DNA from: Lewinellaceae bacterium
GTDB lineage: Bacteria; Bacteroidota; Bacteroidia; Chitinophagales; Saprospiraceae
DNA length: 64,000 bases
Reading direction: 5' to 3'
Assembly: GCA_029976695.1 (NCBI GenBank)
Contig: JARQTN010000263.1
Location: 1 to 64,000 of the forward strand
Shown: piece by piece, positions 1 to 64,000 of the stretch
Layout of the letters: each line of letters starts with the position of its first letter
How positions within the stretch are numbered: the first letter of the stretch is position 1
Program-made: the position numbers and the translations under genes
Notes under the pieces: generated by a model
Databases searched by the model: none
What the model was told of the DNA's origin: nothing
What the model saw: only the letters and a program-made list of their open reading frames with translations

Positions 1-44
1 AATTTCAAATGAGGAGTGAGGAATTACTGGATAAATTTCATTCC

Positions 45-830
45 CTAAAGCGATTTTGTCCTCCCCCCGTCCACGACGAGGTTGGTCCCGTTGATATAGG
101 CTGCTGCAGGCGATGCCAGGAAAGCCACCGCAGCACCGATTTCCTCCGGCAATCCAAACCGCCCGGCGGGAATAGAGCTTTTCATTTTCTCCTCAATTTC
201 AGCAATTGAGGATCCTGTTTTTTCTGCTTTCCGCAAGACGATCTGAGCCAGCCTTTCAGTGGCCGTTGCGCCAGGTAATACATTGTTTACCGTGATGCCC
301 TTTCCGCCTAATTCGTTGGCGAGCGTCTTCGCCCAGTTGCCGACGGCGCCCCGTATGGTATTGGATACTCCAAGTCCGTCCAGGGGCTGTTTCACAGAGG
401 TTGAAATGACATTGATGATCCGCCCATACCCAGCCTCCGCCATGCCCGGGGTGACAAGCCTGGTAATGACCTGGTTTGCCACAACGTGCTGCCTGAAAGC
501 CGAAAGGTATTGCGCAGGATCAGCTGTGGAGGCAGGACCCGGTGGAGGACCGCCGGAATTATTGACGAGGATATGCACCGGATGCTTCGAAATCAAATGC
601 TTGATCTTCTTTTCAAGTTCTTCATGGTTGGTGACATCCACGGAAACCAGGGCATGGGACTGATTTCCCGATGTGGGTAATGTCTCCAAAACTTCCTCAA
701 GTGTTTCCCTTGTCCTTGCCAAAAGGGTCACATTTGCGCCCAGTTCGGCCAGTTCTATTGCCGCGGCCTTTCCGATCCCCTTGCTGGCGCCGCATACGAG
801 GGCATATTTGTTCGTCAGGTTCAGGTTCAT
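45..830 (-). CDS. SDR-family oxidoreductase-like protein with degenerate catalytic site
   Basis: Rossmann-fold short-chain dehydrogenase-like protein, about 261 residues from the chosen start. The nucleotide-binding motif GASKGIG lies near the N-terminus, NNSGG in the middle, and the C-terminus ends in the usual NGTNLVVDGG segment. The catalytic YxxxK is absent: the aligned stretch is SNTIR, with Ser for Tyr and Arg for Lys, 13 residues after a Ser as in normal SDRs. A known 3-oxoacyl-ACP-reductase-like SDR subgroup is described as lacking the full tetrad, so this is probably not a mutation. It is divergent from the kynurenine genes. The start is the Met just before NLNLTNKY; an upstream ATG at 851 adds seven residues and is possible. 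Substrate unknown. Confidence 0.85.
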   Translation of the reverse strand: MNLNLTNKYALVCGASKGIGKAAAIELAELGANVTLLARTRETLEEVLETLPTSGNQSHALVSVDVTNHEELEKKIKHLISKHPVHILVNNSGGPPPGPASTADPAQYLSAFRQHVVANQVITRLVTPGMAEAGYGRIINVISTSVKQPLDGLGVSNTIRGAVGNWAKTLANELGGKGITVNNVLPGATATERLAQIVLRKAEKTGSSIAEIEEKMKSSIPAGRFGLPEEIGAAVAFLASPAAAYINGTNLVVDGGRTKSL

Positions 831-919
831 GCCGTGAAGATAAGGATTCATTCACGGTGCGTTCAATCCAAAAGTTGTATTTTCAGCTGCAATTGAAATG
901 AGCCCAATCATCTGATCGA

Positions 920-1348
920 ATGAAATCAAAAGTCCTGTCAGACAAAGCAGTTCCGCGCGGTAAATATCCCCATGTAAAAGAGGTTGGAGACTTTATTTTT
1001 GTCTCGGGCACCAGTTCCCGGAGGCCGGATAATACTTTTGAAGGCGTGGAGGTAGATGAGCTGGGCACGACCCGGCTGGATATCCGGAAACAGACGAAAG
1101 CAGTCATCGAAAACATCGGGAGTATCCTCGAAAGTGTCGGCAGCAGCCTGGAAGAAGTGGTGGATATCACGACCTTCCTGGTGAATATGAACGATTTTGG
1201 CGGGTACAATGAAACTTATGGCCAGTTTTTCGATTTTGACGGTCCGACCCGCACCACGGTGGCTGTCCACCAGCTCCCGCATCCGCACCTCCTGATCGAG
1301 ATGAAGGCGATTGCCTACAGGAACAAGAAAGGGCCCAGGTCCAAATAG
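920..1348 (+). CDS. RidA/YjgF-family protein, probable 2-aminomuconate deaminase
   Basis: A 142-residue RidA (YER057c/UK114) family protein, with VSGTSSRRPD near the N-terminus and a C-terminal segment RTTVAVHQLPHPHLLIEMKAIAY. General RidA proteins hydrolyse reactive enamines and imines. Some longer relatives in kynurenine or nitrobenzoate clusters (NbaF/AmnD-type) deaminate 2-aminomuconate to 4-oxalocrotonate. Position is the main argument here: it is the first gene of a + strand run that continues with tryptophan 2,3-dioxygenase, the semialdehyde dehydrogenase, ACMS decarboxylase and kynureninase. The specific substrate is inferred; family membership is clear. Confidence 0.88.
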   Translation: MKSKVLSDKAVPRGKYPHVKEVGDFIFVSGTSSRRPDNTFEGVEVDELGTTRLDIRKQTKAVIENIGSILESVGSSLEEVVDITTFLVNMNDFGGYNETYGQFFDFDGPTRTTVAVHQLPHPHLLIEMKAIAYRNKKGPRSK

Positions 1349-1390
1349 GAATTTCATCGTCAATTTTGATCATTTAACGAACCACCGTTT

Positions 1391-2497
1391 ATGGATAAGA
1401 AATATTCCTCCGTACACTATCATCAATACCTGGAACTGGACAAGATCCTGGATGCCCAGCACTTGCGCAGCGCAGAGGTCGAAGAGAAGCCGGCGCACGA
1501 TGAAATGCTGTTCATCATCGTCCACCAGGTATATGAACTCTGGTTCAAGCAGATCATCCATGAACTCTCTTCCGTGATCGACATGTTCAGGAAAGAAGAG
1601 GTGGACGAGCGCAATATCGGCACGGCTGTCTCACGCCTTGAGCGGATCACGGAGATCCAGGAACTGATCATCAAGCAGATCGATGTCATGGAAACGATGA
1701 CGCCGCTCGATTTCCTGGAGTTCCGCCATTACTTATTTCCTGCAAGCGGATTCCAGAGTTTTCAGTTCCGGGTGCTCGAGATCATGATGGGATTGCGTGC
1801 AGAGGAGAGGCTTTCGTACAACAATGCATCCTTCCATGTCGTGTTCAATGAAGAGCGGAAGGAATACCTTGAAAAACTCGAATCCGGGCGATCCCTGCTG
1901 GAGGTGATCGTCGAATGGCTGGAGCGGACACCTTTTATCAAATATGGTGAATTCCATTTCCTTTTCGAGTACAGGAAAGCCGTGAAAAGGATGCTGGAAA
2001 GGGAAACCGAAAGCATCCGGAATTCGACCATCCTCCTGGAAGAGACAAAAAAACTCCGCCTGCAGATGCTGGGCAATACGAATACGTATTTTGACTCTGT
2101 CCTCGACCCGGAAAAACACCGGGAATACCAGCAGAAAGGCATGCTGAAATTTTCGTACAAAGCCACCATTGCTGCGCTTTTTATCCATCTCTACCGCGAT
2201 GAGCCGATCCTCCAGCTTCCCTACCAGTTGCTGGCCAAGATCAAACACATGGAAGAGCTGTTCACCGCCTGGAGATACCGGCATGCCCAGATGGTCCTGC
2301 GCATGATCGGTCGGAAAACCGGAACGGGCGGTTCATCGGGCCATGACTACCTGAATGCGACGGCACAGAAACACCATGTGTTTTCGGACCTCTTCAATAT
2401 CTCCACTTTGCTGATCCCGAGGAGTGAATTGCCCGACCTGCCGGCGGACCTCAGGAAGAAATTAGGGTTTCACTACACCTCAACAAACAGCAAATGA
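1391..2497 (+). CDS. kynA: Tryptophan 2,3-dioxygenase
   Basis: Heme dioxygenase opening the indole ring of L-tryptophan to N-formylkynurenine, the first step of the kynurenine route. At 368 residues it is longer than most proteobacterial enzymes (about 280) and nearer the animal length. Visible signatures are FIIVHQVYELWF with distal His45, the substrate loop FPASGFQSFQFR ending at Arg127, the YRHAQMVLRMIG segment carrying the probable proximal heme His near 298, and the GTGGSSG loop near 313-319. Its stop codon overlaps the start of the following aldehyde dehydrogenase by 4 bp (ATGA), indicating translational coupling. Confidence 0.96.
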   Translation: MDKKYSSVHYHQYLELDKILDAQHLRSAEVEEKPAHDEMLFIIVHQVYELWFKQIIHELSSVIDMFRKEEVDERNIGTAVSRLERITEIQELIIKQIDVMETMTPLDFLEFRHYLFPASGFQSFQFRVLEIMMGLRAEERLSYNNASFHVVFNEERKEYLEKLESGRSLLEVIVEWLERTPFIKYGEFHFLFEYRKAVKRMLERETESIRNSTILLEETKKLRLQMLGNTNTYFDSVLDPEKHREYQQKGMLKFSYKATIAALFIHLYRDEPILQLPYQLLAKIKHMEELFTAWRYRHAQMVLRMIGRKTGTGGSSGHDYLNATAQKHHVFSDLFNISTLLIPRSELPDLPADLRKKLGFHYTSTNSK

Positions 2498-3945
2498 AGC
2501 AGATCCTGAATTTCATTGGCGGAACATGGGTGGAACCGGCAGGAGGGACGTACTTTGATGATGTCAACCCGGCGAAGGGCCAGCCTTATGCGCATATCCC
2601 GGATTCAGATAACCGCGATGTCGCGCAGGCCGTGGAGGCTGCACAAGGGGCATTTCCCGGGTGGTCGGGACGTTCTATCCATGACCGGCACAGGATATTG
2701 GCCCGGATCGCTGACCTGATCGATCAAAACCTGGAAGAGCTCGCTGAAGCAGAATCCGTGGATAACGGAAAGCCGCTGAAACTCGCACGGAAAATCGACA
2801 TCCCCAGGGCATCTGCCAATTTCCGCTTCTTCGCAACGGCGGTCATGCAATTTGCTTCGGAGTCCCACCATATGGGAAATGTCGCGATCAATTATACATT
2901 GAGGCAGCCGCTTGGCGTGGTGGGATGTATTTCGCCCTGGAACCTTCCCCTCTACCTGTTTACCTGGAAGATTGCACCGGCCCTGGCGGCAGGGAATACG
3001 GTTGTGGCCAAACCATCCGAGATCACACCGATGACAGCGCACCTGCTGACGGGGATCTGCCAGGAAGCCGGCTTGCCTGACGGCGTCCTGAATATCGTCC
3101 ATGGTTACGGGCACAAGACCGGTGAAGCCATTGTTGAGCATCCGGAAGTCAAGGCGATCTCTTTTACTGGTGGGACGAAAACAGGAGCCCGGATCGCCTC
3201 TATTGCGGCCCCGAAATTCAAGAAGCTCAGCCTGGAGCTTGGCGGCAAGAATCCGAACATCGTCTTTGCCGATTGTGACTACGATACCATGCTGAGTACA
3301 ACGATGCGTTCTTCCTTTGCGAACCAGGGCCAGATCTGCCTGTGTGGTAGCCGTATCCTGGTTGAGGAGTCCATCTATGAAAAATTCAAACATGATTTTG
3401 TGGAACGGACTGCAGCCCTGAGGATTGCCCAGCCGCTCGACCCTCAGAGCCAGATCGGGGCTGTGGTGTCTGAGGCCCATATGGAAAAGATTCTGTCCTA
3501 CGTCCAGCTGGCTCGTGAAGAAGGCGGCCGCGTTCTGACAGGAGGCAAGCGGCGGATCCTGGAAGGAGCACATGCACATGGCTTTTATCTCGAACCGACC
3601 ATCATCGAAGGGCTCGACCAGCAGTGCCGCACGAACCAGGAAGAGATCTTCGGACCTGTGGTCACGATCCAGTCTTTCAAAACGGAGGAAGAAGCACTCA
3701 AAATGGCCAACAGCACCCCATATGGATTATCCGCAACCCTTTGGACGGAGAACCTGACCCGCGCACACCGGACGGCGGAGCAACTGAAAGCCGGGATCGT
3801 CTGGATCAATTGCTGGCTGCTGCGGGATCTGCGGACGCCCTTTGGAGGCGTCAAGGCTTCTGGCGTAGGAAGGGAAGGGGGCTTTGAGGCCCTGCGCTTT
3901 TTTACGGAACCGAAGAATGTATGCATCAAATATGGTGATGCGTAA
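2494..3945 (+). CDS. 2-aminomuconic semialdehyde dehydrogenase (aldehyde dehydrogenase)
   Basis: An NAD-dependent aldehyde dehydrogenase of 483 residues. It shows the family motifs ELGGKNPNIV (general-base Glu near 248) and GQICLCGSR (nucleophile Cys near 282), SFTGGTKTG for cofactor binding and a C-terminal PFGGVKASGVGREGG. The family includes AmnC/NbaE and human ALDH8A1, which oxidise 2-aminomuconate-6-semialdehyde to 2-aminomuconate. Placement between tryptophan dioxygenase (4-bp overlap) and the ACMS decarboxylase gene makes this substrate likely. The related hydroxymuconic-semialdehyde or betaine-aldehyde enzymes cannot be excluded by motif alone. Confidence 0.93.
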   Translation: MKQILNFIGGTWVEPAGGTYFDDVNPAKGQPYAHIPDSDNRDVAQAVEAAQGAFPGWSGRSIHDRHRILARIADLIDQNLEELAEAESVDNGKPLKLARKIDIPRASANFRFFATAVMQFASESHHMGNVAINYTLRQPLGVVGCISPWNLPLYLFTWKIAPALAAGNTVVAKPSEITPMTAHLLTGICQEAGLPDGVLNIVHGYGHKTGEAIVEHPEVKAISFTGGTKTGARIASIAAPKFKKLSLELGGKNPNIVFADCDYDTMLSTTMRSSFANQGQICLCGSRILVEESIYEKFKHDFVERTAALRIAQPLDPQSQIGAVVSEAHMEKILSYVQLAREEGGRVLTGGKRRILEGAHAHGFYLEPTIIEGLDQQCRTNQEEIFGPVVTIQSFKTEEEALKMANSTPYGLSATLWTENLTRAHRTAEQLKAGIVWINCWLLRDLRTPFGGVKASGVGREGGFEALRFFTEPKNVCIKYGDA

Positions 3946-3950
3946 TTTAA

Positions 3951-4973
3951 ATGGAATTGAACATGCTCAAGATTGATATTCATACCCACATCATGCCAAA
4001 CCGGATCCCGAATTGGGTTAAAAAATTCGGGTACGGGGATTTTATCCACCTGGAAGACTGCGGCGAATGCACGGCACGCATGATGCAGGGCGACAGGTTT
4101 TTCCGCGAGGTGGAATCCAATTGCTGGGACCCGCAAGTCCGCATGAAGGAATGCGACAAACACGGTGTACATGTCCAGGTCCTGTCCGTGATCCCGGTGC
4201 TCTTCCACTACTGGGCCAAAGGCAGGGATGCGCTTCAAACATCCAGGTATTTTAACGACTATATTGCTGAAGTCGTGAGCAGGCACCCGGGCAGGTTTGT
4301 GGGTTTGGGTACGGTCCCCTTGCAGGATGTCGACCTGGCTGTTGAAGAACTCGAAAGATGCATGAATGAGCTGGGCATGGTTGGTGTGGAGATCGGTACG
4401 CACATCAACCACTGGAACCTGAGTGCACCTGAGCTATTTCCGTTTTATGAAGCGGCGGAAAAGCTGGATGCGGCTGTTTTCGTCCATCCCTGGGACATGA
4501 TGGGAAAGGAAGAGATGGAACGCTACTGGTTGCCCTGGCTGGTCGGGATGCCGGCCGAGACCAGTCGCGCGATTTGTTCCATGATCTTCGGTGGTGTATT
4601 TGAAAAGTTTCCAGCCATGAAGGTTGCCTTTGCACACGGGGGTGGTTCATTCCCGGGTACCGTGAGCAGGGTGGAACACGGATTCAATGTGCGCCCTGAT
4701 CTGTGTGCCATCGATAATGACAAGAATCCAAAATCCTATTTGGGCAAATTTTATATTGATTCCCTCGTCCATGATGAGCGGATCCTGGATTACCTGGTGG
4801 ACCTGATGGGGGCCGACCGGATCGCGTTAGGCAGTGATTACCCCTTTCCATTGGGTGAACTGGAGCCTGGAAAACTGATTGAGCAAATGCCATACAGTGA
4901 CCGGACGAAAGAACTGCTCCTGAGCGGGACCGCCCTGGACTGGATGGGAAAGGCAAAAAGTGATTTTATATGA
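3951..4973 (+). CDS. 2-amino-3-carboxymuconate-6-semialdehyde decarboxylase
   Basis: An amidohydrolase-superfamily metal-dependent decarboxylase (ACMSD/NbaD), 340 residues. It removes CO2 from ACMS and so diverts 3-hydroxyanthranilate carbon from quinolinate/NAD toward 2-aminomuconate. The zinc site is visible as HTH (His11, His13), HPWDMMG (near 179), FAHGGGSFP (near 229) and SDYPFPLGE (Asp near 296), matching the spacing of characterised ACMSDs. An internal Met at codon 5 (3963) is an alternative start. The stop overlaps the kynureninase start by 4 bp. Confidence 0.94.
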   Translation: MELNMLKIDIHTHIMPNRIPNWVKKFGYGDFIHLEDCGECTARMMQGDRFFREVESNCWDPQVRMKECDKHGVHVQVLSVIPVLFHYWAKGRDALQTSRYFNDYIAEVVSRHPGRFVGLGTVPLQDVDLAVEELERCMNELGMVGVEIGTHINHWNLSAPELFPFYEAAEKLDAAVFVHPWDMMGKEEMERYWLPWLVGMPAETSRAICSMIFGGVFEKFPAMKVAFAHGGGSFPGTVSRVEHGFNVRPDLCAIDNDKNPKSYLGKFYIDSLVHDERILDYLVDLMGADRIALGSDYPFPLGELEPGKLIEQMPYSDRTKELLLSGTALDWMGKAKSDFI

Positions 4974-6238
4974 GCATGCATCATGATATCGGTCTTTCAC
5001 ATGCCCTTAAACTGGATGCGGATGATCCACTTGCCGGGTACCGGGAGCAGTTTCATCACCCTGTGATCAATGGGGAGGAGGTCGTCTATTTGTGCGGGAA
5101 TTCGCTTGGTCTCCAGCCGAAGAAAGCATCGGCATATGTACAACAGGAGCTGGATGACTGGGCTCGCTTTGGCGTGGAAGGGCATTTCCATGCCAGGCAC
5201 CCATGGATGCCATACCATGAATACCTGACCGCGCATATGGCCAATGTTGTCGGTGCAAAGCCGATTGAAGTGGTCGTGATGAATTCGCTGACAGTAAACC
5301 TGCATTTGCTGATGGTCTCTTTCTACAGGCCCACCAGTGAGCGGTACAAGATCATCATAGAGCATGATGCCTTTCCATCTGACCGGTATGCGGTTGCATC
5401 ACAGGCTGCATTCCACGGGTTCGATCCCCGGGATGCCATCCTGACCTGGGAACCCAAACCCGGGGCACATACGCTGGAAACTGAAGACCTTGAGCAATTG
5501 CTCCAAACCCATCAGGGTGAGGTTGCCTGCCTCCTGATCGGAGGGGTGAATTATTACACCGGGCAATCCTTTGATTTGGGTGAGATCGCACGGCTGGGAC
5601 ACAGGTACGGCGCAGTTGTCGGCATCGACCTGGCACATGGTGCTGGAAACATCATGCCGAATCTGCATGAAAACGAGATCGATTTCGCGGCATGGTGTAC
5701 ATACAAGTACCTGAACAGCGGGCCGGGTGGCATTTCGGGTGTTTTTGTCCATGAAAAATATGCCCACTCTACCGAGCTGCCCCGCTTTACTGGATGGTGG
5801 GGGCACAACAAGGAAACGCGGTTTTATATGCGTGATGAATTTGACCCGATCCCGGGGGCAGAAGGCTGGCAACTCAGCAATCCGCCTATCCTTCCGTTGG
5901 CCTCGCTAAGGGCTTCACTGGAAATTTTTGAAGAGGCCGGGATGCCTGCCCTCCGGCAGAAATCCATTCAACTGACCGGCTACCTGGAGTATCTTCTGGA
6001 CCAACTCAGCCATGAACGGATTGAGATCATCACGCCCAAAGATCCGCAACAAAGGGGGTGCCAGCTTTCCATCATGGTCAGGGATTCGGATAAAAAACTG
6101 TTTGATGACTTGATGGCTTCAGGCGTGGTGGTCGATTGGCGCGAGCCCGATGTGATCCGTGTTGCCCCTGCGCCACTGTACAATTCCTTCCAGGATGCCT
6201 GGAAATTTGTAGACAGGCTAAATCACCTCATAGCCTGA
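4970..6238 (+). CDS. kynU: Kynureninase
   Basis: A PLP-dependent hydrolase of 422 residues cleaving kynurenine or 3-hydroxykynurenine to anthranilate or 3-hydroxyanthranilate plus alanine. Kynureninase features are the N-terminal VYLCGNSLGLQPK, the PLP-lysine motif TYKYLNSGPGG (Lys near 246), FTGWWGHN in the middle and the C-terminal WREPDVIRVAPAPLYN. It is the last gene of the coupled + strand block. With the 3-monooxygenase encoded opposite, 3-hydroxykynurenine is the likely main substrate. Confidence 0.96.
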   Translation: MSMHHDIGLSHALKLDADDPLAGYREQFHHPVINGEEVVYLCGNSLGLQPKKASAYVQQELDDWARFGVEGHFHARHPWMPYHEYLTAHMANVVGAKPIEVVVMNSLTVNLHLLMVSFYRPTSERYKIIIEHDAFPSDRYAVASQAAFHGFDPRDAILTWEPKPGAHTLETEDLEQLLQTHQGEVACLLIGGVNYYTGQSFDLGEIARLGHRYGAVVGIDLAHGAGNIMPNLHENEIDFAAWCTYKYLNSGPGGISGVFVHEKYAHSTELPRFTGWWGHNKETRFYMRDEFDPIPGAEGWQLSNPPILPLASLRASLEIFEEAGMPALRQKSIQLTGYLEYLLDQLSHERIEIITPKDPQQRGCQLSIMVRDSDKKLFDDLMASGVVVDWREPDVIRVAPAPLYNSFQDAWKFVDRLNHLIA

Positions 6239-6282
6239 AGGAATGGACGAAAGCTGGATCGATTCACGAAATATTCAGAAAG

Positions 6283-6312
6283 ACTAATTAGTGCCCTAAT
6301 TCGTTAGTTTTG
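6283..6312 (+). promoter_or_regulatory. Promoter region with palindrome before the propeller/OmpA gene
   Basis: TAGTTTTG at 6305-6312 fits the Bacteroidota -7 consensus TAnnTTTG exactly and lies 30 bases before the ATG at 6343. A perfect palindrome ACTAATTAGT (6283-6292) sits where a -33 element would be. It suggests the OmpA-type gene is transcribed separately from kynU. Confidence 0.5.
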
Positions 6313-6342
6313 TGGGCCGAAAAGGGATAGCGCAGGCGATAC

Positions 6343-8154
6343 ATGAAAAGAAGTCATAGAATCAAACACAAACCAGTCAGGGAAACATGCATTCTCATGT
6401 TCTCCCTGTGCATGATCTTCCTGATACCGGGCATCGGTTCGTCCCAGGGATTTACGACGGTTGAACGGTATACGGACCTGAGCGAACACCACCGGGTGAA
6501 CCATATTGTGATCGATGATGAGGACAATAAATATGTGGCAACAGAGGAGGGGCTTTTCAGGATCGAAGCTGGCACAAACCGGATTGAGCCGGTGATCAAA
6601 GGGGAGGAGATACAGCAATTAGCCTGGGATCCCCGATCCGGTTTGTGGGCTTCAAAAAGGGATTCGGTCGTGTTCCAGCCATTTACGGAGCTGACTTTTG
6701 CCTTTGGCGAGCCGGGTTTGAAGATCACCTGCATGGACGCCTCTTCAAACCAGCTTTTTGTCGGCACCAATAAAGGCCTGTTCAAGGTGGGGCTGAAAGA
6801 CGGTGAGATCCAGTTGCGCAGGTCCGAGGAAAGTAAATTGTTAGGAACTGTCGCAGTCAACACCATTTTTGTTGATCCCCAGCGGGTGCGCTGGATCGGT
6901 ACCAACCAGGGTGTATTTCGCATTGAAGAGGGAAAACTTAGGCATTACGAAAAGAAGTCAAGAATTACCGCTTTTACACACACCCATGAAGGTGTCTGGA
7001 TCGTCAGCGACCAGGAAATGTGGCTCGTCGACCAGTACAACCGGTGGGCACCCGTGGCAGTGCGCAGGGGGCTGAGTGAAGGAACCGTGACAGCCCTGGC
7101 TTCGGACAAGCGCGCCCAGATCTACCTGGCATCTGATATTCTGGTCCAGTTTAACCCTTATTCTGATGCGATCTATACGCTAGATGAAAGCTATGGTTTT
7201 GTCAATACGTTGAGTACGACCCTGGCCTGTGACCGGCAGGACCAGGTGTGGGTAGGTACAGCGACAGGCGGTTTGTTTATGATCCGGATCAAGACGGAAG
7301 ACACCGACAGGTTAAGTGCATTGTTGGTCAAGGAAAGAAAAATTGAATGCCCCGGGGGATCTGATGCGATCCTGCATGTGGTTGTACGTGGAGGGGTTCC
7401 CCCATACACGTATACATGGAAAAACGCCGCTTTGACTGGTGATTATATCACAGGTTTGGCCGCAGGGGAATATGAAGTAGAAGTGCGGGATTCCATCGGC
7501 CAGGCGTATCAGGTTTCGGCCACCATCCTTGAACCAGATCCCATTCAGATCGAAATCACAGAGACCAAACCTTCCTCAGGCAAGGGAAAAAAAGACGGCA
7601 TGGCGACAATTTCAGTGAAAGGAGGAAAGAGCCCATACGAGGTGGAATGGACCAGTGGCGAAAAAGGCTTCGAGGCCACTCGTCTCACCCCAGGCACCCA
7701 CCTGGTCACAGTTGTAGACGCGAATGGGTGCTTTCAGTCGGCGGAGGTGCTGATCGAATTGGAAAAAGTCCTGTCCGGCCTCACGGTAGAAAAACTGGAC
7801 GTTGGCACCACGGTGAATATCGAGAAACTCTTCTTTCAAGCAGATTCAACAGCCATTACCCCGGCATCCTACAATGTACTTGACGAGATCTATGATTTCC
7901 TGAATGCCCATCAGAATGTTGTGATCGAGATCGGCGGGCATACGAATTCCATTCCACCGGATGACTATTGTGATCGCTTGTCCACTGATCGTGCACGAGC
8001 GGTAGCCTCATACCTGTATAAACGGGGAATCCCGGAGGACCGGATCTCCTACAAAGGCTATGGGAAACGGAACCCGATTGCCACGAATGAGACCCGTGCC
8101 GGCCGCCAGAAGAACCAGCGTGTCGAGATCAAGGTCCTCAGCCTTGGGGGGTGA
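6343..8154 (+). CDS. Exported propeller / SprB-repeat / OmpA-like envelope protein
   Basis: A 603-residue protein with an N-terminal signal peptide ending near GIGSSQG. Residues about 30-320 hold repeats such as VGTNKGLFKVG, IGTNQGVFRIE and VGTATGGLFMI, typical of the two-component-regulator propeller (ligand-binding sensor-type beta-propeller). Residues about 330-465 hold two SprB-like repeats (GGVPPYTYTWKNA; GGKSPYEVEWTSG). The C-terminal ~110 residues are an OmpA peptidoglycan-binding domain (IGGHTNSI, DRARAVASYLYKRGIPEDRISYKGYG). There is no histidine kinase part. It probably sits in the outer membrane or periplasm bound to the cell wall. Function unknown; a role in kynurenine metabolism is not implied by sequence. 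Confidence 0.85.
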   Translation: MKRSHRIKHKPVRETCILMFSLCMIFLIPGIGSSQGFTTVERYTDLSEHHRVNHIVIDDEDNKYVATEEGLFRIEAGTNRIEPVIKGEEIQQLAWDPRSGLWASKRDSVVFQPFTELTFAFGEPGLKITCMDASSNQLFVGTNKGLFKVGLKDGEIQLRRSEESKLLGTVAVNTIFVDPQRVRWIGTNQGVFRIEEGKLRHYEKKSRITAFTHTHEGVWIVSDQEMWLVDQYNRWAPVAVRRGLSEGTVTALASDKRAQIYLASDILVQFNPYSDAIYTLDESYGFVNTLSTTLACDRQDQVWVGTATGGLFMIRIKTEDTDRLSALLVKERKIECPGGSDAILHVVVRGGVPPYTYTWKNAALTGDYITGLAAGEYEVEVRDSIGQAYQVSATILEPDPIQIEITETKPSSGKGKKDGMATISVKGGKSPYEVEWTSGEKGFEATRLTPGTHLVTVVDANGCFQSAEVLIELEKVLSGLTVEKLDVGTTVNIEKLFFQADSTAITPASYNVLDEIYDFLNAHQNVVIEIGGHTNSIPPDDYCDRLSTDRARAVASYLYKRGIPEDRISYKGYGKRNPIATNETRAGRQKNQRVEIKVLSLGG

Positions 8155-8205
8155 AATGGCTCCTCCTGTGTGCGGCGGTGAAAAGCACGATCAAGGACTT
8201 TTTCG

Positions 8206-9552
8206 TCAGGAAAGTGCCATCAGTTCCTCATGCAGCGCATCGATTTTGACATCGGAGATGCCTGATATCCCCTTCACATATTCAAGCAGGAAGGCATCCT
8301 GCCTGTCTCCTTGCCTTTTAGCCAAATCATAGGGGATCTCTTCCTTGAAAGTGACCAGGGAATACTTTGAATGGTAGTCGGGATACCGCTTTTCAAGCTC
8401 CATTTCAATCTTGCGCTTGAGGATGAAATTTTCATCGTCTACATGGTCACGCATTTCATAGTAATTGGCAAGTGCCAGGTCGGCAATGGCATCGGCCTGT
8501 GGTTTACGCCTGTTTTCAAAAGAATGGCAGATTTGTTCCCAATCACCGGGATATTTGTCAATATCCTTGTCTAACTCCACAATGTCTTCAAGCGCACAAT
8601 TCATGCCCTGGCCATAGAACGGGACAACAGCATGGGCTGCATCCCCCAGCAACAATGCATTTCCGTAGGCAGACCAGGGGAAACACCTGATTGTCCCCAG
8701 GGTAGGGGTCGGGTGTTCAAAGAATTCTCCGGCAAGGTTTGGCATCAATGCACAGGCATCAGGAAATTGTGCCTTGAAAAATGCCTCCACTTCTTCACTT
8801 GTATTCAGAACACTGAAACTCGTATGTCCGTCAAAGGAGAGAAACAGGGTGACGGTAAAACTGCCATCCAGATTGGGCAGGGCAATCAGCATAAATTCCT
8901 GCCGGGGCCAGATGTGCAGGGCATTTTTATCCAGTTGCCATTCACCGGAAGGGCCTGCAGGTATCGTCAGTTCCTTGTAGCCGTGGGACAGGAACTCCTG
9001 TTTGTATTCAAAACTCAACTGGGTGCTGCTGCCCATCATGCTCTTCCGCACTGCTGACCCCGCGCCATCCGTGCCAAAGAGCATATCCCCTGAGGCGATG
9101 GCATCTTCGCCTGTTTCCCGGTTGAGAAAGAAGATTTCCTTTTCCTTGAGTGCGACACCGGTACATTGATGCCTGAAAAATGTCCTGATGTTCGGGTAGG
9201 TATCTGCTTTGTCCAGCAGGATCTTATTCAGCCCCGGCCGGGAAATGGAATTGATAAAATCCTGTTCCCGACCACTGTATCTTGACAGCCAGGTTTCACC
9301 GTTTTGTGCATGGATCATTCTTCCATACATCGGGATCATCAGTGGCTGGACGACATCCCTCAGGCCGACCATGTCAAGTGCATGCAGCCCCCTGTCACTC
9401 AGGGCGAGGTTGATGGAACGACCTGCATCCAGCACCTGCTTGCGCAGGTCAGGCCTGCGTTCATACAATTCAACTTCATATCCTTTTTGTGCTAAACGGA
9501 TTGCGAGCATTGTGCCACACAATCCGGCACCCGTAATGATCATTTTTTCCAT
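8206..9552 (-). CDS. kmo: Kynurenine 3-monooxygenase
   Basis: FAD-dependent aromatic hydroxylase converting L-kynurenine to 3-hydroxykynurenine with NADPH and O2. The dinucleotide-binding motif ITGAGLCG opens the protein and the second FAD motif GDAAHAVVPFYGQGMNCALED is intact. The segment RYPDYHSKYSLVTFKEEIPYDLA near the C-terminus is characteristic of KMO. The ATG at 9552 (MEKMIITGAG) is chosen by homology; ATGs at 9564 and 9543 are alternatives. It faces the kynurenine block from the opposite strand, with the OmpA-like gene between, and supplies the hydroxylated substrate needed for the aminomuconate branch. Confidence 0.95.
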   Translation of the reverse strand: MEKMIITGAGLCGTMLAIRLAQKGYEVELYERRPDLRKQVLDAGRSINLALSDRGLHALDMVGLRDVVQPLMIPMYGRMIHAQNGETWLSRYSGREQDFINSISRPGLNKILLDKADTYPNIRTFFRHQCTGVALKEKEIFFLNRETGEDAIASGDMLFGTDGAGSAVRKSMMGSSTQLSFEYKQEFLSHGYKELTIPAGPSGEWQLDKNALHIWPRQEFMLIALPNLDGSFTVTLFLSFDGHTSFSVLNTSEEVEAFFKAQFPDACALMPNLAGEFFEHPTPTLGTIRCFPWSAYGNALLLGDAAHAVVPFYGQGMNCALEDIVELDKDIDKYPGDWEQICHSFENRRKPQADAIADLALANYYEMRDHVDDENFILKRKIEMELEKRYPDYHSKYSLVTFKEEIPYDLAKRQGDRQDAFLLEYVKGISGISDVKIDALHEELMALS

Positions 9553-9682
9553 GATGCAATTCAATAATGAGTCGTAAAAAACACTTGTTCCCGGAATTCG
9601 TTTACCTGTATTGACTGAATCAGCTGGATTTTTTTAATAAATGGCCGTCAATACCCCGGAAGGTGATCTGTGTGATTCCTTA

Positions 9683-9690
9683 CAAAGTTA
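9683..9690 (-). promoter_or_regulatory. Candidate -7 element for kmo
   Basis: On the - strand this reads TAACTTTG, an exact match to TAnnTTTG, about 130 bases upstream of the kmo start. No clear -33 TTTG was found at the right distance, so the assignment is tentative and would imply a long 5' leader. Confidence 0.35.
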
Positions 9691-9804
9691 CACAGAAAGA
9701 TGTATTGGTTGTAAAGTTCATTTATACCTGCAACTACCGTTTTGTTCGTGTCGGCAGCCCCTTTGTGCCCGTGAAATCTGCCGTGATGATAGCAGTCAGA
9801 AGGA

Positions 9805-9854
9805 TTTGTTTTGTTAACCCTGTACAATTTTTGTACATTAATGGATGTTAACCC
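9805..9854 (+). promoter_or_regulatory. Promoter overlapped by TGTACAA palindrome and GTTAACCC direct repeats
   Basis: In the 358-base divergent gap between kmo and the cytochrome gene, TTTG (9805-9808) is followed after 17 bases by AATTTTTG (9826-9833), a near-consensus -33/-7 pair. The perfect inverted repeat TGTACAA-TTT-TTGTACA (9821-9837) lies on the -7 element. GTTAACCC occurs on both sides in the same orientation at 9813-9820 and 9847-9854. This looks like a repressor-controlled promoter for the diheme cytochrome gene, possibly acting on kmo too. The rest of the gap holds no recognisable gene. Confidence 0.5.
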
Positions 9855-9910
9855 CGGCCAGATTTACACCCAAATCTTCCGGACATTGTAGTATCTAACT
9901 CCGTTAAATC

Positions 9911-10882
9911 ATGAAGCGATTGCTTAAAATTGCAGGTATTGTCATAAGTGTCCTCTTCCTCATTTTCCTTTTGTTTGTCGGATACATGAACTGGGGCCCG
10001 TTCCCAACCTATGAAAACAAAGCTCCTGAAATCACGTATACATTTGATTCGCTTGAAGTTGAGGAAGGTGCAAGGATTGCCACCATGGCCTGTGCAGGAT
10101 GTCATTTGAGCAGCGACGGGAAGTTCGGGGGCATGTACATGAAGGACAATGATTCTTTTGGAAAGATCTATGCCCCGAATATTACCAAACACCCCACGAA
10201 AGGAAAGCTGGCCCAGTATTCTGATGGGGAGCTTGTCTATTTGTTTCGCACCGGGATCATGAAAAATGGCCAGTATGCACCGCCATGGATGCCCAAATAC
10301 CCGCATATGTCTGACAAGGACATCAAAAGACTGGTTGCATTTCTCAGGTCGGACCATCCGTTTGTTCAACCATCAGAGAATACCACGCCGCCCATTGAAT
10401 ATAACTTCATGGCGAAGGCGCTGGTGAAGATGAAAGTATTCAGCCCGCTGGAATACCCCGCGAAGAAGATTCCTCATCCGGATCTCAACAATGAAGTTGA
10501 ACTGGGTAAATACCTTTCCACAGCAGTTTATGATTGCTATGGATGCCATAGTCCAGACTTCAAGACTGTTGATGTCATGCAACCCGAGAAAACACCCGGA
10601 TACTTCAGTGGCGGAAATCCGTTCCTCGATGATGAAGGGAATCCGATCCTGACCCCCAACCTCACATTTGACGAGAAGACCGGGATCGGGACCTGGACAA
10701 AGGAACAATTTGTGAAAAATGTCAAATACGGGATCAAACCTGATGGTTCAGGATCAAACAGGTATCCGATGCCGCCTTTTTCTCTATTGTCGGATAAGGA
10801 AGCAGGTGCGATTTATGAATACCTGAAAACGATTCCAAAGATCGAAAATGAGGTCAACAGGAATATTCAGGCAGAGATGTGA
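9911..10882 (+). CDS. Membrane-anchored diheme cytochrome c
   Basis: A 323-residue protein with one N-terminal hydrophobic helix (residues about 5-26, an anchor or uncleaved signal) followed by two cytochrome c domains. The heme sites are CAGCH near residue 60 and CYGCH near residue 215; Met residues in PWMPKYPHM and YPMPPF segments could be axial ligands. Such two-domain c-type cytochromes pass electrons to terminal oxidases or from periplasmic dehydrogenases. No dehydrogenase or oxidase gene adjoins it, so the partner is unknown. Its promoter carries a palindromic operator-like site. Confidence 0.88.
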   Translation: MKRLLKIAGIVISVLFLIFLLFVGYMNWGPFPTYENKAPEITYTFDSLEVEEGARIATMACAGCHLSSDGKFGGMYMKDNDSFGKIYAPNITKHPTKGKLAQYSDGELVYLFRTGIMKNGQYAPPWMPKYPHMSDKDIKRLVAFLRSDHPFVQPSENTTPPIEYNFMAKALVKMKVFSPLEYPAKKIPHPDLNNEVELGKYLSTAVYDCYGCHSPDFKTVDVMQPEKTPGYFSGGNPFLDDEGNPILTPNLTFDEKTGIGTWTKEQFVKNVKYGIKPDGSGSNRYPMPPFSLLSDKEAGAIYEYLKTIPKIENEVNRNIQAEM

Positions 10883-10955
10883 TCCTCATGCGGATCTTGA
10901 ATCCCGGTTTTAGCGGCTATTTATCTTCCGTTGTGACCTGAAGTGCAGCGGGGAG

Positions 10956-12593
10956 CTATTCATCCATTTTGTGCGCCATCAGCCCAATGTAAAAATTGTG
11001 ATCGATTGAGATTGAATCGATCTTGCTGCCATATTCCATTTTTTGCCATCCTTTGGATGGTGAAAGCCATTGTTCCCGGCCATTTACTTTTACCCGGATG
11101 TCCATGTCAAATGATTTGATGGTGTTGCTCCACCTGTACCAAAGGATATCTTCGAGGATCCGGTATTCAAGCACAGGGATGCGTGTATCTCGCAGATATT
11201 GGTCAAAAAAAGGTCCAAGGTCCTTCTGCAACGTTTTCTCCATATCGGATTCCACCTGTTCAGTGGTCACCGTCTGGTGATAAAATTCTCGATTCAATCC
11301 GCGCAGCATTTTTCGCCAGAGACTGTCGTCATCTATCCAGTGCCTGAGGGTGTGGAGCATGTTCGCCCCTTTTACATACATATCCCCGGAACCGCTCTGG
11401 TTGACACCATAGGGGCCGATGATCGGCTTGTCATTCCTGATGCGCCACCGTTTCCCGATGTTGTAGGCATCTCCTGCTTCTTTGCCGTAATGATATTCCA
11501 GGTAGAGGGCTTCGGAATATGCCGTAAACCCCTCATGGATCCACATGTCTGCAATATCCCGGTAGGTGATGCTATTGGCAAACCACTCATGCCCGGATTC
11601 GTGGATGATGATGAAGTCGAATTTCAGCCCCCAACCAGAGTCGCTCCTGTCCTGTCCCAGGTATCCGTTTTGGTACCCATTGCCATACGTAACTGAACTC
11701 TGGTGCTCCATACCCAGGTAGGGGACCTCGACGAGCTTGAACCCGTCCTCATAAAAGGGGTATGGGCCAAACCAGTACTCGAATGCTTCCAGCATCATCG
11801 GAACCTGCCTGAACTGTTCCTTTGCTTTTTCGAGATTTTCTTCGAGTACATAGTAATCACAGGACAAAGGCCCTGCCTCTCCCTCGTACACCTGCCCGAA
11901 ATGTGCATATTTCCCAATGTTTACGTTTACACCATAATTGTTGATCGGATTCCGGACGACCCAGTGGTACGTCATTGTACCGGGTTTTCTCACTTCTGTG
12001 GACCTGAGCCTGCCGTTTGATATATCCATCAAGTTGTCCGGCACAGTGACGCTGATGAGCATGCTGTCCGGTTCGTCATACATATGGTCCTTGCATGGCC
12101 ACCACATGCTTGCCCCATCGCCCTGGCATGATGTCGCAATGAAATGGTTTCCCTTGCTGTCCTTTTGCCAGGTGAATCCGCCGGACCAGGGTGGGTTTTC
12201 GCTGGCAGGCGGGTATCCCTCAAAGGACACCTTTAGTGCATACTCCTCCCCGGGCACAAGATCGGGCAATGTGACGAAATAGACATTCCCGGTTCGTTCG
12301 CTGTGGAGTCGTTCCCCATCCTGGATAAATCGAGTAGCTTGCATTGGCGGCTGGAGGTCGATTTGCATCCGGTCCTGGTTCTGGAGCACTTTATAGCGGA
12401 TCAGGTTGCTGCCACGGATGAAGCGCTTTTCCGGGTCTACTTCCAGGTCAAGGTGGTAATACATCAGGTCCCACCATGCCCGTTCCGGCGTGATGCTGCC
12501 GCGAAGCGTATCCTGTATGGTATACGGCTGCCCATTCAGGGAAATTGAAAAGATGAGAACCAGGAGGATGGGAAAGAACAGGGCTTTCTGCAT
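10956..12593 (-). CDS. Exported M1-family aminopeptidase-like metalloprotease
   Basis: About 545 residues from the chosen Met, which begins a good signal peptide (MQKALFFPILLVLIFSISLNG); an upstream Met at 12632 is less likely. The gluzincin zinc site is HESGHEWF followed 18 residues later by the Glu of WIHEGFTAYSEALY. The exopeptidase motif is GMEHQ rather than the GAMEN of classical M1 enzymes, as in other exported bacterial M1 proteins. It has no T9SS tail, so periplasmic or outer-membrane location is likely. It converges on the cytochrome gene with no clear terminator between. Confidence 0.9.
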   Translation of the reverse strand: MQKALFFPILLVLIFSISLNGQPYTIQDTLRGSITPERAWWDLMYYHLDLEVDPEKRFIRGSNLIRYKVLQNQDRMQIDLQPPMQATRFIQDGERLHSERTGNVYFVTLPDLVPGEEYALKVSFEGYPPASENPPWSGGFTWQKDSKGNHFIATSCQGDGASMWWPCKDHMYDEPDSMLISVTVPDNLMDISNGRLRSTEVRKPGTMTYHWVVRNPINNYGVNVNIGKYAHFGQVYEGEAGPLSCDYYVLEENLEKAKEQFRQVPMMLEAFEYWFGPYPFYEDGFKLVEVPYLGMEHQSSVTYGNGYQNGYLGQDRSDSGWGLKFDFIIIHESGHEWFANSITYRDIADMWIHEGFTAYSEALYLEYHYGKEAGDAYNIGKRWRIRNDKPIIGPYGVNQSGSGDMYVKGANMLHTLRHWIDDDSLWRKMLRGLNREFYHQTVTTEQVESDMEKTLQKDLGPFFDQYLRDTRIPVLEYRILEDILWYRWSNTIKSFDMDIRVKVNGREQWLSPSKGWQKMEYGSKIDSISIDHNFYIGLMAHKMDE

Positions 12594-12704
12594 GACGCTG
12601 GGTTTAATGAAGAAAAAGAGGTGCTGGACCATCTATATACTGCCTGCCAGGCGGGACGGGACAAATGTATTTCTTTTTCATTTGAGCAGGTAAAGCGCAC
12701 GGAT

Positions 12705-14654
12705 TCATTCCCTGATGATCTTGGCCTGGATCAGGGTTACTTCCTCGTTCAGCCATGGTTCTTCGAATACTTTTTTCCAGAAGGGATCCTGGAAGGAGAG
12801 GATGAGTCCGCCTTTCGGCCCCTCGGCGGCTGCGCGGAGGCTTTGCTTGATGAAATCATGGTCATTGAGTCCGTAGGCGATGCAGATCTGGAGGAACCTG
12901 ACGTATGCTTCCGGTTTGTGCGCGGCAATTTCGTTCAGCCTGTCCCGGCAGGAATTTGCCTTTTCCAGGTTTCCGATAATGCCCCACAACAAGCCCCGGA
13001 CAGCCACAAATTCCATGAAAGTTGGATCTGTTTGAGGAATATTGGTCCTTGCGACCTCGAGTGCTTTTTCATATTCCCCCTGGTAGATGAAAAACCAGGC
13101 CAGCTGGATGATGAGGTTCCTGGCATCCGGAAATAGGTCCCGGGTGTGCTCCAACTGGGCAAATGCTTCTTTCACCTGCCGGTTTGCCATGTAGGCCTCC
13201 GCAAGGTATGCATTTGGAATGAGCGATACAGGGTCGATCACGACGGCTTCCTCAAGGATCTCGACAGCTTCAATATGCCTGCCGGTCGCACGCAGGAACA
13301 GGCTGTAGGTATAAGTAAATGTCCCGCTTTGCCTGTTGATGGCCTTTGCCCTGTTAAAATATTCCTCTGCCGTGACCAGGTCCCATTCGTAAAAAATGGA
13401 AACCAGTCCCCGGGCGCAGTGGGCTTCAACGAGGTTTGGGTTGATGGAAATCGCCTTTTCCGCATTTTCCCTGGCTGGGGGAAATGCCTTCTCGCCATCC
13501 ATATGTGCAGCCCCCCCAAGGAAGGAATAGCAAAACGACTTGAATGCGTAGGCCTCTGCAAACCCGGGATCTTTCCTGATGGCTGCGTCCAGGTGCTGGA
13601 TGGCTTTTTTTGTGTTTTCAGCATCGTACTTGTTCCAGTGGAAAATACCCTTCAGGTAGTCCTGGTACGCCCGGATGTTTGTTGTCGGATCGTGATGGAC
13701 AATCTGGGTTTCAGATTCCAGCCCGAGTGCCTTCCGAAGCTGATTTTTGATATTATGCGCAATTTCGTCCTGCACCTCGAAAATATTGTCCAGTTTGTGG
13801 TCGTAGGTTTCCGAAAGCAGGTGATACCCTTCACTGGCACGGATCAGCTGGGCAGTAATCCGAACCCTGTTGCCCGCTTTCCGGACACTCCCTTCAAGTA
13901 CGTACTCAACATTGAGTGCTTTCCCGATTTCCCTGATATCTACCGTGGAACCCTTATAGGCAAACGACGATGTACGTGCTGTGACACGCAGGGCGTTTTC
14001 CTTGCTCAGGGTATTCAGGATTTCTTCTGAAATGCCGTCACTGAAATATTCATTCTCGGGCTCTGCACTCATGTTGACAAAAGGAAGTACAGCGATGCTT
14101 TTTTGCGATCTTTCACCTTTGCCATGAAGCTCCTTTGCATCCGGGACGTTGATCGCATCGTCTACAAGCGCATACAGGCGGATCGGCCGGCGGATATTTT
14201 TCAATTTAAATACACCCAGGCTTTTACAATTAAATTCAGGCTGGTTTCGCAGGTCTTCATAGACCCGGTCAGAAAACATGACCGCCCCGGGTATGCAAAA
14301 GGTTTCGATCCTGGAAGCGATATTGACAGTCTCACCGTAGATCTGGTTTCCTTCAAGGGTTACGTCACCGACGTGGATCCCGATCCGGACCTCTATACCT
14401 TCGATCGAATGGATGGTCTTCTGGATCAGGTAGGCACACTGGGTGGCTTCCACATTCGAATCAAACATGACCAGGGCGCCATCACCGTAAAACTGGATCA
14501 CCTCGCCGTCATATTTCGGGGAAAGGTGCGTGATGACACGCTCAACTTCCTTGCGCAGTTTGATCGCCTGCTGCTCATCCCTGTTCATCATCTGGGAATA
14601 TCCCACGATGTCGGTGAACATGATGGTGGCAAGCTGTCGGGAGGTTTTGCTCAT
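12705..14654 (-). CDS. Class III nucleotide cyclase-like protein with TolB-like and TPR domains
   Basis: A 649-residue cytoplasmic protein with three parts. Residues ~5-170 form a class III adenylate/guanylate cyclase homology domain (IMFTDIVGYS with a metal Asp; FYGDGALVMFDS with the second). Residues ~190-320 resemble the TolB/FlgO-like module that often follows such cyclases (SIAVLPFVNMSAEPENEYFSDGISEEI). The remainder, ~330-640, holds TPR repeats. Both metal aspartates are present, so activity is possible, but nucleotide product and trigger are unknown. No cyclic-nucleotide-binding regulator lies nearby. Confidence 0.87.
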   Translation of the reverse strand: MSKTSRQLATIMFTDIVGYSQMMNRDEQQAIKLRKEVERVITHLSPKYDGEVIQFYGDGALVMFDSNVEATQCAYLIQKTIHSIEGIEVRIGIHVGDVTLEGNQIYGETVNIASRIETFCIPGAVMFSDRVYEDLRNQPEFNCKSLGVFKLKNIRRPIRLYALVDDAINVPDAKELHGKGERSQKSIAVLPFVNMSAEPENEYFSDGISEEILNTLSKENALRVTARTSSFAYKGSTVDIREIGKALNVEYVLEGSVRKAGNRVRITAQLIRASEGYHLLSETYDHKLDNIFEVQDEIAHNIKNQLRKALGLESETQIVHHDPTTNIRAYQDYLKGIFHWNKYDAENTKKAIQHLDAAIRKDPGFAEAYAFKSFCYSFLGGAAHMDGEKAFPPARENAEKAISINPNLVEAHCARGLVSIFYEWDLVTAEEYFNRAKAINRQSGTFTYTYSLFLRATGRHIEAVEILEEAVVIDPVSLIPNAYLAEAYMANRQVKEAFAQLEHTRDLFPDARNLIIQLAWFFIYQGEYEKALEVARTNIPQTDPTFMEFVAVRGLLWGIIGNLEKANSCRDRLNEIAAHKPEAYVRFLQICIAYGLNDHDFIKQSLRAAAEGPKGGLILSFQDPFWKKVFEEPWLNEEVTLIQAKIIRE

Positions 14655-14770
14655 TCTGGTATCTTAACCTTGTGAAGATAGGGGTTTTCATCGTCAACTT
14701 TCCCGGATATTTTCGCGAGATGCCGAAACCGCCCGGCCGGAAGGGGCGAAGGGATGGTTCCATCGTCAGA

Positions 14771-17136
<2,366 letters not shown>

Positions 17137-17163
17137 TTAGATAAAAGATTTTGTTCAGTCAAA

Positions 17164-17197
17164 AAAAAAGCTGAAACCAGCAGGCTTCAGCTTTTTT
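17164..17197 (-). terminator. Intrinsic terminator in the metYX leader (attenuator stem 3:4)
   Basis: On the - strand, AAAAAAGCTGAAGCC and GGTTTCAGCTTTTTT form a strong hairpin around a 4-base loop, followed by a T-run. It lies after the stop codon of the leader frame (17220) and 40 bases before the metY ATG, so it can only act as a premature terminator. The G/C core pairs 17170-17175 with 17186-17191. The symmetric A/T flanks also give a usable U-tract on the + strand, but no + strand gene ends here. Confidence 0.85.
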
Positions 17198-17219
17198 GAG
17201 ATCTATTTTATTGAATTCT

Positions 17220-17357
17220 TTATTCCATAAGCTGCAGCCCCATGCTCATTTCCATACAACAACACATACAACAACACGCTATTTGCCCGACTGCAGAGTA
17301 GGCACTGCTGTACACAGGTTCTTGATTGGTCCGGAGATGGAGTTGGATTGATTGCAT
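17220..17357 (-). CDS. Cys/Met-rich leader peptide of metYX (45 aa)
   Basis: An ATG at 17357 opens a 45-codon frame ending TAA at 17220. Its last 18 residues are CCCMCCCMEMSMGLQLME: six Cys (all TGT) and five Met codons. The upstream 27 residues are unremarkable. The frame overlaps RNA segments that can pair alternately with each other and with the downstream terminator, the hallmark of a ribosome-stalling attenuator. A promoter with -33 TTTG and -7 TACTTTTA lies about 18 bases upstream of the ATG. No independent function of the peptide is implied. Confidence 0.78.
   Translation of the reverse strand: MQSIQLHLRTNQEPVYSSAYSAVGQIACCCMCCCMEMSMGLQLME
17229..17296 (-). promoter_or_regulatory. Attenuator pairing segments 1 and 2 of the metYX leader
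   Basis: On the - strand, segment 1 CTGCAGTC (17289-17296) can pair with GGCTGCAG (17232-17239), enclosing the Cys/Met codons. The overlapping segment 2 GGCTGCAGCTT (17229-17239, codons 40-43 of the leader) can instead pair with AAGCTGAAGCC (17183-17193), the 5' arm of the terminator, in 10 of 11 positions. The 1:2, 2:3 and terminator pairings are mutually exclusive. Stalling on the Cys run would free segment 2 and prevent termination. Confidence 0.7.
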
Positions 17358-17374
17358 CGCAAAAGTTTAATGAT

Positions 17375-17407
17375 TAAAAGTATTCATTGAGCGTCCATAA
17401 AGTCAAA
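17375..17407 (-). promoter_or_regulatory. Promoter of the metYX leader transcript
   Basis: On the - strand, TTTG (17404-17407) and TACTTTTA (17375-17382) are separated by 21 bases and match the Bacteroidota -33/-7 consensus in 11 of 12 defined positions or nearly so. Transcription would begin about 10 bases before the leader ATG. Confidence 0.65.
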
Positions 17408-17474
17408 TCCATTCGTGTTAAAGATACGTTAAGAAATACATGGATAAACCATAGGCTTAAATTCTGGCTTCTGG

Positions 17475-17482
17475 TATCTTTG
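17475..17482 (+). promoter_or_regulatory. -7 element for the coiled-coil gene
   Basis: TATCTTTG matches TAnnTTTG exactly and ends 26 bases before the ATG at 17509. No convincing -33 element was found. Confidence 0.4.
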
Positions 17483-17508
17483 CCCTGGTTCCCGTCCAAT
17501 GACATATC

Positions 17509-18048
17509 ATGCAACAGGTAATCGATACGATAATCAGGCAGTTGAATCCGGTGATGATTCGCGCTGAAAGTGATAAGATCCGTGATATCCAACTTGATGT
17601 GAGGGATATCAAGGGATCTGTCGCTGCATTGAAGGACCAGTTGAATGTCTGGGAAAAGCTCAATCCTTTCTCTCATTCAGAAGAAAAGAAAGAACTGAAG
17701 TACCTCAGGGACGAGTTAAAATTCTATAAGAATGAGCTGAAGATCATCAAGGATGGCTTGCGAGCCGAGATCCGTTCGATCATAGAAGCCTCGCCTCCCT
17801 TGCGCATGAAAGCCACAGTTTCAGAGATGGAAGATGCGATGGATCGATTGCAATCCAGGCTGAAAAGGGGCGGAAACAAGAACGCTTCACATCTGAACAA
17901 ATATGCCGAGATCCGGTCAATGCGTGACAATATCCGGGAACTGGATATTCTGATTCAAAACCAGTTCGGTTTTGAAAAAGGGCTCTTTCGTGAGCATGAA
18001 ATGGTCGAAGCAGTATTGCAGGAAGTACTGAACAGCCGAATGTCCTGA
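17509..18048 (+). CDS. Uncharacterised coiled-coil protein
   Basis: A 179-residue charged protein without signal peptide or membrane segment. Residues ~20-125 are rich in heptad-like Leu/Ile with Lys/Glu/Asp (for example KYLRDELKFYKNELKIIKDGLRAEI in pieces), predicting a long coiled coil. No enzyme motif is visible and I do not recognise the family. It is transcribed away from metYX and converges on the AMP nucleosidase gene, so its neighbours give no functional hint. Codon use looks like that of the surroundings. Confidence 0.75.
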   Translation: MQQVIDTIIRQLNPVMIRAESDKIRDIQLDVRDIKGSVAALKDQLNVWEKLNPFSHSEEKKELKYLRDELKFYKNELKIIKDGLRAEIRSIIEASPPLRMKATVSEMEDAMDRLQSRLKRGGNKNASHLNKYAEIRSMRDNIRELDILIQNQFGFEKGLFREHEMVEAVLQEVLNSRMS

Positions 18049-18119
18049 ATATCCGGTTCTGTACTTTTTGCTAAATCGACTCTGGATACATGGCCCTGCA
18101 ACATGGTGGACAGGATCCC

Positions 18120-18893
18120 CTAAAAACGCAAGTGACGGACTGTAAGGCCATTGTTGATCAGCTGTTTCAGGGATTCAATCCCGATATTGACGTGGAGGTC
18201 GACAAACTCATTTGTGACGATCTTGTCGCTTTCAATCGTTTTTACGCCTTCAGGGATCATGGGCATGTCACTGACCAGCAGGAGCGCCCCTGTCGGGATC
18301 TTGTTTGAAAACCCGGTCGTAAATAGAGTAGCTGTCTCCATATCGACGGCAAGGCACCTGATCCGCTTCAGGTATTTCTTGAATTTTGTGTCATATTCCC
18401 AAACCCGCCGATTGGTTGTATACACTGTTCCTGTCCAGTAATCTTTGGCATGCTCGCGAATTGTCGTGGAAATTGCTTTCTGCAGGGAAAATGAGGGCAG
18501 TGCCGGGACCTCGCGCGGCATGTAGTCACTGGATGTCCCTTCCCCGCGGATCGCGGCAATGGGCAGGATGAGATCACCCACTTTGTTTTTTTTGCGTTTC
18601 AAACCACCACATTTTCCAAGAAAAAGGGTCGCCTTGGGCATGACAGCAGTCAGGAGGTCCATGATCGTAGCGGCATTTGCAGAACCCATGCCAAAGTTGA
18701 TGATCGTAATATCATTTGCGGTGCATGACTGCATCGATAGCCCCAGCCCATGGATTTCTGCGTCATACTTCTCGGCGAACTTCAACACGTAATTGCTGAA
18801 ATTGGTCAGGATGATGTATTTGCTGAATTTATCAATGGGCATACCTGTATAACGTGGCAGCCAGTTTTTTACGATTTCTGATTTCGTCTTCAT
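18120..18893 (-). CDS. amn: AMP nucleosidase
   Basis: A nucleoside-phosphorylase-fold enzyme of 257 residues that hydrolyses AMP to adenine and ribose 5-phosphate, adjusting adenylate pools. It matches the short form found in Bacteroidota, which lacks the N-terminal regulatory domain of the ~480-residue enterobacterial Amn. Diagnostic segments are INFGMGSANAATIMDLL, LFLGKCGGLK and AVDMETATLFTTGF with the purine-contact Glu. A related phosphorylase activity cannot be ruled out by motifs alone, but overall sequence fits AMP nucleosidase. Confidence 0.9.
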   Translation of the reverse strand: MKTKSEIVKNWLPRYTGMPIDKFSKYIILTNFSNYVLKFAEKYDAEIHGLGLSMQSCTANDITIINFGMGSANAATIMDLLTAVMPKATLFLGKCGGLKRKKNKVGDLILPIAAIRGEGTSSDYMPREVPALPSFSLQKAISTTIREHAKDYWTGTVYTTNRRVWEYDTKFKKYLKRIRCLAVDMETATLFTTGFSNKIPTGALLLVSDMPMIPEGVKTIESDKIVTNEFVDLHVNIGIESLKQLINNGLTVRHLRF

Positions 18894-19078
18894 CTCAGGG
18901 TTTTGATTCCAGTTTGATTGATCGCGGAAATATCCTCTTTTTTGACTTCACGCCATCAAAGATGGATTTCCAAAATACGGTTTGCAAAGGTCTTTATTGT
19001 TGTTTGTAGTAGGCGCATCTCACCAGTAAAAGGAATTTGGGCAGGCCTGATGCCCGGCAAAAAGCATTCCAACTGGCA

Positions 19079-19519
19079 TCAGGAATTACCTTCCTTTTCT
19101 TCAGGGATCGATCTATAGTATCGTTTCAGGATAAACTGCCTGAGTTCCGGCAGCTGCACAATCGCATCTTGGAGGACCTCAATTTTCCCAGCATTATCAA
19201 GTTGTTCAATATGTTCGTTTGTCATTGCGATCTCCTCCTTTTCGTACACATCTATCTGCTGGATGGCATACAATACAGCTGCGATATGTTTGCATACAGG
19301 GCCGTGGTCGAAGGGGCAGGTACAATCCCAGTCCTCAAACGTTTCCTTTCCAAATAGCCGGACCTGGTAGGCACCGCTGCTTTCACTTTTGACCGTGGCT
19401 TTCCAGCCATCTGTTGTCTGCTCCAGGTTTCCGACCATATCCCGGAGCAGGTATTCTTTACCCCTGTCCAGGATGATGGCATGAATTTTTTGTTCAAAAT
19501 TTTCGCGAGTGAGGACCAT
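19079..19519 (-). CDS. SWIM zinc-finger protein
   Basis: A 146-residue protein with a SWIM motif CTCPFDHGPVCKH (CxC...CxH) at about residues 85-97, a zinc-binding element for nucleic-acid or protein contact. The N-terminal ~80 residues resemble the segment preceding SWIM domains in larger SNF2-associated proteins. No helicase or nuclease gene lies beside it. The C-terminal ~40 residues are helical. Exact role unknown. Downstream, 18894-19078 shows no gene. Confidence 0.8.
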   Translation of the reverse strand: MVLTRENFEQKIHAIILDRGKEYLLRDMVGNLEQTTDGWKATVKSESSGAYQVRLFGKETFEDWDCTCPFDHGPVCKHIAAVLYAIQQIDVYEKEEIAMTNEHIEQLDNAGKIEVLQDAIVQLPELRQFILKRYYRSIPEEKEGNS

Positions 19520-19537
19520 ATTGGCAGATAATTCAGG

Positions 19538-20983
19538 TTAAGAACGAATGATGTGGAATGGGCTGATTTTCGTTTCCGTGTCCGTATGTGTGCGCAGATA
19601 GTACATTCCTTCCGGAAAAGAAGAGATATCGATGGTTTGATTTTGATCTGTATTTCCCTGCCATAAGGGTATCCCGGACAGGGTGAAAATTTCAATATCC
19701 CGGATGCCCTGGCCTCCTTCAACCCGGATCGTGTTCTGTGCCGGATTTGGAAACACATGTAATGGACGCAAGGGGCTTGCCTGGTCGCCTGTGGAGACTG
19801 TCATCATCATGGCCTCGAAAAAGTCGACAGATTCCAGAATTGCGAATAATGTGCAATCCACATGGTTTGCAAAGCTGTTGACATTGACAGCCTGCACGTT
19901 GGGCGCGCCATTCATCCGCATGACAGAATCTGCTAAAATGGCGTTCTGAAAGGGAACGGTTTCATCGAGGGGGCAAAAATACATTCTTGTCGGGGCATTT
20001 GGCGCCCAATTGTAGGTGTCATTTTCCCTCAATAATGCCATGAATGAGCTTTCACTATCCTGCAGTCCTGCCAGGAATTCCGGTAGCAGAAGATCCCGGA
20101 CATTTGCACTGTCCGTATTTTCATCGAGCAGGATGCGCAGTTGTCCATCAAGCACGGTCAGCGCATATGGGTTAGCATAAAAACTTTCCAGTGTCTCCAC
20201 GTAAGGCGCCTTGAATACCTGTCCCAAAGAATCGTACACGTTCTGGTATGCAGATTGATAGCCCAAAATTGTATAGGGCAAATACGCGACATTATCTGTT
20301 GGCTCGTCATCCAGAAACCGCTGGATCATCACATCAGAAATGCTGTAAGGCCCTGACATATGGGCGGCTGCGGTCACGGTGAATTCTTCCGTGAAAGATT
20401 CCTCGATTTTCTGGTGCAATGCCATGGAAGCATGCCCGCCCTGCGAATATCCAGCAAGGAACAGATTTGTATTGTCCCAGCTGATGCCCTCTTGTGTTTC
20501 AAGGTAAGCAAGACCCGCGTACATCATATTGATGCCGGCCGATGCTTCTGTCTCCGCATGCAGGTACGGGTGGAAGCCCCGCGATTCTCCCAAACCCAGG
20601 TAATCGGCAGCAAATACAATGTAGCCAAAAGCACCATAGGCAATCGACTCCAGGGATCCGATGTTGAATCCCCCTGATGACGGGACGTCGCCCGGGCCAT
20701 TGGTGGATGTCGGATGCTGGTATACGATAAGCGGCAGATCCTCCTGGTTGAATACCTCAGGTACCACAATCGCTCCTGAGACGGTATCGGGGTTGCCGTC
20801 AATGCCCGGCATTTCATACAGAACCTTGAATTGTTCGATCCCGTTTTCTACAGGAAAGCCGGCGATCAGCGATAATTGAAATGCAGTGAAGCTGCCAATT
20901 GATTCTGCACTGATCAATGTTTGGGCTTCTACATTGAAGATACTGGCCAGCGTGATCAATAAGGCACACAAATACTTCTGCAT
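19538..20983 (-). CDS. Secreted alpha/beta-hydrolase (secretory-lipase type) with T9SS type A tail
   Basis: About 481 residues from the Met that starts a signal peptide (MQKYLCALLITLASIFNVEAQ); a more distal ATG at 21049 would overlap the divergent epimerase gene. The hydrolase core shows YQHPTSTNGPGD, the nucleophile elbow AGYSQGGHAS, and a later catalytic-type segment CPLDETVPFQNA, resembling the secretory lipase family. The C-terminal ~75 residues (HVFPNPAQNTIRVEGG ... GMYYLRTHTD) form a type A sorting domain for type IX secretion. It is therefore probably surface-bound or released and cleaves extracellular esters; the substrate is unknown. Confidence 0.88.
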   Translation of the reverse strand: MQKYLCALLITLASIFNVEAQTLISAESIGSFTAFQLSLIAGFPVENGIEQFKVLYEMPGIDGNPDTVSGAIVVPEVFNQEDLPLIVYQHPTSTNGPGDVPSSGGFNIGSLESIAYGAFGYIVFAADYLGLGESRGFHPYLHAETEASAGINMMYAGLAYLETQEGISWDNTNLFLAGYSQGGHASMALHQKIEESFTEEFTVTAAAHMSGPYSISDVMIQRFLDDEPTDNVAYLPYTILGYQSAYQNVYDSLGQVFKAPYVETLESFYANPYALTVLDGQLRILLDENTDSANVRDLLLPEFLAGLQDSESSFMALLRENDTYNWAPNAPTRMYFCPLDETVPFQNAILADSVMRMNGAPNVQAVNVNSFANHVDCTLFAILESVDFFEAMMMTVSTGDQASPLRPLHVFPNPAQNTIRVEGGQGIRDIEIFTLSGIPLWQGNTDQNQTIDISSFPEGMYYLRTHTDTETKISPFHIIRS

Positions 20984-21031
20984 ATTCTGTCTATTTTTAG
21001 CGCAAGATACATTTTTAAAAAACTCAGAAAA

Positions 21032-21451
21032 ATGCAATATGTTGAGCATATCGGTATCGCAGTAAGAAACCTTGAGGAAAGTAATACTTTGTTTTCCAGT
21101 TTGTTAGGCACAATGCCTTACAAGATGGAGACGGTAGAATCCGAGCATGTCCGCACGAGTTTTTTCAGGAAGGGCGAGACCAAAATAGAATTGCTGGAAT
21201 CCACTGCAGATGATGGACCGATCGGGAAGTTCATCGAAAAGCGGGGAGAGGGTATTCATCATATTGCTTTCGAGGTACAGGATATCCGCAAGGAAATGGA
21301 AAGGCTCAGGGAGGAGGGGTTTCGGCTCCTGAATGATGAACCCAAAATGGGGGCGGACCACAAACTTGTCTGCTTCATCCATCCGAAGTCGGCAAATGGG
21401 GTACTCATCGAATTGTGCCAGTCCCTCAAAGATCCTGAAACGAAAGCCTGA
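21032..21451 (+). CDS. mce: Methylmalonyl-CoA epimerase
   Basis: A glyoxalase/VOC-fold metalloenzyme of 139 residues interconverting (R)- and (S)-methylmalonyl-CoA in propionate and odd-chain/branched amino acid degradation. Metal and catalytic positions are visible as VEHIGIAV near the N-terminus, GIHHIAFEV in the middle and NGVLIELCQ near the end. It precedes the TauE/SafE permease by two bases, so they share a transcript, although no functional link is obvious. Confidence 0.93.
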   Translation: MQYVEHIGIAVRNLEESNTLFSSLLGTMPYKMETVESEHVRTSFFRKGETKIELLESTADDGPIGKFIEKRGEGIHHIAFEVQDIRKEMERLREEGFRLLNDEPKMGADHKLVCFIHPKSANGVLIELCQSLKDPETKA

Positions 21452-21453
21452 TA

Positions 21454-22206
21454 ATGGAGATTTACCTCATTGCCTTTGCCGGGGCGCTTTTTGCAGGCAG
21501 CATCAATACGTTGGCGGGAAACGGATCTGCAATCACCCTGACTGTGCTAACCGAGTTGATCGGACTGCCCGGAAACATGGCTAACGGGACAAACCGGATC
21601 GGCGTACTGATGAACGGGCTCGGCGGCACGATCGGGTTTTACCGGGGCGGGAAACTTGACCTGAAATTGGGCATGCCCTTTTTTGTGACCGTTATCCTGG
21701 GTGCGTTCGCAGGTATTTTTGTTGCCACAATCGTGAGTAATGCACAATTCATGTTTGTCTTCAAATGGCTGATGATCGCCATGCTGCTCGTCCTGCTTGT
21801 CAATCCGAAAAGGTGGTTGCGCACGGCATATGTGCAGACCAAAACCAAATGGTGGATTCATATCCCGGTCTATTTGGCAATTGGGTTCTACGGTGGTTTT
21901 ATCCAGATGGGGATGGGCATATTCTTTCTCGCTGCCCTTGTATTGCTTGATCAGATTCCGATCATCGAGGCGAATGCGATAAAAATATTCTCTGTATTTC
22001 TTTACGCGATCGCGGCGGTGGTGATCTTCGCCTGGAAAGGGCTCATTGAATGGGAGATCGGCATCCTGATGGGTGTGGGCCAGTTTATCGGCAGCTGGAT
22101 CACGGCTAAATATGCCTCAAAGTACAAGGGGGTGGAAAAATGGGCTTACTGGATGCTGGTGATTTCGGTCACCTTAGCCATATTCCGTCTTTTCGGGTTA
22201 TTCTGA
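21454..22206 (+). CDS. TauE/SafE-family membrane permease
   Basis: A 250-residue integral membrane protein with about eight hydrophobic segments, starting LIAFAGALFAGSINTLAGNGSAITL, the characteristic glycine-rich first repeat of TauE/SafE (DUF81) carriers, with a second related half. The family exports or imports sulfite, sulfoacetate or other organic anions. The substrate cannot be read from sequence. Its last nine bases overlap the 3' end of gpmI, which runs the other way. Confidence 0.88.
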   Translation: MEIYLIAFAGALFAGSINTLAGNGSAITLTVLTELIGLPGNMANGTNRIGVLMNGLGGTIGFYRGGKLDLKLGMPFFVTVILGAFAGIFVATIVSNAQFMFVFKWLMIAMLLVLLVNPKRWLRTAYVQTKTKWWIHIPVYLAIGFYGGFIQMGMGIFFLAALVLLDQIPIIEANAIKIFSVFLYAIAAVVIFAWKGLIEWEIGILMGVGQFIGSWITAKYASKYKGVEKWAYWMLVISVTLAIFRLFGLF

Positions 22207-23733
22207 TCCCTTTTTCGTGATCAGCACTTCTCCGGTCATTTCTTCCGGGATCTCCAGTCCCATAAGGGTCAGCAACGTCGGCGCGATGTCACCCAATTTG
22301 CCATTTCGTATCTCAAAACCTCGCCTGTCATTCTGCACAAGGATGCATGGCACGGGATTCATTGAATGTGCCGTATTTGGCGTTCCGTCAGGATTGACCA
22401 TGTAATCGGAATTGCCATGATCCGCAATTATGATGATGGAGAATTGCCGTTCAAGTGCCACTGGGATGAGTTTAGCGAGGCACACGTCGACTGTCTCGGC
22501 AGCTTTCATGGCAGCTTCAAATACCCCGGTATGGCCAACCATATCCGTATTTGCATAGTTGAGGCAGATGAAGTCCGGTGTGTGATCTAGCAGGCGCTCT
22601 ACGATCGCATCGGTCACTTCGTATGCGCTCATTTCTGGTTGAAGGTCATAGGTCGCCACCTTCGGAGACGGGATCAGGATGCGGTCCTCGCCCTCAAATA
22701 CTTCTTCCCTTCCCCCTGAAAAAAAGAACGTCACATGGGGGTATTTTTCTGTCTCGGCGATCCGCACCTGGCTCAGTCCGTGCGCAGAAACGATTTCGCC
22801 CATCGTCTTTTTCAGGTTCTCTTTTTCGAAGAGAACATGCATGTCCCGGAAAGTTTCATCATACCGCGTCATGGTCAGATAGTAGAGCGGGAGTGTATGC
22901 ATTCCATTTTCCGGATGGTCTTTTTGTGTGAGCACCTCGGTCAGTTGCCGTGGCCGGTCCGTGCGGAAGTTGAAAAAGCATACCACATCACCAGCTTTGA
23001 TCCTGCCAACTGGGGCACCATTCTCCACGGCACACATGGGCAGCAGGAACTCATCCGTGGTGCCTTCCTCATAACTCTTCCGGATCGGGGACTCAAAATC
23101 CGACACCTCGGTGCCGGTGCCATGTACGAGCAGGTCATATGCTTTTCTTGTCCTTTCCCAACGTTTGTCCCTGTCCATGGCATAATATCTGCCAACGACC
23201 GAGACGAGTTTTGCATTTGGGGGAAGCTGCTCCCCGAGCTGCTGCACAAAGTGTATCCCGCTTTTGGGGTCCACATCGCGCCCATCCGTGAATCCATGGA
23301 CAAAGATCTGCTTCACCCCGGCATCGGATATGATCCGGCTCATTCCGATCAGGTGGTCAAGATGTGAATGCACACCGCCGTCAGAAATCAGCCCGATGAG
23401 ATGGAATGGCCTATCCTTTTCTATGGCTTCAGCGATGGCATCATTCAGGACCGGGTTCCTGGCCAGTTCTCCTTCCTTCAGGCTTTTGTTGATACGGGCA
23501 AGTTCCTGGTACACAATCCTGCCGGCCCCGAGGTTCAGGTGGCCGACCTCCGAGTTTCCCATCTGCCCTTCAGGGAGACCCACCTGTGCACCATGCGTAA
23601 CCAGCGTGCTGTTCGGATAGGTATCCATCAGGTGGTCGAAAAACGGTGTATTAGCCTGGGCAATAGCATCAACCTTCGGGTCAGGACCGAGGCCCCAGCC
23701 GTCCAGGATAATGAGCATGGATCTCTTCGACAT
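22198..23733 (-). CDS. gpmI: 2,3-bisphosphoglycerate-independent phosphoglycerate mutase
   Basis: A 511-residue alkaline-phosphatase-superfamily mutase of glycolysis/gluconeogenesis, binding two Mn ions. The N-terminal metal Asp is in ILDGWGLG, the phosphorylated Ser in QMGNSEVGHLNLG (Ser61), and the C-terminal metal site in IIADHGNSDYM and NTAHSMNPVP. Length is the family norm. On the - strand, a likely promoter with TTTG and TATTTTCG lies at 23754-23781. Confidence 0.96.
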   Translation of the reverse strand: MSKRSMLIILDGWGLGPDPKVDAIAQANTPFFDHLMDTYPNSTLVTHGAQVGLPEGQMGNSEVGHLNLGAGRIVYQELARINKSLKEGELARNPVLNDAIAEAIEKDRPFHLIGLISDGGVHSHLDHLIGMSRIISDAGVKQIFVHGFTDGRDVDPKSGIHFVQQLGEQLPPNAKLVSVVGRYYAMDRDKRWERTRKAYDLLVHGTGTEVSDFESPIRKSYEEGTTDEFLLPMCAVENGAPVGRIKAGDVVCFFNFRTDRPRQLTEVLTQKDHPENGMHTLPLYYLTMTRYDETFRDMHVLFEKENLKKTMGEIVSAHGLSQVRIAETEKYPHVTFFFSGGREEVFEGEDRILIPSPKVATYDLQPEMSAYEVTDAIVERLLDHTPDFICLNYANTDMVGHTGVFEAAMKAAETVDVCLAKLIPVALERQFSIIIIADHGNSDYMVNPDGTPNTAHSMNPVPCILVQNDRRGFEIRNGKLGDIAPTLLTLMGLEIPEEMTGEVLITKKGSE

Positions 23734-23753
23734 ATCAGCTTGTTTTAGGGATT

Positions 23754-23781
23754 CGAAAATAGGTATCTATCGCTTTCCAAA
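23754..23781 (-). promoter_or_regulatory. Candidate gpmI promoter
   Basis: On the - strand, TTTG (23778-23781), 16 bases, then TATTTTCG (23754-23761), one mismatch from TAnnTTTG, about 20 bases before the gpmI ATG. Confidence 0.4.
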
Positions 23782-23891
23782 CCACGAAAATGGGTGTTTC
23801 AGGCAATAATCTTTATTTTTTCCCCATTAAAATGTAAAGCGGGAACGATTTTAGCTGCCTTTTTCACGTAATGACCAACCTGTAAGAAAAG

Positions 23892-24263
23892 ATGATGTAT
23901 TGGATGATCTTCATGGCCATATTGATTTCTCCCCCGCCTCCTGAACAGCAGCCACTCCTGGAAGCGCTTGAAAAAGCTGCCGTCAAAGAGTTTGGCAGTT
24001 ATTATGCCGATCAGGTCATCATGACCATTTTTGACAAGGAACAGACCATTCCGGGGAACAAGGCCGTTGCAATGACTGAAAATTTTTTTGATGCACACCA
24101 GATCAAGGGGTTTATAAAGAATCACTCCGGAACATCAAAAGATGGAAGTTCAAGTTACCTGATCGGGACACTGATTTCGGACGAGAAACAATACAGGACC
24201 TTCATATATTTCAGGATGAATGGGGATGTGCCGGTGATCAGTGAGGTGCAGATCGAGCGGTAA
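23892..24263 (+). CDS. DUF4783-like exported small protein
   Basis: A 123-residue protein with a short hydrophobic N-terminus (MMYWMIFMAILIS) that could be a signal peptide. The body resembles DUF4783 proteins of Bacteroidota: EKAAVKEFGSYYADQVIMTIFDKE, a central FFDAHQIKGFIKNHSG and SSYLIGTLISDEKQYRTFIYFRM. The family adopts an NTF2-like fold by analogy and has no assigned function. A second in-frame ATG follows at 23895. It converges on the next gene with a 6-base gap. Confidence 0.75.
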   Translation: MMYWMIFMAILISPPPPEQQPLLEALEKAAVKEFGSYYADQVIMTIFDKEQTIPGNKAVAMTENFFDAHQIKGFIKNHSGTSKDGSSSYLIGTLISDEKQYRTFIYFRMNGDVPVISEVQIER

Positions 24264-24269
24264 TGGATG

Positions 24270-25049
24270 CTACAGGGGCCTGTCTTTTCCGAGGACTCCC
24301 AGACCAAACAAGGCAAAATCATATTTAACCGGGTCATCCGGATCGAATTCCCGCAGGCGCTTGGATAGTGACAGGACAGCCTTCCAGTCCATCTGTTTGC
24401 GTGATAGCAAACCAAGCCTGTGTGACACGCGCGCGACATGGACATCCAGCGGGATGAGAAGTTGAGCCGGGCTGATTTTCTTCCATAACCCGAAGTCAAT
24501 GCCGTTTTCATCGCTTCTCACCATCCATCTCAAGAACATATTCAACCTTTTGCAGCTGGCATTTTTCGCAGGTGTGGCCACATGTTTCCGCGTCCTTTTC
24601 GGAGCATGCGGTAGGCCGAAAAAGGTCTCATGAAAATGGACCAGTGCCGTTTCTGCATCCGGGTTTTGCAGGGTGCTTGCCGGCACAAAAGCATCTTCGA
24701 GGGAATGGTGTTTTCGGTAGAATTGCTGAAAAAACTCCAGGAAATAAAGGGTATCTGTGGACTGGAAGGTCCGGTGTTTCCAATGAAGGAACCTTTTCCT
24801 GTCTTTTTCCCGATGATGCAGGATGAATTCATAGGGAGCACCGTCCATCAAGTCAACCAGTTCTCTGGCTTTCCGGATGATCGTTTTCCGGAGTCCCCAG
24901 GATAGCATCGCCGTCCAGAAACCTGTGATCTCGATATCCTGTAGGGAATTAAATTGCCGGGGTACAGAAATCGGATCTTCCTCGATAAAGGAAGGATGCT
25001 GGAACTTTTCTACCTGAGCGTCTAGAAATTCCTTGAGATCTGTGGCCAA
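24270..25049 (-). CDS. TIGR02757 (DUF2400) family protein
   Basis: A 259-residue cytoplasmic protein matching the conserved TIGR02757/DUF2400 family of Bacteroidota and some other phyla. Recognisable pieces are EDPISVPRQFNSLQDIEITGFWTAMLSWG in shorter form, FLRWMVRSD and PLDVHVARVSHRLGLL, the last two recalling helix-hairpin-helix DNA glycosylases. That resemblance suggests a base-excision-repair-like fold, but no activity is known to me. It is four bases downstream of infB on the same strand and could be cotranscribed. Confidence 0.82.
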   Translation of the reverse strand: MATDLKEFLDAQVEKFQHPSFIEEDPISVPRQFNSLQDIEITGFWTAMLSWGLRKTIIRKARELVDLMDGAPYEFILHHREKDRKRFLHWKHRTFQSTDTLYFLEFFQQFYRKHHSLEDAFVPASTLQNPDAETALVHFHETFFGLPHAPKRTRKHVATPAKNASCKRLNMFLRWMVRSDENGIDFGLWKKISPAQLLIPLDVHVARVSHRLGLLSRKQMDWKAVLSLSKRLREFDPDDPVKYDFALFGLGVLGKDRPL

Positions 25050-25053
25050 AAGA

Positions 25054-27825
25054 CTAATCCAGTGTTTGTTGGATCTCCTCGATCTCGTAGGATTCGATGA
25101 TATCGCCTACCTTGATGTCATTGAAGTTCTTGATCGTGATCCCGCATTCAAGGCCGGATTTCACTTCTTTCACATCATCCTTGAAGCGCTTGAGTGTCGA
25201 AACTTCGCCTGTGACACCTTCTTTCGTGGGATAAATGACGATCCCGTCACGGATGACACGGATCAGGGAGTTCCTGGAAATGCGGCCCTCCTGCACATAA
25301 CAACCGGCTACTGTGCCGACTTTGCTGATCTTGTACGTTTCGCGTACTTCAACCTGGCCGATGATTTTCTCTTCTTTGGTTGGCTCGAGCATCCCTTCGA
25401 TCGCCGATTTGACTTCGTCGATGGCTTCGTAGATGATCGAGTACAATTTGATCTCGACCCCTTCTTTTTCTGCAAGTTTGCGTGCGCCGATGCTTGGCCT
25501 GACCTGGAAACCGATAATGATCGCGTCCGAGGCACTTGCCAGGAGGACATCGGATTCAACAATCTGGCCTACCGCTTTGTGGATCACGTTCACCTGGACC
25601 GTATCAATGGACAATTTGATCAATGAGTCACTCAGTGCTTCAATAGATCCGTCCACATCACCCTTTACGATCAGGTTGAGTTCCTTGAACGTACCCAGGG
25701 CAAGCCTCCTGCCAATCTCGTCAAGGCTGATCCGCTTGCTCGCCCGGTTGGACTGTTCACGTGCAATTTGTGCGCGTTCACTGGCAACCCGCCTGGCATC
25801 CTGCTCATTATCGAATTCCTTGAATTTCTCACCTGCCTGGGGTGCTCCGTCCAGCCCGAGGATCAATACAGGTGTTGAAGGACCAGCCTCCTTGACGCGT
25901 TTTCCCAGTTCGTTGAACATGGCCTTGACCTTTCCGGAGTGCTCTCCTGCGACGATGATGTCACCGATATTGAGCGTCCCGTTCTGGACCAGGAGTTTCG
26001 TGACATATCCGCGGCCCTTGTCCAGGGATGCCTCGATGACAACGCCATCGGAATTCCGGTCCGGATTGGCTTGCAGTTCCAGCAATTCTGCTTCGAGTAT
26101 GATCTTTTCGAGCAACTGGTCGATCCCGTTGCCAGATTTTGCAGAGATGTCCTGGGACTGATATTTCCCGCCCCATGATTCAACGAGGAAATTCATGGAG
26201 GCAAGCTCTTGTTTGATCTTTTCCGGATCTGCACCCGGTTTGTCAATCTTGTTGATCGCAAAGACGATCGGGACACCGGCTGCCTGGGCATGGCTGATGG
26301 CCTCTTTCGTCTGGGGCATGACCTTGTCATCGGCAGCGATAATGATCACTGCTACATCCGTCACTTTGGCACCTCTGGCCCGCATTGCAGTAAAGGCCTC
26401 GTGACCCGGTGTGTCGAGGAATGTAATTTTCTTCTCCTCCGGACCTACCTTCACTTCATACGCACCGATGTGCTGTGTAATTCCGCCTGCCTCGCCGGAT
26501 ACGACGTTTGCCTTCCGGATATGGTCAAGGAGGGATGTTTTCCCGTGGTCGACGTGACCCATCACCGTGACAATCGGGGCCCTTGGCTCAAGGTCTGCCG
26601 GATCGTCTTCTTCTTCTTCGACTTCCTCAAGGATCTGGTCCTCAGCACTGATAAATTCCACTTCGTGGCCAAATTCCTCGGCGACAAGTTCAATGATCTC
26701 TGCATCCAGGCGCTGGTTGATTGACACGATGACCCCAAGGTTCATGCAGGTGGTAATGACCTCCGTCACCGAAACATCCATCAGGCTTGCGAGCTCGGAA
26801 ACGGAAATGAATTCGGTGAGTTGCAATTTCCCCTGCTCCTGGGACATTTCATGCAATTCCTGTTTTTCTGCTTTTTCTTTCCTGGATTCCCTCCTGATTT
26901 TTTGGCGCTTGCTTTTGCTGCCTTTCAGGCGGGCCATTGTTGCCTTGATCTTCTCATCGATTTCCTTCTGAGAGACCTCCTTGACCTCCTCGTCTTTCCG
27001 TTTTCTTCCCCGCCTTCCTTCATACCGACCCTGCCTCTCAAGATCAGCCGCTGAAACCTTCTTCCGCTTGCGCCTTCTTCTTCTCCCGCCCTCAGCATCG
27101 CTCCTGTCGGAGGTTTTGCGCTTGTCTGTGGTTTCTTTTTCTTTTTTCTGTTTTTTCTTATCGAGTTTGTCGGCATCGATTTTGCCCAGAATTTTCAACC
27201 CCTTTAACTGAGGTGTTTTGGCACGGACCACGTCTTCTTCTATATCCTTGCCGTAGGACATGCGTTTGCCGCTTCCTTCCTCTACTTCTGCTTCCTTGTC
27301 ATCACTGCGCGCACCGGATGACTCGGTTTCCTTTTCAGATGCTTCCTTCGCTTTAGCCTTCTCCTTTTCTTTTTCCTCCTCTTCCTTTTTCCTTTTTGCT
27401 TCTTCTTTTTTCTTTTTATCGGCATCCAGGTCGATCTTGCCGACAACTTTTAACCTTGGCTTGTCGCCTTCGGGTACGGAGGTTGTGACTTCAGGCTCTT
27501 CTTTTTCTGCTTCCTTAGGCTTGTCATCTGCAGGTTCCGTTTTTTGCACAACAGGCTTTTCGGGTTTTGCGGCAGGCCTTTCTTCCACCAGTGTGTCTGT
27601 ATCCTGCTTTTTGCCCCCTCTGCTGCCACCCAGTATCAGTTGATCTGCCTTTTCTTTCACGGCTATGGAACTGCTGAATTCCTGCACGAGCTTGTCATAC
27701 ATTTCATCTGTCACCTTGGCGGTTGGCTTGTTTTCGATCTCAAAGCCAGTGCCATGCAGATACTCAACAATGGTTGCAGTCCCAACATTTAGTTCCTTCG
27801 CTACTTTGACAAGTCTTTGTGGCAT
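25054..27825 (-). CDS. infB: Translation initiation factor IF-2
   Basis: A 923-residue GTPase placing initiator tRNA on the 30S subunit. Residues ~80-330 are a long Lys/Glu/Arg-rich, probably disordered extension typical of Bacteroidota. The G domain shows [14 protein letters not shown] (near 425), [15 protein letters not shown] and [12 protein letters not shown], followed by domains II-IV ending in [20 protein letters not shown]. It is third in rimP-nusA-infB. Confidence 0.97.
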
Positions 27826-27907
27826 GCAGATTCTTTTCCTAAATAATATCGTTTAAAACGTTCCTACAAAAGTAGTAACTATATCCCCAATTCGTCCTGA
27901 AAAGTTC

Positions 27908-29164
27908 CTATTCTTCAAATTCCTTTGCAAGAATGTCAAGAATCTCAATGATGGTTTCCTCTTCAAGATCAGTCCTTCTGGCAAGTTCTTCCTTGCTGAG
28001 ATTGAGTACGCTGCGGGCTGTATCACAGCCGATGCTTTTTAGCTCGTCGAGGATCCACTCATCGATCTCGTCTGCAAACTCATCAAGCTCCACATCATCG
28101 AGTTCCACTTCGTCGACATCCCTGTACACATCGATTTCAAAGCCGGTGAGCTTGCTCGCCAGTTTGATGTTTGAACCGCCTTTCCCGATTGCCAGGGATA
28201 CCTGGTCCGGCTTCAGATAGACGGCAGCCCGCATGGTTTCCATGTCGAGGTCGATGCTGGTCACCTTTGCCGGGGTCAGCGAACGCTGAATGAACAGCGT
28301 ATGGTTGTTCGTGAAATTGACGATGTCAATGTTCTCGTTTTTCAACTCACGTACGATGCCATGGATCCTGGATCCTTTCATCCCGACACAGGCACCGACC
28401 GGATCAATCCTGTCATCGTAGGATTCAACGGCCACCTTTGCGCGTTCACCGGGGAGCCTGACAATTTTCCTGATCGTGATCAGGCCATCCTCGACTTCAG
28501 GAACTTCCTGTTCCATCAGCTTGGCAAGGAACTGGTTGTCCGTCCGGGACATGACGACCACCGGGTTGTTGTTGCGCATCTCGACTTTTTTGATCACGCC
28601 CCTGACCATGTCCCCTTTCCTGAAGAAATCACCGCGGATCATTTCATTGCGCGGCAGTACGAGCTCATTTCCAGTGACATCGTCAATGACAAGGATTTCA
28701 CGCTTGAGGATCTGGTGTACCTCACCAAGCACAATCTCACCAACGCGGTCCTTGTACCTGCGGTAGATCTCGTCTTTCTCGAGCTCCATGATCCTGGAGA
28801 TCAGCGTCTGGCGAGCAGCCATCACCGCCCTTCTCCCAAATTCTTCAAGTTCCAGCTGTTCGTAGCATTCCTCACCGATCTCATAGTCTTCATCGATGCT
28901 GAGTGCTTCCGAGATGCTGATCTGCGCCCTTTCGTCTGTGACTTCGCCATCGGCGACAATTTCACGGACACGCCATAATTCAAGGTCACCGCTTGTGGTG
29001 TTGACAATGACATCGAAATTTTCATCAGTTCCGTATTTCTTCCTGATGAGCGTCCTGAAGACATCTTCCAATACCCGGACCATCGTGGGCCGGTCGATGT
29101 TCTTCCCTGCTTTAAAATCCGAGAATGATTCTACAAGATTCATTGGAAATTTTTGTTTGATCAA
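27908..29164 (-). CDS. nusA: Transcription termination/antitermination factor NusA
   Basis: A 418-residue RNA polymerase-associated factor with the N-terminal polymerase-binding domain, an S1 domain (VGEIVLGEVHQILKREIL), and two KH domains (GACVGMKGSRI; IGKGGSNIKLASKLTG). The acidic C-terminal region (DVDEVELDDVELDEFADEIDE in part) is followed by a helix-hairpin-helix-like segment. It begins one base upstream of the rimP stop end, so the two are tightly linked. Confidence 0.97.
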   Translation of the reverse strand: MIKQKFPMNLVESFSDFKAGKNIDRPTMVRVLEDVFRTLIRKKYGTDENFDVIVNTTSGDLELWRVREIVADGEVTDERAQISISEALSIDEDYEIGEECYEQLELEEFGRRAVMAARQTLISRIMELEKDEIYRRYKDRVGEIVLGEVHQILKREILVIDDVTGNELVLPRNEMIRGDFFRKGDMVRGVIKKVEMRNNNPVVVMSRTDNQFLAKLMEQEVPEVEDGLITIRKIVRLPGERAKVAVESYDDRIDPVGACVGMKGSRIHGIVRELKNENIDIVNFTNNHTLFIQRSLTPAKVTSIDLDMETMRAAVYLKPDQVSLAIGKGGSNIKLASKLTGFEIDVYRDVDEVELDDVELDEFADEIDEWILDELKSIGCDTARSVLNLSKEELARRTDLEEETIIEILDILAKEFEE

Positions 29165-29629
29165 TTAAAATGGAAATGTGACAACGGCATGTTCAATTTC
29201 ACTGAACGGAATTTCTTCCAGGCCTTTTTCCTTTTTCTTTTTCTTTTCTGTGTTCAGCATCACTTCAAGGGTAATGCCCTCTTCTGTAACGGATTGAAGT
29301 ACGCCCTTCCGCGTTCTCCCGTCTTTCATCCTAACTTCAAGTGTTCGCCCGATGTGCTTCGGGTACTGGCGAAGTTGCTTCATTGGTCTTTTCGGTCCGG
29401 GAGAAGAAACTTCGAGTACGTATTTTTCGTCAAATTGGCTGGAGGCTTCGATCATTCCTTCGAGTACCCTGCTGAATTGCTGGCATTTTTGAAACGTCAT
29501 CCCCGTGTCGGAATCCAGGTAAACCTCGATTTTCCGGTGACCTGAAACCACGACGTCAACCAGCATGCAATCCCTGAAATCCGCTGTCTCAAGGATCTCT
29601 CCGCACCATTGTGCAACCTGTATTTCCAA
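29165..29629 (-). CDS. rimP: Ribosome maturation factor RimP
   Basis: A 154-residue 30S-assembly factor; VYLDSDTGMTFQKCQQFSRVLEG and LEVSSPGPKRPMKQ are family signatures. The start appears to be TTG at 29629: a stop lies in frame just upstream, the first internal ATG would remove the N-terminal helix of the fold, and AAAGGA stands seven bases before the TTG. First gene of rimP-nusA-infB, with a hairpin in its short leader. Confidence 0.93.
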   Translation of the reverse strand: MEIQVAQWCGEILETADFRDCMLVDVVVSGHRKIEVYLDSDTGMTFQKCQQFSRVLEGMIEASSQFDEKYVLEVSSPGPKRPMKQLRQYPKHIGRTLEVRMKDGRTRKGVLQSVTEEGITLEVMLNTEKKKKKEKGLEEIPFSEIEHAVVTFPF

Positions 29630-29645
29630 ATTTCAATCCTTTGGT

Positions 29646-29680
29646 AAACAAAAAGAGGGAACCCAATTGCTCCCTCTTTT
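29646..29680 (-). promoter_or_regulatory. Terminator-like hairpin in the rimP leader
   Basis: AAAAGAGGGA (29651-29660) and TCCCTCTTTT (29671-29680) form a perfect 10-bp stem with a 10-base loop. Read on the - strand it is followed by TTTTTGTTT and lies between the putative promoter and the rimP start. It may be a premature terminator or a 5' mRNA-protecting stem for rimP-nusA-infB. Confidence 0.6.
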
Positions 29681-29693
29681 CCGATTATCCACA

Positions 29694-29701
29694 CAAATAT
29701 A
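29694..29701 (-). promoter_or_regulatory. -7 element of the rimP operon
   Basis: On the - strand TATATTTG, an exact TAnnTTTG match, about 65 bases upstream of the rimP start. Transcription would begin close to the 5' side of the leader hairpin. No -33 TTTG found at ideal spacing. Confidence 0.5.
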
Positions 29702-29787
29702 TACAATTTTCACTGATTATGCATCATGAAAATGGTGTCACATGCACAGCCTGCTTCCTTTCCGGCGCCGCGCAAACATCCCTTTGT

Positions 29788-29795
29788 TATCTTTG
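29788..29795 (+). promoter_or_regulatory. -7 element for mqnC
   Basis: TATCTTTG, an exact TAnnTTTG match, 30 bases before the mqnC ATG; no clear -33 TTTG at the expected distance. Confidence 0.5.
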
Positions 29796-29825
29796 TTTGA
29801 AGGAGTACAATAAAAGCGATATCAG

Positions 29826-30968
29826 ATGCATACAGATGACTTGCTCCAGAAAGCCCTGAAACGCGAATTTCTCAGTGCCGAAGAAGGCGTGTTCCTTTTT
29901 GAACAGGCGGCTACTGCTGACCTGATGTGGGTGGGCAACCAGCTCAGGCAGTATCATCAACCGGGGAATATCGTTTCCTGGATTATTGACAGGAACAGCA
30001 ACACGACGAATGTCTGTATCGCCAATTGCAAGTTCTGCAATTTTTACCGCCGCCCCGGACACGAGGAGTCCTACATTACCACGATAGAGGAATACAAACA
30101 GAAAATCGAGGAAACCTTCCGGCTTGGCGGTGAGCAACTGCTCCTGCAGGGCGGACACCATCCGGACCTCGGCCTTGATTTTTACTGTGACCTGTTCAGT
30201 GAGCTGAAGGCATTATATCCGAACCTGAAGCTCCATGCACTGGGCCCGCCCGAGATCGCCCATATTGCCAGGCTGGATCACAAGTCTCATTATGATGTGC
30301 TCAAGGCACTGAAAGAGGCGGGCCTGGATTCCCTTCCCGGAGCAGGTGCGGAGATCCTCAGTGACCGTGTGCGCAGGTTGATCTCTAAAGGAAAATGCGG
30401 AGGGGAGGAATGGCTTGATGTCATGCGTGCGGCACATCAGCTGCACCTCACGACATCTGCGACCATGATGTTCGGTCACATTGAGACCAACCTGGAAAGG
30501 ATGGAGCATTTTGTTGCCCTGCGCCAGGTCCAGTCAGAGAAACCGGAGGGAGCAAAGGGATTCCTGGCATTTATTCCATGGCCGTTTATGGATGAGGGGA
30601 CACTCCTGAAGAAGCTGAAGCGTGCACGAAACACCTGTACCGGGGATGAATATGTGCGCATGATCGCGATGAGCAGGATCATGCTGCCAAATATCCAGAA
30701 TGTTCAGGCATCATGGCTCACTGTGGGCAAGAAGATCGCCCAGGTATGCCTGCATGCGGGGGCCAATGATTTTGGCAGTATCATGATCGAGGAAAATGTC
30801 GTATCTGCCGCAGGTGCCGCTTTTCGCTTTACAAGCAAAGGGATTCAGGATGCCATCCGGGAGGCCGGGTTCGTACCCATGTTGCGTAACCAGGAATACG
30901 AATACAGGGAGTTGCCTGTGCAGATGGAGCAACAGGAACTTGACCGCGAAACGATGATTGTGGATTAA
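29826..30968 (+). CDS. mqnC: Cyclic dehypoxanthinyl futalosine synthase
   Basis: A radical SAM enzyme of 380 residues in the futalosine route to menaquinone, closing dehypoxanthine futalosine into its cyclic form. The [4Fe-4S] cysteines are Cys64, Cys68 and Cys71 in CIANCKFCNF, and GGEQLLLQGGHHPD is characteristic of MqnC rather than MqnE or CofH. No other mqn gene is in the window. Its presence indicates a menaquinone-based respiratory chain. Confidence 0.94.
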   Translation: MHTDDLLQKALKREFLSAEEGVFLFEQAATADLMWVGNQLRQYHQPGNIVSWIIDRNSNTTNVCIANCKFCNFYRRPGHEESYITTIEEYKQKIEETFRLGGEQLLLQGGHHPDLGLDFYCDLFSELKALYPNLKLHALGPPEIAHIARLDHKSHYDVLKALKEAGLDSLPGAGAEILSDRVRRLISKGKCGGEEWLDVMRAAHQLHLTTSATMMFGHIETNLERMEHFVALRQVQSEKPEGAKGFLAFIPWPFMDEGTLLKKLKRARNTCTGDEYVRMIAMSRIMLPNIQNVQASWLTVGKKIAQVCLHAGANDFGSIMIEENVVSAAGAAFRFTSKGIQDAIREAGFVPMLRNQEYEYRELPVQMEQQELDRETMIVD

Positions 30969-30981
30969 ACGGCAACAGCCC

Positions 30982-31815
30982 ATGCCCAGGAAGAACGTCG
31001 ATGAACACAGGCTTTCCCGCATTCTTGATATCCTTCGCCCGCATGTGGGAACAGGCCTTCATACGGGGATCATCCTGGGGACAGGATTAGGCGCCCTTGT
31101 ACATGCGATTGATGTGAAATGGGAGATTTCCTATGGGGACCTGCCCGGGTTTCCACAGTCAACTGTGCCCGGTCATTCGGGCAAGCTTATTTTCGGGGAG
31201 CTGGGTGGGAAACATGTGGTAGGCTTCTCCGGGCGATTCCATTACTACGAAGGCTATGATATGCAGGATATGACCCTGCCCGTGCGGATCATGCAGGCAT
31301 TGGGCGTGCAAATGATCATCATCTCAAATGCGGCGGGCGGTCTGAACCCTGCTTTTCAGGGTGGGGATATTGTCCTGATCAGTGACCATATCAACATGTT
31401 TCCGGATAATCCGCTCAGGGGGGTGAATGCGGATTCCTTCGGGCTTAGATTCCCGGATATGCTGAATGCATATGACAAGCAGCTGATCAGGGCTGCAGAA
31501 CTGGCCGCACGGGAGTTGGATATCCGGATACACCAGGGGGTTTACCTGGGCCTGCAGGGGCCAAACCTGGAAACACCGGCTGAATACAGGTTTTTTCACA
31601 AGATCGGCGCAGACCTGGTCGGGATGTCGACGATTCCGGAAGTGATTGCGGCTAAGCATGCGGAAATTCCCGTCCTCGCATTTTCGATCGTATCCAACGT
31701 ATGCTATCCGACAGAGAACCTGACGGAAACACACATCGAGGATGTCATCCGGGTGGTTGATTCTGCATCGGAAAAGGTGCAGCAGGTGGTGACCCGCTTC
31801 CTCGAGAGGAGCTAA
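30982..31815 (+). CDS. punA: Purine-nucleoside phosphorylase
   Basis: A trimeric-type PNP of about 277 residues that phosphorolyses inosine and guanosine. Family motifs are ILGTGLGALV (phosphate loop), GHSGKLIFGEL, the FSGRFHYYEGYDMQDMTLPVRIM region, and SNAAGGLNP; Glu in QGPNLETPAEYR and Asn in SNVCYPTENLT are typical base-contact regions. The ATG at 30982 is chosen; an in-frame TTG at 30958 would overlap mqnC. Confidence 0.94.
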   Translation: MPRKNVDEHRLSRILDILRPHVGTGLHTGIILGTGLGALVHAIDVKWEISYGDLPGFPQSTVPGHSGKLIFGELGGKHVVGFSGRFHYYEGYDMQDMTLPVRIMQALGVQMIIISNAAGGLNPAFQGGDIVLISDHINMFPDNPLRGVNADSFGLRFPDMLNAYDKQLIRAAELAARELDIRIHQGVYLGLQGPNLETPAEYRFFHKIGADLVGMSTIPEVIAAKHAEIPVLAFSIVSNVCYPTENLTETHIEDVIRVVDSASEKVQQVVTRFLERS

Positions 31816-31869
31816 AGTTGATTAACTCCGATATGGAGTCTTGTGATTTTCAGCGCAGCATGCTGAGGG

Positions 31870-32370
31870 CTATTCTTCCGCGAGCTTTTTGATTTCATCC
31901 TCAAGTTCGTACTCGTCCCCTGGCTTGTACCCTTCATGCTGGGAAACAATATGACCATCTTTGTTGATCACAAAAGTTTGCGGGATCGCCTGAAAATTCA
32001 ATGCCTGCTGGAGCTGCCTCTTAGAGTCCGACAGGATCTCGAATTCCCAGCCCTTTTGGGCCACAAGTGGTTTTACCTTCGAGAGGGCACGCGCATCATC
32101 CGTGGTGATGGCGATCAGCTCAACATTATAACTGTCTACCCACTCAGGATAGAGTTCGGAGATCGCATCGAGCTCCCTCTTACACGGGCTGCACCAGGTC
32201 GCCCAGAAACTGAGTATGGTGATTTTCCCGTTCTCCCCGTAAGACTGGATATTGACCGATTTTCCATCAAGGGTCTTGACTTCGATATCCGGTAGTGTCT
32301 TCACGGGTGCATCTGCGGGTAGCAGGAAAAGACTGGATGCAAGTATTGAAACGAGAATGCTGAATTTCAT
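31870..32370 (-). CDS. Exported TlpA-like thiol-disulfide oxidoreductase
   Basis: A 166-residue thioredoxin-fold protein with a signal peptide (MKFSILVSILASSLFLLPADA) and active site WCSPC (Cys60, Cys63). The cis-Pro loop is AIPQTFVI. It probably works in the periplasm as a reductant, for instance in cytochrome c maturation. It is divergent from the DUF6029 and Omp28 genes; all three envelope genes often sit together in Bacteroidota, the Omp28 partner also carrying a CxxC. Confidence 0.9.
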   Translation of the reverse strand: MKFSILVSILASSLFLLPADAPVKTLPDIEVKTLDGKSVNIQSYGENGKITILSFWATWCSPCKRELDAISELYPEWVDSYNVELIAITTDDARALSKVKPLVAQKGWEFEILSDSKRQLQQALNFQAIPQTFVINKDGHIVSQHEGYKPGDEYELEDEIKKLAEE

Positions 32371-32450
32371 AGATTTGAATGACTTTTTACAAATAGTTGA
32401 TTACTGGAAGCAAAGTTAATGAGTCTGTATCGGAGCGGACGAAATTATTT

Positions 32451-32500
32451 TAATTTTGTGCCGATTTTAACCACATATACCCAATTTAACGAATCGTTAA
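32451..32500 (+). promoter_or_regulatory. Promoter and palindrome before the DUF6029 gene
   Basis: TAATTTTG (32451-32458) is an exact TAnnTTTG match. The perfect inverted repeat TTAACG-AAT-CGTTAA (32486-32500) follows, about 10 bases before the ATG, and could be an operator or small 5' hairpin. Confidence 0.45.
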
Positions 32501-32510
32501 CGTCGATATT

Positions 32511-34151
32511 ATGACTTGTTATGCAAGACCTGGGAGATGTGTGTTTATCCTCTTTGCCATACTCCTCGGCATACAGACTGCGCACTCACAAGAAGGTACC
32601 TTTTCCGGAAGCCTGGTCGCAAACGGCAATTTCTACCAGAAGGATGAAAAGATCGGGGCAGCAAATACCCCCCAGTACGAAAAGCAGCTCTATGGTGCGG
32701 ATGCCTGGCTAAACCTGAGTTATTCAATCAGCGGGTATGAACTGGGTGTGCGCTTTGACCTGTTCAATAATTCACAGTTGCTGAATCCCAACGATTCCTA
32801 CACTGACCAGGGATTAGGGAGGTGGTACATCAAGAAAAGGATCCAGAAGCTCCACATTTCCGCTGGCTACCTGTATGACCAGATCGGCAGCGGGGTGATC
32901 TTCAGGGCTTATGAGGAGAGGCCACTCCTGATCGATAACGCCCTTTTCGGTGTCCGGCTAGTTTATGATATCAATGAAGACTGGCAGGTGAAAGCATTTA
33001 CCGGCAAGCAGAAAAGGCTCTTTGAGACCTATGATTCCGTACTGAAGGGCCTTTCCTTGGACGGGTATGTCACCGGTGGCGAAGACGCCAACTGGAATAT
33101 TGTACCCGGGTTTGGTATTGTCGGCAAAACCCTTTCGGAGGGGCAGATGGATGCGCTTGCCAACAACCTCTCCTCCTATACCCCGGAGGACTTCATTAAC
33201 GAAGTGCCCTACAATTCATATGCTTTTACAGTGTACAACACACTGAACATCGGCAATTTTTCATGGTATGTCGAAGGTGCATACAAGACAGAGGAAGTGA
33301 TTTTTGACCTCTTTGCCGAAAGGACCCTCTGGACGGGGGAGACGAACATTGGCAAGTATGTCCTGAGCCCCGGTAGCCTGATCTATTCTTCCCTGAGTTA
33401 TGCGGGGTCCGATTTCGGGATCCTGTTCGATTACAAGCGTACAGACAAATTCAATTTCAGGGCGGACCCATTTGTCACACTGAACAGGGGGATGATCAAT
33501 TTCCTGCCCCCGATGAACAGGTTGAACACCTACCGGCTGACAGCAAGGTATAACCCGGCCACCCAGGAGCTGGGGGAGCAGGCGGTCCAGGTTGATCTCC
33601 GCTATTCGCCAAAGAAAAACCTGAGTTTCCTGGTGAATTTTTCAAATATCACCGATCTGAACGGAAAACAGCTTTACAGGGAATACTTCACTGAAGTCAC
33701 TCTAAAAAAACCAAGGAAATGGACCCTGGTAGGCGGAATCCAGCGCCAGGAATACAACCAGGAGATCTTTGAAGGGAAATCCGGTGTGCCCATTGTGTAC
33801 ACGTTTACACCATATGTAGACTACCTCTACAAGATTGACCGGAAAAAATCCTTCAGGGTGGAAATGCAGTATATGGATACGGACGAGGACTTCGGGAGCT
33901 GGCTCTTTGCCCTGGTTGAATTCGGGATTGCACCCCACTGGATCTTCGAGATCTCTGATATGTATAACGTGGATCCGACAAAAACCGGGAAATTGCATTA
34001 TCCGACTGCAGGGGTCGTGTATACCACCGGGTCAAATCGTTTTGCTATCAGGTACGTCAAGCAGGTTGAAGGGGTGGTTTGTTCCGGGGGGATTTGCCGG
34101 CTTGAGCCTGCTTTCAGCGGTGTCCGCCTCAATGTTTCATCTAATTTTTAA
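32511..34151 (+). CDS. DUF6029-like outer-membrane beta-barrel protein
   Basis: A 546-residue protein with signal peptide (cut near HSQEG), alternating beta-strand pattern throughout and a C-terminal Phe (NVSSNF), as expected of an outer-membrane barrel. Segments such as RWYIKKRIQKLHISAGYLYDQIGSG and GVIFRAYEERPLLIDNALFG fit the DUF6029 family of Bacteroidota. No transport or enzyme function is known. It is followed 12 bases later by the Omp28-type lipoprotein, forming a two-gene unit. Confidence 0.83.
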   Translation: MTCYARPGRCVFILFAILLGIQTAHSQEGTFSGSLVANGNFYQKDEKIGAANTPQYEKQLYGADAWLNLSYSISGYELGVRFDLFNNSQLLNPNDSYTDQGLGRWYIKKRIQKLHISAGYLYDQIGSGVIFRAYEERPLLIDNALFGVRLVYDINEDWQVKAFTGKQKRLFETYDSVLKGLSLDGYVTGGEDANWNIVPGFGIVGKTLSEGQMDALANNLSSYTPEDFINEVPYNSYAFTVYNTLNIGNFSWYVEGAYKTEEVIFDLFAERTLWTGETNIGKYVLSPGSLIYSSLSYAGSDFGILFDYKRTDKFNFRADPFVTLNRGMINFLPPMNRLNTYRLTARYNPATQELGEQAVQVDLRYSPKKNLSFLVNFSNITDLNGKQLYREYFTEVTLKKPRKWTLVGGIQRQEYNQEIFEGKSGVPIVYTFTPYVDYLYKIDRKKSFRVEMQYMDTDEDFGSWLFALVEFGIAPHWIFEISDMYNVDPTKTGKLHYPTAGVVYTTGSNRFAIRYVKQVEGVVCSGGICRLEPAFSGVRLNVSSNF

Positions 34152-34163
34152 ATTCGTATTGAG

Positions 34164-34997
34164 ATGAAAATCCGCACACTCAAATATATTATCCTCGCAA
34201 TCGTGCCTATTCTGCTTTTCGGATGCAGGGAAGAAAGAAGGGTGATCTCTCCCATTGTGCCAGGTGGGGACAGGATCATCCTGCTGGAGGAATTTACCGG
34301 GAAAGGTTGTTCAAACTGTCCGAAAGGCAGCCGGGAAATTGAGAACCTGCTGAGCCTGTATCCTGAAAACCTGGTCGTGGTTTCCATCCATGCCGGCTTT
34401 TTCGCGAACCCGGATTTCTTTAAAATCGGTGAGCATGACCTGCGCACAGAAGAAGGGGAGGCGCTGTTCGATTATTTGGGCCCCAATTCGGGTTATCCTG
34501 CGGGCGTGGTCGACAGGACCTACTTTAATGGTGAACTGCAACTGACGGCCTCCGCATGGGCCGGGTACATCGGAAATGAAATAGAAGAGGACCCGCTCGT
34601 TGAATTCCAGATCTCAAGGGATTACAATGGCCAGGACAGGACCATCAGGGTAAGCCTGAACGGCCGTGCAAAAGCATCTGTTTCCGGTGACCTCCGGGCG
34701 AGTGTGATGATCCTTGAGAACGGTATTGTCGATGCACAGGATGATTTCGAGGCCGGGGGTGTGGTAGAAGATTACGTGCACAAACACGTGCTCCGCGATA
34801 TGCTGACCAAATTTGACGGGGAGTCTTTTGCCACTGACCTGTTGGTAGGGGAAGCATTCGATCTCGAGTTTTCCGGCACGATCGATCCCGACTGGAATGA
34901 TTCAAGGATCGATATCGTTGCTTTTATCACGAATGTCAAATCAGGTGAAGGAACCTTCGAAGTGCTCCAGGCGGGCCAGCTGCATTTAGTGGATTAA
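34164..34997 (+). CDS. Omp28-related lipoprotein
   Basis: A 277-residue lipoprotein: the signal sequence ends in a lipobox LLFGC with lipidated Cys21. An Omp28/thioredoxin-like fold follows, including FTGKGCSNCPKGSREIE (CSNC, Cys49 and Cys52) and VVSIHAGFF. The C-terminal half is beta-rich. Omp28 proteins are outer-membrane-associated with poorly known function; the CxxC and the adjacent TlpA suggest redox exchange, which is inference. Confidence 0.86.
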   Translation: MKIRTLKYIILAIVPILLFGCREERRVISPIVPGGDRIILLEEFTGKGCSNCPKGSREIENLLSLYPENLVVVSIHAGFFANPDFFKIGEHDLRTEEGEALFDYLGPNSGYPAGVVDRTYFNGELQLTASAWAGYIGNEIEEDPLVEFQISRDYNGQDRTIRVSLNGRAKASVSGDLRASVMILENGIVDAQDDFEAGGVVEDYVHKHVLRDMLTKFDGESFATDLLVGEAFDLEFSGTIDPDWNDSRIDIVAFITNVKSGEGTFEVLQAGQLHLVD

Positions 34998-35014
34998 GAG
35001 CAAATGAAAAGGCG

Positions 35015-35022
35015 TATCTTTG
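35015..35022 (+). promoter_or_regulatory. -7 element for pheT
   Basis: TATCTTTG, exact TAnnTTTG match, 27 bases before the pheT ATG. Confidence 0.45.
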
Positions 35023-35049
35023 GCCTTTTCTGGCAAGAAATGCAGTCCT

Positions 35050-37497
35050 ATGAAAGCTTCATATAACTGGATCAAAGACTATCTGGCCGTTGATATCGAG
35101 CCCGAACGTTTCGGGGAGATCCTGACTGACATCGGCCTCGAAGTTGAGGGTATTGAAAAAGTGGAATCCATTCGCGGCGGCCTTCAGCATATTGTTGCCG
35201 GTGAGGTGATCACATGTGTTCGGCACCCCAATGCGGACAGGCTGAGCCTGACGACTGTCAATATTGGCGGTGAGCGGGACCTCCAGATCGTCTGTGGGGC
35301 ACCCAATGTGGCTGCCGGTCAAAAAGTCTGGGTGGCCCCGGTCGGGACGATCCTCTATTCACCTGAGGGAGAGCCCTGGGAAATTAAAAAAGTTAAAGTG
35401 CGGGGAGAAACTTCTGAAGGCATGATCTGCGCAGAAGATGAACTGGGACTTGGTGACGACCACAGCGGGATCATGGTGCTGGATGATGATCTGGAGGTCG
35501 GCACTCCCGCCCGTGACCACTACAATGTAGAAACCGATTATGTTTTTGAAATTGGGTTGACACCCAACCGTTCTGACGCGACTTGCCACCTGGGCATCGC
35601 CCGCGATGTACATGCTTACCTTGTGATCAATGAAGGGTATGACAAGGAGATCCGCATCCCTGAGGTGCAGGATTTTTCTGTGGATGATACATCCTTGACG
35701 ATCCCGGTCACTGTTGAGAACCCGGAGGCGTGTCCCAGGTATTCCGGTGTGTCCATTTCTGGTCTCCGGATAGGCGAGTCTCCCGAATGGTTGAAAAAAC
35801 GACTTGAAGCGATCGGGGTCAGGTCCATCAATAACGTGGTCGATGCAACGAATTTTGTGCTGCATGAAATGGGGCAACCCCTGCATGCATTTGATGCGGA
35901 CCGGATTGAAGGCGGTGCTATCCTGGTAAAAACTCTGCCGGAAGAGACCCTTTTCCGATCGCTGGATGAAGTGGACCGCAAGCTTGCTGACAAGGACCTG
36001 ATGATCTGTGACGGTGCGTCCAACCCGATGTGTATCGGCGGAGTGTTTGGAGGTATCGGTTCGGGCGTGACAGAACGCACAACTTCCATCTTCCTCGAAT
36101 CGGCCCATTTTGATGCAGCCTGGATCAGGAGGACGAGTACGCGCCATTTACTGAGGACAGATGCGGCAAAGGTCTTCGAAAAAGGCTCGGATCCCAATAT
36201 CACGGTGGAAGCCCTGAAGCGGGCCGCCACGCTGATCAGGGATCTGGGAGGAGCGAGGATTACATCGGAGATTGTGGACATCTACCCGGAAGTGATCCTG
36301 CCTGTGGTGATCGATGTCCAATACGCCCATGTCAACAGGTTGATCGGTACGGAAATCGCGAAAGCGGAAATTGAACGGATCCTGAGAGCCCTGGGCATGG
36401 AGATCGTTCAGTCGAATGATACCTCTTTCAGTGTTGCAGTACCAACAAATAAATCAGATGTCACAAGGGAAGCCGATGTGATCGAGGAGATCCTGCGGAT
36501 CTATGGCTACAACAATGTTCCGTTGCAGCAAAAAATGACGACAACCATTGCCATTACAGAGCGGCCTACTGTTGACCGTTTCCGGAGGGCGATCGGGGAT
36601 TTTCTTGCCTCAAACGGTTTTGACGAGATCATGGGGCTCTCACTCACCCAATCAGCCAATTATAGCGAAGGCAGGCTGCCGTTGCCCCAGGGGCATGCCC
36701 TGGTTCCGGTACTCAACACAAGCAATACCAATATGGATGTGATGCGTCCGGATATGCTGGTGACTGCGCTTGAAACAGTGGCCTATAACCAGAACAGGCA
36801 GCAAATTGATGTGCAGCTGTTTGAGTTCGGCCGGACATATTCTCTCGACCCAGAGGGGGAATTTATCGAGAAAGAGCGGCTCTCACTGGTGATCTCCGGG
36901 TCGAACCATGATCAAAGCTGGATCCAGGAGTCCAGGGGGGCTGATTATTTTACCCTGAAGAAATATACAGATCTCCTGTTGTCGAGGCTGGGCCTGACCA
37001 GGTTCAGGATGGAGCGCCTTGAGAATGACCCGTATTATAGCCTTGGTATGGCCATCAGGATGGGTCCCCAGATAGTTGGCAGGTTTGGTTTGGTCAGGGA
37101 TGCATTGAGGGCCGGATTTGATATCCGCAACAATGTCCTGTTTGCAGATTTTGACATGGGCCTGCTCTACACGCTGACCAAGCGGCAAAAACTGGTCGTC
37201 GAAGAGATGAGCAAATATCCTTCAGTGACACGTGATTTGGCACTGATTTTGGATAAAAAAATACAATTCTCTGATTTACAGAAGATTGCTCTGAAGGAAT
37301 CTGCTTCGGTGTTGGCACATGTAGATCTTTTTGACGTGTATGAAAACGAGGAACATGTCGGCCAGGGCAAGAAATCCTATGCCATCAGGCTGACATTTGA
37401 GGACCGTTCCATGACACTTACTGATGAGCGGGTGGACAGGGAAGTCGGCAGGATACTCAAAAAGTACAGATCCGAACTTGCAGCAGAATTGAGATGA
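35050..37497 (+). CDS. pheT: Phenylalanine--tRNA ligase beta subunit
   Basis: The 815-residue beta chain of the (alpha-beta)2 PheRS. In order: N-terminal domain MKASYNWIKDYL, tRNA-binding EMAP-like domain (VGEVITCVRHPNADRLSL-type segment near 55-110), the B3/B4 editing domain with FDADRIEGG, B5, the catalytic-like core, and the C-terminal ferredoxin-fold anticodon-binding domain (YPSVTRDLALILDK; YAIRLTFEDRSMTLTDE). The ATG at 35050 fits the family; an in-frame TTG at 35020 does not. pheS is not adjacent. Confidence 0.96.
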   Translation: MKASYNWIKDYLAVDIEPERFGEILTDIGLEVEGIEKVESIRGGLQHIVAGEVITCVRHPNADRLSLTTVNIGGERDLQIVCGAPNVAAGQKVWVAPVGTILYSPEGEPWEIKKVKVRGETSEGMICAEDELGLGDDHSGIMVLDDDLEVGTPARDHYNVETDYVFEIGLTPNRSDATCHLGIARDVHAYLVINEGYDKEIRIPEVQDFSVDDTSLTIPVTVENPEACPRYSGVSISGLRIGESPEWLKKRLEAIGVRSINNVVDATNFVLHEMGQPLHAFDADRIEGGAILVKTLPEETLFRSLDEVDRKLADKDLMICDGASNPMCIGGVFGGIGSGVTERTTSIFLESAHFDAAWIRRTSTRHLLRTDAAKVFEKGSDPNITVEALKRAATLIRDLGGARITSEIVDIYPEVILPVVIDVQYAHVNRLIGTEIAKAEIERILRALGMEIVQSNDTSFSVAVPTNKSDVTREADVIEEILRIYGYNNVPLQQKMTTTIAITERPTVDRFRRAIGDFLASNGFDEIMGLSLTQSANYSEGRLPLPQGHALVPVLNTSNTNMDVMRPDMLVTALETVAYNQNRQQIDVQLFEFGRTYSLDPEGEFIEKERLSLVISGSNHDQSWIQESRGADYFTLKKYTDLLLSRLGLTRFRMERLENDPYYSLGMAIRMGPQIVGRFGLVRDALRAGFDIRNNVLFADFDMGLLYTLTKRQKLVVEEMSKYPSVTRDLALILDKKIQFSDLQKIALKESASVLAHVDLFDVYENEEHVGQGKKSYAIRLTFEDRSMTLTDERVDREVGRILKKYRSELAAELR

Positions 37498-37514
37498 ACA
37501 GAATTATTTTTGAG

Positions 37515-37522
37515 TATATTTG
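37515..37522 (+). promoter_or_regulatory. -7 element immediately before the pre-zapA small gene
   Basis: TATATTTG matches TAnnTTTG exactly and ends only five bases before the ATG at 37528; a TTG at 37489-37491 lies 23 bases upstream. If used, transcription would begin at or next to the start codon, giving a leaderless or nearly leaderless mRNA. Confidence 0.45.
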
Positions 37523-37527
37523 GTTAG

Positions 37528-37830
37528 ATGGAGCATGTACTGGACCATATCGAGAGAATTAAAGCCAGGATACAACAGCTGGCTGACCAGTACAGGTCTG
37601 CTATTGAAGAGAATAAAGAGCTTATAAGAATAAATCAAAGTTTAAAAGAAAGCCTGGAAAAGGTGTCCGGTGAAAAAGGGCGACTGGAGGCAGATCTCCG
37701 GGAGCTGATGGATGCACAAAAGGCGAGACAAGGAGATGATTTGTCTGAGTATAAAAAATCATTTACAAAGGAATTGGACGGCTACCTGAAGGAGTTGCAC
37801 AAGTGTATCGAGCTGGTCGAGAATTCCTGA
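37528..37830 (+). CDS. Small coiled-coil protein upstream of zapA
   Basis: A 100-residue protein that is almost all heptad-patterned coiled coil (residues ~5-75), with a short amphipathic end (DGYLKELHKCIELVENS). No membrane segment or motif of an enzyme. It lies 14 bases before zapA, apparently on one transcript, and its size and character resemble division-associated coiled-coil proteins such as ZapB. A role in Z-ring organisation is only inferred from position. Confidence 0.78.
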   Translation: MEHVLDHIERIKARIQQLADQYRSAIEENKELIRINQSLKESLEKVSGEKGRLEADLRELMDAQKARQGDDLSEYKKSFTKELDGYLKELHKCIELVENS

Positions 37831-37844
37831 CTTAAAGTGATAGC

Positions 37845-38120
37845 ATGAAGCGTTTGGAAGTGGCGATTGGAGGGCGCGTTTTTCCGCTCAAAGTGGATGA
37901 GGATGAGGTAGCAGTCATCCTGGAAATGGTGGATGAGATCAATGAAAAACTGCGCAAACTCCAGGCGACGTATTCAAACAAGGACATGCAGGATTGTCTT
38001 TCAATGTTAATCCTGACTTACGCTGTTGAGCATAAGAAAAACCAGATCCAACAGGATACGAGTGAGATCGAATCCCGTTTGAACCAGGTCGAGTATATGC
38101 TCGATAATCTCATCTCCTGA
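37845..38120 (+). CDS. zapA: Cell division protein ZapA
   Basis: A 91-residue FtsZ-bundling factor. The N-terminal globular part (LEVAIGGRVFPLKVDEDEVAVIL) precedes a helical coil (QQDTSEIESRLNQVEYMLDNL). Length and pattern are those of Bacteroidota ZapA. It lies between the coiled-coil gene and rny. Confidence 0.88.
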   Translation: MKRLEVAIGGRVFPLKVDEDEVAVILEMVDEINEKLRKLQATYSNKDMQDCLSMLILTYAVEHKKNQIQQDTSEIESRLNQVEYMLDNLIS

Positions 38121-38142
38121 TTCTCTTTTCCTTTCTTCGGAC

Positions 38143-38177
38143 ACCTTACAGGGATTCATTAATCATAAATGTAAGGT
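38143..38177 (+). promoter_or_regulatory. Inverted repeat over the rny translation start region
   Basis: ACCTTACA (38143-38150) and TGTAAGGT (38170-38177) are perfect 8-base complements with a 19-base spacer. The downstream arm contains AAGG and ends three bases before the rny ATG. In RNA, the hairpin could mask the ribosome-binding region; as DNA it could be an operator. Confidence 0.5.
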
Positions 38178-38180
38178 AAG

Positions 38181-39842
38181 ATGGATATTACGTTAGGTTT
38201 AGTTGGAGGGCTGGTGATCGGCGCGATTATCGGTATCATCGTGGCAAATTACCTGGTCAGGAAGGCCAGCCAGGGCAAAATTGCAGAAAGCAACAAACAG
38301 TCAGACCTGGTTATCCAGGAAGCTCGGATTACGGCAAAGCGGATTACAGACGAAGCGGAGGTGAATGCAGAAAAGATCATCTCAAAGGCAGAGAGCAAGA
38401 ATGAGGCGATCAAACAAAAGAAGATCCAGGAAGCAAAGTCGAAATTTTCAAAGCTGAAAGCAGACTACGAAAATTTCAAGACGGAACGGAAGATGGAATT
38501 GAAGGAGCGTGAACTGGAAGTCAAAAACCAGGAGAATGCACTCAAGCAAAGAAAACAGGACTTTGCGGGACAGCTTGAAAATCTGGAGTCCCGTGAGGCG
38601 GAAGTCACGACAATTCGGGAAAACCTTGAAAAGCAACTGAAGATCGTGGCGAAGAAACGCGAGGAGGTGGAGCAAGCAAATGAACGATTCATCAAGGAGC
38701 TGGAAAAAGTGGCAAGGTTGTCCGAGAATGAAGCAAAGGAACAACTCCTCGAAGCCGTCCGGGCAAAAGCACAGACGGAGGTGATGGCGATCGAAAAAGA
38801 AGCTGTTGCCGAAGCAAAAGCGAATGCCAACAAGCAGGCGAAAAAAATCGTCATCCAGTCCATCCAGCGGATGTGCGCGGAGTATACAATTGAGAATACA
38901 GTTTCGGTTTTCAACCTTGATTCGGATGATGTGAAGGGCCAGATCATCGGCCGGGAGGGACGAAATATCAGGGCACTTGAGGCCGCAACCGGAGCGGAGA
39001 TCGTGGTTGATGATACGCCGGAAGCGATTGTGATCTCAAGCTTTGACCCGATCCGCAGGGAAGTCTGCCGGATCGCGCTCAAACGCCTTGTGGCAGACGG
39101 CAGGATCCATCCTGCAAGAATCGAGGAAGTCGTCGCAAAGGTGAAAAAACAGATGGAGGAACAGATCAAGGAGATCGGTGAGCGTACCGTGATCGACCTG
39201 GACATCCATGGACTGAGTGCGGAGCTGGTCCGCATGGTCGGCCGGATGAGGTTCAGGTCGTCCTATGGACAGAACCTCCTCAAACACAGTATCGAAACAG
39301 CCCACCTGTGTGCGATCATGGCATCTGAACTCGGACTGAGCCCGAAACAGGTGAAGCTTGCCAAGCGTGCCGGGTTATTGCATGATATCGGAAAAGTCGG
39401 CGAAGAGGAAACTGAACTCTCGCACGCCATTCTGGGGATGCAGCTGTGTGAAAAGTATAAGGAACATCCTGCTGTCAGCAACGCGGTAGGCGCTCACCAC
39501 GATGAGATTGAAATGAACAATATTATCTCCCCGATCGTACAGGCCTGCGATGCGATCAGCGGTGCCCGTCCTGGCGCGCGCAGGGAGATCCTTGAAAGTT
39601 ACCTGAAGCGGATCGGAGAGCTGGAAGAAATCGCCATGTCTTTCGATGGTGTACAAAAAGCTTACGCCATGCAGGCAGGGCGCGAGTTGCGCGTCATCGT
39701 AGAAAGTGAGAAGGTCTCTGACAAGTTTGCAGATGACCTTTCGTTCATGATCTCGCAAAAGATCCAGGATGAGATGCAGTATCCCGGGCAGATCAAGGTG
39801 ACCGTGATCAGGGAAAAAAGAGCAGTCGCTTACGCAAGGTAA
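38181..39842 (+). CDS. rny: Ribonuclease Y
   Basis: A 553-residue membrane-anchored endoribonuclease of mRNA decay. It has an N-terminal transmembrane helix ([21 protein letters not shown]), a long coiled coil (~30-210), a KH domain ([19 protein letters not shown]) and an HD domain whose metal motif is [12 protein letters not shown] with AVGAHHDE following. An intrinsic terminator follows the stop. Confidence 0.96.
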
Positions 39843-39867
39843 GCATGCCTGAATGTATATCGGACAG

Positions 39868-39909
39868 CCCGCAACCGGACAGGAAATGTCCGGTTGCGGG
39901 TTTTCTTTT
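39868..39909 (+). terminator. Intrinsic terminator after rny
   Basis: A perfect 14-bp stem, CCCGCAACCGGACA with TGTCCGGTTGCGGG, around the loop GGAAA, followed by TTTTCTTTT. The remaining sequence to 40144 in this 377-base gap shows no gene or RNA I recognise. Confidence 0.92.
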
Positions 39910-40144
39910 AATCTGACGCTGGTTGCCTGGCTTAGGGTAGCACCCGGTGAAGCAGGCAGATATCGGACGCTCACAGAATCATTGTTTGCGGGACACCCCG
40001 GACATGCGAGAATGTCTTGCATGCTTGTGGAATCACAATAGGAAAATCGGGTGCCAGACAGGCTGTTCGCATTATGTTCATCCAGCTGAATGCGGGGCAT
40101 TTTTGATTCTCTGAAACAGGGATTAAAAAAGTCAGACAGTTCTT

Positions 40145-40174
40145 TTGTTTCCCTTCATTAATACATATTTTTGC
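40145..40174 (+). promoter_or_regulatory. Promoter of the atpBEFHAG operon
   Basis: TTTG (40145-40148), 18 bases, then TATTTTTG (40167-40174), both exact matches to the Bacteroidota consensus, about 46 bases before the atpB start. Confidence 0.65.
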
Positions 40175-40219
40175 GGCTGATTTTGAAAAGCATGTGAAAT
40201 CATTTCAATCCGTTTCATT

Positions 40220-41491
40220 TTGAAGAAGACTTTCGCGATCATCATTTCTTTATTGGTTCTGGGTATGACACCTGCGTTGGCGCAGCACCATGGCAATGAG
40301 GATGCAGCGCACGAAACACACTCCGGTCAGGATGACCATCACGATGTATGTGGTTTTCATCACGACCCGGCGCCCGGTTCGGAATATGACAGTAAGCAGA
40401 CCTCTTTTCACCACATTGCAGATGCCAATGTGTACAGTATTGGTCCGATCCAGATACCGCTACCGGTGATTGTGTATGCACCCGGTTCCGGCTGGGACTT
40501 TTTTATGTCTTCAAAGTTCCATTTTGAAACAATCGGCCACGGTGACGGGCACCATGCATATAACCGGTATGTCTTGCAGGCCGGATCGATAAAGCGGATA
40601 CCGGATCCTTCTTTTCCGTCAGGTGACGTGCAGCTGGACGGGTTCATTACAAAACATGAAGAAAAGGAGGGCAAGGAAGTCACCGTGTCCTATGCATGCT
40701 ACGACGGGCATGAATATCGCCTTGATGCAAAAAGTACTGCAGACGGGGGCCTCTTCGGCGGTGGGATTACGTCATTCTATGATTTCTCACTTACGAAGAA
40801 TGTGGTTTCCATGATCATCATCTTCGGCCTGTTTTTCTTTGTTTTCAGGAGGATTACCAAAGCGTACAAGGAAAGGGATGGGATGGCCCCGAAAGGGATC
40901 CAGTCTTTTTTCGAGCCGATCTTCCTGTTTATCCAGGATGAGGTCGCAAAGCCTTTCCTGGGAGATAAATGGGAGAAATATTTGCCTTTTATCATGTCCC
41001 TGTTCTTCTTTATTCTTGGACTGAACTTGTGGGGGCAGATCCCCTTCTTTGGGGGGGCAAACGTGACAGGTAACCTGGCGGTGACCCTGATTTTAGCCGT
41101 ATTCACATTTTTTGTCACAAACCTGAGCGGTAAGAAGCATTACTGGGAGCATGTCCTGTGGATGCCTGGTGTACCGGCCGGAATCAAGGCCGTCATCCTG
41201 ACACCGGTGGAGATCCTTGGGTTGTTTATCAAGCCGTTTACACTGATGCTTCGTCTGTTTGCGAATATTACAGCCGGGCACATTGTTGTACTGAGTTTTG
41301 TCGGACTGATCTTTTTATTCGGAAAGATGGGTGGTTCGATGGGTGGCTCGATCGGAGGCGTTGTGATCTCCGTGCCACTGACCATATTCATGATGTCTAT
41401 TGAATTGCTGGTCGCCTTTATCCAGGCATTTGTTTTTGCAATACTTGCAGCCTCCTACATCGGGGCAGCTATAGAAGAGGAACATCATTAA
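40220..41491 (+). CDS. atpB: ATP synthase F0 subunit a (extended, His-rich N-terminus)
   Basis: A 423-residue subunit a, far longer than the ~270 of E. coli. A signal peptide (KKTFAIIISLLVLGMTPALA) is followed by a His/Asp-rich stretch (QHHGNEDAAHETHSG, DDHHDVCGFHHD) and ~150 extracytoplasmic residues before the usual membrane core. The essential Arg is in LMLRLFANITAGH, and the C-terminal helices end VFAILAASYIGAAIEEEHH. The start is TTG at 40220: no in-frame ATG exists between it and the upstream stop, and it begins the signal peptide. Confidence 0.94.
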   Translation: MKKTFAIIISLLVLGMTPALAQHHGNEDAAHETHSGQDDHHDVCGFHHDPAPGSEYDSKQTSFHHIADANVYSIGPIQIPLPVIVYAPGSGWDFFMSSKFHFETIGHGDGHHAYNRYVLQAGSIKRIPDPSFPSGDVQLDGFITKHEEKEGKEVTVSYACYDGHEYRLDAKSTADGGLFGGGITSFYDFSLTKNVVSMIIIFGLFFFVFRRITKAYKERDGMAPKGIQSFFEPIFLFIQDEVAKPFLGDKWEKYLPFIMSLFFFILGLNLWGQIPFFGGANVTGNLAVTLILAVFTFFVTNLSGKKHYWEHVLWMPGVPAGIKAVILTPVEILGLFIKPFTLMLRLFANITAGHIVVLSFVGLIFLFGKMGGSMGGSIGGVVISVPLTIFMMSIELLVAFIQAFVFAILAASYIGAAIEEEHH

Positions 41492-41517
41492 TTTTTACAC
41501 TTCATAAATTAATCATT

Positions 41518-41724
41518 ATGGTAGGTTCAATTGCCGCACTTGGAATGGGTCTCGCAGTAATCGGTGCCGGTATCGGTATCGGTAACGTAGGGGCGAAAGC
41601 GATGGAAGCCATCGCTCGTCAACCTGAAGCTGTGGGTGACATTCGTGCAAACATGATCCTGATGGCCGCACTTGTTGAAGGTGCTGCGCTGATCGCGATT
41701 ATCGTTTCATTCCTGGTTGCGTAA
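41518..41724 (+). CDS. atpE: ATP synthase F0 subunit c
   Basis: A 68-residue two-helix proteolipid. Helix 1 is glycine-rich (GLAVIGAGIGIGNVG), the loop RQPEAVGDIR is standard, and the ion-carrying Glu54 sits in helix 2 (ALVEGAAL). The residues expected for sodium-type rings (a polar pair flanking Glu and a Gln in helix 1) are not evident, favouring protons. Confidence 0.96.
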   Translation: MVGSIAALGMGLAVIGAGIGIGNVGAKAMEAIARQPEAVGDIRANMILMAALVEGAALIAIIVSFLVA

Positions 41725-41743
41725 AATTAACTTCTGGTTTGTT

Positions 41744-41776
41744 CCATGGCGGTTGGCCATGGGACATACCTTTTTT
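41744..41776 (+). promoter_or_regulatory. Intercistronic hairpin between atpE and atpF
   Basis: CCATGGC (41744-41750) and GCCATGG (41756-41762) pair perfectly around GGTTG; eight bases later is TTTTTT (41771-41776). The detached T-run makes it a weak terminator at best. It may set mRNA ratios so that subunit c is made in excess over b. Confidence 0.5.
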
Positions 41777-41789
41777 AAATGATGGAATA

Positions 41790-42320
41790 ATGGCAGTATT
41801 AGAAAATATGTTTTTCCTGGCTGAGTTCACTCCGATTCGTCCGGCCTGGGGATTGCTTTTCTGGACTACGATCATCTTTTTCCTTTTCTGGTGGCTCATC
41901 GGCCGTTTTTCGTTCAGGCCGATCGCAGAAGCACTGAAGAAAAGGGAAAATGACATCCAGTCCGCACTTGACGAGGCGAAAAATGCACGGGAAGAAATGG
42001 CCAACCTGCAAGCCGAGAACCAGCAGCTGCTGGCCCAGGCCCGCCAGGAACGCGCCGAGATCCTCAAGGAAGCCAAGGAAGCGAGCAGCAAGATGATCAA
42101 TGAAGCAAAATCAAGGGCAAAAGAAGAAGCTCAGAAAATCGTTGTCAGTGCCCAGCGAGAAATTGAAAACCAGAAGAAGCATGCCCTCAAGGAAGTGAAG
42201 AATGAAGTCGGGATGATGGCACTTGAGATTGCCGAGAAAGTCATCCGGAAGCAACTTGCGGATGATGCCGAACAGAAATCATACGTGGATGGATTGGTCG
42301 ATGAACTAAAGCTGAATTAG
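41790..42320 (+). CDS. atpF: ATP synthase F0 subunit b
   Basis: About 176 residues: one N-terminal membrane helix (LLFWTTIIFFLFWWLIG) and a long charged helix forming the peripheral stalk. The ATG at 41790 (MAVLENMFFLAEF) is taken; an in-frame TTG at 41739 overlaps the intercistronic hairpin. One base separates its stop from atpH. Confidence 0.95.
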   Translation: MAVLENMFFLAEFTPIRPAWGLLFWTTIIFFLFWWLIGRFSFRPIAEALKKRENDIQSALDEAKNAREEMANLQAENQQLLAQARQERAEILKEAKEASSKMINEAKSRAKEEAQKIVVSAQREIENQKKHALKEVKNEVGMMALEIAEKVIRKQLADDAEQKSYVDGLVDELKLN

Positions 42321-42321
42321 G

Positions 42322-42861
42322 ATGTCCACAGCACGCATAGCAAGCAGATACGCAAAATCACTCATAGAGCTCGCCCGCGAAGAAGGGAAGCTGGAAAGGG
42401 TGCATGAAGACGTGCTGCACTTTCAGGCTGCGGCTGGTGTGAAAGACCTTGCCCTGTTGCTCAAGAGTCCGATCATTGGCCCCGAGAAAAAGAAAGCAAT
42501 TTTCAAGGTGTTATTTGAGGAGTCCTACGACCCGCTGACTTACTCGTTCCTTGAGATCATCCTCAGGAAAGGACGTGAGATGTTCCTCTCCGAAATTGCA
42601 GATGAATTCATTAACCAGTACAAGGATATCAAGCAGGTCACGACCGTTCAGCTGACCACCGCAAAACCAATGACCGAAGCCCAGACCGAGGCGATGAAGA
42701 ATAAGATCGTCGCCAGCGGACTCACATACCCGAACCTGGACCTCAAGACACAGGTCAATCCTGATATCATCGGAGGGTTTATCATCCAGATCGGGGATAA
42801 AATGTACGATGCGAGTGTCCTGCACCAATTGGAGAATATGCGCAAATCCTTTGCGAGATAA
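42322..42861 (+). CDS. atpH: ATP synthase F1 subunit delta
   Basis: A 179-residue stalk protein joining F1 to subunit b. STARIASRYAKSLIELA is the conserved N-terminal segment and GGFIIQIGDKMYDASVLHQLENM the C-terminal one. Normal length. Confidence 0.95.
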   Translation: MSTARIASRYAKSLIELAREEGKLERVHEDVLHFQAAAGVKDLALLLKSPIIGPEKKKAIFKVLFEESYDPLTYSFLEIILRKGREMFLSEIADEFINQYKDIKQVTTVQLTTAKPMTEAQTEAMKNKIVASGLTYPNLDLKTQVNPDIIGGFIIQIGDKMYDASVLHQLENMRKSFAR

Positions 42862-42895
42862 ATAATTAACCGAACAAAGAAATAAATCGAATAAA

Positions 42896-44503
42896 ATGGT
42901 TGACGTTAAGCCCGATGAAATATCAGCGATACTGAAACAGCAGCTTTCAGGCTTCAAAACTGAAGCAGAATTAGAGGAGGTAGGTACTGTACTCCAGGTT
43001 GGGGACGGAATTGCGCGCGTATACGGATTGACAAAAGCCCAGGCTGGCGAGCTTGTTGAGTTTGAAACAGGCGTGCAGGCGATCGTCCTGAACCTTGAAG
43101 AGGACAACGTGGGTGTCGTATTGATGGGGCCTGGTGACGACATCAAGGAAGGCTCCACTGTGCGCAGGACTGACCGCATTGCATCGATCAAGGTAAGTGA
43201 AGGTATGCTGGGTCGTGTCCTCAATCCGCTCGGAGACCCGATTGACGGGAAGGGGGCCATTGAAGGGAAAAGCTATGAAATGCCGCTTGAGCGGAAAGCG
43301 CCCGGTGTGATTTTCCGCCAGCCTGTAAACGAACCTTTGCAGACGGGGATCAAGGCAATTGACTCCATGATTCCGATTGGACGCGGCCAGCGTGAGCTGA
43401 TCATCGGGGACAGGCAAACAGGGAAAACGGCGATTGCGGTGGATACGATCCTGAACCAAAAGGAATTTTACGACCGCGGGGAACCCGTTTATTGCATCTA
43501 TGTGGCTTCAGGCCAAAAAGCCTCAACGGTCGCCCAGGTTGCCAAGGTATTGGAAGATAACGGCGCCATGCCGTACACGGTGATTGTGTCTGCGTCCGCT
43601 TCGGATCCGGCGCCCCTGCAATTCTACGCACCGTTCGCAGGTGCTGCGATCGGAGAGTTTTTCAGGGATACGGGCCGCCCGGCACTGATCATCTATGATG
43701 ACCTTTCAAAGCAGGCAGTGGCCTACCGCGAGGTCTCGCTCTTGCTGAGAAGGCCTCCCGGACGTGAAGCATATCCTGGTGATGTGTTCTACCTGCACTC
43801 ACGCCTGCTTGAGCGTGCGGCGAAGATCATCAACAATGACGATATCGCACGCCAGATGAACGATTTGCCGGAATCTCTGGTCAATGCCAAGGATGAAAAT
43901 GGTGAATCGATTATCAGGGGTGGCGGTTCACTCACGGCACTTCCGATCATTGAAACCCAGGCAGGTGACGTATCTGCCTATATCCCGACAAACGTGATCT
44001 CCATTACGGATGGGCAGATCTTCCTCGAATCGAACCTGTTCAACTCCGGGATCCGGCCGGCCATCAACGTCGGAATTTCCGTATCCAGGGTTGGTGGTGC
44101 CGCCCAGATCAAATCCATGAAGAAAGTTGCCGGGACATTAAAGCTCGATCAGGCCCAGTACCGTGAGCTTGAGGCATTTGCAAAATTCGGTTCTGACCTC
44201 GATGCAGCTACTACAGCGGTCCTCGAGAAAGGAAAACGGAATGTGGAAGTACTGAAGCAGCCGCAATATTCACCGGTGCCTGTCGAGAAACAGGTTGCGA
44301 TCATTTACCTCGGGACTAACGGTTTGCTGAGAAACGTACCTGTGGATAGTGTGAAGGAATTTGAAGACTTGTTCCTGACCACACTGGAGCAAAAGCATCC
44401 CGGGGTCCTGGAAACGTTTAGGCAGGGAAAGCTGACTGATGAGGCAACGGATACATTGCGGAAAGTGGCTGATGAGCTGTCTTCCCAGTATGCTGCCGGA
44501 TAG
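42896..44503 (+). CDS. atpA: ATP synthase F1 subunit alpha
   Basis: A 535-residue non-catalytic nucleotide-binding subunit. The Walker A loop [11 protein letters not shown] is near 171-181, and the arginine-finger region [19 protein letters not shown] near 395-415. N-terminal helix and C-terminal domain are complete. Confidence 0.97.
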
Positions 44504-44542
44504 GCAGTACGTTTTATTCAATAATCTGAATCACACAACCAT

Positions 44543-45433
44543 ATGAGTGGTAAGCTGAAAGAAGTCAGGGAGCGGATGAAATCTGTGCGTTCGACGCAGC
44601 AGATCACGAAAGCGATGAAGATGGTATCGGCGGCCAAGCTAAGGAAGGCCCAGGACGCCATCGTACAGCTCCGCCCGTATGCAGACAAATTGCGGGAGAT
44701 CCTTACCCATATCCTGTTTCATCTTGGCGGTGATGCCAATGTATCTTTTGGCAAAATCAGGGATGTGCAAAATGTGCTGGTTGTGGTTGTGACATCAAAC
44801 CGGGGACTCTGCGGTGCGTTCAATACCAACATCGTAAAGCAGGCGGCCAGCCTGATCGATGAAAAATATGCCCGGTATGTAGATTCGGGAAACCTCCATT
44901 TTCTCCCAATCGGGAAAAGAGGGTATGATCAATTGAGAAGAAGGTATCCGAATTGCCACTTCATTAAGGACTATATCGATCTGTTCAAGGACCTGAGTTA
45001 TGACCATACGTCCGAAGTTCCTGAAATGATCATGGAAGCCTTTGAAAACAAGGAATACGATGTGGTACAGGTCTTTTACGGACAGTTTAAGAATGCAGGG
45101 ACCCAATTTCCTGTGCATGTCCAGTATCTCCCTGTACCCCGGATACAAAAGGGGGAGAAACTGCGCCGCAGGGCAAACTATATTTTCGAACCGGATAAGG
45201 ATACACTCCTTGAAACCCTGATCCCCAGGATCCTCGGGGTGCAGTTCCATAAATTCCTTCTCGACACGAATGCATCCGAACACGGAGCGCGCATGACCGC
45301 AATGGACAAAGCCACCGAGAATGCCGAAGAGTTGATCAAGGAACTCAGGATCAATTACAACAAGGCACGCCAGGAAGCCATTACAAGCGAGCTTTCCGAG
45401 ATTGTGGCCGGAGCAGCTGCCCTGGAAGGATAA
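44543..45433 (+). CDS. atpG: ATP synthase F1 subunit gamma
   Basis: The 296-residue rotor shaft. The N-terminal helix is VRSTQQITKAMKMVSAAKLRKAQ, SNRGLCGAFNTNIVK marks the Rossmann-like part, and the C-terminal helix ends INYNKARQEAITSELSEIVAGAAAL. It closes the operon; atpD and atpC are not downstream, as usual in Bacteroidota where they lie elsewhere. Confidence 0.96.
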   Translation: MSGKLKEVRERMKSVRSTQQITKAMKMVSAAKLRKAQDAIVQLRPYADKLREILTHILFHLGGDANVSFGKIRDVQNVLVVVVTSNRGLCGAFNTNIVKQAASLIDEKYARYVDSGNLHFLPIGKRGYDQLRRRYPNCHFIKDYIDLFKDLSYDHTSEVPEMIMEAFENKEYDVVQVFYGQFKNAGTQFPVHVQYLPVPRIQKGEKLRRRANYIFEPDKDTLLETLIPRILGVQFHKFLLDTNASEHGARMTAMDKATENAEELIKELRINYNKARQEAITSELSEIVAGAAALEG

Positions 45434-45530
45434 CGCTGTTGGTTTCTTTTCGTTTTTTGCTTAAGGCGGTATTCTTCAGATCATCATCATGGAGCACATT
45501 CGATGCCGTTCCTCGTGGTGAATAGCCGGT

Positions 45531-45566
45531 TTTGTAGAACAAATCACGTTGATTTGTCTACTATTG
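45531..45566 (+). promoter_or_regulatory. Promoter with ACAAATCA palindrome before the DUF4252/ABC genes
   Basis: The perfect inverted repeat ACAAATCA-CGT-TGATTTGT (45539-45557) sits between TTTG (45531-45534) and TACTATTG (45559-45566), the latter one base off the TAnnTTTG consensus. The ATG of the DUF4252 gene is 48 bases downstream. The site looks like a protein operator between promoter elements. The spacing of 24 is slightly long. Confidence 0.5.
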
Positions 45567-45614
45567 TGCATGATCTCGGTATTTATCCGTTAATTCGATG
45601 GAAATGATTTTCTC

Positions 45615-46106
45615 ATGAGAAGGATATTCCTGTTATTCCTGATCGCCTTTGCCTGCCAGTCTTCAGGATTGGGCCAGAGCAATGCAATTGCATCCTTCAT
45701 GGAAGAGCATGGGGAAGGAAAGAAATATTACGTGTACCAGAGCGTGATGCGCATCCTGAATGTGAAAGGGGATCCTGATTTCAATCACATGATCAAAGAT
45801 GTGAGGCGGATCATTGTGCATCAACCAAATGTGGTGAATGACTCCACCGGTGTGCAGAAAACCGCGATCAGGCAATTGATCAGGCAATTGGAAGGGGAGG
45901 GCTTTGAACCTTTGATTGAAGCCCGGGAAAGTAATATGCGGATTACTTTTTTTAGCAGAGGGGCGATTGACCGGGCGGAGTTCGTTCTTGTGATGCGAGA
46001 CCATGACAAGGCCTATGTGGCAGAAGTTGAGGGTACACTGAATATGGAATATATCGGGGCGCTTGCAAATGCGGATATCAGTGAACTTACGGATTACCTG
46101 AAGTAA
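45615..46106 (+). CDS. DUF4252-like exported protein
   Basis: A 163-residue protein with signal peptide (MRRIFLLFLIAFACQSSGLGQ). The body (FMEEHGEGKKYYVYQSVMRILN, IRQLIRQLEGEGFEPLIEARE, VLVMRDHDKAYVAEVEGTL) matches DUF4252 proteins of Bacteroidota, which are often encoded beside ECF sigma factors. None lies here; instead an ABC-2 exporter follows 17 bases later. Function unknown. Confidence 0.78.
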   Translation: MRRIFLLFLIAFACQSSGLGQSNAIASFMEEHGEGKKYYVYQSVMRILNVKGDPDFNHMIKDVRRIIVHQPNVVNDSTGVQKTAIRQLIRQLEGEGFEPLIEARESNMRITFFSRGAIDRAEFVLVMRDHDKAYVAEVEGTLNMEYIGALANADISELTDYLK

Positions 46107-46123
46107 ATCGAGACAGCCAGGGG

Positions 46124-47017
46124 ATGATTCTGGAGACACAAGGATTGACAAAGCGTTTTGGACGGATCACGGCCGTGGATTCCCTGGACCTGGAGGTCAG
46201 GCAAGGGCAGGTCTATGGCTTGCTTGGCCCCAACGGTAGCGGCAAGACGACGACCCTCGGGATGATCCTGGGTGTCACGAATAAAACGGGGGGCTCCTAC
46301 AGCTGGTTTGAAAAGGGAGAGGATTACAGGCTGCGCAAGCAGGTCGGGGCGATCCTCGAACACCCGATCTTTTACCCATACCTCTCGGCAATGCAAAACC
46401 TGAGGATTACTGCATTGATCAAGGAAATTGAAAAACCGGATTACGCACATGCATTGAAAATGGTTGGGTTGTATGAGCGACGCAATGATCGCTTCAGCAC
46501 GTATTCACTGGGGATGAAACAGCGGCTTGCGATTGCTTCCTCCATGCTTTCCGATCCTGGTGTGCTGATCTTCGATGAGCCAACAAATGGCCTTGATCCA
46601 CAGGGGATAGCCGAAATCAGGAATATTATCCTTGAGATCAGGGGCATGGGCAAAACGATCCTGCTTGCGAGCCACCTCCTTGATGAAGTTCAGAAGGTAT
46701 GCACGCATTTTGCTGTACTCAGGAATGGAAAGCGGATTTTTGCAGGAGAGGTGGATGCTGTGCTCAACAAGAAAAACCGGATTGAAATCGGGTGTGCCGA
46801 CCTGGAGAAAGCGAAGCACATCCTTTCCAATGATCAGCGTGTGCTGCATATCGAACATGCAAACGGTTACCTTGTGACAGAGGTTGATCCGCTGCTGACC
46901 ACACAGGAAATCAACCGGATCATGATGGATCAGGGCGTGATCCTGAGCCACCTGGTATTCAAGCGGTCCAACCTGGAAGAACAATTCCTGGCCATCTTAA
47001 AGGAAAGTGATGATTAG
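46124..47017 (+). CDS. ABC transporter ATP-binding protein
   Basis: A 297-residue ATPase of the ABC-2 export type. Walker A is GPNGSGKTT (35-43), the signature YSLGMKQRLAIA, and Walker B VLIFDEPTNGLDPQG. The C-terminal ~90 residues are the extension common in CcmA/DrrA-like exporters. Its 3' end overlaps the permease gene. Substrate unknown. Confidence 0.92.
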   Translation: MILETQGLTKRFGRITAVDSLDLEVRQGQVYGLLGPNGSGKTTTLGMILGVTNKTGGSYSWFEKGEDYRLRKQVGAILEHPIFYPYLSAMQNLRITALIKEIEKPDYAHALKMVGLYERRNDRFSTYSLGMKQRLAIASSMLSDPGVLIFDEPTNGLDPQGIAEIRNIILEIRGMGKTILLASHLLDEVQKVCTHFAVLRNGKRIFAGEVDAVLNKKNRIEIGCADLEKAKHILSNDQRVLHIEHANGYLVTEVDPLLTTQEINRIMMDQGVILSHLVFKRSNLEEQFLAILKESDD

Positions 47018-47816
47018 GATATTGCAGCTGGAATTCCTGAAATTGAAGCATTACAAGGCGTTCTGGATTATCCTTGGACTGTTTGTCGTATTCTATTTTG
47101 CACTCGGCTTCTTCACGAAGAGGGTCATAGACTGGTTCCTGGAGGAAAATATGGAGCAACTCGGACAGTTCGCCAATATGGGTATTCCCCTGTTTGACTT
47201 TGTGGACATCTGGCAAAACCTGGCCTATCTCACATTCGTCTTCAAATGGATCCTTGCATTTGTCGTCATCATTTCGATCTGCCTCGAGTTCTCCAATAAA
47301 ACGATCCGTCAGAATATCATCGACGGCCTGTCAAGGCGGGAGTTCATGTTTTCAAAGCTCATCATGATCCTTGCCCTTGCATTGCTGGCCGGCCTTCTCC
47401 TACTCCTGCTGGGACTTTTTCTGGGATTGTTGTACAGCCAGGTGAAATCGCCCGATTTTATTTTGATGAACATGGAATTCATCCCGGCATACATCCTGGA
47501 GATCTTTTCCTTCCTGTGCCTTGCCATGCTCTTTGCCTTCATCATCAGGCGGACAGGTTTTGCGATCATTATCTTTATCTTCTACACGGCCATGTTTGAG
47601 CCGATCGGCGCAGCGATCATGCAATATGAATACAAGATCGCGAACTGGTATCTGCCCATGAGGGCGATCAACAACCTCATCCATGTGCCTTTCCAGAAAT
47701 ATGCATTTATGGAAGTCCAGGATTACGTGGCCTGGGTTGATGTGCTGGTTGTTTTTGGGTGGACAGGCATTTTCCTGCTTCTGTCTTACTGGATCCTGAA
47801 AACCCGAAACCTGTAG
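47010..47816 (+). CDS. ABC-2 type permease
   Basis: A ~268-residue membrane protein with about six hydrophobic helices (for example FWIILGLFVVFYFALGFF, ILALALLAGLLLLLLGLFLG). It pairs with the preceding ATPase, overlapping it by 8 bases from this ATG (or 11 from the GTG just before). SNKTIRQNIIDGLSRREFMFSKL is the conserved cytoplasmic segment of NatB-like permeases. Confidence 0.88.
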   Translation: MIRILQLEFLKLKHYKAFWIILGLFVVFYFALGFFTKRVIDWFLEENMEQLGQFANMGIPLFDFVDIWQNLAYLTFVFKWILAFVVIISICLEFSNKTIRQNIIDGLSRREFMFSKLIMILALALLAGLLLLLLGLFLGLLYSQVKSPDFILMNMEFIPAYILEIFSFLCLAMLFAFIIRRTGFAIIIFIFYTAMFEPIGAAIMQYEYKIANWYLPMRAINNLIHVPFQKYAFMEVQDYVAWVDVLVVFGWTGIFLLLSYWILKTRNL

Positions 47817-47826
47817 GGTTTTTTAT

Positions 47827-49227
47827 CTACGATTCGATGCGGATCCCTTCTTCCGGGTCGATCATGAGCGTCTTCAGTTCTTTGGTACGCGTGAATATGT
47901 CGACAGAACCATTTTCCAGCCGGAGGACACCACGCGGACATACGGCTGCACAGATTCCGCAACCGACACATGAGGCCCGTACGATATTCTGTCCCCGCTG
48001 CGCATAGTGCCTGACATCGATCCCCATTTCACAATACACGGAGCAGTTTCCGCAGGAAATGCACTGCCCCCCATTGGTTGTGATCCTGAAACGGGAAAAG
48101 AAGCGCTGCTGGATCCCGAGGATGGCAGCCATCGGGCAGCCATACCGACACCACACCCGGCTCCCCATCAGCGGATAAAACCCGACTCCGACCACGCCAC
48201 TGAAGATGGCTCCGATCAGGAAGCCGTATATCGCGCGGACGTAGTAACTGTCCAGGAAAAGCAGTCTGCTGTTTCCACTGAAGAAGGTATAGAGGACAAG
48301 GGCAGTCATGATGACGGCAAAGACAAGGACACCATGCACGAGCCATCTTTCGATCTTCCATGCCCTGAGCGAATTGTCTGACAAATGCCTGAACGGGTCG
48401 CCTGCAGTTTCCGCCAATCCACCGCAACCGCAGACCCAGCTGCAGTACCATCGCTTGCCATAGAAGAATGTCAGTGCCGGCGAAACCAGCACGATGAGGA
48501 CGATCCCCCAAACAAGCATGAACATCCCAAGGTTTCCTCCTTCTATCAACCTGTCGATATTCCAGTCGAAGAAGAATGTATAGTTCAACGGCCACATGTT
48601 TTTCAGGTCCATGCTGGGCTGGTTCAACCTCATCAGGATTTCAGGGATGAGGAATGCAAACCCCAACTGGAAGAACATCACTGAAATCGTACGCAGTATC
48701 TGGTACCTGTTGTGGCGGTACTTCAAGATGAATTTGACCCCGAACAAAAGGATTGCCAGGGTATAGAAAACCCCGTACACAAACCATTGTGAAGCCGGTT
48801 CTTTCTTGATCCATTGTGACAAGGGATCAAAGAACCCGACCAGTCCGGTGTTTTCCCCGCCTTCTTCACCAAGTCCAAGCAGGCCGGGGAAGAAGTAAAG
48901 CAGGACATAAAAGCCTGTCAACATCACGCCAATGATCCAGGCGATTGTCCCCCTGTTGGTGATGCTGGAAAACCAGGTCCCGTGATGATGAATGCCCCCT
49001 GCTTCGTGGCGGTATTGATCCCATGTATACAGCAGGATCCCAATTGTGACAGCGCCCAGGGAGATCCAAAGCCAAAGCACCCTGTTTTCAAATTGTACCC
49101 CAAACGTGACCACAAAGAGGATCAATAACCCGATACTCCCGATACCTGTCGCAATTTTCTGTACCCCCGTAAGAAAGGGCGGATGCGGATTGGCAAATGA
49201 AAGACTCTTGACTGGTTGATTCATCAT
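47827..49227 (-). CDS. Membrane polyferredoxin (NapH/NosR-like 4Fe-4S protein)
   Basis: A 466-residue integral membrane protein with about seven to nine helices and cysteine motifs on the loops (CSWVCGCGG; WCRYGCPMA), followed by a C-terminal pair of [4Fe-4S] sites CISCGNCSVYCEMG and CVGCGICAAVCPRG. This is the plan of NapH/NosR/RnfB-neighbour membrane ferredoxins moving electrons between quinol or cytoplasmic donors and a periplasmic acceptor. Its start overlaps the 3' end of the flavoprotein gene by four bases. No periplasmic reductase gene is adjacent, so the acceptor is unknown. Confidence 0.88.
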   Translation of the reverse strand: MMNQPVKSLSFANPHPPFLTGVQKIATGIGSIGLLILFVVTFGVQFENRVLWLWISLGAVTIGILLYTWDQYRHEAGGIHHHGTWFSSITNRGTIAWIIGVMLTGFYVLLYFFPGLLGLGEEGGENTGLVGFFDPLSQWIKKEPASQWFVYGVFYTLAILLFGVKFILKYRHNRYQILRTISVMFFQLGFAFLIPEILMRLNQPSMDLKNMWPLNYTFFFDWNIDRLIEGGNLGMFMLVWGIVLIVLVSPALTFFYGKRWYCSWVCGCGGLAETAGDPFRHLSDNSLRAWKIERWLVHGVLVFAVIMTALVLYTFFSGNSRLLFLDSYYVRAIYGFLIGAIFSGVVGVGFYPLMGSRVWCRYGCPMAAILGIQQRFFSRFRITTNGGQCISCGNCSVYCEMGIDVRHYAQRGQNIVRASCVGCGICAAVCPRGVLRLENGSVDIFTRTKELKTLMIDPEEGIRIES

Positions 49228-50579
49228 CTGGTTGAGGAGGTGTTTCCGTGTAGAAAATGGAAGGCCTGGTCATGGCTTCGTTTTTTCCTTACAGGTATTG
49301 TAGAATTAAATTTCCGGGAATACACTTCCAGCAATGGTTTGTGGTATTGCCGGCTCGATTCAGGATCAAAACTGGCGACAGGAAGGTCAGACAACACTTT
49401 TTCCAACGGGGCTTTTTCTCTGATCCATTTTTCACATACTTCATGCCTTGCCCGGATCCCCATGAAATTAAACCCCGAGACCATGCGACTCCCGCGATCG
49501 AATACAATGCGGATGCTCCTCAGCCCGTCCTTGTGTTCCCAGTAAATGGAATCGATGGCCGGGCCAGATTGTGCCGGCACATCACCGTATACCTGGTATT
49601 CGATATCAAAGAATTTGGCGGAATTGAACCAGATGCCGGGATGGTAGGCGGTTGGTTGACTGAGCATGTGGTATGCCAGTGTTTCGCCCTGCATCCTGCC
49701 GGCATACCAAACAGCTTCTATGGCTTTCCTGCCCGGGTCGGGTTTCCGCAACTGGATGCAATCCCCGGCGGCATACACATCAGGGATATTCGTTTCCAGG
49801 CAAGTGTTGACAAGGATCCCCCTGTCTGTTTCCAGTTCTGTATCCCTGAGCCATTCGATATTGGGTGAGACACCGGTAGTGATGCCCACAAAACCGCATG
49901 GGATCTTCTGTCCATAGCTGGTGACTACACCATTTACCCTCCCGGATTGGTCACCTTTGATTTCGCGGAGTTCGGTCTCCAGTTTCAGGTCAATACCGTG
50001 CCTTAGAATATGACGGTTGATCATCTCTGATTCTTCTGGCGGAAGGACCATGTCCCAGTAGCTCTTTTCCCGGACAAGCATGGTGACCGGGATTTTCCGT
50101 GTGTGGAACATTTCAGCCATCTCGATCCCGATGAGACCACCTCCGACAACGACTGCCCTTTCCAGCCTGCTGCTGAATTCTTCCATATAGTCAAGGTCCT
50201 GGATAGCATACAGACCGCCTACTCCCTGCAGGTCTTGTCCCGGCCAGTTGAAAAAGTTCGGCTTACTGCCGCACGCGATGACGAGCTTGTCATAGTTGAC
50301 GGTCTGTCCCGACCTGAGGCGCAAAGTTTTTTCTGAAAAGATGCATTCTTCCACGTGGTCCCGGATAAGGGAAATCCGGTTCTTTTCCCAAAACCAGTCT
50401 TCATACGGCTTGAGGTCCTTGCGCCTGATGTGGCCCATATAGACATACATCAGTGCCGTCCGGGCAATGAAATAATCTGATTCGGAAGAAATGACGGTGA
50501 TTTCATGATCGCTCAACTTTCGTGCGAACCTTGCCGTTGTGATCCCTGCGATCCCGTTCCCGATGATGACAATCCGCAT
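49224..50579 (-). CDS. NAD(P)/FAD-dependent oxidoreductase
   Basis: A 451-residue two-dinucleotide-binding flavoprotein: FAD site IVIIGNGIAGITTARFARK at the N-terminus, NAD(P) site VVVGGGLIGIEMAEMF near 145, and VYAAGDCIQL near 270. It resembles NADH-dependent ferredoxin/rubredoxin or nitrite-reductase-type (NirB N-terminal) flavoproteins. The C-terminal ~120 residues are less conserved. Overlap with the membrane ferredoxin suggests it feeds that protein with electrons; direction is not certain. Confidence 0.88.
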   Translation of the reverse strand: MRIVIIGNGIAGITTARFARKLSDHEITVISSESDYFIARTALMYVYMGHIRRKDLKPYEDWFWEKNRISLIRDHVEECIFSEKTLRLRSGQTVNYDKLVIACGSKPNFFNWPGQDLQGVGGLYAIQDLDYMEEFSSRLERAVVVGGGLIGIEMAEMFHTRKIPVTMLVREKSYWDMVLPPEESEMINRHILRHGIDLKLETELREIKGDQSGRVNGVVTSYGQKIPCGFVGITTGVSPNIEWLRDTELETDRGILVNTCLETNIPDVYAAGDCIQLRKPDPGRKAIEAVWYAGRMQGETLAYHMLSQPTAYHPGIWFNSAKFFDIEYQVYGDVPAQSGPAIDSIYWEHKDGLRSIRIVFDRGSRMVSGFNFMGIRARHEVCEKWIREKAPLEKVLSDLPVASFDPESSRQYHKPLLEVYSRKFNSTIPVRKKRSHDQAFHFLHGNTSSTR

Positions 50580-50663
50580 TGGATTCGAGGTTTATCCTGC
50601 CAAGAAAGAAAAATGAATTGAAATACAAAAATGCAATTGGTCTGTTGCCGGACAAGGCCAAAT

Positions 50664-50691
50664 AAAAAAGGGCCCATGCATCCATGGACCC
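50664..50691 (-). terminator. Intrinsic terminator after the T9SS redoxin gene
   Basis: GGGcCCATG (50670-50678) pairs with CATGGaCCC (50683-50691) around CATC, with one internal mismatch. On the - strand it is followed by TTTTTTA, ending transcription of the gene at 50727-52367. Confidence 0.8.
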
Positions 50692-50726
50692 TCAATAACT
50701 TTATCCTATTCTAAACGAATACAGAA

Positions 50727-52367
50727 TTAGTGCACTACACTGAACCTGAATGTGCTGATCTCTGTGCCGCGGTTCATGCGCACATAGTAGATTCCTTCAG
50801 CAAAATCTCCTGTTTCGACCGTAAGCCTGTTCTGCCCATCGGCGAAAGAGATCTCACCAAGGTCGCGCACCACCTGACCAAGTTGGTTCATGACCGTCAC
50901 GCGGATATCCGAGGACCGCTCAAGTCCGAAGTCCATGGTGATCAGGTCATTGGCTGGATTCGGAAACAATTGTGCCTCCGTAAGGCCTTTTACTTCTTTT
51001 ACGGAAACATTCAGGCCGGCAGCACATTCATCATAGTCAGGCTGGAAGTCAGTCTCGAACATTCCAGGTTGAAAACCCACTGCAGAGGTGGTAATTTCGG
51101 AATATGCCGGATCTTTCTGGTTTGGACAGATCATAACAAAAAACGGGATGGCATCTTCACCCAGAGCATGATTCCGGTTGAAATGGACCCAGAATTCCTC
51201 AGTCGTCTGGGAATAGCTGAATTTGGGATAAGTAGCGCCCCATCCCAGGTTGTTTACAACATCATCATCATCGGTAGGTTCGATATCGACACCGAAGACC
51301 ATCAGGTTTTCATCCCCGCCACCGTTTGCGACAAAAAAGTCATTCAGTGCAGGTGTCGAGCTTTGGCACGGCCCGCACCACGAAGCAAAAAAGTCGAGGA
51401 CGACTGCTTTCCCGGAGCTCAGGATCTCGTGGAAATTATAGCTATCCCCTTTCGAGGAGACGAGGTCAAAGTCCGGTACCGGCGGGAATACTTTGAAGTT
51501 CGGGTAGATCAGGGCGACCTGGTCTGTATCCTGTACTCCGTTGACGAGCTCGACAAAACACAGCAGGTTTTGGTCCTCCTCCGTGGGTACCAGATTGAGC
51601 ATGTCTGCATAAACCAATTTATAGCTTCCCCCGACAGGAATATTGATCCCTATCTCAGCGGTCGTCATCGTATCTCCACCATTCAGGGAGTAGCTGGCCG
51701 TGAGTTCTGTCACCGGGTTACTTCCAAGGTTTTGCACGGTGATGGACAAGTTCCTTTCTCCTTCCAGGGCGGTCCCGAAATTGATGTTCGCATCGATGTC
51801 GACCATGCGGATATCGTTCGGCCTCGGCACACCCACATAGATGTTATCGACCAGGAGCAGAAACTTGTCATCGGAATTGTTCCTCCAGGCGATATGGATT
51901 TCCTGGCCTGCATAGGCTGAAAGGTCTTCCTGCCTTGTTTGCCAGCTTGCCACCTCGCCAGGGGTATCATAAAGTACCGTTGTGAAATCCTGTACTGAAT
52001 CCGATGCTGTGGAGATCAGGACCTGGTATCCATCGCGGAAATTATTGTCCTGGGCCTTTGCCTCCCACCGGAGAATTGTCCCTTCCTCTATCAGGATCTT
52101 GGGTGTGACCATCCAGTCATCGGCTGCCCCGGCAGGTGTGTACCATGAATTGCTGATCGCAACCCTGGTGCCGTTCCCAAAACCGACGTTCAAAGCATTC
52201 CATGCATTTGTATACTCGGCAACATTCTGGTTCGGCGTCCTACCATCGAGATCGTAGAGTTTCATTGGTTCAATCCCGTTCTCAAAGTCCTGGACGAAGA
52301 TCGCCTGGCCAAATGCCATCGCAGTCAATGCAAACAGAATTGTTAGTGTTGTACATAATCTTTTCAT
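50727..52367 (-). CDS. Secreted TlpA-like redoxin with choice-of-anchor-type domain and T9SS type A tail
   Basis: A 546-residue exported protein. Signal peptide (FALTAMAFGQ); residues ~20-185 form a MAM-like/choice-of-anchor J beta domain (FVQDFENG...WMVTPKILIEEG); ~190-290 a beta-sandwich; ~300-450 a redoxin domain with active site ASWCGPCQSSTP; and the last ~75 residues a type A sorting domain (LFPNPANDLITMDFG...GIYYVRMNRG). A thiol oxidoreductase displayed by type IX secretion is implied. Confidence 0.9.
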   Translation of the reverse strand: MKRLCTTLTILFALTAMAFGQAIFVQDFENGIEPMKLYDLDGRTPNQNVAEYTNAWNALNVGFGNGTRVAISNSWYTPAGAADDWMVTPKILIEEGTILRWEAKAQDNNFRDGYQVLISTASDSVQDFTTVLYDTPGEVASWQTRQEDLSAYAGQEIHIAWRNNSDDKFLLLVDNIYVGVPRPNDIRMVDIDANINFGTALEGERNLSITVQNLGSNPVTELTASYSLNGGDTMTTAEIGINIPVGGSYKLVYADMLNLVPTEEDQNLLCFVELVNGVQDTDQVALIYPNFKVFPPVPDFDLVSSKGDSYNFHEILSSGKAVVLDFFASWCGPCQSSTPALNDFFVANGGGDENLMVFGVDIEPTDDDDVVNNLGWGATYPKFSYSQTTEEFWVHFNRNHALGEDAIPFFVMICPNQKDPAYSEITTSAVGFQPGMFETDFQPDYDECAAGLNVSVKEVKGLTEAQLFPNPANDLITMDFGLERSSDIRVTVMNQLGQVVRDLGEISFADGQNRLTVETGDFAEGIYYVRMNRGTEISTFRFSVVH

Positions 52368-52525
52368 AAGTAAAGTTTTGTGGAAACATGAAATTTAGCC
52401 GCGAAAGTAACGAATTAAACAGGTATTGTGGCCAATTTCTCGCGTATTCCTTGTTATGATGGGGTTAAACTGCAATCTGTTTGTCAAACGCAAACTCTAA
52501 GAAAATGTTAACTCAAACCATTTTC

Positions 52526-52555
52526 TTTGGCTATGCCTGTTTTTTCCTTAATTTG
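52526..52555 (+). promoter_or_regulatory. Promoter before the small T9SS protein
   Basis: TTTG (52526-52529), 18 bases, TTAATTTG (52548-52555), one mismatch to TAnnTTTG; ATG at 52575. Confidence 0.45.
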
Positions 52556-52574
52556 CATGCAAATATTGGGGTGT

Positions 52575-53258
52575 ATGAAGCAAAACTACCTGATCATCTT
52601 CTTTTTTCTGTTCGTGACCGGTCTTTTCGGCCAGGCTTTGACCGTCATTGATTATCCCGCTGTGGTGGAAGGGACACCGGACCAGAACGATATTTACCTG
52701 TATGTGGATATCATCAATAGTTCTAATGAGGAGCAGGTTCTCTTATGGGAGCGTTCGATCAAAAGCCCTCCGGATGGATGGCTGACCTGGATCTGTGATG
52801 AGATCAACTGTTATTTACCCAACATCGATCGTTGTTCGGAATCAAAACCGAATGTGATCCCTGCAGGGGATACCCTACAGATGCAGATTCATGTGAATCC
52901 AAACAATATGGAAGGATCCATGGATATTGATGTAGCGATTTTTCCATTGGACGACCAGGAAAATATCATGGCTACAATATCCGCAACGTTTAATGTCGCG
53001 CAGACTACTTCCGTGAAAGAACTAACCCGGGAGGAAATTAAAATTTTCCCGAACCCGACAACAGACCAGTTCCAGATTTCACACCCGGCGGTTGCCCGGA
53101 TCACGCTTTTCAATATCGTGGGAAATGAAATGAGGACCTTCAATGCGGTACCCGGACGAACTTATGATGTCAGTGACCTGAAATCAGGTTTGTACCTGGT
53201 CAGGATGACAGATGAACACAACAAAGTCCTGAAAACAGTCAGGCTTTCAAAAAGGTAA
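52575..53258 (+). CDS. Small secreted protein with T9SS type A tail
   Basis: About 227 residues from a Met opening a clean signal peptide (MKQNYLIIFFFLFVTGLFGQ). The middle (~25-145) is a beta-rich domain of unknown type with three Cys in WICDEINCYLPNIDRC. The end (IKIFPNPTTDQFQISH...SGLYLVRMTDEHNKVLKTVRL) is a type A sorting domain. Cargo function unknown. Confidence 0.83.
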   Translation: MKQNYLIIFFFLFVTGLFGQALTVIDYPAVVEGTPDQNDIYLYVDIINSSNEEQVLLWERSIKSPPDGWLTWICDEINCYLPNIDRCSESKPNVIPAGDTLQMQIHVNPNNMEGSMDIDVAIFPLDDQENIMATISATFNVAQTTSVKELTREEIKIFPNPTTDQFQISHPAVARITLFNIVGNEMRTFNAVPGRTYDVSDLKSGLYLVRMTDEHNKVLKTVRLSKR

Positions 53259-53282
53259 AAGAAAGTTATTTGAATTGAGAAG

Positions 53283-53312
53283 GCTGGAATGCGCGCATTT
53301 CAGCTTTTTTTT
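53283..53312 (+). terminator. Terminator between the T9SS gene and the pterin synthase gene
   Basis: GGCTGGAATG (53282-53291 region) pairs with CATTTCAGC (53296-53304), including one G-T pair, around CGCG, followed by eight T. It ends the + strand gene. Its T-run overlaps the stop codon of the converging pterin synthase gene. Confidence 0.75.
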
Positions 53313-53718
53313 ATGCAGGATATTCAACGAAATTCCGTTCCGTTTCATACAGCCTGACAGAGAGGTCATAACGCTCATCCAGATGCTTCCTCAGGATCTG
53401 CCAGATCACAATACAGATGTTTTCTGCCGTGGGGATGAGATCCGCAAACTCCGTACAATCAAGGTTCAGGTTTTTATGGTCAAAACGGTCCTCGATTTCT
53501 GTGCGCATCAGGGATTTCAATTCTGACAGGTTAATGACCATGCCCGTCACCGGATCCACCTCCCCGGTCACTTTTACTTCCATGACATAATTGTGGCCGT
53601 GGAAGTTCGGGTTGGCGCACCTGCCAAAAACGGCCTTGTTCTTTTCATCCGTCCATGAGTCGACGGATAGTTTGTGTGCCGCATTGAAATGCCCTTTTCG
53701 TATGATGGATATCCGCAT
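53311..53718 (-). CDS. 6-pyruvoyl-tetrahydropterin synthase / QueD-family enzyme
   Basis: A 135-residue T-fold enzyme using dihydroneopterin triphosphate. Zinc ligands are His15 (FNAAHKL), His40 and His42 (HGHNY). The catalytic Cys34 lies in FGRCANPNFHGHNY, a C-x5-HGH spacing. Classical QueD enzymes of queuosine synthesis have C-x3-HGH, whereas C-x5-HGH marks pyruvoyl-tetrahydropterin synthases, and the stretch resembles the mammalian enzyme. A biopterin-type product is therefore favoured; annotation as queD should be made with caution. Confidence 0.9.
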   Translation of the reverse strand: MRISIIRKGHFNAAHKLSVDSWTDEKNKAVFGRCANPNFHGHNYVMEVKVTGEVDPVTGMVINLSELKSLMRTEIEDRFDHKNLNLDCTEFADLIPTAENICIVIWQILRKHLDERYDLSVRLYETERNFVEYPA

Positions 53719-53757
53719 GGAACAACTTATTTGTTTGTGAATTGGTGACCTGCCGAA

Positions 53758-53785
53758 TTGCAGTCAGATAAAATAACTATTTTTA
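53758..53785 (+). promoter_or_regulatory. Candidate promoter for a 36-codon frame
   Basis: TTG (53758-53760), 17 bases, TATTTTTA (53778-53785), one mismatch to TAnnTTTG; a short frame begins 16 bases downstream. Confidence 0.3.
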
Positions 53786-53800
53786 CATGAAATAGTTTCA

Positions 53801-53911
53801 ATGGGTCGGCAGATACCACGCATTGAGCACTTGACAGATGACAGAAGTGTGGATGGGATATTCAATGAATTTCTCCAAAAGGGGATTACGAAATATATAC
53901 AGTTTAGTTAA
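53801..53911 (+). CDS. Possible 36-residue small protein
   Basis: In the 330-base gap between the pterin synthase and holB, an ATG opens a 36-codon frame ending TAA. It contains IFNEFLQKGITKY, a plausible helix, with no Cys or membrane segment, and I recognise no family. A promoter-like pair lies just upstream. It could also be chance. The rest of the gap shows only the holB -7 element. Confidence 0.25.
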   Translation: MGRQIPRIEHLTDDRSVDGIFNEFLQKGITKYIQFS

Positions 53912-54002
53912 GTATTTGATTTATAAAGACTTGCCATAAGTAAAAGTCTTGAACCGTTACCAGGCCTGTCTGGTTGAAAGACATCCTGGAATTTACCGTC
54001 TC

Positions 54003-54010
54003 TACCTTTG
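54003..54010 (+). promoter_or_regulatory. -7 element for holB
   Basis: TACCTTTG, exact TAnnTTTG match, 38 bases before the holB ATG. Confidence 0.45.
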
Positions 54011-54048
54011 GTCATCTTTCACATGGTGTCACGCGGACCGGAAAAATC

Positions 54049-55170
54049 ATGTGGAAGGATTATTTCATACCGCAAGCCCAGCATCTAAAGTACCTCTCTG
54101 AGCGCATTGCCAGAGATGCCCTGCCCCATGCCCTGCTTTTTTACGGGCCGGAAGGGGCTGGCCAGCTCCTGCACGCCTTATGGGCGGTACAGCTCCTGTA
54201 TTGCAAGGATCCCGTGGAAGGGATGCCATGCGGGAAGTGCCTGGATTGCAAGAAGACCAGCCAGTTGACCCACCCTGATATCCACTTTTTATTCCCAACG
54301 GCAGGTGCAGATGCAAGAAGCCACCAGTTTTACAATGATTGGAGGTTGTCACTTGCCGAAAACCCGTTTCTCAACGGGTATCAATGGGTGCAGACCATAG
54401 CAAGTGACAAGCAGGGAAACATCAATGCAGGTGATTGCCATGTTGCTTATCAGAATATGAACATGCAGGCGTTCGAAGGGGGAAAAAAGGTCCTTGTGAT
54501 CTGGCTTGCAGAATACCTGGGGAAGGACGGAAACAGGTTGCTGAAACTGATCGAGGAACCTCCCGAGGATACACATATATTCCTGATCACTGAAAACCGC
54601 GACCAGATCATTGCCACCGTCCAGTCGCGTTGCCAGCAATTCTACTTCCAGCCGTACCCGACAGAACTGATCAGCGAAAGCCTTGTCAGATGGCGGGGTT
54701 TGGGTGAGGCTGAAGCGAAAAAGATTGCTTCGGTCTGTGAAGGAAACATGAATGAGGCGCTCTCGCTGGCAGGCCAATCAAATAATGATTTTGAAGAGAG
54801 CCTGGGTACGTGGATCAAGGCATGTGCAAAATATGACCCTGCCGAACGCGTCGTATGGGCAGAAAAGATGCACAAGACCTCAAAAGAAGAACAAAAACAA
54901 TTGATCAGGTATATCCTGCGGGTCATGCGCAAGGCTATTCTTGATCGTGCAGGCCAGCCGTATGAAAGTTCGCCACTGGAGGCAAAAATGATCCGCTATC
55001 TGGCGGAAAAGATTTCCGCGGATTCGCTGTATGGCAGCATAGAAGTGATGAATGATACGATTCTCCAGATTGCACGCAATGCCCATCCAAAGGTGACCTG
55101 GATGCATTGCAGTATTTTATTCAGAAAAGCGCTGATTGGCAAGGAAGTTGAGCCTGAGCGTATATATTGA
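54049..55170 (+). CDS. holB: DNA polymerase III delta' subunit
   Basis: A clamp-loader AAA+ subunit of about 373 residues. The degenerate P-loop is FYGPEGAGQLL, a zinc-type cysteine set CGKCLDCK is present, and the SRC motif is VQSRCQQFYF. KLIEEPPEDTHIFLITEN is highly characteristic. The ATG at 54049 (MWKDYFIPQAQHLKYL) is chosen over a TTG at 53974. It is followed 20 bases later by ricT. Confidence 0.92.
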   Translation: MWKDYFIPQAQHLKYLSERIARDALPHALLFYGPEGAGQLLHALWAVQLLYCKDPVEGMPCGKCLDCKKTSQLTHPDIHFLFPTAGADARSHQFYNDWRLSLAENPFLNGYQWVQTIASDKQGNINAGDCHVAYQNMNMQAFEGGKKVLVIWLAEYLGKDGNRLLKLIEEPPEDTHIFLITENRDQIIATVQSRCQQFYFQPYPTELISESLVRWRGLGEAEAKKIASVCEGNMNEALSLAGQSNNDFEESLGTWIKACAKYDPAERVVWAEKMHKTSKEEQKQLIRYILRVMRKAILDRAGQPYESSPLEAKMIRYLAEKISADSLYGSIEVMNDTILQIARNAHPKVTWMHCSILFRKALIGKEVEPERIY

Positions 55171-55190
55171 TATTAAAACCAAATTGAATT

Positions 55191-56498
55191 ATGGGATGTG
55201 TAGGATGTAGCAGTTCGACGTCAAATGGTTTACCGGCAGGATGCAGGAGCAATGGGTCCTGCCTGACAGGAGGATGCAACCGGCTGAATACTTTTGACTG
55301 GTTCACACAAATGGATATTTACGACCCCTCAGGATTTTCCCTGATGGAGGTGAGTTTTAAAAACGGGGCGAGGAAGGAGTTTTTTCAGGGCAATGGGGCA
55401 ATGGATGTGCATACCGGTGATTTCGTGGTTGTAGATGTGGGCAACGGATTTGATATCGGGCAGGTGACCCTTTCCGGGGAGCTCGTCCGGATGCAAATGA
55501 AGAAGAAGCATGTCCGCGAGGATCAGGTCATTTACAACGTGGTCAGGAAGGCCCATAATCGCGATCTGGAGAAACTGGACCAGGCGAGGAAACTGGAGAT
55601 GAACGCCCTCGTCCGGGCTCGTGCCATCGCACGGACCCTTGGCCTGAATATGAAGATCGGGGATGTTGAATACCGGGGAGATACCAGGAAAGCCACGTTC
55701 TATTATACCGCAGACGGACGTGTTGATTTCAGGGAGCTCGTCAGGGAATATGCAAGGGAGTTCCGCGTAAAGATCGAAATGCGCCAGATCGGGGCCCGCC
55801 AGGAATCAGCCCGTATTGGTGGGCTGGGCAGCTGCGGACGTGAACTGTGCTGCTCCACATGGTTGACAGACTTCAAGTCGGTCACCACGAATGCAGCCCG
55901 GTACCAGAATATCTCCATCAACCAGTCAAAATTGTCCGGACAGTGCGGCAGGCTGAAATGTTGCCTGAATTACGAGCTGGATACCTATATGGACGCGCTG
56001 AAGCTCTTCCCGAAGAATGTCGATGTCCTGGAAGCTGTGAGTGGCAAAGCACATAAAGTGAAAATCGACATTTTCAAGAAGACGATCTATTATTCCATCC
56101 AGACCACAGTTGGACGGGGCCGGATCGTACCCATTGGCATTGAACGGGTCCGTGAGATCAAGAAGATGAATGAGCAGGGGAACCTGCCGGATGATTTTGT
56201 CATTCCGGACCTGGATATTGCGGATGACGGTAAGGAGAAGGACCTGGAATTTGCGGATGTGACTGGACAAATAGAACTACCCAATGAAAAGCGCAGGAGA
56301 AAATCGCGCAGGAGAAAGTCAAAACCCAGGTCCGGCAGAGGAAACAGAAGCCGCTCAGGCCAGAAAGATCCGGCCAAAGCCCAGGGTAAATCCGACCAGG
56401 GAACGCAGGGCGGCGGGCGGAAAGGCAGCAGTAACAGGAAGTCAAGAAGAGGCAGGAGGCCAAAACAGAATGATCAGAATCAAAAGAAAACGGACTAA
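55191..56498 (+). CDS. ricT: RicT/YaaT-like PSP1-domain protein with basic tail
   Basis: A 435-residue protein with a Cys-rich N-terminus (CVGCSSSTSNGLPAGC...CLTGGCNRLNTFDW), a PSP1 domain (~75-160), and a Cys-bearing core (GLGSCGRELCCSTWL; GQCGRLKCCLNYEL). In Bacillus, RicT with RicA and RicF binds Fe-S clusters and assists RNase Y. The last ~75 residues are a Lys/Arg/Gly/Ser-rich disordered tail likely to bind RNA. RNase Y is encoded in this same window. Confidence 0.92.
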   Translation: MGCVGCSSSTSNGLPAGCRSNGSCLTGGCNRLNTFDWFTQMDIYDPSGFSLMEVSFKNGARKEFFQGNGAMDVHTGDFVVVDVGNGFDIGQVTLSGELVRMQMKKKHVREDQVIYNVVRKAHNRDLEKLDQARKLEMNALVRARAIARTLGLNMKIGDVEYRGDTRKATFYYTADGRVDFRELVREYAREFRVKIEMRQIGARQESARIGGLGSCGRELCCSTWLTDFKSVTTNAARYQNISINQSKLSGQCGRLKCCLNYELDTYMDALKLFPKNVDVLEAVSGKAHKVKIDIFKKTIYYSIQTTVGRGRIVPIGIERVREIKKMNEQGNLPDDFVIPDLDIADDGKEKDLEFADVTGQIELPNEKRRRKSRRRKSKPRSGRGNRSRSGQKDPAKAQGKSDQGTQGGGRKGSSNRKSRRGRRPKQNDQNQKKTD

Positions 56499-56512
56499 AA
56501 TCTGAGAAGTTG

Positions 56513-57916
56513 ATGAAGTATGATGTTGTCATAATCGGATCCGGGCCCGGTGGTTATGTCTGCGCCATTCGATGTGCCCAGTTAGGGATGAAAACCGCCC
56601 TTGTGGAGAGATATAGTACCCTGGGGGGCACGTGCCTGAATGTCGGATGCATCCCTTCCAAGGCATTGCTTGACTCATCCGAACATTATCATGTCGCGGA
56701 GCACCGGTTTGAAGAACATGGGATCAGGTTGAAATCCCTTGAAGCGGATATGGCGCAAATGATACGCCGGAAGAACAAGGTAGTCGAACAAACCGTCAAC
56801 GGGGTAGACTTCCTGATGAAGAAGAACAAGATTGATGTGTATCACGGCCGCGGGTCCTTCGTTGATGCCCACACAATCGAGGTACACATGGAGAATGGAG
56901 ATAAGCATAAACTTGAAACCGGGAAAAGCGTCATTGCGACCGGCTCCAAGCCTATTGTACCCGCTTCTTTCAACTATGATAAAAAACGCGTCATCACGAG
57001 TACCGAGGCACTGAATATTGAAAAAGTTCCCGGCAGAATGGTGATCGTGGGCGGTGGCGTGATCGGCCTTGAGCTTGGATCCGTATTTGCCCGGTTGGGC
57101 ACGGAAGTTGAAGTTGTTGAATACCTGGACAGGATTATCGCAAACATGGACCGGGATTGCAGCAAGGAACTCATGCGCTCGCTGAAAAAACTGGGTATGA
57201 AATTTCACCTGAAGCATGAGGTGACTGGTGTAAAAGCATCCAAAACAAAAGTCAAGGTCAGCGTGAAGAAAAGGGACGCTGATGACAATTTCCAGATTGA
57301 TGCCGATTATTGCCTCGTCGCAATTGGCAGGAAACCCTATACTGAAGGTCTCGGCCTGGAGAATACGCGTGTCCAGACAGATGAAAAGGGGAGGGTGAGC
57401 ATCAACGAACATCTGCAGACCGATGAGCCTGACATCTTTGCGATCGGCGATGTGGTCAGGGGGGCAATGCTAGCGCACAAAGCAGAGGAGGAAGGCATCT
57501 TCGTTGCAGAATTCCTGAATGGTGAGAAGCCCGGGATTCATTATCACCTCATCCCGGGTGTTGTGTATACATGGCCCGAGGTCAGCGATGTCGGATACAC
57601 GGAAGATGAACTGAAGGAAAAAGGAATTGCCTATAAAGTGGGGAAATTCCCGATGAAAGCACTGGGAAGGTCGCGAGCCAGCATGGATACGGAAGGCATG
57701 ATCAAGGTCCTGGCCGATGCTGAAACAGATGAAGTCCTGGGTGTGCATATGGTCGGTGCCCGGGCAGCAGATATGATCATGGAGGCTGTATCGCTCATGG
57801 AATTCAGGGCTACGGCAGAAGACATGGCCAGGATCTCCCATCCGCATCCGACATATACAGAAGCAATCAAGGAAGCAGCGCTTGCTGCCACAGGAGACAG
57901 GCCACTACATATTTAG
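56513..57916 (+). CDS. lpdA: Dihydrolipoyl dehydrogenase
   Basis: The E3 flavoprotein (467 residues) of 2-oxoacid dehydrogenase complexes, reoxidising dihydrolipoamide with NAD. The redox-disulfide motif is GGTCLNVGCIPSKALL, the NAD site IVGGGVIGLELGSVF, and the C-terminal His-Glu pair is in HPHPTYTEAIKE. The ATG at 56513 follows a TTG that could extend it by one codon. Confidence 0.96.
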   Translation: MKYDVVIIGSGPGGYVCAIRCAQLGMKTALVERYSTLGGTCLNVGCIPSKALLDSSEHYHVAEHRFEEHGIRLKSLEADMAQMIRRKNKVVEQTVNGVDFLMKKNKIDVYHGRGSFVDAHTIEVHMENGDKHKLETGKSVIATGSKPIVPASFNYDKKRVITSTEALNIEKVPGRMVIVGGGVIGLELGSVFARLGTEVEVVEYLDRIIANMDRDCSKELMRSLKKLGMKFHLKHEVTGVKASKTKVKVSVKKRDADDNFQIDADYCLVAIGRKPYTEGLGLENTRVQTDEKGRVSINEHLQTDEPDIFAIGDVVRGAMLAHKAEEEGIFVAEFLNGEKPGIHYHLIPGVVYTWPEVSDVGYTEDELKEKGIAYKVGKFPMKALGRSRASMDTEGMIKVLADAETDEVLGVHMVGARAADMIMEAVSLMEFRATAEDMARISHPHPTYTEAIKEAALAATGDRPLHI

Positions 57917-57942
57917 CCCTGCATTTGTAAAGCCGCATGTAT

Positions 57943-58150
57943 GTGTATTCGTTCAATTGTTCGTGCATTCGGTTGTTCGCGTATTCAGTTATTCTGATCT
58001 GAACAAATGAACATGCGAATCTGCGCACATGCGAATAACTGAACCGACACAAATTCCTTTCGATGCTTCGTGCATTCAATTATTCGCGTATTCAGTTATT
58101 CTGAGGGAACAAATGAACATGCGAACAACAGAACAATTAAATAACTGAAC
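57943..58150. repeat. Two-copy structured intergenic repeat
   Basis: Between converging lpdA and rsmI, a ~90-base unit occurs twice with a 107-base period (from about 57960 and 58067). Both begin TTCGTGCATTC, continue TTCGCGTATTCAGTTATTC, then AACAAATGAACATGCGAA. Inside the first, TTCAGTTATTC pairs with GAATAACTGAA (58033-58043); in the second, TTCAGTTATT (58091-58100) pairs with AATAACTGAA (58140-58149). The left part is itself built of 16-base tandem units of the form ATTCrrTTrTTCGCGT. No coding frame is evident. Confidence 0.8.
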
Positions 58151-58205
58151 CGTAGTTGTTTTCTATCATTTGCTCGTAAGTTCAGTTGTCTCATAAAAAT
58201 CAAGA

Positions 58206-58877
58206 TTAACTTTCCGGACGATCGATCACAACAACAATCTCTCCTTTGAGCTTTCCCCGTGCTTCAAACTGGTTCCTGACCTCAAGAGCCGTCCCCCGGA
58301 TACATTCCTGGTGGATCTTTGTCAATTCGCGGCAAATACAAACCCGCCTTCTTTCTCCCAGGAACAGAACGGCTTCATCCATGCACCGGCCTATTTTATG
58401 CGGGGATTCATACAATACGATCGTGTCAGGCAGTGAGGCCAGGTAAGTCCAGCGTGTTTGCCTGCCTTTTTTTGCCGGCAGGAATCCTTCAAAGTGGAAT
58501 TTATCCATCGGGAAGCCTGACAGGACAAGTGCATTCACAAAAGCGGTGGGCCCGGGCAGGCAGTCCACTACAATGCCTTCCTTGATGCAGGCCCTGATGA
58601 GCAGGAAACCGGGGTCGGATATGCCTGGCATGCCGGCGTCCGATATGATTGCCAGGTCATTTCCTTCCTTGAGTTTTTGGATGATCCCATCAAGAACCTT
58701 GTGTTCGTTATGCGCATGAAAAGACCTTACCGGAGTCCGGATATCGTATGCCTGGAGCAGTTTGGCGGAAACACGGGTATCTTCGGCCAGGATCAGGTCA
58801 ACCTCATTCAGGATATCTACTGCCCTGAATGTCATGTCCTTCATGTGGCCTATTGGTGTCGGAACGATGTAAAGCAC
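58206..58877 (-). CDS. rsmI: 16S rRNA (cytidine(1402)-2'-O)-methyltransferase
   Basis: A SAM-dependent tetrapyrrole-methylase-fold enzyme of 223 residues modifying C1402 of 16S rRNA. Signatures are YIVPTPIGHMKDMTFRAVDIL, AEDTRVSAKLL, ISDAGMPGISDPGFLLIR and LPGPTAFVNALVLSGFP. It is somewhat shorter than the E. coli enzyme (286), lacking the C-terminal extension, as is common in this phylum. Confidence 0.94.
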   Translation of the reverse strand: MLYIVPTPIGHMKDMTFRAVDILNEVDLILAEDTRVSAKLLQAYDIRTPVRSFHAHNEHKVLDGIIQKLKEGNDLAIISDAGMPGISDPGFLLIRACIKEGIVVDCLPGPTAFVNALVLSGFPMDKFHFEGFLPAKKGRQTRWTYLASLPDTIVLYESPHKIGRCMDEAVLFLGERRRVCICRELTKIHQECIRGTALEVRNQFEARGKLKGEIVVVIDRPES

Positions 58878-58904
58878 AGGAAATATAATTTCAAATCACT
58901 CAAA

Positions 58905-59594
58905 TCAATACAGTGGGATAAACCGGTGGATGATTCCGATCAGCAAATAACTCAGGGGCATCACCAACACAGCCAGTTCCCGTCGGATAAAAAACGTGGT
59001 GATGCCAACCACAGCGATGACAAGCAACCAGATCCTTGCAGCCCTTGATCCTTTCATGCCGGGTAGCTTCAGGGGGATATGATACCCCACGACAAGGATG
59101 ACGATCAGGCCGTATAGGAACAACGGATTGAGGAACGCGGCAGTAATGCCCGTTGAAGGAAAAACAACCAGCCACAATACCCCAAAAGCAAACAATGCAC
59201 CTGCCGGTGTGGGCAGCCCATAGAAGTATGTCCGCTCTCTCGTGTCGATATTGAATTTTGCCAGTCGGAGGGCAGCTGATACCGGAATGAGGAAAGCGAG
59301 GATTGTGAAACCTACCGAAATATCTCCGGTCCCATATCGCTGCAGGACATAGAAGATGATGATCCCGGGCAAGAGACCGAATGAAATCATGTCGGCAAGT
59401 GAATCAAGCTGAACGCCCAGGGGAGAATCCGCTTTCAGCCATCGGGCCACCATGCCGTCAAGAAGGTCGGCCAGAAGGCAAATACCGCACAGGATCAGTG
59501 CAGCTTTGGTGAAACTCATCAAAACGAGCGGTATGGCCACGGAGCCGCAAAAAAGGTTCAGCAGTGTCAGGCCATTCGGGATCTGTTTTATCAT
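58905..59594 (-). CDS. pssA: CDP-diacylglycerol--serine O-phosphatidyltransferase
   Basis: A membrane CDP-alcohol phosphatidyltransferase of about 229 residues making phosphatidylserine, precursor of phosphatidylethanolamine. The catalytic motif is DLLDGMVARWL...GVQLDSLADMISFG (DGxxAR...GxxxDxxxD). Several hydrophobic helices follow. The ATG at 59594 (MIKQIPNGLTLLNLFCG) is the family-like start; an upstream ATG at 59672 is improbable. Confidence 0.94.
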   Translation of the reverse strand: MIKQIPNGLTLLNLFCGSVAIPLVLMSFTKAALILCGICLLADLLDGMVARWLKADSPLGVQLDSLADMISFGLLPGIIIFYVLQRYGTGDISVGFTILAFLIPVSAALRLAKFNIDTRERTYFYGLPTPAGALFAFGVLWLVVFPSTGITAAFLNPLFLYGLIVILVVGYHIPLKLPGMKGSRAARIWLLVIAVVGITTFFIRRELAVLVMPLSYLLIGIIHRFIPLY

Positions 59595-59709
59595 GACGCT
59601 TTGGTCTTCAGTCAAATGTATTAATAATTTCCATTGCGGAATGGATCGGGCCTGGTGAGATCTGATTTCCATTGGCCCTGAAATGTTACCATTATGTCCA
59701 CGACATCAG

Positions 59710-59717
59710 TATTTTTG
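59710..59717 (+). promoter_or_regulatory. -7 element for the type-B T9SS gene
   Basis: TATTTTTG, exact TAnnTTTG match, in the divergent gap after pssA, 87-94 bases before the gene. Confidence 0.4.
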
Positions 59718-59803
59718 CGCCGGTCGCTATTAAATGACACTTTTACCCCTGTCGCTGGCGTTGATTCAAGTGGGTGAAATGTATTTTCGAGGTCATGATA
59801 TTG

Positions 59804-61933
59804 ATGAACAGGCTACTCATATTTACCGGTTTTTTGATCTTTTCTTTTCAAGTTGGCTTGGGGCAGCCAATCAATGATGCATGTGTCAGTGCCATCCATA
59901 TCCCTTCAACTGAAGATTTTTGTTCCCCGATAGCCGGGTTTTCCAATGTCAATGCAACGCCGACCCCCGGCCTGGAGAATACCTGTCTGACGAACTTCAC
60001 CTCCGAAGTATGGTTTACGTTTATTCCCGTGACACCCGCGGCGATCATCCAGGTTTTTGGCGAAATCAATAACCAGGGTACACTGAATTCTCCTGTTGTC
60101 ACGGTATATGACAATTGCAATTCACTTGACCAGGTCGGGTGTAACAGTGCTTCGCTGGAGTCCAATATTGCCGAGGTCGTCGTCGGCGACCTGATCATCG
60201 GGCAAGTATACTACATTGCCGTTGACGGGCAATTTGGGGACCAGGGGACCTTTACCCTGTGCATCGACGGATTCATCCCTCCGCCTTCCCCGGAATCAGA
60301 CTGTGACAAAGCTGTGGTGCTTTGTGACAAGTCTCCTTTCTTTATCGAGTCACTTGTCGGGGCAGGGGACGATATAGACGAAGTGAGCCCGCAGGATTGC
60401 ATCCGGGAAGAGTTTGCCTCTTCGTGGTACAAATGGACTTGCGAGGAGTCCGGGACACTTGCCTTCACGCTGACGCCCAATGATTATATCCCCGGATTTG
60501 AGTCGGATGACCTTGATTTTGCGGTTTATGAGTTGCCTGGCGGCTTGAATGATTGTGGAGGTAAACGGCTGATCAGGTGCATGGCCTCCGGTGCCAACCA
60601 GAATGAACCGTTCAGTGCTTGGCAGATTTGCAATGGCCCCACCGGATTGAGTGAAAGCAGTGCGGATGCGACGGAACTGCCCGGTTGCCAGCCCGGGAAT
60701 GACAATTTTGTTGCTGCCATCAATATGGAGGCCGGAAGAAGCTATGCCCTGCTTGTCAATAATTTCAGCCAGTCGGGCCTCGGCTTCTCAATTTCGTTTA
60801 GCGGTACAGGTACTTTTTTGGGCCCGAGCCCTGCGTTTGACATCGAAGCTGTCCAGGCGTTTGAATGCGACAAGACCATCATCTTTACTGATGAATCCGA
60901 AGCGCTGACGGATTCTATTGTCAGTTATGCATGGAATTTCGGGGCAGGTGCAGAACCGATTTTTGCGAATACGACAGGTCCGCATAATGTCGTCTATGAA
61001 TCCTTCGGGGATAAAAGGGTTGCCCTCACCGTCGAAAGCTCGCGCGGATGCATTGTGACCGAGATCCTTGATATCTATGTAGAGCCTTGCTGCAGGGATA
61101 CAACGAATCTTGCCGTCGAAGCGACCGCACAGCCCCAGATCTGTCCCGAGACGAGTACAGGGGTCATTTTTGCGAACGGTATCGCTGGTGATCCTGGCTA
61201 TTCCTACAGTCTAAACGGGGTTGATTTTCAGCCCAGTACCACTTTTCCGGGGCTTGACCCGGGCGCATACACCGTGTATGTGCAGGACATCAAGGGATGC
61301 ACAAATGAGACAATGATCATCGTCGACGAAGCGGATGAATTCAGTGTGGATATTGGGGATACGATCTATGTGGACCTGGGAGAAACCGTCCCGATAACTG
61401 CCGTTTTGGTGCCCAACATCCTGCCGACAGGCGTCAGTTGGGATGTCACAAGCGATGCCTGCCCGTCTGACAGCGAGTTCCTCACCTTTAGCGGTGATCA
61501 GATCTCAGATCTGCTGAATCCCGTGGCCCTGCCCAGGGGGACGACCACCTTCACGATCGAGATCGTGAATGACGACGGGTGCATCACAACCGATGATGTG
61601 GTCATGATCACCAGTGGGGAAGGATCCGTATTTATCCCCAATATTATTACGGCAAACAATGACAATCTGAATGACCACCTGATGGTTTTTGGAGGCATTG
61701 CCGTGGATGAGGTAGAATTTTTCAAGGTGTTTGACAGGTGGGGCGGGCTTTTATTCGAAGCAAGCAATTTTTCCGCCGCCCGGGGGCAGGATGAAACCCA
61801 GTTTGGCTGGAACGGCAGCATCCCCGGGAGCAATGAGCTTGTCGCCCCGGGTGTGTATACCTATGTGGCGAAAGTGTATTTTGTAGACTGCTCAACCCAT
61901 ACATTTACCGGAACCGTGACTGTGATCAGGTGA
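59804..61933 (+). CDS. Large secreted protein with T9SS type B (gliding-associated CHU_C) tail
   Basis: About 709 residues with signal peptide (LLIFTGFLIFSFQVGLGQ). Two pre-peptidase-C-terminal-like beta domains (PINDACVSAIHIP...; ESDCDKAVVLCDKSPFF...), a PKD-like domain near 350-430 (FECDKTIIFTDES), a SprB-like repeat (GDPGYSYSLNGVDFQP), and the C-terminal type B sorting domain (GSVFIPNIITANNDNLND...VFDRWGGLLFEA). Such proteins form adhesins or surface layers. An ATG at 59795 is an alternative start. Confidence 0.9.
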   Translation: MNRLLIFTGFLIFSFQVGLGQPINDACVSAIHIPSTEDFCSPIAGFSNVNATPTPGLENTCLTNFTSEVWFTFIPVTPAAIIQVFGEINNQGTLNSPVVTVYDNCNSLDQVGCNSASLESNIAEVVVGDLIIGQVYYIAVDGQFGDQGTFTLCIDGFIPPPSPESDCDKAVVLCDKSPFFIESLVGAGDDIDEVSPQDCIREEFASSWYKWTCEESGTLAFTLTPNDYIPGFESDDLDFAVYELPGGLNDCGGKRLIRCMASGANQNEPFSAWQICNGPTGLSESSADATELPGCQPGNDNFVAAINMEAGRSYALLVNNFSQSGLGFSISFSGTGTFLGPSPAFDIEAVQAFECDKTIIFTDESEALTDSIVSYAWNFGAGAEPIFANTTGPHNVVYESFGDKRVALTVESSRGCIVTEILDIYVEPCCRDTTNLAVEATAQPQICPETSTGVIFANGIAGDPGYSYSLNGVDFQPSTTFPGLDPGAYTVYVQDIKGCTNETMIIVDEADEFSVDIGDTIYVDLGETVPITAVLVPNILPTGVSWDVTSDACPSDSEFLTFSGDQISDLLNPVALPRGTTTFTIEIVNDDGCITTDDVVMITSGEGSVFIPNIITANNDNLNDHLMVFGGIAVDEVEFFKVFDRWGGLLFEASNFSAARGQDETQFGWNGSIPGSNELVAPGVYTYVAKVYFVDCSTHTFTGTVTVIR

Positions 61934-61935
61934 CT

Positions 61936-62496
61936 ATGACAGCTTTTCTTCGAAAGACGAGGTATTTCTTCTTTGGATTGTTTGGAATCTTTATTTCATG
62001 CGGCCCAACGGAGGTTGATTACCGGAATATCCTGGCACAGACAAAGGTGGCTGTGGAAACAACCAGGGACGTGGTCATCCTGTACAGTGACTCAGCAGAA
62101 CTCCGGATCCGGATTTCAGGCCCCGTGAGCAAGCGGTATGTACGCGGGTACTCGACCGAAGAAGAATTTCCTGAGGGTGTATATGTAGAGTTTTTTGGAT
62201 CAGACGGAAATGTCGAGGCGTGGCTGGAGGCCGATTATGCGATCAGGAAGGAGGTCGACAAACTGGTCATCGCCCAGCAAAATGTCAAACTGGAAAATGA
62301 AAACGGGGAAACGATAGAAGGGGAGGAACTGATCTGGGATGAGCGAAAACGGGAAATCTACTCAGACCGGTTTGTCCGGATCACCCGGGGTGATGAAGTG
62401 GTCTATGGCTATGCATTCAGGTCAGACGAGCATTTCAAGAGGATGGAGCTCAAGGCGATCGAAGGGGACCTCCGCTTTCCGAATGTCCCCGAATAA
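61936..62496 (+). CDS. lptC: LPS-export protein LptC
   Basis: A 186-residue bitopic protein: one N-terminal helix (YFFFGLFGIFISCGP, which also resembles a lipobox) then a beta-jellyroll with repeated hydrophobic strands (KLVIAQQNVKLENENGETIEGEELIWDERKREIYSD) typical of LptC/OstA folds. The ATG at 61936 lies two bases after the preceding stop. In Bacteroidota lptC is commonly followed by a CNNM-type gene, as here. Confidence 0.85.
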   Translation: MTAFLRKTRYFFFGLFGIFISCGPTEVDYRNILAQTKVAVETTRDVVILYSDSAELRIRISGPVSKRYVRGYSTEEEFPEGVYVEFFGSDGNVEAWLEADYAIRKEVDKLVIAQQNVKLENENGETIEGEELIWDERKREIYSDRFVRITRGDEVVYGYAFRSDEHFKRMELKAIEGDLRFPNVPE

Positions 62497-62515
62497 ACCA
62501 CATGCTTTTTTAAAT

Positions 62516-62523
62516 TATCTTTG
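62516..62523 (+). promoter_or_regulatory. -7 element for the CNNM/CorC gene
   Basis: TATCTTTG, exact TAnnTTTG match, 23 bases before the ATG at 62547; no clear -33. Confidence 0.4.
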
Positions 62524-62546
62524 GCTGGAATCGGATTCAATCAAAT

Positions 62547-63791
62547 ATGCTTGTATTCTGGATACTCTTTTTTTTGTTGCTGTCGGCATTTTTCTCCGGT
62601 TCGGAGATCGCTTTTATCTCGGCAAACAAGCTGGGGGTTGAAGTGGAAAGGGGGAAGGGCACAAGAAAAGGGCGCATTCTGGCCAATTTTTTTGATCACC
62701 CGAAGGACTTTCTGAGTACCATGCTAGTGGGCAACAATATTGCACTTGTTGCCTTTACCACCCTGATGGCATTGCTGATTGAACCGTATATCATGCGTGT
62801 CACGGGAAATGACTGGGCCATCCTGTCCATGATGACCCTGGTCTCCACGATTGTGGTGTTGCTTTTCGGTGAGTTCCTGCCAAAGGTTTTTTTCGGGCTC
62901 TATGCCAATGAGCTCATGGGTGTGTTGACTTATCCCCTGGCTTTTTTCAGGTCAATTCTCCGGATCCCTGCCTGGCTGATGATGAAGCTTTCCAATTTCG
63001 TGATCAAATATATCTTCCGGGCCCCCATTGATGATGCACGGGATGCCATCACGAAACTGGACCTGCAGGATTTCGTGGAGGGTACGATCTCTGAAGACAA
63101 TGACGAGTTTGAGGCTGATATGTTCAAGAATGCACTCCACTTGAAGACGGTGAAAGTCAGGGAATGCATGGTCCCCCGCACAGAAATCGTACATATCGAT
63201 GTGTCGGCAGGCATTGGCGAACTCAAAGCCCTTTTCATGGAAACGAAACATAGCAGGATCATCGTGTCGGATGGGGATATCGATAACGTACTTGGTTATC
63301 TGCATCACCTTCAGCTCATGAACAATCCCCGCCACCTGCGGCAACACATCATGGAAATGGCATACGTTCCGGAAGTGATGAATGTCTTCGACCTGATGAT
63401 GAGATTTATCAAGGACGGCAACAACATTGCCTGTGTCGTGGATGAATTCGGCGGCACTGCCGGGATCATCACCCTGGAGGACATCCTGGAAGAGATTTTT
63501 GGCGAGATCGAGGATGAACACGATGAAGAGGAGTATATCGAGATCAGGATATCAGATGACGAGTACATTTTCAGCGGAAGGCTGGAGATTGATTACCTCA
63601 ATGAGAAATACCCCGAATTGAATTTTCCGGAAGGTGAATATGAAACCCTTTCAGGGTATGTGGTCATGACATCTGGCACCATTCCGGCAAGCGGGGACGA
63701 ACTCATCCTTGACGAGTACAGTTTTGTGTTTGAGCAGGTGAGTGACAAGAAGATTGAGACTGTGCGCGTGAAGAAACGGAAGGATGTCTGA
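62547..63791 (+). CDS. CNNM/CorC (hemolysin-like, DUF21) membrane protein
   Basis: A 414-residue protein: DUF21 transmembrane domain (~1-180, starting FWILFFLLLSAFFSGSEIAFISANK), a CBS pair (~195-330, with VRECMVPRTEIVHID and IACVVDEFGGTAGIITLEDILEEIFGEI), and a C-terminal CorC_HlyC domain. Relatives are magnesium/cobalt efflux proteins; the term hemolysin is historical. The gliding protein GldE belongs to the same superfamily, so identity as GldE is possible but unproven. Confidence 0.9.
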   Translation: MLVFWILFFLLLSAFFSGSEIAFISANKLGVEVERGKGTRKGRILANFFDHPKDFLSTMLVGNNIALVAFTTLMALLIEPYIMRVTGNDWAILSMMTLVSTIVVLLFGEFLPKVFFGLYANELMGVLTYPLAFFRSILRIPAWLMMKLSNFVIKYIFRAPIDDARDAITKLDLQDFVEGTISEDNDEFEADMFKNALHLKTVKVRECMVPRTEIVHIDVSAGIGELKALFMETKHSRIIVSDGDIDNVLGYLHHLQLMNNPRHLRQHIMEMAYVPEVMNVFDLMMRFIKDGNNIACVVDEFGGTAGIITLEDILEEIFGEIEDEHDEEEYIEIRISDDEYIFSGRLEIDYLNEKYPELNFPEGEYETLSGYVVMTSGTIPASGDELILDEYSFVFEQVSDKKIETVRVKKRKDV

Positions 63792-63868
63792 GCTTCTTCA
63801 TTGAGATGCGGTGAAATCGATTGCGATTTCAGTTCCTGGCTGGTTGCCTGCATGGCATCACCGGCAGG

Positions 63869-64000
63869 CTATCCCTTGTACGCAACGCGGTAGATGACAT
63901 CTGCCAGATCATCGCTGATCAGCATTGAGCCATCCGGCAGGTATTCCAGGTCGACTGGGCGACCCCAGGCTTTCCCATCCTGCAGCCAGCCTTCGGCAAA
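63869..64000 (-). CDS. 3' end of a sorbosone/PQQ-dependent glucose dehydrogenase-like gene (partial)
   Basis: The last 43 codons of a gene cut by the window edge, ending TAG at 63869. The peptide contains GKAWGRPVDLEYLPDGSML and ISDDLADVIYRVAYKG, the terminal propeller blade of L-sorbosone dehydrogenase or soluble PQQ glucose dehydrogenase-like proteins. The 5' part lies beyond 64000. Between it and the CNNM gene is a short stretch with a small hairpin. Confidence 0.75.
   Translation of the reverse strand, partial: FAEGWLQDGKAWGRPVDLEYLPDGSMLISDDLADVIYRVAYKG

Follow-up and report, generated by a model that had tools for sequence, protein, structure and literature searches.

The trp, his, leu and pheA operons of enterobacteria carry the classical ribosome-mediated transcription attenuators, in which a leader ORF holds codons for the amino acid of the pathway, an antiterminator overlaps the terminator, and the position of the ribosome decides between the two. 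The trp leader also has a 1:2 protector pairing, a feature that is not considered essential for every attenuator of the class. Leader-peptide attenuation has been little described in Bacteroidota. The leader of metY-metX analyzed here, in a 64,000-nt stretch of DNA from a Lewinellaceae bacterium (the whole stretch is called the window), likewise has a leader ORF with pathway codons and an antiterminator strand overlapping a terminator. It differs from trp, his, leu and pheA in that two amino acids, Cys and Met, are represented in one codon run, in that it precedes metYX of Bacteroidota, and in that it has no supported 1:2 stem. What computation establishes is the set of sequence parts and its conservation, the mutual exclusion of the pairings and the fixed place of the pairing strand behind the codon run. 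On these grounds the leader is very probably a trp/his-type attenuator at which charged tRNA-Cys and tRNA-Met would be sensed together.

Several described leaders approach this arrangement in part. In Rhodobacterales, uORFC-8-2 is a Cys-codon leader before cysS that is followed by an intrinsic terminator (PMC8632094); it differs from the window leader in having only two tandem Cys codons, a tRNA-synthetase gene downstream and an alphaproteobacterial host, and a Met run is not described there. In Actinobacteria, runs of Cys codons lie near the stop codon of a short ORF before cys genes, where no terminator was found (PMC1262725), and poly-Cys leader ORFs of mycobacteria and other Actinobacteria are attributed to Canestrari et al. 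2020, as cited in PMC13236596. With their Cys runs near the stop and their place before sulfur genes, the mycobacterial and actinobacterial ORFs resemble one of the two leader forms distinguished below (Form A), but the control reported for them is translational, they precede cys operons and no riboswitch is described for them, whereas the window leader has a strong terminator. Precedents for Form A are found in M. tuberculosis, where a B12 riboswitch (metE/ppe2; PMC11260477) and an Mbox riboswitch (pe20; PMC12810186) each lie beside a short translated ORF; ligands and phylum are different, and the abstracts of these papers do not describe amino-acid sensing. That one and the same gene can be preceded by different sensors, a T-box or riboswitch in some cases and a leader peptide in others, was documented by Naville and Gautheret (2010, PMC2965389); here the exchange falls within one phylum and sets a SAM riboswitch against Met codons in an already-present Cys leader. 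Attenuation of amino-acid operons by leader peptides is mentioned for Flavobacterium psychrophilum in PMC9723704, the main text of which does not give these details. The sequence-only reading had known of no equivalent for Bacteroidota metYX, and searches of the main texts of open papers turned up neither a Cys/Met leader of metYX nor a combination of SAM riboswitch and Cys leader, although an absence within that scope is weak evidence.

On the minus strand of the window, the order is promoter, 45-codon frame, intrinsic terminator and metY-metX, and every element lies where the sequence-only reading had placed it. The promoter is of the Bacteroidota type, with a −33 element TTTG (17404..17407) separated by a 21-nt spacer from a −7 element TACTTTTA (17375..17382; consensus TAnnTTTG) that lies 17 nt before the leader ATG. 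This spacing is common among leaders that lack a riboswitch: TAnnTTTR occurs no more than 45 nt upstream of an in-frame ATG in 19/26 of them, as compared to 19% of shuffles, and 17 of the 19 with a −7 element have TTG 19-21 nt further up. From the position of the −7 element, transcription is expected to start only a few nucleotides ahead of the leader ORF, giving a short 5' UTR (the mycobacterial type of poly-Cys attenuator is leaderless, its transcript starting with the ATG), and the conservation of a promoter near the leader ATG indicates that the leader ORF is probably the first thing transcribed. The leader ORF itself (17220..17357) starts with ATG and encodes MQSIQLHLRTNQEPVYSSAYSAVGQIACCCMCCCMEMSMGLQLME, of which CCCMCCCMEMSMGLQLME is the C-terminal stretch. 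Codons 28-35 (17253..17276) form the putative regulatory run CCCMCCCM, a Cys/Met-rich run that is kept in the window's clade, and further Met codons follow at positions 37, 39 and 44. metY (15793..17124, ATG at 17124) encodes an O-acetylhomoserine sulfhydrylase (TIGR01326, E 1.6e-206; PF01053), and metX (14771..15796), which starts with GTG and shares 4 nt with the end of metY, encodes an alpha/beta hydrolase of the homoserine O-acetyltransferase family (MetX family, E 4e-96), its match to TIGR01392 being below the curated cut-off of that model. Homocysteine, from which methionine is made, is the product of MetX and MetY, and this role in the pathway fits the notion of an attenuator that senses Cys and Met.

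The density of Cys and Met codons is far from random. When the 450-nt window leader was shuffled 20,000 times with its dinucleotides preserved, no shuffle reached six Cys in eight codons, and none reached eight Cys plus Met in eight codons. The sequence-only reading had made itself dependent on finding a conserved Cys/Met frame and a terminator in orthologous leaders. Whole genomes at the level of family, order and class, together with named GTDB genomes, supplied the metY orthologues, the closest named relatives being Saprospiraceae MAGs at 81-83% identity. The reading withstood both the comparison of 139 loci and that of 37 units of Cys/Met ORF plus hairpin. A short ORF with at least four Cys in eight codons is present in 53% of the 139 leaders, against 0.8% of shuffles and 0.7% of opposite strands, and a Cys-dense short ORF precedes metY at about half to two thirds of the 139 Bacteroidota loci, against 1-10% in shuffles. 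The peptides are alike in Cys/Met content, length and place and otherwise bear little resemblance to one another; even in the window's own clade of about 20 loci (L001-L003, L005, L039/L040, L159-L174) they have little in common beyond Cys and Met. In the window's own genome, exact CCCMC occurs once, at the window site. Its 31 TGY4 matches and nine CCCMC near-matches, for all of which the frames were read and for some of which the downstream genes were viewed by eye, contain no convincing short leader ORF.

The sequence-only reading proposed three mutually exclusive pairings, of which two stand. Segment 2, the putative antiterminator strand GGGGCTGCAGCTTA (17228..17241), lies within the last codons of the leader ORF, and segment 3 (AAAAAGCTGAAGCCTG, 17181..17196) is the 5' arm of the terminator, which can pair either with segment 2 or with its own 3' arm. 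The pairing of segment 2, through 17239-17229, with segment 3 has a dG of −17.0 and a z of −3.9 against shuffles, and the terminator (17161..17196) is a predicted hairpin at 17196-17165 of −19.0 kcal/mol with nine T at 17169-17161. The remaining pairing, between segment 1 (CTGCAGTC, 17289..17296) and segment 2 (17296-17289 with 17239-17232), is present as complementarity and finds no functional support, its ensemble probability being 0.00 and its z −0.1; ensemble folding and shuffles thus give no 1:2 protector stem for the untranslated window RNA. The fold of the whole window leader is unexceptional, 1.3 SD better than shuffles (z −1.3), the signal residing in the individual pairings. A further candidate, a pairing of the Cys codons with the start region of metY (GTTGTTG with CAACAAC) that was noticed by eye in the window, was rejected, since most relatives looked at do not show CAACAAC downstream.

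Pairing of segment 2 with the 5' arm of the terminator recurs in the 37 riboswitch-less units, some of which belong to the window's clade and some to other families (mean z against shuffles −2.1, Fisher 4.5e-18). Hairpins and codon runs were chosen by hand from folds and some units are from close relatives, so that the combined p-value is a guide and inexact. L005, L020, L021, L039 and L162, among others, are individually non-significant. Segment 2 begins 1-14 nt past the Cys/Met run and is within the ORF in 33/37 units, the stop codon mostly lying 15-42 nt past the run, and it fits its own terminator arm better than most arms swapped in from other loci (median rank 8%). Several members of the window's clade (L002, L003, L160, L164 and L172-L174) keep the exclusive pairings of segment 2 and the hairpin arm without a clear U tract, suggesting that in these relatives the output step may differ from intrinsic termination.

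How the position of a ribosome might set the outcome was modeled by folding the RNA left free downstream of an assumed ribosome footprint, with only the 5' arm of the terminator made. With the A site at Cys28 to Met35, the antiterminator has a probability of 0.86, which falls to 0.72 at Met37 and to 0.00 from Met39 onward. The model thereby bears out the earlier proposal that a ribosome held at the Cys run frees segment 2 and one at the last Met or the stop covers it. Met31, Met35 and Met37 are placed where a stalled ribosome would still leave segment 2 free and Met39 masks it, so that sensing through the Cys and early Met codons, as first suggested, is the best reading of the geometry. The antiterminator is thus predicted to form before the hairpin is complete, but once the whole hairpin is transcribed, the terminator is favored at every ribosome position in the full-length fold. 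As the terminator always wins at equilibrium, antitermination must be co-transcriptional, and the model depends on timing. The modeled geometry is that of an attenuator, in which a stall at the regulatory codons frees the antiterminator strand and arrival at the stop codon masks it.

From this model we infer translation of the leader ORF, ribosome stalling, actual termination and a response to Cys and Met. Transcription would begin just upstream of the leader ORF. With Cys-tRNA or Met-tRNA in short supply, the ribosome on the leader ORF would halt in the CCCMCCCM-E-M stretch and leave segment 2, directly behind the run, free to pair with the nascent 5' arm of the terminator, allowing RNA polymerase to continue into metY-metX. 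When both charged tRNAs are plentiful, the ribosome would reach Met39 or the stop codon and cover segment 2, the terminator would form and transcription would end.

More surprising is the wider pattern, in which a SAM riboswitch stands before a Cys leader and leaders lacking the riboswitch show Met codons plus a terminator. The SAM-I riboswitch or S-box (RF00162) lies before metY in most relatives. The Rfam scan of the whole window gave no match, the window leader contains no RF00162 aptamer above the gathering score, and RF00162 was not found anywhere in the window's genome (G000, 97% complete) nor genome-wide in four related genera searched (G005, G007, G032 and G024). Many other genomes with riboswitch-less leaders keep the riboswitch elsewhere and not at metY. 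All loci were scanned with a covariance model derived from 13 SAM-I aptamers that Rfam had confirmed, and 169 Bacteroidota metY leaders were counted, known duplicates and truncated leaders being left out. Form A, a SAM-I riboswitch followed by a poly-Cys leader ORF, accounts for 63/169; Form B, an ORF with mixed Cys/Met codons and usually a terminator but no riboswitch, for 36/169 including the window. The riboswitch occurs alone in 39/169, and 31/169 have neither riboswitch nor Cys/Met ORF. At least two Met are present in the run of 30/36 riboswitch-less as compared to 11/63 riboswitch-bearing leaders (p 1e-10), a terminator follows the ORF in 15/21 as compared to 1/54 (p 3e-10; first 139 loci), and at least five codons follow the Cys run in 31/36 Form B as compared to 2/63 Form A leaders (p 4e-18), the Cys run of Form A abutting the stop codon, or nearly so. 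On the metY tree, presence of the riboswitch changes seven times among the ORF-bearing rows. The independent contrasts between riboswitch and Met codons, four well-supported (seven including unsupported branches), are nearly all in the expected direction and non-significant; related loci are not independent, and four well-supported contrasts are too few for significance. The sequence-only reading could not see that most relatives have a SAM riboswitch ahead of the leader ORF, and the Met codons of the window take on another meaning in that light.

Form A includes L009-L012, L015-L018, L022-L025, L041-L044, L071, L073, L093, L104 and L106, which are mostly without an intrinsic terminator. By contrast, L072, L091, L107 and L116 have a SAM riboswitch and a classical terminator before metY but no Cys ORF. 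In 47/50 Form A loci the first ATG past the aptamer is in the frame of the Cys run, where one third is expected (p 2e-19), and this ATG lies 0-18 nt, most often 7-10 nt, behind the aptamer. With this geometry, translation of the Form A leader ORF would be initiated at the A-rich 3' strand of P1, the closing stem, and we infer that SAM binding restrains translation of the leader, making Form A probably a riboswitch-gated leader peptide. A different elaboration is found in the 450 nt upstream of metY in L125, L138, L139 and L140, and less clearly in L013 and L133, where two successive Cys/Met ORFs each have their own terminator. The pairing is significant in both copies in L125 and L139 and is weak or non-significant in at least one copy in L138 and L140.

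An attenuator of the same design might sense cysteine only, the Met codons being due to other causes, such as start-like codons or drift. Cys runs are indeed the constant part of all leader forms, and L027 and L146 lack a riboswitch yet have few Met. This reading is nevertheless unlikely, given the 30/36 against 11/63 excess of Met-containing runs where the SAM riboswitch is missing and the location of Met31, Met35 and Met37 in the window at positions from which a stall still frees segment 2. Somewhat less probable again is a leader ORF that acts through translation or Rho-dependent termination, as in the mycobacterial poly-Cys ORFs, with the hairpin secondary. The 1/54 Form A leaders with a terminator and the hairpins without a U tract in some close relatives of the window would agree with such a mode of action, but the window hairpin is strong and is followed by nine T, and in 15/21 leaders without a riboswitch the ORF is followed by a terminator.

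Clusters of Cys and Met can bind metals, raising the idea that the product of the frame is a small Cys-rich protein with a function of its own, for example metal-binding, and not a regulatory leader. The variation of the peptides in all but Cys/Met content, length and place, the poly-Cys runs of Form A that abut the stop and the coupling of the codon run to the terminator pairing make this very improbable. That a Cys-rich frame and a terminator came together by chance, with no regulatory link, is more improbable still: terminator-like sites are common at random (10 found, 8.7 expected), but the shuffle, pairing and promoter tests and conservation over many genera oppose it. A ribosome-mediated attenuator responsive to both Cys and Met is therefore retained as the preferred reading of the window leader.

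What would be new is dual Cys/Met sensing of metYX in Bacteroidota, the interchange of such a leader with a SAM riboswitch, the tandem arrangement of attenuators in some relatives and, probably, the riboswitch-gated leader of Form A. A broader proposal, to which we give an even chance, is that bacteroidotal metYX operons share a single control system for sulfur amino acids, whose two forms can replace each other. Form A would nest SAM-gated initiation and Cys-tRNA sensing and have no intrinsic terminator; leaders lacking the riboswitch would sense Met by their codons and use a terminator/antiterminator, and some lineages would stack two attenuators. If true, two unlike sensors, a SAM-binding RNA and ribosome-read tRNA-Met, have been exchanged for one need, Form A would be a natural gate with two inputs, the status of methionine and that of cysteine, and the replacement of one sensor by the other is testable through part swaps between close relatives. 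The leader rules are simple enough for annotation across hundreds of genomes.

Two further ORFs flank the metYX locus in the window. Beside the metY promoter, a divergent 179-aa ORF (17509-18048, plus strand) has only a sub-threshold Pfam match (PF10158). Directly downstream of metX, the protein encoded at 12705-14654 on the minus strand has an N-terminal region that matches a lipase/adenylate cyclase model, followed by TPR-like matches.

Follow-up and report, generated by a model that had tools for sequence, protein, structure and literature searches.

The intergenic repeat between lpdA and rsmI belongs to a dispersed family, the copies of which are hairpin-capable units that run head to tail on an 8-base grid and are concentrated at gene 3′ ends, mostly convergent ones. 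We tentatively favor, as the likeliest role, a two-sided (bidirectional) gene-end structure, with the copies forming a non-coding, REP/BIME-like palindrome family. Copy number, convergent location, register of the arms, folding on both strands and likeness within arrays count toward this role; counting against it are the absence of compensatory change, the folding of chimeric arms, the lack of a U-tract and the unenriched location of 7/8-nt repeats elsewhere.

In the window (the entire 64,000-nucleotide stretch that was analyzed), positions 57952-58149 comprise two head-to-tail units at a spacing of 107 bases, both of them imperfect hairpins. The features are as follows, where R1 is a covariance model built from 17 units, which match it by construction and include units 1 and 2.

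56510..57916, plus strand: lpdA, dihydrolipoyl dehydrogenase, 3′ end toward the element (TIGR01350, 575.2 bits)
57952..58043, minus strand: unit 1, imperfect hairpin that R1 matches over its full length (79.9 bits, E 6.4e-14)
57952..57994, no strand assigned: unit 1 arm, five TTC-headed words on the plus strand (direct reading, and pattern matches at 57952-57994)
57995..58000, no strand assigned: unit 1 apex loop, 6 nt (direct reading)
58001..58043, no strand assigned: unit 1 opposite arm, GAA-headed words (direct reading)
58044..58058, no strand assigned: linker separating units 1 and 2 (compared across loci by eye)
58059..58149, minus strand: unit 2, orientation as unit 1 (R1 76.9 bits, E 3.0e-13)
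58102..58106, no strand assigned: unit 2 apex loop, 5 nt (direct reading)
58206..58877, minus strand: rsmI, 16S rRNA 2′-O-methyltransferase, 3′ end toward the element (TIGR00096, 230.4 bits)

The first-pass annotation had described two copies of about 90 bases with inverted arms, lying between the 3′ ends of lpdA and rsmI. Both copies were confirmed (57952-58043 and 58059-58149), the direct repeats D1 (46 nt, 87% identity, spacing 107) and D2 (46 nt, 78% identity, spacing 106) agree with that description, and the convergent gene pair is borne out by TIGR01350 and TIGR00096. The two-unit element is not due to chance. The 19-base core TTCGCGTATTCAGTTATTC has three window matches at up to 3 mismatches (0.03 in shuffles); TTCRN4TTCRN4TTC has 11, of which 10 fall inside the element (0.35 in shuffles). 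Compared with shuffles, the two-unit stretch folds far more stably on the minus strand (z -6.05), and to a lesser degree on the plus strand (z -2.10). Linkers similar to that between the units, set between CGAA and CGG, were seen by eye in other arrays. Elsewhere in the window, 59774-61933 encodes a large protein with a weak match to a T9SS type B sorting domain (21.3 bits, cut-off 35).

The building block is the 8-base word TTC-R-N-N-T-R. Each unit carries five TTC-headed words in one arm and GAA-headed words opposite, in frame across an apex that measures 5–6 nt at the window locus and mostly 7 nt at other loci. Since the base period is 8, the 16-base tandem unit proposed earlier is two words. 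Among 201 words counted in 31 units, where the TTC head is fixed by definition of the count, position 4 is a purine in 185, position 7 a T in 170 and position 8 a purine in 196; the commonest words are TTCAGTTA (29), TTCGCATG (24), TTCATTTG (24) and TTCGCGTA (17). Over the whole genome, a four-TTC pattern matched 47 times on one strand and 25 times on the other, and the same pattern read backward 1 and 0 times. The hairpin pattern gave 30 matches at period 8 and none at period 7 or 9. Thus, the strict short period of LSSR, heptamer and octamer repeats is present. The long run of near-identical direct repeats that is also an LSSR trait was not detected in the element at a threshold of 22 of 32, and the words vary; at that threshold the unbiased own-genome sample, window included, yielded one period-8 segment, on contig C78 (L202).

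With R1 at E values up to 0.03, the family comprises at least 31 distinct units, which occupy 20 places spread over 19 contigs, so that the copy number across the genome is that of a dispersed family. This hand tally is a lower bound, since scoring covered only 150 of the 1156 first-look candidates; it leaves out an incomplete copy with which C68 ends, the C76 locus (E 0.79, yet with three clear arrayed units) and BLAST or pattern matches on C20, C257 and C234. Copies often form tandem arrays, several of which reach contig ends, suggesting that the true copy number is higher. Every multi-unit array keeps a single orientation throughout, and units are more alike within one array (82%, 13 pairs) than between loci (70%, 240 pairs), in line with duplication on the spot. 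Outside this genome, the same words were found in the genome_contigs collection on one contig only, CALMSX010000030.1 from an uncultured Bacteroidetes bacterium, and the exact core TTCRCATGTTCATTTGTTC has no match in viral contigs, where a phage origin was sought. The best Rfam hit at the window, with E 0.33, falls far short of the gathering threshold and is not credible, and no hit reached that threshold in 13 other stretches of the genome.

Gene context was examined at 21 loci (the 20 places plus C76), 11 of them two-sided and 10 one-sided, with genes called by a simple codon-usage script instead of a standard gene finder. All 11 two-sided loci lie inside gaps between called genes, nine between convergent genes and two between tandem ones, as against 5 convergent, 32 divergent and 50 tandem among 87 background gaps of at least 100 nt, sampled from this genome without bias (9/11 vs 5/87 convergent, Fisher 6e-8). 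Counted by single flanks, the gene 3′ end points toward the element in 27 of 32 cases vs 60 of 174 in the background. An earlier tally of 8/10 convergent took in C20, a locus not recovered by R1, and predated the detection of C68:4380 and C38. The clustering between converging genes that had been proposed as a check is therefore seen.

In alignment A1, with a 43-pair stem, 73.7% of cells are paired and sliding the partner by 1–3 columns gives at most 43.5%; the arms are thus in register. Single units fold similarly on both strands (means of -23.4 and -24.4 kcal/mol, 23 units), which is what a two-sided element needs. Compensatory changes between the arms, however, are absent: 8 pairs of A1 changed on both sides where shuffles give 10.1, and covariation scores 0.093 vs 0.108. 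Three columns are near-constant mismatches (14:80 in 17/17, 30:64 in 16/17 and 37:57 in 14/17 units). Stem pairing stronger than chance was rejected, as chimeras that combine arms of separate loci fold at least as well as the units themselves; indeed, the 23 units folded worse on all 5000 permutations, and a weaker trend of the same kind was seen in the 18 units of clear orientation. We do not claim the active avoidance of self-pairing that the first permutation test indicated: with one unit per locus the mean z is about 1 to 1.7, and the signal is inflated because C78, C85 and C252 have doubtful orientation. No U-tract is found at the hairpin ends, and thus no classical U-tract terminator; one terminator-like site lies on a local stem within unit 1 (0.5 in shuffles). 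These data support the view that the copies are capable but imperfect hairpins, not a conserved RNA fold. Of the two findings that, taken together, the first-pass annotation had named as speaking against it, namely occurrence only here and no compensatory change, the second is true and the first false; its interpretation is partly supported, by copy number and convergent clustering but not by compensatory change, and the terminating, stabilizing and mobile roles that it suggested are candidates.

How might such an array act? If transcribed from either side, each unit would form a stem of similar strength, and the array would thus serve as a bidirectional 3′-end structure. It might slow or stop readthrough into the opposing gene, and might protect the message end against exonucleases. 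Growth of the array would proceed by tandem duplication of the ~107-base units and also through 8-base words being gained or lost as wholes.

The main rival, which comes close to the two-sided role and which we regard as a serious but somewhat less probable account, is a neutral or selfish simple-sequence repeat, in which 7–8-nt words multiply by polymerase slippage and template switching and are tolerated only between gene 3′ ends, where their cost is lowest. The absence of covariation fits this account, as does the rhythm seen beyond the family. An anchor-free period scan with no fixed word was run over ~400 kb each of two other genomes, G227, where the stretches were evenly spaced, and G015, where they were drawn from contigs with a prior match, so that this sample is not fully blind. 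Intergenic segments peaked at period 7 (21 in G227, 31 in G015) and period 8 (18 and 20), vs 0–4 segments at periods 5, 6 and 9–13; the 4 and 8 segments at period 14 plausibly reflect a doubled period 7. Four stretches of E. coli (200 kb) gave no short-period intergenic segment. The own genome, at the same strict threshold, yielded 4 period-7 segments and a single period-8 one, few because its words vary. In both samples the period-7 segments include separate intergenic repeat families with their own words (L221-L260); an inverted partner lies close by for 18 of 21 in G227 and 4 of 31 in G015. Also in keeping with neutrality, words change from genus to genus, and MacGregor 2015 (PMC4679880), citing Mrazek 2007, names heptamers as the most frequent class of long simple repeats and relays a proposal that the polymerase footprint, perhaps through slippage, is the cause. 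The idea that 7/8-nt repeats in general favor convergent gaps is unsupported: in the unbiased samples of G227 and G015, 4/28 and 3/38 lie between convergent genes, which is no enrichment. Two facts about the present family are harder to reconcile with neutrality. First, among gaps of at least 100 nt, the tandem ones outnumber the convergent ones tenfold (50 vs 5), yet they hold only 2 of the 11 two-sided places. Second, unlinked loci have loop length, word frame and linker in common, a recurrence that would not be predicted from slippage alone.

Hairpins built from other words occur elsewhere in the Bacteroidota. At E 0.01, R1 is positive in 5 of 80 genomes of the taxonomic family, the own genome included, and the other four (G015, G035, G477 and G486) hold, by eye, hairpin-like 8-base arrays with words of their own. 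In a 395-genome sample of the phylum, the TTC hairpin is common only in the own genome (G000), with one match each in three others. The backward-read pattern, intended as a control, was positive in 24 of 395 rows (hand count), 13 of them among the 23 of genus g75, which is probably Flavobacterium, as suggested by Flavo-1 RNA matches in three g75 stretches. These matches are real hairpins of an AAG word, AAG-NNN-C-N, in which position 7 is C in 83/88 words and position 8 is A or T in 73/88. Their polarity is retained: of the 7 genomes searched, G409 has 2 matches to the CTT-first form and the other 6 have none. Among 40 AAG sites in the 40 stretches examined, which cover all but a few of the pattern sites, none lies in a called gene; 13 are convergent, 24 tandem, 2 divergent and 1 undecided. 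With background gaps of 6 convergent, 50 tandem and 20 divergent, the exact AAG-word hairpins are enriched between convergent genes (13/39 vs 6/76, Fisher 0.001). At L151:2487-2675, a Flavo-1 RNA (RF01705) starts 48 nt past an AAG-word hairpin. G024, from the same taxonomic family as the own genome, has 47 and 39 matches to the backward-read control pattern, and another word family may exist there.

A third account, which we consider distinctly improbable, is that the array acts at the DNA level, the word being the binding site of a protein such as a nucleoid protein or topoisomerase where the supercoils of convergent transcription meet. The constraint on word positions 4, 7 and 8 without covariation speaks for it; however, no candidate protein was identified, and the words of other genomes share mainly spacing and little sequence.

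If the two-sided reading holds, the Bacteroidota, on whose repeats we found little literature, gain a REP-like class measured out by a so far unexplained 8-base ruler, together with a candidate bidirectional gene-end signal that can be tested. The arrays, several of which end contigs, may account for some assembly breaks. The parallel families with different words offer a way to ask whether the period reflects replication slippage or a DNA-reading protein. A wider reading, unlikely in our judgment though a shade less so than the protein-binding array, would be a phylum-wide Bacteroidota class of word-built hairpins, in which a machine measures 7–8 bases, each lineage has its own vocabulary, and step, inverted arms and gene-end position are common through the same writing or reading process.

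In the open-licence literature we found no description of this repeat or of octamer-word hairpins in Bacteroidota; the accessible portions of a Porphyromonas gingivalis repeat paper (PMC5771137) and a Flavobacterium psychrophilum transcriptome (PMC9723704) do not describe such hairpins. The REP-candidate table of RepRanger 2025 (PMC12306157) gives counts in the thousands for two Flavobacterium genomes, and AAG hairpins may therefore be among its entries, though not named as such. Like intrinsic (Rho-independent) terminators, the element is a hairpin at gene 3′ ends; unlike them, its hairpins measure ~93 nt, form tandem arrays and end without a U-tract. It resembles Flavo-1 RNA (RF01705) as a structured Bacteroidota repeat, but no Rfam match reached the gathering threshold in the 13 own-genome stretches, and in G258 Flavo-1 adjoins the AAG hairpin instead of lying on it. 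Cyanobacterial STRRs are grouped with long simple sequence repeats (LSSR), which our family resembles in its intergenic tandem words of 7–8 bases, a kind also reported from a few Bacteroidetes. Heptamer repeats of TAACTGA, a string contained in GAATAACTGAA of this family, are described in the available text of MacGregor 2015 (PMC4679880) from Beggiatoaceae, Cyanobacteria and five Bacteroidetes, as plain direct repeats that in the Guaymas Maribeggiatoa genome lie mostly just upstream of start codons; the present words, unlike these, vary, make inverted arms and face gene 3′ ends.

The closest likeness is to REP/BIME. These, too, are dispersed, clustered, imperfect palindromes outside genes, as are the 31 units at 20 places here, and the part of Di Nocera 2013 available (PMC3733652) places REPs mainly between unidirectional and convergent genes. 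It is very unlikely that the units are REP-type elements mobilized by a Y1 transposase (RAYT), for although they are dispersed imperfect palindromes with conserved mismatches (the three mostly unpaired columns above), the conserved GTAG/CGTC tag is missing (GTAG or its complement within 20 nt of 3/31 units, CGTC or its complement of 2/31), and the sole Y1_Tnp match in the genome, G000:C151:9711-10034, is borderline (23.2 vs a 23-bit cut-off), on a contig with no element detected, leaving no linked RAYT. Furthermore, BIME units alternate in orientation according to the accessible text of PMC2817692, whereas the units here run head to tail in each array, with arms on an 8-base grid. Because three tested defining features of REP/BIME are lacking, we do not file the element as REP/BIME. 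Nevertheless, REP/BIME is what it appears to work most like, and we read it as a putative REP/BIME-like bidirectional 3′-end element of new design.
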